DNA of 24,329 bases from a virus. Positions 1 through 24,329 of this stretch are shown here, piece by piece. Within the stretch, counting starts at the first letter, position 1, and every line of letters begins with the position of its first letter. The translations under genes and the position numbers were made by a program. The notes below the pieces were generated by a model. That model was not told the origin of the DNA. It made no database searches and was given only the letters and a program-made list of their open reading frames with translations. The stretch is taken from IMG/VR virus record IMGVR_UViG_3300024346_000498, positions 1 to 24,329 of that record. One strand, 5' to 3'.

Positions 1-3000
1 GTATTAACTGAACCAACTAAACCAACACCAGCTGTAATATTAACCGCGGTTATATCACCGGCATTAGATGTATAACCTTGGTCATTATTAAACTGGCCAA
101 GATTTATTTCTGAAATTAGTTTTCTTCTTTCTTCGCTATTATCCAATAAGATAAGTTCGTCTTGAGCACCATCTACAGCAGCTGTCATATCAGTAAGTTC
201 AGATAAGTCTAGTGTAACTGCAAATGATGAGTTACCAGCTTGATCAGCTGTAAAAGTTGCGGTTCCATCAAGGCCAGTACCAGTACTCATTGATAATGTA
301 CCATTATTTGGAATCGCGCTTGCGGGTAATGTAAATGGCTTTGTGATTACTTCAGTTACGTGGCCTTGAGAATTTACATCAACACCGGTCACGGCTGAGA
401 ATGTTCCGCTTGCCGCTAAAGTTTGGCCTGCCACAGTAGTATCACTATGTGATACGTCACTATGACTAACTTGCAATGTATGATTTTCGCCACTAACAGT
501 TGTCACATAATCGGTCGAAATTGCAGTTCCACCTCTAATACCTAAAACTTCATCCTTAGTAATTGTCGCTTGGCCATTGTCATCAACTTCTATCTTAAAC
601 GTCGTTTTATCAGCATCGTCATCAGCTCTTGAAAAGCTTCTAATTGTTAGTGTCGTATCGCCTTCAGCATATTGCCATCTATTTGTTGTTTCATTCCATT
701 TAATGTAAGCATTTACATATGAACCTCTTTCAATTTCAACAAATGAATTTTGAGTTGGAGCTGAGTTGGGCTGATCGCTATTAAGAATAATTTTATTATC
801 AGAAATCTTTAATGTTTCATTATTAACAGTAGTTTCAGTACCTTCAACATGGAAGTTACCTCTAACAATAATTGTATTATCATTACTTGTATCACCAATA
901 TAAATATCATCTCCACTTAATTGAGATAATCTAGTTTTTAGGTTTGCAGTACTTACATCAATATCAGTATTGGTATCATTACCATGGATATTAAATTGAC
1001 CAGGATTTGTATATGAAACAGTAACTGTACCAGAATCGGTAATTCTTACATCATCGCTTGTACCATCATCAAGTCTAAGGATTACATCATTACCATCAAC
1101 TCCTGAGTTTACAGCTTCAAATGTTGCTGTTCTTTGCGAAGTAAGGAATCCATGATTAGCGTCAAGATTAACAGTAACAGTATTTCCAGATCTTACTGTA
1201 TTAATTTTATTACCACCAGCGATATCTACAGTTTCGTTTGAATCGATTTGCGCTGTGCCACCAGTATCAGCTGTTAAATGCCAATGGTCATAGTTATCGT
1301 ATCTGTCATCGAAGTCATCAGTTGTAATAGCACTGATATGTCCTCTAGAATCAACTGTTACTGATTTAATATAACTCCCATCTTCTGTGCCTGGTTGTCC
1401 ATAAGTCTGAGCAGTAATACCAGATACAGGGTGGCCAAAACTAACTTTATTATTTGATGCCGCGGCAAAAGATGTTGTTAAGAATCCGTCATCGCCAAAG
1501 TTAACAACACCATTAACATTAATATCTGCCTTTTTAATACCTTCAACATAAAGATCCCAGCCATCCCAGCTTAAATCAGAAAGTGTTAATTGTCTTGTAG
1601 CAACTGTGCCATTCGCATCAGTGACATGCCCTTGAGTATCAGAGTTAATATTAAAGTCTAAATCAGAAATAACCCATGCACCAGTTAATGCTCCAGTATC
1701 GATATTAATATCATCGCCTGGATGTACTGGGTGAGAATAATCATTAGTAATAGTAAGAGTATCACCGGTTACAGAAGTTGTTATATTTGTACCACCAGTA
1801 ATGGTTAATGTATCATCATTATTATCAGCAACTGCTGTTCCTGAATCGCCTGATACATTTTTAAATATATATTGTGACGAACCTTTATCAGTATTAGTCA
1901 ATCCAGCAGAACTATTACCTGACTGATTTGCAGTCATTGAACCAGAACCAGCAAGTCCTGAAGAACCAGATACTGTAAATGTACCATTACCAATGGTAAC
2001 AGATCCTGTAGATGCTGTAGCTCCAGTAACGTGACCAAAATCGTCAAACGTTAAAGATAAATCTTGAATAAATGTATTACCACTATTATTTTGAACAAGA
2101 TTTGCTGCTTCTGTAACAGCTTCGTGTGCAATTGTAATTGTTGATGTTTCGCCAACCTTTGAATCAGTAATTGTAATATGGTCACCACCAACAAAGTTAA
2201 CTGTATCTGTATTACCTACTTGATCAACTTCAGTTCCACCACTTTGCAATACCCAGTATGGATTAGTTGCTTGATATCTAGTATCAAAGTCACCAGTTGT
2301 AATCGCGCTAACGTGACCTTCGGCAGTAAGGGTAAGCGATTTAATATACTTACCATCTTGTGTACTTGGACCAAAGTTTCCAGCTGTGCCTGAATTGTCA
2401 GTAAGTACGTTTTTATGAGTTAAGCTAAGCGTTTGAGTTCCTGAATTAGCAGAAATATTTACAACATCGTCATCGGTAAATGTAAGAGTATCGTCATTAC
2501 CATCAGCATCAATAGTTACTGCACCAACTAAAATATTTTTAAATATATCTTGTGATGAACCCCTATCTGTATTAGTGATAGTAATAATATTATCACCACT
2601 ACCTACTGTAGTAATACCAGTGCCTTGAGTAATATTTAATGTATCTGAATTAACATCTGCGGTAGCACTAGTACCACTTGAAGGAGCTACTGTTTTAAAG
2701 ATTTTTTGTGAAGATCCTCTATCAGTGTTAATATAATTAGTTACAACTGTAGCACCAGTCTTAGTTACCGTTTCGCTTAGACCTAAACCAGCGCTGAATG
2801 TTAAGTTATCAGATGGTCCAAAATCTACGCTTTCAATTTGAGGCGGATTAAGCGTAGCAGTTGAAAGAATTAAAGCTCCATCAGCTTCCCATCTGCCATA
2901 AGTACCATCGCCATTATCATGGCCATAGTTATAAACAATTGAGTGAGCACCAGTGACATTACTAGCAACGCCACTAGGACTTGTGATTGGACCAACTTCA

Positions 3001-6000
3001 AGACCAAATCCACCAGTTGAAGGTTCAGATGTTAAACCGTTTCCAGCTAAGACTAATGTGTCTTCGACTGTTAGTGTTTCAGTATTAAGTTCAACAGTAT
3101 CGCCTTCGACATAAAGATCACCAGCAACATATAGATCTTCTCCAATACCAACACCACCGGTCACTACAAGAGCTCCAGTAGTAGATGATGAAGAAGCAGT
3201 ACCGTTACTTATTGTAGTAACACCATCAACATTAACCGTTGAATTAAATTCTCCATGACCATCAACTGTGAGACTTGAATTAAGATCGGTATGTCCATCG
3301 ACTCTACCAGTTCCTTTAGCAACAAAGTTACCATTAGAAGCAGTAACATTAAACTTAGTCGCTCCAACTTCGAAGTTTCCATCAACATCTAACGTACCAT
3401 CAATTTGAGTATTACCAGAAGTTGCTGTTACATTAAACTTATTATTACCAACTCTAAAGTTACCATCGATTCCACCAGTTCCGTCAACTTCAAGAGTACC
3501 ATCAATTTGAGTATTACCAGAAGCTGCTGTTACATTAAACTTATCAGCACCAACTCTAAAGTTACCATCTACTCCAGCAGTACCATCTACTTCTAAAGTT
3601 CCATCGATCTGAGTATTACCACTAGCCGCAACAACATTAAACTTGTTTACACCGACTCTAAAGTTACCATCAACGCCTAGTGTTGAATCAAGCTCGGTAG
3701 TTCCTGTTACAGATAGATTGCCACCAACACCAACGTCTCCAGAAACTCCAAGAGTTGATAACGATGTATGTCCAACCACTCCAAGAGTTCCACCAATAGT
3801 TGTATTAACACTAACTGTTAGATTATTTTCTACTGTAAGATTATTATTAAATGTAGCATTAGTGCCACTACCTGTTAACATTGTAGTAGTACCAGATTTA
3901 ATAATTAAATTACCATTACCAGTATGACTAAATGCGCCAAATTCATTAGCAGAGCCATTGTCTCTTAGTTTAATATCACCACCGTCTGCGTCTAAAATAA
4001 TATCTGCAGATGAATTTATTAAAAATTGTCCTGATGTAACACCAAATGAATTTGCGCCTGCGCTAATCTCATAAGTAGATGCATCAAACACTGATTCAAT
4101 TTCGTTAATAGCACCTACTAAATGAGATGCTGTTGTGTCTAATGTTACAGAACCTGTTGTATGAATATCATCATATATTTCGTTAATGGCATCTAGGATC
4201 GAAGTTTTGTCTGCTGTTTTAAGATCAGACATTTCTCTTCTATTTCCACCAGATCCAGCATTACCTGAATTAAATAAGTCTGCTTCGATTTCATTAATAG
4301 CATCAACAATGTTTGTATTAGTTGTGTGAAGAGATGTTAGAGATCCACTTGTATTAATATCATCATAGATATTTTTTATTGCTGTAGTGATATCTGAACC
4401 TTGAGCTGAGTAATCAGTATCTCCAATTTCAGCATCAATGACTCTTACAGCAGCTGATAAATTAGTTGAATTAGCAGCATCTACAGGACCACCAGTTCCA
4501 AACGCCATATTACCAATTTGATCTTCATGTTCTCTTAATGAATCTCTTACGTTTTGAGCGGCTGTTGTTAACTGATAGTCACCGTTTGCGCCTCTTAAAA
4601 ATGCTTCAATTTCATTGATAGCATCAATAATGTTATGGGCATTAGTACCCATAGCATAACCAGTTCTTTCGGATAAGTCATCTCTTAAAACATTTTCTAA
4701 TTCATTAATCGCAGCCACTGCAGAAGTAGTCACATTAGTATCTAATGCTGTATGATCCCCAAGTTCAGTTCTTAGTTCTTCAACAGCTTCTTTAAAATAA
4801 TCAGCAGACAATCCAGCAAATGATACTCCAGTACCATTAACAAAAAGTTCACTATGAATTTCATTAATAGCGTCTAGGATCGAAGTTTTGTCTGTAGTTA
4901 AAAGATCAGATCTAGTTCTTTTTGTTGCGCCTTCGCCATTAAATAAATCTTCTTCTAATTCATTAACAGCTTCGGTAAGATCATTAGCCGAAGTGTGAAG
5001 AGCCAGATCACCAACTTCTACGTGAAGTTGATCAAGAGCTTTTGAAATAGTATTATCGGCTGATGAAATACTATGGAACTCTGTATGGTTACCAATTTGA
5101 TCTTCATGTTCTCTTATTGCAGCAGTTAAATTGGCATTGCCATCAGTTCCTAAGTTGCTAAGAGTAACATCGCCTACTTCAGCATGTAATTGATTTAGCG
5201 CACCAGTAATTGTGTTATTAGAATCTCCAGCATCTACAGTGCTAATACTTTCATTACCAATTTGATCTTCGTGTTCTCTAATAGCAGTTTCTACAGTTGA
5301 AGCTGCTGTACCCATTGCTAAAGCAGTAATTGTTCCAAGTTCAGCATCATGCTCATTAATTGCTAGAACTAAGTCATTAGCAGCAGTTGTTAAACTTTCA
5401 ACAGTACCAATGTCATCTTGTAATTCGTTAATTGCAGCAACAAGATCTAAAGAGAAAACTTTAATTTGATTAGATCCTGTAGCAGGTGTTGTTAATTCGA
5501 TGTAAGATCCATAAGTGTTATCTATTGCAGTAAGACTTCCATGCGCAGTAATTGTATTACTAGAACCTAAAGCTCTTATAGATGAACCAGTACCAGTTGG
5601 AATAAAGCTTCCGTTGTAAGTTTTGACTCTTATAACGCCATCAGATACAGAATGTAAAGTACCATACCAATCAGCATTTGTTTCAACGCCAGCTTGAGTT
5701 GTTTGTGAGCTACCTTGATAAACAGTAACTCCTCTTGTAAAGTTTGTAAGTGTTGGAGATCCAGTATGAGTAATTGTTGCTTTGATATCAGCTGCGTGGA
5801 ATCCATTAGGACCCATCCCTTGGGTAAGTTCAGTACCATTATTATAGACTCTAGCAATAGCAACGGGGTATGATTCAATTACAATTCTAATTACATTTGC
5901 TGCATCAACGGTGTCTGGAGAAGAAGCTCCAACTTTAAGATCGGCTGATGAACTAAATGTACCTGAAGAATCTCTTACAAGAATTTTATCAGTTGTTGCT

Positions 6001-6350
6001 GATACAATATATGCTTGCCAACTTGGAGTTCCACTAGTTCCTTGATAGACGACAGCGTCTTCAACGTACGACGAGTCAAGAGAAGAAACAGATTCTAGAA
6101 TAATATAACCAGCAGTATTATCAATAGTATGCGCTGGACTAGTCTCAAACCTAGCTGTTTTTGCTGGAGACGAAGTATCTGAACCAGCAAAAAGTGTTTG
6201 ACCCGATGATGCTGAATAGACATATGTCTTATCAGCCATTAAAGCATTAAGTTGCTCATTATCACCTAAGTGAAGAGAAATTTCGTTTGACTTCTGTCTA
6301 AGTTTCTCTAGTGTGTCCGTTTTATAAATTCTAGTTTCTTTGTTAGCCAT
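1..6350 (-). CDS. Giant repetitive tail-fibre-like structural protein (C-terminus beyond window)
   Basis: I checked this frame codon by codon from the ATG at 6350 to base 1 and found no stop, so at least 2116 codons are visible and the 3' end is missing. The start begins MANKETRIYKTDTLEKLRQ and overlaps the previous stop as TAATG, with a GGTGG ribosome-site-like sequence just upstream. In order: an N-terminal domain (about 1-295); 17 helical repeats of the form AINE(I/L)E-xx-(I/L)G (about 299-756); beta-type tandem repeats built on DGNFRVG (about 887-1007); a segment with ALVVTGGVGIG and VEGDTVELNTETLTV; then a long Thr/Asn/Gly/Asp-rich region with TDRGSSQ-IFK and GHVT motifs. Low-complexity beta repeats and GHVT motifs are typical of phage fibres and large virion proteins of marine T4-like phages. 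A host-contacting fibre or other peripheral baseplate appendage is inferred; no T4 fibre homologue can be assigned. Confidence 0.85.
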   Translation of the reverse strand, partial: MANKETRIYKTDTLEKLRQKSNEISLHLGDNEQLNALMADKTYVYSASSGQTLFAGSDTSSPAKTARFETSPAHTIDNTAGYIILESVSSLDSSYVEDAVVYQGTSGTPSWQAYIVSATTDKILVRDSSGTFSSSADLKVGASSPDTVDAANVIRIVIESYPVAIARVYNNGTELTQGMGPNGFHAADIKATITHTGSPTLTNFTRGVTVYQGSSQTTQAGVETNADWYGTLHSVSDGVIRVKTYNGSFIPTGTGSSIRALGSSNTITAHGSLTAIDNTYGSYIELTTPATGSNQIKVFSLDLVAAINELQDDIGTVESLTTAANDLVLAINEHDAELGTITALAMGTAASTVETAIREHEDQIGNESISTVDAGDSNNTITGALNQLHAEVGDVTLSNLGTDGNANLTAAIREHEDQIGNHTEFHSISSADNTISKALDQLHVEVGDLALHTSANDLTEAVNELEEDLFNGEGATKRTRSDLLTTDKTSILDAINEIHSELFVNGTGVSFAGLSADYFKEAVEELRTELGDHTALDTNVTTSAVAAINELENVLRDDLSERTGYAMGTNAHNIIDAINEIEAFLRGANGDYQLTTAAQNVRDSLREHEDQIGNMAFGTGGPVDAANSTNLSAAVRVIDAEIGDTDYSAQGSDITTAIKNIYDDINTSGSLTSLHTTNTNIVDAINEIEADLFNSGNAGSGGNRREMSDLKTADKTSILDAINEIYDDIHTTGSVTLDTTASHLVGAINEIESVFDASTYEISAGANSFGVTSGQFLINSSADIILDADGGDIKLRDNGSANEFGAFSHTGNGNLIIKSGTTTMLTGSGTNATFNNNLTVENNLTVSVNTTIGGTLGVVGHTSLSTLGVSGDVGVGGNLSVTGTTELDSTLGVDGNFRVGVNKFNVVAASGNTQIDGTLEVDGTAGVDGNFRVGADKFNVTAASGNTQIDGTLEVDGTGGIDGNFRVGNNKFNVTATSGNTQIDGTLDVDGNFEVGATKFNVTASNGNFVAKGTGRVDGHTDLNSSLTVDGHGEFNSTVNVDGVTTISNGTASSSSTTGALVVTGGVGIGEDLYVAGDLYVEGDTVELNTETLTVEDTLVLAGNGLTSEPSTGGFGLEVGPITSPSGVASNVTGAHSIVYNYGHDNGDGTYGRWEADGALILSTATLNPPQIESVDFGPSDNLTFSAGLGLSETVTKTGATVVTNYINTDRGSSQKIFKTVAPSSGTSATADVNSDTLNITQGTGITTVGSGDNIITITNTDRGSSQDIFKNILVGAVTIDADGNDDTLTFTDDDVVNISANSGTQTLSLTHKNVLTDNSGTAGNFGPSTQDGKYIKSLTLTAEGHVSAITTGDFDTRYQATNPYWVLQSGGTEVDQVGNTDTVNFVGGDHITITDSKVGETSTITIAHEAVTEAANLVQNNSGNTFIQDLSLTFDDFGHVTGATASTGSVTIGNGTFTVSGSSGLAGSGSMTANQSGNSSAGLTNTDKGSSQYIFKNVSGDSGTAVADNNDDTLTITGGTNITTSVTGDTLTITNDYSHPVHPGDDINIDTGALTGAWVISDLDFNINSDTQGHVTDANGTVATRQLTLSDLSWDGWDLYVEGIKKADINVNGVVNFGDDGFLTTSFAAASNNKVSFGHPVSGITAQTYGQPGTEDGSYIKSVTVDSRGHISAITTDDFDDRYDNYDHWHLTADTGGTAQIDSNETVDIAGGNKINTVRSGNTVTVNLDANHGFLTSQRTATFEAVNSGVDGNDVILRLDDGTSDDVRITDSGTVTVSYTNPGQFNIHGNDTNTDIDVSTANLKTRLSQLSGDDIYIGDTSNDNTIIVRGNFHVEGTETTVNNETLKISDNKIILNSDQPNSAPTQNSFVEIERGSYVNAYIKWNETTNRWQYAEGDTTLTIRSFSRADDDADKTTFKIEVDDNGQATITKDEVLGIRGGTAISTDYVTTVSGENHTLQVSHSDVSHSDTTVAGQTLAASGTFSAVTGVDVNSQGHVTEVITKPFTLPASAIPNNGTLSMSTGTGLDGTATFTADQAGNSSFAVTLDLSELTDMTAAVDGAQDELILLDNSEERRKLISEINLGQFNNDQGYTSNAGDITAVNITAGVGLVGSVN
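1863..2730 (-). repeat. Three TDRGSSQ-xIFK repeats in the giant fibre gene
   Basis: Three copies of the peptide TD(R/K)GSSQ-x-IFK are coded near 2696-2730, 2541-2578 and 1863-1900. Each is followed by a Gly/Asp/Thr-rich segment with a DTL(N/T)I-T-type strand. Related YIKS(L/V)T-xx-GH(V/I)SAITT-xDFD-RY units lie between or near them, around 2280-2360 and 1310-1390. This indicates a repeated module of about 160-280 residues in the distal half of the protein. Confidence 0.7.
3330..3695 (-). repeat. Tandem 102/84-bp repeats coding DGNFRVG beta units
   Basis: The block coding DGNF recurs with its plus-strand anchor (gttaccatc or gtttccatc) at 3663, 3561, 3459 and 3375. The spacing is 102, 102 and 84 bases, giving 34-, 34- and 28-residue units. 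Each unit reads roughly DGNFRVG-xx-KFNVTAASGNTQI-DGTLEVDG. The short unit lacks six residues found between DGTLEVDG and DGNF in the longer ones. DNA-level similarity between units suggests recent duplication or slippage. The encoded pattern looks like beta-solenoid rungs. Confidence 0.85.
4086..5450 (-). repeat. 17 helical AINEIE-type repeats within the giant fibre gene
   Basis: Translated from the minus strand, this stretch contains 17 copies of a short helix pattern, A-(I/V/L)-(N/R)-E-(I/L/H)-x-x-x-(I/L)-G or close, spaced about 20-45 residues apart. Examples are AAINELQDDIG, TAIREHEDQIG, DAINEIEADLF and GAINEIESVF. Some copies are nearly identical at DNA level: the REHEDQIG coding block recurs near 4511, 5090 and 5257, and the DKTSILDAINEI block near 4170 and 4856. 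Alternating short helices and loops suggest a coiled or trimeric shaft; that structure is inferred. Confidence 0.85.
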
Positions 6351-6574
6351 TATTTTCCACCAATTAGTTTCTGTAGCATTTTCTTAATTTCAGCAACATC
6401 GCTCTTAAGATTATCTATATCTTTACTCTGTTGAGCATCTATCAATTGTTTATCTTTCGTAGCTTTGATCTGCACTCTTCGTGCTAAATAAGCATCGTTA
6501 TTAGTATTTATAATAGCTTTAGTGACGGTATCTCGCTCGAGGCCAGGTTTATCCTTTACTTTTTTATTAGCCAT
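6350..6574 (-). CDS. Small coiled-coil protein of unknown function, between baseplate and fibre genes
   Basis: A 74-residue, lysine-rich protein with no recognised family. The C-terminal half (about residues 40-70, from KDKQLIDAQQ to IKKMLQKLIGG) has heptad-like spacing of I/L residues and reads as a coiled coil. No signal peptide or membrane segment is visible. The ATG at 6574 has a good ribosome site (GGAG) about eight bases upstream. Its stop overlaps the start of the giant fibre gene (TAATG), and the gap to the gene upstream is only 12 bases. Placement and coupling suggest a small virion component, trimerisation aid or assembly chaperone for the fibre; this is inference. Confidence 0.7.
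   Translation of the reverse strand: MANKKVKDKPGLERDTVTKAIINTNNDAYLARRVQIKATKDKQLIDAQQSKDIDNLKSDVAEIKKMLQKLIGGK
6505..6512 (-). promoter_or_regulatory. Candidate T4-type late promoter upstream of the giant fibre gene
   Basis: An exact TATAAATA octamer on the minus strand, inside the 74-residue gene and about 155 bases before the fibre start. T4-type late promoters consist of little more than this octamer. A few chance copies are expected in AT-rich DNA, so this internal one is weakly supported. Confidence 0.3.
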
Positions 6575-6586
6575 TTAATTTCTCCA

Positions 6587-9500
6587 TTAAGTAGCAGCAA
6601 TAGCTCTAAAATCTTTTACAGTAGGCGGAGTTGATGAATTTTGAGATCTCATAATGATTTTAAAGGCCATTGAACCAAAGCTACCAGCAGGATCAATTGA
6701 GTATTTAACTTCATTATAAACATCATCGCTATTATTTATAGGCATATCATTTGATGGTAAAGCATACGTCCAATCAAGTAGATCAAAATCAGTGTCTGAA
6801 CCTGCAGGAAGAGTTTTATAATATAAATCAATGTTAGTACCAGAAGGTCTATTTATTGACATATAAAGATCAATCACATCAGCTTCTTCAACTAGATCGA
6901 TTTTCTTAGTGATATACTTACAAAGCTCTGATCCGCCATAAGCATTTGTTTCAGCTGTAGTTCCATTATCGCCAATTTTATTTTGTACAGCAATAACAGA
7001 TAATCTATTAGCATCAAGAACTGGACTTAAATGATCTTTATTACTTGTAAATACTGCTTTTAGTTTAAATGTCTTTATGCCACTATCTTCATTAGACGGA
7101 GAAGAAATAACTCTTGGATTAGAAAAGAATTCATTCATATTTGGCAATACTTCAATTTCGTCTTGAGCTTGATACGCAGTTTCATTTCCATCAATCGATT
7201 GTTGCGATGTCGAAACTAGATAATATCTAATATCTGTTTCTGGCAATATCATTTGAGAAGCTACAATATTACATAAGTCAAAATGTATATTTCCGGTGGC
7301 TGTTATATTTGAACCTCCGCCAGCACCAACGCCAGTTGAGTTATTAGTTGATACATCTGAATTTTTAGCTGTAATAGTATATGAATCATGCTTAATATTA
7401 GAAATTATATGAGTTCCATTTATATTGTTGGCTGCAATACCATTAAACGCCGCTGCTCCAGCAATAATAACTGATGATGAACTTTGATGTATACCATGAT
7501 TAGGATGTATAACCGTAATAACTCCTGAATTTTGAGTTGTTGATAAAGAGTCAGGATTAAGCTTTGTAGGTTGGATAATATCATTTACAAATGTTACTTC
7601 CTTAGATGCATTAACACTAAATTGAGCTCTATTTAAAGTAAACTTAAGATCTTTACTTTGATCCGGAGTCCAAGTTGAAGCGTTTTGAGAAGTAAAGAAC
7701 GAACCACCATGTGGTTGCTTATTAATTCTGTAATTAGCATTAGTTACATCAAAGCCACCCATTTCAGCAACCCAAGCTTCATATTCATCGCAATCAGCTT
7801 GTATGACAATAGCATATTCTTGATCTTGTTGTAAATAAACTGGAGTTTCAAAATTAAATCTAGTTGAAGAGGCTGCAGTTGCTGATATATTAACATCTCC
7901 TGGGTACATATCAACTTCACTACCTGGAACAACCGTTTGAGTTGGTATACCATTTTCAACTGTAACAATACTTACGCAAACCGGAATTTGAACATCATCT
8001 CCAGTTTTTACGTTATACTTAGTTCTAAAAAATAAATCAACAGAGCTTGCAAATAATCCACCTTGTTTTTCTATAAGAATTGTTTGTGCTAATGGATCGT
8101 GCCAAGTTGTAGTTGTTTTTCTAAACGTTTCACTAATAACTCTGTCTTGATTTAGTCGACTAGTTTCTAATCTAGGAACTTTAGTATTAGTAATAGTCCT
8201 TTGTGTAGACTCAATAAGACCTTGAGCATGAAACATTGTTTCAGCACCAGTACCTTCAGCTTGTTTATTATTAGTTTGCGAATCAGATAATCTAAATTCT
8301 TTAGTACCAGTTTTAAACTTCATAGTACTATTTCTAGGAATAATAAACGTACCTGAAATTTCGCCTTTATTATCAGTAGATAAAATCCCACTAGAAGATC
8401 CTGGGTGAGACGTACTACCTGCATAGTTTAATACTGAAGTAGTTTCAGACCACTCTTGATATGCTTCTTCTCTACAAAATGCTGTAACATTAACATCATT
8501 AAAGAATGCATACACTTTAGTGTTTGGTTTCATTCGAGTAGCTTTAAAATAAATCTTTCTTGATCTCATAAATGGAACGAAGTTAACTTCAACTATTCTA
8601 TTTCCACTATCTCTAGTTACAGTGTCGAAAGTAACGTCGGTTCTTAAGCCGCTTCTTGATTGATTATGGCTAAGAGTAGTAGTTGTTGTAGTATCTCTTC
8701 TAATGTTTCCACGTCTTCTGCCTCTACGACTTCGGAAACCTTCTTGTCTCCACCAAGCTCTTCTTTCCGAACGAGTAGTTTTTCTAGAGGATACTGAAGT
8801 TTCTACTTGTCGACCTGTCCAGTTAGTTTCCCACTCGTTCCAAACAGTACCAAGAATACCTTGCTCTTTAGCTCTTTCAACAAACTGGTTATATTGACCA
8901 TCATCATTAATAATAATATCTGGTCTAACATCAGTCTCTTTCCACTCATCCGATTCTGGTGAAAGATGAACTCGACCATTCCAAGTAAACACGTTATATG
9001 GGTTTACGTTTATAGCAACAGAAGCATAAGGCTGAACTGTATGAGAAACTTGAGTAAATGGCATTGTCCAAACTGAGCCAGTTTTCTGTGCAGTGCCTGC
9101 AATATTGGAAGCAGTAATAAGATTTACGTTATTAGTTGGACACTCTGGTCTTAATATTCCATTTTCTTTATCAACAGATTCACTACATTCTGGATGTCCC
9201 ATATTAGCAACTGATTGATCTTTAAATGAATCTACAATCATGCCATTTTTAAATCTGCTTAAACCAGCACTATCAACCATATGAACATCAGCAGCTGATT
9301 GTTCTAGTAAAGATAAAGAAGTATAATATTCTAAATTCTTAATTCTCTTATCAAGCTTGCCAATATCACGCATTGTGTATCTTTTATTATCTTTGATTTC
9401 TGGAATAACATCGCCTAAATCAAAGATATAAGGCTTTAACTTTAAAGAGTATAGAGTGAGGCCATCTTCTTTATCTTCAGGAGGTTGCGGATATGGTGAT

Positions 9501-11908
9501 GGAACACCTTTAATAATTTCAAAAGCTCCATCTCTTTTTATAATAAGCTTATCAATTCTAGGAAGATAATAATTAACATCAGCGGTTAAAGCGTGACCTA
9601 CTTTAGGAGAACCAGATAAACTTGATCCAGTACCAGTAAAATTATTAGAACCACTAGAATCATCTGATTTTCTAGGTCTAAAATCAATACAATCTCTTAA
9701 TTCAAATTCTCCGCCAGGACCAACAAAGATTGGAATATTACCATAATCTTCAGTTGGATATGAATCAACGCAGAAATAATCCCCAGCACCGTGGGTATAG
9801 TATTTAAATACTACTACCATATTACCAGTAGGAATACCTGCAGTTCCAGATAGTTTTTGAAGAGAACCTTCAGTATAAAAATTAGCTCTTTGGCCGTCGT
9901 CAAATGTAAAGTTGTTTGTTTGATCTATACCACTAGAATCTGTAATAGAAACTATTTCAATAATATCAGATTTATCTAAAGCATATGTCTGTTGATCACT
10001 ATTAGTTACAGAAATAGTTTTAGTAAATGTAGTATTTGTTTTTACCTTAGGAGAAATAGTTTTCTTAATTGTTCCAATACCCTGAACCACAACTCCATTA
10101 GCAATATTTAATCCACCGGCTGAGCAATCATAAGCCATAGTTGTTTTACCATTACCAGTATTTGCTCCGGTTTTAAAACCACTAACGTTAGTTTTTATAA
10201 CAGCTCCAGCTGGAGCTAAAATAATATCATTTACATCTTCAAATAGACCAATTGATGTAGTAAATGTTAAAATCTCATTAGTAACAGTAGCACTAAAAAA
10301 TCTTTTTATAGAATATGTCGTATCTCTTGTTGGATCTGCTAATGTTTTTACTGCAGATTGAGGCAACTTAAATATAGATGTATTATTACCAACATCAAAT
10401 CTATGGCCATCATCTGCTGTTAAGAATTGGCCTACAAATGACCTAGCAGTATCAGCAACATTATCTACGTCATTAAACGTTTTAGTTGCATGCGTTATTT
10501 CAATATCAAATAAATACAACCTAACAGAAGCAGAAAAAGCTTCCATTGATTTTACTCTTGCTGTACCTACTACAACACTACTGTCCAATAAAGTTATTGG
10601 TGTAAATGATTGAACGTCTGGAGTTCCTTGAACAGTAGTAGCGTCTAGCCTAATATAGTTACCATAGTTAATTTGAGTATTAGTCTCATTTTCAAAACCA
10701 GTAGCATCAGACCCTCTAGGTTTGTCCACATCAATATATGTAGTTCCTACCTTTTCGTTTCTATATCCTTGAACATATGCAGTCGATGGCTCAATACCAA
10801 TAGCAATTTTATTAGCATCTCCGCCTTCAGCGCCAGATAGATACTTACCAAAATTTGTGCCATCATTTAAATGTTCAAGAATCTCAAGTTCAAATGGTTT
10901 TGTTATGTAATCACCAGACTCATCGTGAGTTCTTTTTGCTAACCTTAATGACAATCCAGTGTCTGCGGTTTTATCGGTTTTATCAACTACAATAATACCA
11001 TTATCAACATTTAATAAGGTAATATATTTATCGACTGTTCTACTAGCAATATCAATTGGCTGTTTTATTAGAGTTGTTGCAATCTGATATCTATTTGCGC
11101 CAGGAGCAGAAGTGTTAGGAACGCCTTGAGCGTTATCAACTAAAGACGCATCGGTACCTGAAGTTACAATATTTTCAGCAACTTGCAGTCCAATAATATA
11201 AGAAGGATTATTTGTGTACTTATCTAAAATAAGCGTTGAAGCGGAAACATAAATAAAACACCCTGATATGAAATATACGCCTTCTGATATAGATACTGCA
11301 GAGCCTTTTCCAATTGAATTACTAATAGTAGAAGCTGCATTCGCTCCGTCGGTGTTACTACCGCCACCAACCATTGCATATTTTACAGGATCAGCATTTG
11401 ATACTATTACTTCGCCTTCTGCAAATTTTTCAACGTTAAGAGTATCGCTATCAGCCCCACCAGATTTTTGGTATTTAATATATAAAGTATCTGGTTCTGA
11501 TGCATCAACTTTAGGAACAGCTTTTAAAACTAAAGCCGTTACTTGATTTCCGCTATTACCAGTACCAGTAATAAGACTTCCCTCAAAGGCTGATAAATTA
11601 TTAGCGTTATAAGCAGTACCACTATAAGTAAATGTTGATTCTAGTTTTATATAATCAAATTCAATATTAAGAGATACTTCTCCATTTACGACTCTTGAAC
11701 CATCTTTAAAAGCATATTGTCCGTGCCTATCAATTTGAGCTTGCAGCATTGTTTGCATTTGAGTAAGCTCACGAGCTTGTACTGCATATCCTGGACGAAA
11801 TAAAATCCTATGATAATTTTTAGTTTCAACTGTCTGGCCATTATAATCTCTGAAATAGTCATCAAAGTATGGCGTGGCGTTAAATGTTTTTATATTGGTT
11901 GTTGTCAT
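6587..11908 (-). CDS. Large DUF4815-type virion structural protein
   Basis: A 1773-residue protein. The N-terminus contains NYHRILFRPGYAVQARELTQ and MLQAQIDRHGQYAFKDGS, the signature I recognise from the DUF4815 family of marine T4-like phages. Further on are an Arg-rich stretch (about 1040-1073), then FVPFMRSRKIYFKATRMKPN, then DPLAQTILIEKQGGLFASS (about 1269 on) followed by a PVYLQQDQEYAIVIQ segment. All are of the type seen in big structural proteins next to gp8 in cyanophage-like genomes. A later segment (about 1467-1517, HPNHGIH ... INGTHIISNI) resembles short beta domains common in such proteins. It sits directly after gp8, where T4 has gp9/gp10, so a peripheral baseplate role is likely; equivalence to gp10 is not shown. 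The start has an AGAGAGAA ribosome site and an exact late-promoter motif just upstream. Confidence 0.85.
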   Translation of the reverse strand: MTTTNIKTFNATPYFDDYFRDYNGQTVETKNYHRILFRPGYAVQARELTQMQTMLQAQIDRHGQYAFKDGSRVVNGEVSLNIEFDYIKLESTFTYSGTAYNANNLSAFEGSLITGTGNSGNQVTALVLKAVPKVDASEPDTLYIKYQKSGGADSDTLNVEKFAEGEVIVSNADPVKYAMVGGGSNTDGANAASTISNSIGKGSAVSISEGVYFISGCFIYVSASTLILDKYTNNPSYIIGLQVAENIVTSGTDASLVDNAQGVPNTSAPGANRYQIATTLIKQPIDIASRTVDKYITLLNVDNGIIVVDKTDKTADTGLSLRLAKRTHDESGDYITKPFELEILEHLNDGTNFGKYLSGAEGGDANKIAIGIEPSTAYVQGYRNEKVGTTYIDVDKPRGSDATGFENETNTQINYGNYIRLDATTVQGTPDVQSFTPITLLDSSVVVGTARVKSMEAFSASVRLYLFDIEITHATKTFNDVDNVADTARSFVGQFLTADDGHRFDVGNNTSIFKLPQSAVKTLADPTRDTTYSIKRFFSATVTNEILTFTTSIGLFEDVNDIILAPAGAVIKTNVSGFKTGANTGNGKTTMAYDCSAGGLNIANGVVVQGIGTIKKTISPKVKTNTTFTKTISVTNSDQQTYALDKSDIIEIVSITDSSGIDQTNNFTFDDGQRANFYTEGSLQKLSGTAGIPTGNMVVVFKYYTHGAGDYFCVDSYPTEDYGNIPIFVGPGGEFELRDCIDFRPRKSDDSSGSNNFTGTGSSLSGSPKVGHALTADVNYYLPRIDKLIIKRDGAFEIIKGVPSPYPQPPEDKEDGLTLYSLKLKPYIFDLGDVIPEIKDNKRYTMRDIGKLDKRIKNLEYYTSLSLLEQSAADVHMVDSAGLSRFKNGMIVDSFKDQSVANMGHPECSESVDKENGILRPECPTNNVNLITASNIAGTAQKTGSVWTMPFTQVSHTVQPYASVAINVNPYNVFTWNGRVHLSPESDEWKETDVRPDIIINDDGQYNQFVERAKEQGILGTVWNEWETNWTGRQVETSVSSRKTTRSERRAWWRQEGFRSRRGRRRGNIRRDTTTTTTLSHNQSRSGLRTDVTFDTVTRDSGNRIVEVNFVPFMRSRKIYFKATRMKPNTKVYAFFNDVNVTAFCREEAYQEWSETTSVLNYAGSTSHPGSSSGILSTDNKGEISGTFIIPRNSTMKFKTGTKEFRLSDSQTNNKQAEGTGAETMFHAQGLIESTQRTITNTKVPRLETSRLNQDRVISETFRKTTTTWHDPLAQTILIEKQGGLFASSVDLFFRTKYNVKTGDDVQIPVCVSIVTVENGIPTQTVVPGSEVDMYPGDVNISATAASSTRFNFETPVYLQQDQEYAIVIQADCDEYEAWVAEMGGFDVTNANYRINKQPHGGSFFTSQNASTWTPDQSKDLKFTLNRAQFSVNASKEVTFVNDIIQPTKLNPDSLSTTQNSGVITVIHPNHGIHQSSSSVIIAGAAAFNGIAANNINGTHIISNIKHDSYTITAKNSDVSTNNSTGVGAGGGSNITATGNIHFDLCNIVASQMILPETDIRYYLVSTSQQSIDGNETAYQAQDEIEVLPNMNEFFSNPRVISSPSNEDSGIKTFKLKAVFTSNKDHLSPVLDANRLSVIAVQNKIGDNGTTAETNAYGGSELCKYITKKIDLVEEADVIDLYMSINRPSGTNIDLYYKTLPAGSDTDFDLLDWTYALPSNDMPINNSDDVYNEVKYSIDPAGSFGSMAFKIIMRSQNSSTPPTVKDFRAIAAT
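6733..6740 (-). promoter_or_regulatory. Candidate T4-type late promoter near the end of the DUF4815 gene
   Basis: An exact TATAAATA octamer on the minus strand, within the last codons of the 1773-residue gene and about 160 bases before the 74-residue gene. It could give a transcript for the small gene and the fibre. Chance occurrence is not excluded. Confidence 0.3.
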
Positions 11909-11929
11909 ATATTCTCTCTTTTAAACTAA

Positions 11930-11937
11930 TATTTATA
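11930..11937 (-). promoter_or_regulatory. T4-type late promoter before the DUF4815 gene
   Basis: An exact TATAAATA octamer on the minus strand, lying in the 29-base gap right after the gp8 stop codon. If it acts as a T4 late promoter, transcription would start near 11924, leaving a leader of about 16 bases that contains the AGAGAGAA ribosome site before the ATG at 11908. Motif, spacing and intergenic position all fit, making this the best promoter candidate in the window. Confidence 0.7.
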
Positions 11938-13335
11938 TTAGAATTCGATAATGATTTTTATATCTTCGATCTGTGAAGCTGTTCTGTCAATTGGATTTCT
12001 ATTTTCTAAAAATACAATATCGCCACTATGTATGTCAACTTCAGGATTAATTAGAAAATCTCCCGCAACGGGTTTTGGCGTTCCTTCAGCTGAAGATGTA
12101 GAACCAATTACTGGAGAACCAGTTACAAAGTTTCCATATCCAGTTTTAGAATTTTGTAGATAATGTACATAGCCAGTACCACTATCAACTTCAACGACAA
12201 ATGCTTGAGCTAAACTTGCTCCACTACCTTGAGTAATTAATTCATCAACTAGAAATGCTTGTGTTGTTGACGCAAAACTTAAAGCTGGAGTTGCTTTTAA
12301 TGTTGGCTCAATTGATTTTGTAGAAGTTCCAAAATTAAATGGGTTTTTAACTAAAGTAATTTGTCTAAAATCATTGCCAGTAGTTAAATCACCGCCACCA
12401 GTTCCATCAAGCAATGTGTTAACCGCAGAAAAGAAACCACCAAGTTCTTTTACAGGATCAGTTCCATGTCCATTTTCAGGAGAAAGAACTGCTCGAGCTG
12501 TTGCCAATGTACCACCACCGCCATCGATAACAATATGGGCTGTTGAATAATCAGTACCCTTTGCATTTATAGTAATACTAGCAACTGATCCGCTTGAAAC
12601 CACAGCAGTTGCTGTTGCTCCAGTACCAGCACCGGTAATATAAACATTAGGTGCTGAAGTATAACCACTACCACCAGCATCTACTACAATTCTTTCAATA
12701 CCCCCAGCAGTTGTAGAATCTCTTGATGCTTTTTGGTTTAGATATTGAGCGTAGTCACCTTCAGATAATGCTAATTCAGCGGCACTATCATTGGCAAAGG
12801 ATTCAACATTAATAGTTTTAACAGGCATATAAGATGTTGTAAGGAATTTTTCTGCATCAGCGACGGCTACTGTATACATGTATTTCCAAATATAATTGTC
12901 AGATTCTGCTGTTGGCGAAGTCAAAGTTTGTGTTGGTTCCTGTGTTGAACCAGTTCCAGGAGAGTATATACATTTATATACTTTAAACTCTGATGTAATT
13001 ACATAAAAAGCAACATCAAAAATATCAGCATTATTTGAATCCCATTGAACATATGAAGTACCAGTAGTCCAAGTATGTCTTGGTACCACGTGAGTTACAT
13101 CAGCAGCATTTAATTTTTTTAATGCAAAAATGTTTTCACGAGCTTCTACTAATGCATCGATTGTATCATATGGGGTGAATGGTTCTGCATCAGTCGTGTC
13201 TGAAGTAGCGTTTGACCATGCATCGGTTTTACCAATTGCTACGTATACACTAGAGCCAGAATTTGCAGTATCTATATCTTCTTTAAAATTTTCTGCATTT
13301 AAAGTTCTAAATTTGGAGGTTATAATTGCCGTCAT
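11938..13335 (-). CDS. gp8: Baseplate wedge protein, T4 gp8 family
   Basis: A 465-residue protein (T4 gp8 is 334). The start, AIITSKFRTLNAENF, matches T4 gp8 AIVTSKFRTEKMLNF. The core FRQITLVKNPF and the C-terminal IVFLENRNPIDRTASQIEDI also match the T4 equivalents FRQISIITNPL and MIYMENRPPI ... QTEEI. Gp8 is a wedge component that contacts gp7 and gp10 in T4. The extra length includes residues about 216-281, a Gly-rich insert with GGSGYTSAPNVYITG and GTDYSTAHIVIDGG, related to repeats in the neighbouring gp7-like protein. The ATG at 13335 has a strong ribosome site, AGGAAAG, at 13340-13346. The gap from the gene upstream is 32 bases. Confidence 0.92.
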   Translation of the reverse strand: MTAIITSKFRTLNAENFKEDIDTANSGSSVYVAIGKTDAWSNATSDTTDAEPFTPYDTIDALVEARENIFALKKLNAADVTHVVPRHTWTTGTSYVQWDSNNADIFDVAFYVITSEFKVYKCIYSPGTGSTQEPTQTLTSPTAESDNYIWKYMYTVAVADAEKFLTTSYMPVKTINVESFANDSAAELALSEGDYAQYLNQKASRDSTTAGGIERIVVDAGGSGYTSAPNVYITGAGTGATATAVVSSGSVASITINAKGTDYSTAHIVIDGGGGTLATARAVLSPENGHGTDPVKELGGFFSAVNTLLDGTGGGDLTTGNDFRQITLVKNPFNFGTSTKSIEPTLKATPALSFASTTQAFLVDELITQGSGASLAQAFVVEVDSGTGYVHYLQNSKTGYGNFVTGSPVIGSTSSAEGTPKPVAGDFLINPEVDIHSGDIVFLENRNPIDRTASQIEDIKIIIEF

Positions 13336-13339
13336 TTTT

Positions 13340-13346
13340 CTTTCCT
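13340..13346 (-). promoter_or_regulatory. Ribosome binding site of gp8
   Basis: AGGAAAG on the minus strand, four bases before the ATG at 13335. It fixes the gp8 start and is one of the clearest ribosome sites in the window. Confidence 0.75.
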
Positions 13347-13367
13347 ATTAATTTATGTTAATCTGTT

Positions 13368-16304
13368 CTAGTCATGTAAATCTGCTGAATAATTACTTGA
13401 ACCTATGAATGTATTCACGTTATATTTATTTATATCACTTATAGAAGTACTTTGCAACTCTGTGTCACCTAATACCTCTAAAGTTTCATTAAAATCATAA
13501 AGCATATTACTTTTTAATATATTTGTTTTTTGAGAGTAGTAATCATTTGATTGAATTGTTCTATATCCAGCTGGTACTACTGTTACTTCGTAGCCGCCCA
13601 TAAACTTATCAGTTGATGGAGTTGTTTCTGTAATATTCCAGTTTTGGCCTGATGTAAGAACACCTTTTTGTAAAAGTTTACCATTGTATAATTGCCTTCC
13701 TCTAACAGAAGCAACTGATTGAACTGGATTTGTTACTTTAACCGAATAAGGATCAACATCAGTATGATTTAGCTGTAAAATTCGAGTAACCTTTTGTGGT
13801 TTAACTCGACTTTCGTTCTTAGCAATTGAAGAAATATAAACATTAGGATTTAATATGTATCCAAAGCCAGGATTAGTAATTTCTGTAGATTGTATTTCAG
13901 AAGGAACTAATTGACAAATAGCTGTTGCATTACCCGATATAGATATTGTTGGAACTTCAGTATATCCAGAACCTTTATAGCTAACTACTATTGAATTTAA
14001 TCTTCCATCTTCAATGTGACTAATAGCTCTTGGGAAATCCTTTTTAACTGTAATTGAAACATCATCAATATATACTATACCATCAATGCCATCACCTTGG
14101 ACTCCTATGTAATCTTCATTAGTAGGATTCAAAGTAGAAATATTATATTCAAATTCAAATTCTTGCCAAGAATTAGTAAGATTAAACGATTGCCACCCGC
14201 TATTACCATGTTGCGATGTTGAATACGCCATTCTAAATGTATCTGCTCCGCCTGAAGTTGACTTCTTCGCTCTACATTTTACTTTAACTGTATTCCCGGC
14301 CAGTCTATTTGTAAACTCAGGATTAGTTAATTCTAATCTATATACAGCACCACCAATATTACCCGAAGCATTTGAATCTAACGTTGATGTTTGTACTTTT
14401 AATACCTTAGATCCGCCTACAGTTTGAATAGATGCTGCATGATCGCTGGCTCCTATTATTTGCCAGTTATCATTAACCCAAGTTCCTATAGCGCTATTTT
14501 CAAAGTTATCGCTGAAGAACGGCTGAGCAGTATAAAATATATCTGGATCTGAGAATACAATATCTGGATGTGTTGTATAGCCATTCCCAGTGTTAGACAT
14601 TTCTACTCTATCTACTGAAGTTGGAGCTAGAATATATTTACCAGCTGCAGTAATATTAGTTGATAATGGTAAACCAAGATTATCTACTGATGTAGGAGCA
14701 TCAAATGTAATGCTAGGCGCTGTAGAATATTTTTTAGTAGTATCGGCAACAATTGTAATATCTGATATTTTAGATATATTAGGATTAGCTGCAACATTAG
14801 CAAATGCTGATTGGTAATTACTTCCGGCACTTTGAACTGTAGCTCCATTAATTTTACCATTAGAGTCAATAGTACATGTTATTGTAGCTTGAGTAATTGT
14901 CTGGCCAGTGAGTGGAACGCCATTAACTATAATTGTTGGTGCTGTTGTATATCCAAAGCCAGGATCAGCAATTTCAACAGCTGTTACAGTATTAGCTGCA
15001 GCTCCACTAGTTGGAACTGTTAGAGACATTCTACCAGATCTATGAATATTAGTAAATGTAAACGGTAAGAACGTAGAGGCAAACATTTCTACTAATAACG
15101 GAATATCTTCTATGCCAATAACGCCTGGTTGTAAATCTGGCATAGCAGATTTTGTAAACCGGTTTGTTCTACCATATCCAAAATAAGATTCACCAGTTAA
15201 CTGATTATGTTTTGGACCACCAACATATCTTAGTTCTCTTAAAATCTTTTGATCATCACCTAACTCGTCTCTAGTACCAAACAGTTGTATAAGAATTTCA
15301 GCAAAATATTTAAACCCTGCGGGATGTACTAATCTATCATAAAAATAATTCCATGAAGATAGATTTTGACCAGTACGTATAAGATACGAAAATTTCTGGT
15401 ATCTTAAACTATCTTGAACTTTAATAGTATCTGATAAGAAACCTTTTTTATCTAAGTATATACCACCTTTAGGAAGACTAGGATTAACTTCCCAGTTTCC
15501 AGAAGAAGGAATAAGTGTGCTATCCCACGGAAATTCAACTTCAACTTCGTCATCAAATAGTAACCTAAAAAATACTTCAATAGAATCAGACGAACCACGA
15601 ATTTTATAATAATCCGTCATTGCTTTATAAAGATTTCTTTTATTAACAGGAATAGATCTTGGTACAACAGCAGCGATTTCTTTTTGTATAAGTTCTAAAT
15701 ACTGAGCCGCAGTATGATCAATATCCATAGACTCTTCAATAGTATTAAGAGCATATGAAGCGCCAGGACCCGCCCAATATGTTACTGGTGTTGTAATATT
15801 TGCTATTTGTGAATTATAATTAACATTAGTTCCAAGGTTAACTGTAAACGTTTTACCCATCGCTGTGCGAGAATTTGCTAAACTTCCAGGTAAATTATTA
15901 CCATTTGAAATATGAACATTACTATCGTCCATACTAAACGTTGATATTACACCATCTGAATCGGTTAATGTTAATATTGAGTTAGAGCCAGAAGAGTCAC
16001 TAAAGAAATGATCATTTTCGTTCCTTGGATCATTAACTCTAAAAACTGCTTTATTATCTAAAACTACATCTGAATATGTTTCAGTTTCTTGATATACGAA
16101 CTCTTCTAAATTCATATATGAGTAATAAGCTTCTAATAATAATTGTAATCCACCTGAATTTTCAAGTATTTCAGCTGACATTAATTCTTCAGTTCTTAAA
16201 TTCTCTTTTGTTACAGCTTTAGACGAAGCATTAGATTCAATATATCCAGGCGAGGATATATCTGAAGAAAAATGAACGTTATTAGGATTATGAGTTCCAG
16301 CCAT
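13368..16304 (-). CDS. gp7: Baseplate wedge protein, gp7-like, with carbohydrate-binding-like insert
   Basis: A 978-residue protein between gp6 and gp8, the position and approximate size of T4 gp7 (1032). The N-terminal part contains ILENSGGLQLLLEAYYSYMN, IPVNKRNLYKAMTDYYKIRG and FFRLLFDDEVEVEFPWD, a pattern I associate with the gp7-like wedge protein of marine T4-like phages. The middle and C-terminal parts carry at least four GxGYTxxP repeats (about 441, 565, 771 and 805). An insert at about 593-755 runs from FFSDNFENSAIGTW to VYIDDVSITVKK and resembles the beta-jellyroll carbohydrate-binding modules of the CBM4/9 type. In T4, gp7 joins the wedge to the outer baseplate. The start follows the gp6 stop by one base, so translation is probably coupled. 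The assignment rests partly on position. Confidence 0.8.
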   Translation of the reverse strand: MAGTHNPNNVHFSSDISSPGYIESNASSKAVTKENLRTEELMSAEILENSGGLQLLLEAYYSYMNLEEFVYQETETYSDVVLDNKAVFRVNDPRNENDHFFSDSSGSNSILTLTDSDGVISTFSMDDSNVHISNGNNLPGSLANSRTAMGKTFTVNLGTNVNYNSQIANITTPVTYWAGPGASYALNTIEESMDIDHTAAQYLELIQKEIAAVVPRSIPVNKRNLYKAMTDYYKIRGSSDSIEVFFRLLFDDEVEVEFPWDSTLIPSSGNWEVNPSLPKGGIYLDKKGFLSDTIKVQDSLRYQKFSYLIRTGQNLSSWNYFYDRLVHPAGFKYFAEILIQLFGTRDELGDDQKILRELRYVGGPKHNQLTGESYFGYGRTNRFTKSAMPDLQPGVIGIEDIPLLVEMFASTFLPFTFTNIHRSGRMSLTVPTSGAAANTVTAVEIADPGFGYTTAPTIIVNGVPLTGQTITQATITCTIDSNGKINGATVQSAGSNYQSAFANVAANPNISKISDITIVADTTKKYSTAPSITFDAPTSVDNLGLPLSTNITAAGKYILAPTSVDRVEMSNTGNGYTTHPDIVFSDPDIFYTAQPFFSDNFENSAIGTWVNDNWQIIGASDHAASIQTVGGSKVLKVQTSTLDSNASGNIGGAVYRLELTNPEFTNRLAGNTVKVKCRAKKSTSGGADTFRMAYSTSQHGNSGWQSFNLTNSWQEFEFEYNISTLNPTNEDYIGVQGDGIDGIVYIDDVSITVKKDFPRAISHIEDGRLNSIVVSYKGSGYTEVPTISISGNATAICQLVPSEIQSTEITNPGFGYILNPNVYISSIAKNESRVKPQKVTRILQLNHTDVDPYSVKVTNPVQSVASVRGRQLYNGKLLQKGVLTSGQNWNITETTPSTDKFMGGYEVTVVPAGYRTIQSNDYYSQKTNILKSNMLYDFNETLEVLGDTELQSTSISDINKYNVNTFIGSSNYSADLHD
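13427..13434 (-). promoter_or_regulatory. Candidate T4-type late promoter upstream of gp8
   Basis: An exact TATAAATA on the minus strand, followed immediately by a second partial copy (ATAAATA), inside the last codons of the gp7-like gene and about 92 bases before gp8. It would leave a leader of about 85 bases. Plausible but internal to a gene, so moderate to low confidence. Confidence 0.4.
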
Positions 16305-16305
16305 C

Positions 16306-18171
16306 TTATCTTAGCCTTGATGTTGTTGTATAATCGATTGTACCCGAAGAACCCGATACTGATATAGTATCTATGCTTGGAGTTATTTGCACTCTTAATG
16401 GATCAATAGCAATTAATTGATCTCTCTTAGGAGCAAGATCTAAAGAGTTTGGAACTGCTGTAATTCTAATTGTATCAGGAGAATCATCATCTGGTATAAA
16501 GTTGTTTAATGTAATAGTTCCATTAGCAATATCAATTAAACCAGCATCATTTATAACAGTAACATTAATAGAATTATCGATTTTATAAACAATAACTTGT
16601 CTATCAGTCGATCCTGAAATTGGAATATCGCCGAAATATACTTCATCTCCATTCAACTTCCAAACTGTAGAAGAAATAAGATAGCTATTAGAAGAACCCG
16701 AATTAAAAAACGGTGCTGTAAATCTTAAACTAAAGTTATTATCTAAATTTGCTGCTGATTTGTTTGGTGTAATATTCATAAACATATAAGGGCGAACACT
16801 GCTATTTTGAATAGCGGGATCAGCGTTATCAATTGCCTTGAGAAGCTGAGAATGCCTAAATACGCCATCAAACTTATTTAACTCATTAAAATTATAATCT
16901 GAAATAGTATCTCTAACAACAGACTGAAGTTCTACTCCAGATCTATCTGTTAGGTTAGGATTATATTTAAACGAAACATCTAATTCTAAATAAGTAAAAT
17001 TAGGATCTACAATAACTGGCGTAATAGATACAACACTCTTACCTTTAAGAATTGTATTCATGATTTCGGTTTTTTCGTTTTGGGTCAATACTTCATTAAC
17101 CAATGGTTTAATAGAAATATAAACAGCTCCATAATCTGGTGGATCATTATCTTCACCACCCCATGTAGAGATAGAATTAATATTTGTAAACTCTTTCTTG
17201 ATAATTGCTCTGTAATCGTCTGATGTTACAGCTCTATTCTGCGAAGTAAATGTTAAGGGTGCGTTAAATCTTATAGATTCATTTGTTTCCTTTTCAGTAC
17301 CACCCATAGATTTACTTAAGGTATTAACAGTTACATTTGAATAACCACCAATATTATCTACCATAGTAAATACATTAGCGCCGTTAGAATCTTCGCCATT
17401 AGTAAAAATATAGTCAAGCGTTACTATGTTATTGTTAAGAGGTTTTTTACCTGTTACGCCATCGCCAAAATATACTTCAAAGTATTCATTTGAATTTTCT
17501 TGGAGATAAAATACTCTGCTTGACGAATCAACATTAAGTAAAGATTCAAACTGAGTATAGTTATCATAAGAACTAGATTCTTCGTTAGCTTGAATAAGAA
17601 CTCTAAGAGTTGAAGTATCAGCATCATCGTCTGATATTTGATATTTTTGATTTTCAATATCGTTATCAACTCTATATAAAAGCTTTTTACGAGTACCCTC
17701 TACAATAATAACATTATCAAAAGTAAACGTATTACCATCTCCAGAAATAACAGCAGATTGTTCATTAAGGACTACGTATCTATAGTTTCTTCCATCAACA
17801 TTAGTAGTCAGCTTAGCACCCCGAGGTAGAGTTAATGTAGATGGAATAATACCTGATTCTCCTGAGACATCAACTGTAATTGTAATAGTCGCTCTTGGCG
17901 CTAAAACTGAACGGGGTATGTAACCTAATAGCTTAGCTCGAGTAACAATATTACCACGAATCTGAGCAGAATCCAAGAATGCTTCATTTAAAGCAAAATG
18001 GGCGGTCATAGCATTGTAGTGCGTATTATAAGCTAACACATCTAAGAGTGAAGATAAACCTGATCCTTCAAAATCATGACTATTAAAAGCTGATTGAGTC
18101 TTTAAATAGTTCTTAAGATTCTTTTTAATCTGATCGAAATCAAGTTCGGTTACATTTAAATTAGTTGCCAT
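16306..18171 (-). CDS. gp6: Baseplate wedge protein, T4 gp6 family
   Basis: A 621-residue protein (T4 gp6 is 660). The N-terminus contains LDFDQIKKNLKNYLKTQSAF, GLSSLLDVLAYNTHYNAM and NEAFLDSAQIRGNIVTRAKL, the usual opening of gp6 and gpJ-like wedge proteins. A baseplate-J-like core follows at about 315-490 (YRAIIKKEFTNINSISTWGG; VYISIKP; later RHSQLLKAIDN). In T4, gp6 dimers form the inner ring linking the wedges around the hub and interact with gp25 and gp53. The ATG at 18171 has an AAGG ribosome site nine bases upstream, overlapping the gp25 stop region; the gap to gp25 is six bases. Confidence 0.92.
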   Translation of the reverse strand: MATNLNVTELDFDQIKKNLKNYLKTQSAFNSHDFEGSGLSSLLDVLAYNTHYNAMTAHFALNEAFLDSAQIRGNIVTRAKLLGYIPRSVLAPRATITITVDVSGESGIIPSTLTLPRGAKLTTNVDGRNYRYVVLNEQSAVISGDGNTFTFDNVIIVEGTRKKLLYRVDNDIENQKYQISDDDADTSTLRVLIQANEESSSYDNYTQFESLLNVDSSSRVFYLQENSNEYFEVYFGDGVTGKKPLNNNIVTLDYIFTNGEDSNGANVFTMVDNIGGYSNVTVNTLSKSMGGTEKETNESIRFNAPLTFTSQNRAVTSDDYRAIIKKEFTNINSISTWGGEDNDPPDYGAVYISIKPLVNEVLTQNEKTEIMNTILKGKSVVSITPVIVDPNFTYLELDVSFKYNPNLTDRSGVELQSVVRDTISDYNFNELNKFDGVFRHSQLLKAIDNADPAIQNSSVRPYMFMNITPNKSAANLDNNFSLRFTAPFFNSGSSNSYLISSTVWKLNGDEVYFGDIPISGSTDRQVIVYKIDNSINVTVINDAGLIDIANGTITLNNFIPDDDSPDTIRITAVPNSLDLAPKRDQLIAIDPLRVQITPSIDTISVSGSSGTIDYTTTSRLR

Positions 18172-18177
18172 AGTTTC

Positions 18178-18651
18178 TTACCTTAAACGTTTTAATACGA
18201 TTTCTACAGTTTCTTGACTATCGTATTCTTTAATTCTAAATTTTACTAGAATATTGTATGAATTATTGTCCGGATTATCATTAATATTAATAAATAAAAG
18301 TTCAACTCTTTGTTCATTATCTTGTATAGTTCTTGCTATATTTTCTTTCATAGCTTGTTTTGTAATTTCGTCAGCTGGTTCAAAAAGAAGAGCTCTTAGA
18401 TTAGCTCCGATTCCAAGTCCAAATGGTCTCTCAAAAAAGTTAGTTAAAAGTAAATTACGAACTGCGTATTTAATAGCTCTATCATCTCTTAGTGGAACAA
18501 TATCTTTACGTATTGGATGAAGCGTTAAATTAAGATCAAGATCAGTCCAAGGTTTTAACCTAGAGCTTGATGAAACTTTTTTAAGATCACCGACAATTCC
18601 GCTTGGTTGGAGAATTTGAGATGACTTATCTGATAGATTATTAGTAGACAT
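18178..18651 (-). CDS. gp25: Baseplate wedge protein, T4 gp25 family
   Basis: A 157-residue protein (T4 gp25 is 132). The conserved core begins near residue 35 (WTDLDLNLTLHPIRKDIVPL), followed by AIKYAVRNLLLTN, RPFGLGIGANLRALLFEP and ENIARTIQDNEQRVEL. This matches T4 gp25 RPFDPEFGCDLSDQLFEN and ERNIESAVRNYEPRI. The family is shared with type VI secretion TssE; it links wedge to hub and sheath. The family's E-P-R motif reads E-Q-R here (113-115). The first 34 residues are an extra, Ser-rich, probably flexible N-terminus. No other Met occurs before residue 101, so the start at 18651 is the only ATG that keeps the core. A late-promoter octamer lies six bases before that ATG. Confidence 0.93.
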   Translation of the reverse strand: MSTNNLSDKSSQILQPSGIVGDLKKVSSSSRLKPWTDLDLNLTLHPIRKDIVPLRDDRAIKYAVRNLLLTNFFERPFGLGIGANLRALLFEPADEITKQAMKENIARTIQDNEQRVELLFININDNPDNNSYNILVKFRIKEYDSQETVEIVLKRLR

Positions 18652-18656
18652 ATAAC

Positions 18657-18664
18657 TATTTATA
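18657..18664 (-). promoter_or_regulatory. T4-type late promoter abutting the gp25 start
   Basis: An exact TATAAATA on the minus strand in the 17-base gap before gp25. Its downstream edge is five bases from the ATG at 18651. With usual T4 late-promoter geometry the transcript would start at or next to the A of the start codon, giving a leaderless message. An AGAGG ribosome-site-like sequence lies just upstream of the octamer and would serve only read-through transcripts. Confidence 0.55.
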
Positions 18665-18668
18665 CCTC

Positions 18669-19583
18669 TTAGGTCGCTTCTTTATCGGCTAATTTAACCT
18701 TTCTTCTTACAAACCATTCAGCTGCTGCAGTATTAAAATCTTGAGCATCAGCATATAAATGTGGATTTGCGTCTTTTACAAGGCCATAAGTTTCTTTTAA
18801 TATTTGACCTTCTTTCTTAAAATCCCATTTAGCGTCTGGATATTTGGAGCTTAATTTCTTTTGTGCTTCTCTTAGCTCTTCTAATGTTCTACCTGTATGT
18901 CTATATGTGTTATAATCTCCACCTACTGCTTCAATCAATTCTACCCATTGCTCTTCCCATGTAGAATCATAAAACTTTTGATTCTTCTTTTTTGATCCAA
19001 AGCCTTTAAATATCTTATTAGCACGACTAGCAATATACTTTAAATTATTTTTAAAAGAATTACTTAAAAGCTTTCTATTTAATTCTTCTAAATCTTTTTC
19101 GATAACGGGGGTGGGTTCAGGAGCAGCTGGTGGTTCTTCAGGAACCTTAGGTTCAGTGGGCTGCTCTTTTACTGTACCATCTGGAGAAGCTTCAACATTA
19201 GGAACCAAAGCGCAAACATCAACATTAGCTTGAGATTGTTCAAGTAATTCCGCCGGTGTCATATTAAGAAAATCAGCGTTTAAACCTAGGTTACCTAGTA
19301 TACTATCTAGTGTTGGAACACCAGCAGCAAACTTTTCTTTTATTTCAGCAATAGACTTAGCCTTATCAAGCGGATTAGTAAGACCAGTTGCGGCACTTAT
19401 TTTATCTTGTAAGCTTTCAATTTCTGGAAGCTCAGGTTTAAATGATTCTAAATCAGCTTTCATATCATTTAATTTAGATTCCATAGCAGCTAGCTGATCT
19501 TTACCACCAGCTAAGAGATCATCTAATTCTCCTTGCTTAGCTTTTAGATCATCTAAAGCTTTATTATTACCACATAAACTCAT
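18669..19583 (-). CDS. Unrecognised structural-module protein with coiled coil and Pro-rich linker
   Basis: A 304-residue protein; I do not recognise the family. Residues 1-50 (LDDLKAKQGELDDLLAGG and on) read as a coiled coil. Residues about 55-125 are Ala/Leu-rich helices (IAEIKEKFAAGVPTLDSILG). Residues 130-160 form a Pro/Glu-rich linker (PTEPKVPEEPPAAPEPTP). The C-terminal part (165-304) is basic and aromatic, with FKGFGSKKKNQKFYDSTWEE and AEWFVRRKVKLADKE. No signal peptide or membrane segment is seen. The ATG at 19583 has a strong AGGAG ribosome site overlapping the PAAR gene stop. Lying between the PAAR tip gene and gp25, it is probably a baseplate-hub part or assembly factor. A role like T4 gp26 or gp28 is possible but not supported by recognisable sequence. 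Confidence 0.75.
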   Translation of the reverse strand: MSLCGNNKALDDLKAKQGELDDLLAGGKDQLAAMESKLNDMKADLESFKPELPEIESLQDKISAATGLTNPLDKAKSIAEIKEKFAAGVPTLDSILGNLGLNADFLNMTPAELLEQSQANVDVCALVPNVEASPDGTVKEQPTEPKVPEEPPAAPEPTPVIEKDLEELNRKLLSNSFKNNLKYIASRANKIFKGFGSKKKNQKFYDSTWEEQWVELIEAVGGDYNTYRHTGRTLEELREAQKKLSSKYPDAKWDFKKEGQILKETYGLVKDANPHLYADAQDFNTAAAEWFVRRKVKLADKEAT

Positions 19584-19595
19584 TTATATCTCCTC

Positions 19596-20027
19596 TTATG
19601 GACTAACATAATAATCTCCATTTGGATCAGATGATTGGTCTAAACATGTATTATTATTCCAATCAAAATATGTACAACTACCTTTACTCGCAATACCATC
19701 TGCTGGAGTAGCAGGAGTTCCTTGACTTCCACCACCACCATTAGCAAATACATTAGTGGAAGAATTAGCCGCGCTGTTTGGAACCCAACTACCATGGCCA
19801 CCAGTACCATCACCTAATCGATGAACGCCTTTACCATTTACCTTTACGTTTCCGCTTTTACCAACAGCAGGATCTCCACATGCTGTAGAATCTCCATCTC
19901 GTATGACAGACTTACTGTTAACATTGACATTAGGCGATCCACCAACATAAGAAGTCTTATGAAACGGACTTGGTGTAGGACTTGCATGTCCTGCATGTGA
20001 ATCACCTTGTCTTACTATTCCTGGCAT
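19596..20027 (-). CDS. gp5.4: PAAR-family spike tip protein (T4 gp5.4-like) with C-terminal extension
   Basis: A 143-residue protein. Residues 1-about 95 form a PAAR domain: MPGIVRQGDSHAGHASPTPS, then NVNVNSKSVIRDGDSTACGD, then NVKVNGKGVHRLGDGTGGHG. Candidate metal ligands are His11, His14, Cys50 and His69 or His78. PAAR proteins form the sharp metal-capped cone on the end of the gp5 spike. T4 gp5.4 is about 97 residues; here a Gly/Ser/Asn-rich linker leads to an extra C-terminal piece with two cysteines (118 and 128, in SCTYFDWNNNTCLDQ). It lies eight bases after gp5, as expected for its partner, with an AGGA ribosome site before the ATG. Confidence 0.93.
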   Translation of the reverse strand: MPGIVRQGDSHAGHASPTPSPFHKTSYVGGSPNVNVNSKSVIRDGDSTACGDPAVGKSGNVKVNGKGVHRLGDGTGGHGSWVPNSAANSSTNVFANGGGGSQGTPATPADGIASKGSCTYFDWNNNTCLDQSSDPNGDYYVSP

Positions 20028-20035
20028 ATGTTATC

Positions 20036-21358
20036 CTATGGGTTAAGATCAATTGTTGGAGCAACGATCGTAACATTACCACTGGCTGTTGTATTTTGAG
20101 TACTGCTATATGTTTCAGTAACAGCACCAGTAACATTTGAATTAAGAGCAGCACCGTATGTCTCTGTTACTGCGCCATCAATTGTTTCTGCAAGAGTACC
20201 AACAACTCCGATTGTCTGATTTGTATTAACGCTTAATGTATAATCGGCTAAGGAGGTATGACTAAATGTACCAGCATTCATAACACTCTTATTATTCAAA
20301 ACAGTTGTCGCCATATTATTTGTAACTGATGTCGTAAAGTCATTACCAACGGTTAAGAGTTTGTCGTTAATAATATTAGTAGTAGAATTATTCATAACAC
20401 TTAGGTTATCATCCACACCAATATTAGTAGATCGGCTACGGACGACTTCTGTCTCATGATTACCACCAATCTTCTGTTGTAAAGAACCTTTAATATTCAT
20501 AGTCATATCTTTCTCGACTTGAAGATGATAATTACCATAGACCATCTGTCTTAAATTGCCATCGACAGTCATTGAACAGTTTCCTTTAATATGGATATTC
20601 TTATTACCGAAAACGACTTCATAGTCATCACCGACTATTTTAACCTGGCGAGTTCCGTCAGTATAGATCTCTTCATAAGAACCTGATGTATGCATACGAT
20701 GAAGTCTTTCATTACCTGGAGTATCGTCAATTTCTGTTACATGACCAGACTCTGATTGGTATACTTTATTATATGGATAATCAGGAACATGACCATTCAT
20801 AGGAGGTAATTCATTCCATGGAGTCTCAGCATAATAAGCGTCAGCCTTATTCTCGGATACAGAAGGAATTTTAGCCGGAACCGCCACTTGTATATCGGAA
20901 GGAGAAGAACCTTGAGCCCTTGCTTCCATCTGATCAGATTCGTTATAGTATTCCTGGCGACCTGCGAAGTTAGTATCAGGTTTATCCATATATTCCATTG
21001 TTGGATAATGGTCGCCCGTGAAGCCTAATGACTTGGACCGAGGAGAATTTTGAGCAGCGATTGAACCCATAATAATAGGATCCTGAGCTGAAGGACCGTC
21101 TCTAAAGAAACCGACTACCCATGAACCTTCCATTAAACCGTGAGGCGTATCTCCTATACCCGAAGTACCAGAAGAAGTTGTGGGTAACATGACAGTAGCC
21201 CACGGTAAGTCGTCGACATCTACAGCTCCCTTATTCTCTGTATGGAAACCAAAGCAACGTACTTTTACTCGGTTCATTTCTAAGGGATCGAAGCGATCTT
21301 CTACAACACCGGTAAACCAGGTAAAATCTCCACCTATAAACTGATCCATTCTATTCAT
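20036..21358 (-). CDS. gp5: Central spike protein, T4 gp5 family, lacking the lysozyme domain
   Basis: A 440-residue protein. Residues about 12-105 are the OB-fold domain (FTWFTGVVEDRFDPLEMNRV; LPWATVMLPTTSSGTSGIGD), aligning with T4 gp5 NWFVGVVEDRMDPLKLGRV. Residues about 195-235 (YPYNKVYQSESGHVTEIDDT ... TSGSYEEIYTDG) match T4 YPYVHTMETESGHIQEFDDT. From about 240 to the end is the trimeric beta-helix needle (GNKNIHIKGN, MTVDGNLRQ, MNIKGSLQQKIGGN), ending in APTIDLNP. T4 gp5 (575 residues) has a lysozyme domain between the first two parts; here only an 85-residue linker is present, with no lysozyme motif. The ATG at 21358 is supported by a GGGAG ribosome site nine bases upstream. It has higher GC than the wedge genes by hand count. 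Confidence 0.94.
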   Translation of the reverse strand: MNRMDQFIGGDFTWFTGVVEDRFDPLEMNRVKVRCFGFHTENKGAVDVDDLPWATVMLPTTSSGTSGIGDTPHGLMEGSWVVGFFRDGPSAQDPIIMGSIAAQNSPRSKSLGFTGDHYPTMEYMDKPDTNFAGRQEYYNESDQMEARAQGSSPSDIQVAVPAKIPSVSENKADAYYAETPWNELPPMNGHVPDYPYNKVYQSESGHVTEIDDTPGNERLHRMHTSGSYEEIYTDGTRQVKIVGDDYEVVFGNKNIHIKGNCSMTVDGNLRQMVYGNYHLQVEKDMTMNIKGSLQQKIGGNHETEVVRSRSTNIGVDDNLSVMNNSTTNIINDKLLTVGNDFTTSVTNNMATTVLNNKSVMNAGTFSHTSLADYTLSVNTNQTIGVVGTLAETIDGAVTETYGAALNSNVTGAVTETYSSTQNTTASGNVTIVAPTIDLNP

Positions 21359-21401
21359 TATTTAGCGCTCCCTTTCCGACCCATTTTTTCGGCGGAAAAT
21401 T

Positions 21402-21409
21402 TTTTTATA
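21402..21409 (-). promoter_or_regulatory. Weak late-promoter-like motif before gp5
   Basis: TATAAAAA on the minus strand, one base off the T4 late octamer, in the 87-base gap before gp5, the largest gap in the window. A start near 21396 would give a leader of about 38 bases. The gap also holds a small AT-rich inverted repeat (TTTTC-CGCC-GAAAA, five-base arms). The one mismatch falls within the octamer core, so support is weak. Confidence 0.25.
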
Positions 21410-21445
21410 TCAATATGTTTTATAACTTTTTCTGACAGCATAAAA

Positions 21446-22756
21446 TTAGTCTCTTTTCTGTATATTATCTAATGAGTCTATAAAGGAATCTTTCTTTAAT
21501 ATAAGATCCATTCTATATTCATCCGTAAACTTATGTGTAATAGAAGATATAATATACTTACCAGATAAGAACAAATCTCTACCACGTTTATCATCTCCCG
21601 CATCAATAGATTTTACTACATTAATATCTATAGTAGAACCTGTATAGAGATTAAAGTCTCCGTAGATCTCAACGCGTAATTCGAGAGTATCCATATTCTG
21701 TATATAAGCATTCGCTGCGAGTATATCTGAGTTCGCTGGTGCCTGGTAACTAGAGCCCCCTGATACGGCCGAGGTGTTTAGACTGATATAAAAGTTAGTC
21801 GAATCCCTATGCTCTTCTAAGGGTCTCTCTTGTATCTGACTCCCTTTAGGTATTACCCCATTAGCATTAAGGCGTAGCTTAGAATCACTGTACGCATAAG
21901 TCTGTGTATCGTATGACTTAGTAGCTATATCTAATGTATGTAATGTTGATGAATAAGCTCCTGCTCCTATATTCATATACTGACTCATATTAAATTCAGA
22001 TGATAACGTTAATACCTTCGAAGCAAGTATCTTATTGTTCTCTTCACTACCAACTATAGTATTAGTAGAAGGCGCATAGGTATATTCCTTATAAGATTCT
22101 TTATTAATAAGGTTCTCATAGGATTCAAAATATATACCATGTCCTAATGTCTCATAGAAGAAGAACGGTGTACCATTATCATATGATCTCCTTGCTAACC
22201 AATTAATAAGGTACATAGGTCTCATACGTGGATATACACCAACAATAGTCTGTTTAGTCTCTGTATTAATAGAAAGATTCTTCTCATCTATAGACAACTC
22301 ATCTGTACAGATATTCTTTATTAACTGACCAGGTACATTGTTAAACGGCTTAGATATAGTCTTAGACTGACTGATATAGGCATGCTCTGAGACACATCTG
22401 AATACATACGTCGCTGTACCTGGACTGAGTTTAGCGTAACTATGTATCTCTGCGATCCTGAATTTGTGCGAGTATTTAGTCGACTGTCCATCTAAGAGCC
22501 GTCTCTTCAGTACTAGGTGTAATCCCTCCCCACTCACACATTTCACTTTTTCAAGCAGTTGGGCAGCATCTAATATAGATACCTCACCTTGCAAACTACC
22601 ACTATAGAGAGATTCATCTATAGAGAGAGATGCTATAAGATCTACTATATTATACTCTGTTCCATTACTACAAGTAAGTGTTGCACTCTCTAGCTCATAC
22701 GATGATGGTACTATAGCATCTGATCCATTAGCAAGTTTACTATTATAGTTAGACAT
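21446..22756 (-). CDS. gp27: Baseplate hub protein, T4 gp27-like
   Basis: A 436-residue protein (T4 gp27 is 391). An N-terminal beta domain (YNIVDLIASLSIDESLYSGS; GEVSILDAAQLLEKV) is followed by a segment typical of gp27/gpD-type hubs: VYPRMRPMYLINWLARRSYD and TPFFFYETLGHGIYFESYEN (about 170-215). The C-terminus carries an OB-like segment with GSTIDINVVKS and LFLSGKYIISSITHKFTDEY. Gp27 trimers form the hub ring that holds the gp5 spike and adapts it to the tail tube. Gene order (directly before gp5) agrees. The start at 22756 overlaps the end of gp53 by eight bases, suggesting coupled translation. Identity is by fold-type motifs and position rather than strong residue identity to T4. Confidence 0.83.
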   Translation of the reverse strand: MSNYNSKLANGSDAIVPSSYELESATLTCSNGTEYNIVDLIASLSIDESLYSGSLQGEVSILDAAQLLEKVKCVSGEGLHLVLKRRLLDGQSTKYSHKFRIAEIHSYAKLSPGTATYVFRCVSEHAYISQSKTISKPFNNVPGQLIKNICTDELSIDEKNLSINTETKQTIVGVYPRMRPMYLINWLARRSYDNGTPFFFYETLGHGIYFESYENLINKESYKEYTYAPSTNTIVGSEENNKILASKVLTLSSEFNMSQYMNIGAGAYSSTLHTLDIATKSYDTQTYAYSDSKLRLNANGVIPKGSQIQERPLEEHRDSTNFYISLNTSAVSGGSSYQAPANSDILAANAYIQNMDTLELRVEIYGDFNLYTGSTIDINVVKSIDAGDDKRGRDLFLSGKYIISSITHKFTDEYRMDLILKKDSFIDSLDNIQKRD

Positions 22757-23570
22757 TGTTTATTATTGCCTCATATTTTTCTACGAATTGTGTTATATAC
22801 TTAGGATCTATTACTCTTATCTTAGATCGTGCTTCATTAGCTGCAAATAGGTGAGATCTATTAGTATCAAAGGAAATTTCTCCAACTGGCTCTCCACCAG
22901 TAATAAATATTCCGTTTGATACAACTCTTTTCTCTGGATCGTCTGTTCTATAATAGTTATGGGGAGCATCGATATACTTATAGACATCATATGTATCAAC
23001 GGAATCTATAGTATCTAATCCTGTTACCTTTTCTGTCGCATTTTGTGGTCCTGGGGCTGAAGATCCTATGAATGATCCTACTACATCTTGCAAGACTATC
23101 TGATTCATGTCCAAATTTTTCTTTACCAATACGCCTGTTGCACCTGACGTCGTTCCTGTAATCGTCTCTCCAAGTTCGAACCTACCCGATAGACTATTAG
23201 CTTGACCTAAGCTTACTCCTGCATCGCCTGTAGGGATATCTTTTGGATTCGTTGTAATGACTACACCCTGAAATTCTTGTTTCATATACGCTTGAAGCTT
23301 TTCTTGACTCATCGGCCATGAAGCAAGTCCGTCATGAAGAAAATCGTTAATAACGAAGAACGTCCAATAGAACTGAGTAGTACCATATAAGCGTTGCGAT
23401 ACGATATCAGGCCTTTCGCCATTCTTTATCTCATAGAAGCTATACGCATTAAGATTATCAAGGAATGCATTAAGTGGTCTTGCACTTCTATAGATATCGA
23501 CTACTGTCTGTTTGATACCATTACGATCAAAATCATAAGCCAAAGTAGGGAATTGTTTGAAATAGCTCAT
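22749..23570 (-). CDS. gp53: Baseplate wedge protein, T4 gp53 family, with an insert
   Basis: A 273-residue protein (T4 gp53 is 196). The N-terminal core has VDIYRSARPLNAFLDNLNAY, YEIKNGERPDIVSQRLYGTT and QFYWTFFVINDFLHDGLASW, matching T4 TDIFRNY ... YYIKGSPRPEELANAIYGNP and QLYWVLLMCND. The C-terminus SKIRVIDPKYITQFVEKYEA matches the T4 end (RQIKIIAKSDINSFMNDL). Gp53 clamps wedges together around the hub. Residues about 118-190 are an insert with FELGETITGTTSGATGVLV, a short beta motif common in marine phage structural proteins and absent from T4 gp53. The start overlaps the tube-cap stop as TAATG; the stop overlaps the gp27-like gene by eight bases. Confidence 0.92.
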   Translation of the reverse strand: MSYFKQFPTLAYDFDRNGIKQTVVDIYRSARPLNAFLDNLNAYSFYEIKNGERPDIVSQRLYGTTQFYWTFFVINDFLHDGLASWPMSQEKLQAYMKQEFQGVVITTNPKDIPTGDAGVSLGQANSLSGRFELGETITGTTSGATGVLVKKNLDMNQIVLQDVVGSFIGSSAPGPQNATEKVTGLDTIDSVDTYDVYKYIDAPHNYYRTDDPEKRVVSNGIFITGGEPVGEISFDTNRSHLFAANEARSKIRVIDPKYITQFVEKYEAIINNV

Positions 23571-24329
23571 TATCCTTGTCCTCCAGGAATATTAGATATG
23601 TTGCTTGTAAGATCCTGCATTGTATCTGGAGCCTCACCAACAATATTACCGGCTGATTCATATCCATCTATATAGTTAAGTCCTGATCCATATAGGTCAT
23701 CTCTTGTGATTGCTCGTACCTCTTGGAATGATAACGTAAGATCGATCTCTACTGGTGCAGCTCCTCTCTTACCGTCGTTTGCATGAAAGGAATTGCCTGT
23801 CGCATTATAGTTCGCTGTCATTCCAGTAAGGTATGTATCTATGATTCTTGGCATGTACTTATTGACCTTACCACCAGCCATGAATTTGATACGAAACGTA
23901 GGTGGATATTCTAATGATCCTGCACCTATTTCTTTTGGATACATATACTTACGAAACGCGTTCTCGATTTTATGAGCTGTTACTGATTCATCAGCTGATG
24001 TGGGTACAAGTTTGAATGCAAATTCAAATGATCTTACGTTTACGCCTTCAAATGTCGTTGCTGTATAAGGATTTACTACAATACCTGATTTAAGTTCGCT
24101 TGCTGTTGCAAATCCACCAATGCCTGGAATACCACCCATTCCGCCTTTAGCAGATTTTGTTACTCTTGACAGAATATCAGCACCACCTACACTATCTCCT
24201 TGGACTGCAGCATTTGCAAACATGCCAGCTGTTCCAAGCTCTGCTGAACCATAGTTCATACCATCATTTGATGATATACCAGCAGGTATATACAAATGAA
24301 TCTGATTGAACTCAGGCACACCTTTTCTT
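23570..24329 (-). CDS. gp48: Tail-tube cap protein, T4 gp48-like (N-terminus beyond window)
   Basis: The visible frame runs from the right edge to a TAA at 23570-23572. A GTG at 24319 could be a start, but the frame stays open to the window edge and the ribosome site cannot be seen, so the gene is treated as partial. The visible 249-253 residues include QIHLYIPAGISSNDGMNYGS, then a tube-like fold: VRSFEFAFKLVPTSADESVT, IENAFRKYMYPKEIG, NKYMPRIIDTYLTGMTANYN and VEIDLTLSFQEVRAITRDDL. This matches the gp48/gp54 family of baseplate tube-initiator proteins, relatives of the tail tube subunit. Gp48 sits on the hub and starts tube polymerisation. Gp54 is the alternative; gp48 is favoured for the N-terminal YIPAGISSNDGMNYGSAELG segment, which resembles T4 YLPERLVVADTMNYDNVDLG. 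Confidence 0.78.
   Translation of the reverse strand, partial: RKGVPEFNQIHLYIPAGISSNDGMNYGSAELGTAGMFANAAVQGDSVGGADILSRVTKSAKGGMGGIPGIGGFATASELKSGIVVNPYTATTFEGVNVRSFEFAFKLVPTSADESVTAHKIENAFRKYMYPKEIGAGSLEYPPTFRIKFMAGGKVNKYMPRIIDTYLTGMTANYNATGNSFHANDGKRGAAPVEIDLTLSFQEVRAITRDDLYGSGLNYIDGYESAGNIVGEAPDTMQDLTSNISNIPGGQG

Follow-up and report, generated by a model that had tools for sequence, protein, structure and literature searches.

A predicted CBM-type domain inserted in, and exchanged among, gp7-like baseplate wedge proteins of uncultured T4-like phages

The gp7-like wedge protein and its gene block

The DNA stretch analysed here (hereafter the window) comprises 24,329 nt of the virus record IMGVR_UViG_3300024346_000498 (positions 1 to 24,329). 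It contains a T4-like baseplate gene block that lies entirely on the minus strand, in the order gp25-like, gp6, gp7-like and gp8, followed by two large proteins (Table 1). The nearest cultured relatives of its gp6 belong to the Pelagibacter phages Mosig and HTVC008M and the Methylophilales phages Melnitz (38–40% identity), and the carriers of the insert described below are uncultured T4-like phages that are apparently marine. The 1773-aa protein may correspond to VrlC, by synteny only.

Table 1. Coordinates of the baseplate genes in the window and of the parts of the gp7-like protein
Feature	Position	Strand	Basis
gp25-like wedge protein	18178..18651	−	phrog_261 E 2.1e-34
gp6 baseplate wedge protein	16306..18171	−	phrog_219 E 1.4e-164; Gp6-like_1st, Gp6_C-III, Baseplate_J
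gp7-like baseplate wedge protein, 978 aa	13368..16304	−	PF23786 Baseplate_wedge; gene order gp25-gp6-gp7-gp8; core motif as in T4 gp7 733–900
Wedge core, residues 222–343, YKIRGSSDSIEVFFRLLF ... LVHPAGFKYFAEIL	15276..15641	−	PF23786 (222–337) and T4 gp7 733–900
GxGYT beta-arm, first part, residues 431–585, carries the insert	14550..15014	−	GxGY-type repeats at 449, 494, 573
Predicted CBM4/CBM22-like beta-sandwich insert, residues ∼587–759	14028..14546	−	Absent in 43/63 relatives; AlphaFold; Foldseek
Jellyroll core of the insert (predicted), residues 596–755	14040–14519	−	Strict motif span
Stretch with all 16 window/L012 domain differences	14102..14468	−	Codons 613, 617, 619, 630, 644, 682, 683, 692, 699, 703, 735
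GxGYT beta-arm, second part, residues 760–830	13815..14027	−	GxGYT repeats at 778, 813; collinear with non-carriers
gp8 baseplate wedge protein	11938..13335	−	PF09215 Phage-Gp8 E 3.4e-17; phrog_438 E 9.9e-106
1773-aa protein, VrlC position of HTVC008M and Mosig	6587..11908	−	phrog_358, phrog_877; gene order

The 978-aa open reading frame matches the PF23786 Baseplate_wedge family (E 5.7e-8, 33 bits against a cut-off of 27) and has the position of T4 gp7, between gp6 and gp8. T4 gp7 is alignable only at its residues ∼733–900, which correspond to residues ∼230–343 of the window protein and contain the wedge-core motifs (YKIRGSSDSIEVFFRLLFDDEVEVE...HPAGFKYFAEIL in the window protein vs FYSTKGIEASYKFLFKVLYNEEVEIE...HPVGFGFIAITLL in T4 gp7). 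Comparison of the two proteins with hhalign gives an E-value of 1.4e-4 and a probability of 52%, with T4 866–900 aligned, and hmmsearch of the wedge core against T4 gp7 733–900 gives E 1e-5 in a four-sequence database. These matches are weak but contain conserved motifs, and we regard the two cores as homologous. The Pfam Gp7 helical, 5th and 6th domains of T4 gp7 were not found in the window protein, so the name gp7-like is right for position and core, while the periphery is different. Conversely, T4 gp7 shares the gene order 6-7-8 and the wedge-core motif but has neither the GxGYT arm nor the CBM-like domain. The first-pass annotation had likewise stated that T4 gp7 is not known to have such a module, and no alignment of the inserted region along its length with T4 gp7 was seen.

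A survey of pelagi- and cyanomyophages stated that T4 gp7 is absent from these phages, with VrlC in its place (PMC7029224). We find a gp7-type wedge core downstream of gp6 in HTVC008M gp055 (L108:5436-8486), Mosig_00105 (L107:8882-11506) and Melnitz-3 161 (L103:5605-8295), all annotated as 'head closure Hc2' or hypothetical. The presence of this core between gp6 and gp8 argues against the absence of gp7. The GxGYT arm lies between two core halves in these three proteins and after the core in the window family.

Position and predicted fold of the insert

The phrases on which the first-pass annotation based its carbohydrate-binding-like domain are present in the gp7-like protein, although they begin at residue 596 and not 593: FFSDNF starts at residue 596, WQSFNLTNSWQEFEFEYN starts at 704 and VYIDDVSITVKK ends at 755. 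As had been noted, the module lies among GxGYT repeats, i.e. between those at residues 573 and 778. The insert is present in 20 of the 63 relatives in our tree, which were fetched from IMG/VR, and absent from the other 43. Relatives align to the window protein up to residue 582–587 and resume from ∼760; most non-carriers have a turn of 8–12 residues (GGNGSGATA-type) instead of the domain, while distant non-carriers have a shorter arm. The insertion site does not vary among the 20 carriers in the tree. As the empty site shows, one GxGYT beta-unit is interrupted by the insert, in the turn between two strands. That a discrete module has been inserted into a GxGYT-arm loop, as proposed, is thereby confirmed by the relatives; its exposure on the baseplate surface, also proposed earlier, would follow from the loop position. 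The domain is dispensable, because most relatives do without it.

AlphaFold modelling of the isolated domain, with 14 carriers aligned, predicts a beta-sandwich of about ten strands (pLDDT 84.1, pTM 0.83). Foldseek searches of the PDB with this model retrieve CBM22 as the best match (4XUP and 4XUO, E 1.5e-7), CBM4-2 (E 7e-7) and CBM4 (E 3.8e-6; CBM4/CBM4-2 entries 4BJ0, 2Y6J, 1K42 and 1GUI) and CBM16 (E 1.1e-5), with TM values of about 0.5–0.68 and 13–21% identity. By this model, the fold is a CBM4/CBM22/CBM16-type jellyroll over the whole domain. A profile of 11 carriers run against 177,635 PDB sequences yields six matches at E ≤ 10, all of them to CBM4/CBM4-2 (E 0.013–0.043), which are singly weak and together telling. 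The CBM4/9-type jellyroll proposed in the first-pass annotation is upheld by the predicted structure, but the expected Pfam assignment failed: the isolated window domain scores 15.4 bits against CBM_4_9 (PF02018; E 0.025), below the curated cut-off of 25.9, six of the 11 members match at E < 1 (best E 6.7e-4), and a search of the whole window record with PF02018 gave no match at E 0.001. Because of this score, we regard the insert as a divergent CBM relative and not as a scored member of the Pfam family. The resemblance is not a chance one, because (i) relatives lack exactly this stretch; (ii) the PDB profile matches are to CBM4/CBM4-2 only; and (iii) the predicted fold is CBM-like.

In the whole-protein AlphaFold model (pTM 0.38), the arm and the domain (residues ∼410–826) are confident, with a pLDDT of ∼85 in the first part of the arm (residues 431–585), while the core and the C-terminus are poor. 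This is to be expected of a protein whose T4 counterpart belongs to a gp6–gp7 heterotrimer. Foldseek searches with the whole-protein model returned just the CBM region and long matches of low quality, which were set aside. Domain residues W28, Y108, W118, W127, Y134 and Y159 are invariant in 14 sequences and are candidates for ligand-stacking aromatics on a binding face. The CBM4, CBM22 and CBM16 modules of bacterial glycanases (1GUI, 2Y64/4BJ0, 4XUO/4XUP and 2ZEW) resemble the predicted insert in their jellyroll fold and in the succession of strands through most of the domain, and likewise have the W..F.F strand and the closing Y-I/F-D-D-V strand. By contrast, the insert has about 14–21% identity to them, lies below the Pfam cut-off and is not joined to an enzyme.

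Outside gp7-like proteins, the sole tblastn match in 50,697 phage records is the host specificity protein J of Ruegeria phages DSS3_PM1/VP1, which holds the closest cultured-phage relative of the insert (domain profile vs DSS3_PM1 protein J, E 1.7e-21). This is a lambda J-type tail-tip protein with a fibronectin III domain, and its remainder is unmatched to the window protein. In DSS3_PM1, it contains at L102:3842-4303 a CBM-like homologue of the gp7 insert, in a record that carries no CBM annotation; this segment in turn matches a tail protein from a Halomonas phage (E 3e-16) and has a weak match to the tail fibre of a Rhizobium phage. In BFVD, phage tail fibres and minor tail proteins, together with CenC-like CBM proteins, make up many of the fold matches. 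The domain relatives with a known place sit in host-contact proteins, the nearest in cultured phages being tail-tip and tail-fibre proteins. Profile searches did not find the domain in HTVC008M, Mosig, Melnitz-3 or T4, and no further copies were found in the same viruses, on contigs of up to 113 kb. A bacterial origin was also considered; a pattern scan of 84,980 bacterial and archaeal genomes, a method that reaches fairly close relatives only, yielded no confirmed relative.

Exchange and recent variation of the domain

When the insert is left out and the tree is built from the backbone alone, the 20 carriers are interleaved with the 43 non-carriers, with seven changes of state, at least six of which are forced by well-supported branches. 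A single-clade origin of the carriers is rejected by the AU test (p 7e-6), on a tree with the truncated carrier L022 wrongly scored as empty; the seven changes are the count after correction. Identity also changes along the protein within pairs: it is 95% over residues 1–430, 64% in the domain and 89% after it between the window and L013; 76%, 80% and 74%, respectively, between the window and L082; and 72%, 80% and 55% between L015 and L020. L015 and L091 differ by 24–38% in backbone DNA and by 3.1% in the second half of the domain. Divergence is also raised in the arm adjoining the insert. Carrier G009 and non-carrier L068 are 99–100% identical over ∼2 kb, up to position ∼2700; their identity drops to 74% next to the insert and recovers to 96–99% beyond it. 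This is direct evidence that recombination between nearly identical viruses has exchanged an arm-plus-domain cassette.

Some gp7-like proteins contain a second module of ∼65–75 aa (NxIKLS...LPxGxxVxYdxg...IGGLxxGxxYxVv...xVkLSxxxGGxxIxLTxvG), with several copies each in L094:2845-7215 and L093:2836-7218; in L015 and L082, it is located between window residues 156 and 164. The gp7-like protein as a whole seems to accommodate accessory domains.

Recent changes are concentrated in the domain. Over the 7,549 bp common to the window and L012 there are 22 differences, 16 of which fall inside the 528-bp domain segment, with none in the other 806 aligned gp7 codons. The domain changes affect 11 codons (10 nonsynonymous and one synonymous), several with two or three base changes; with differences within 20 nt merged, there are six events in the domain vs two outside (Fisher p 3e-6). 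Carriers G009 and G010 have 24 differences in 22.4 kb, eight of them in the domain and seven of these in one 13-nt patch, i.e. two merged events in the domain vs 12 outside (p 0.04). Over seven near-identical carrier pairs, the domain has 34 differences in 3,456 nt vs 10 in 17,100 nt for the rest of the gene (∼17× per base), and nonsynonymous to synonymous codon changes are 19:5 vs 3:6 (p 0.03), figures in which the window/L012 pair dominates, the differences are clustered into patches that are not independent and the contigs are metagenome consensus sequences. Nonsynonymous mutations concentrated in small segments of tail proteins have been reported from Mediterranean viromes (PMC6832022).

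Similar short patches of differences are also present in other genes. Four differences occur in 11 bases at 19481–19491 (ORF 18669–19583), where L012 and L014 differ from the window and L016 although these viruses are identical otherwise, and comparison of near-identical contigs (G007/G023 and G002/G008) reveals short clusters in a gp5-like hub protein (L120:7902-7912) and in a very long tail-fibre-like ORF (L126:17575-17579). Micro-recombination or assembly are possible causes of the latter two.

The changed residues 692–703 align near position 110 of CBM4-2, where L110F characterizes the ligand-altered variants 2Y64 and 4BJ0. This overlap with a ligand-altering site is suggestive only, because the alignment there is weak and gapped. 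Amino-acid changes confined to an accessory domain would be explained most simply by selection for altered binding, which we infer.

Proposed role and comparison with known systems

Our results suggest that the insert is probably an exchangeable, fast-diversifying CBM-type adhesion module that acts as an auxiliary adhesin on the baseplate wedge. Given that close relatives are without the module, that phages exchange it and that its sequence changes more quickly than the remainder of the gene, it probably aids host attachment. We propose that (i) the CBM-type jellyroll would sit in the turn of a beta-arm projected from the baseplate by the gp7-like protein; (ii) the jellyroll face and its loops may bind a host-surface saccharide weakly, with avidity; (iii) this weak binding could help the baseplate to land ahead of irreversible attachment; (iv) variation of the host surface would select for change in the module; and (v) the arm-plus-domain cassette is swapped or dropped by recombination, while the domain gathers amino-acid changes. 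Six copies of the insert per virion are expected if the stoichiometry is as in T4.

There is an outside chance that the jellyroll is instead a structural or docking module, which binds a baseplate or fibre protein or pads the arm and has no saccharide ligand. Its location in a structural wedge protein and the putative nature of its saccharide-binding face are compatible with this, as are jellyroll and Ig-like domains being common accessory virion parts in phages, according to work cited in PMC9853417. However, the closest cultured-phage relatives are tail-tip and fibre proteins, near-identical viruses can be without the domain and, unlike a conserved interface, it evolves much faster than the wedge core. 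Rather improbable is binding to a non-host polysaccharide (algal mucilage, marine gel or particles) that keeps virions where hosts grow: the best fold matches bind xylan and glucans, and mucus adherence has been proposed for Ig-like domains (per the review cited in PMC9853417), yet rapid amino-acid change is not expected from such ligands, and its place on the baseplate, not on the capsid, speaks for host contact. Rewriting of the domain by a diversity-generating retroelement, to which multi-base codon changes in one domain with identical flanks might point, is rejected as most improbable, because 21 partial contigs of up to 113 kb contain no reverse transcriptase (PF00078), in a search that detected its controls, because the contigs that carry the domain have no template repeat or second copy of the domain DNA (only matches of chance length), and because there is no clear adenine bias: A/G transitions are the commonest of the 36 changes, 21 are transitions and 16 are without any A.

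A bolder form of the adhesion-module reading, which we consider to have a slim chance of being right, is that the insert gives marine T4-like phages a hypervariable glycan receptor site that is swapped by recombination and lies on gp7, a core component of the baseplate wedge. If so, saccharide recognition would be built into the contraction-trigger relay and not only into detachable fibres.

Host recognition by uncultured marine T4-like phages has mostly been read from tail fibres. An auxiliary adhesin on the wedge would point to an overlooked second host-contact site, on a protein often annotated as 'hypothetical' or 'head closure'. The clean presence/absence series offers a test bed for the effect of an inserted CBM in a contractile baseplate, and read data could be used to follow the variable stretch, whose changes might document arms races over the host surface. 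Phage adhesion devices with CBM-type modules have been described before, including one wedge protein whose CBM folds were tested. As far as the literature searched shows, what is new is that the carrier is a gp7-type wedge protein of T4-like phages, that the empty sites form a clean series, that the cassette is swapped and that recent changes are concentrated in the domain.

By analogy with these precedents (PMC11406892, PMC10688798), reversible binding of the insert to host surface glycans is plausible. The tested wedge protein is Gp119 (baseplate wedge 3) of Bacillus phage Vp4, which has CBM folds that its Deep-Blue homologue lacks; host cells were decorated by Gp119 only and not by the CBM-less homologue (PMC11406892). 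As here, the CBM folds occur in the wedge protein of a contractile tail, and the PDB matches shared with our insert include the CBM16 structure 2ZEY and the xylanase 10B CBM 1H6X. The two systems differ in that (i) Gp119 is another wedge protein (BW3, of the A511 gp105 type) from phages of Gram-positive hosts, while the present carrier is gp7-type of T4-like phages; (ii) our case involves a single-loop insert, exchange among lineages and recent variation of the domain; and (iii) cell binding has been shown for Gp119 and is predicted here.

The second precedent is the evolved Dit of skunaviruses, where CBM insertions promote adsorption to exopolysaccharide-bearing hosts (PMC10688798). The insert described here likewise has the make-up of a CBM-insertion adhesin, i.e. 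an internal CBM-type insert, collinear flanks and presence or absence among close relatives, with a proposed role in adsorption. Evolved Dit belongs to non-contractile tails and an unrelated carrier protein, and its function was shown with recombinant phages. The insert may thus work like evolved Dit and the BW3 protein of Vp4 but is neither of them, because its carrier is a gp7-like protein (PF23786) and not Dit or BW3.
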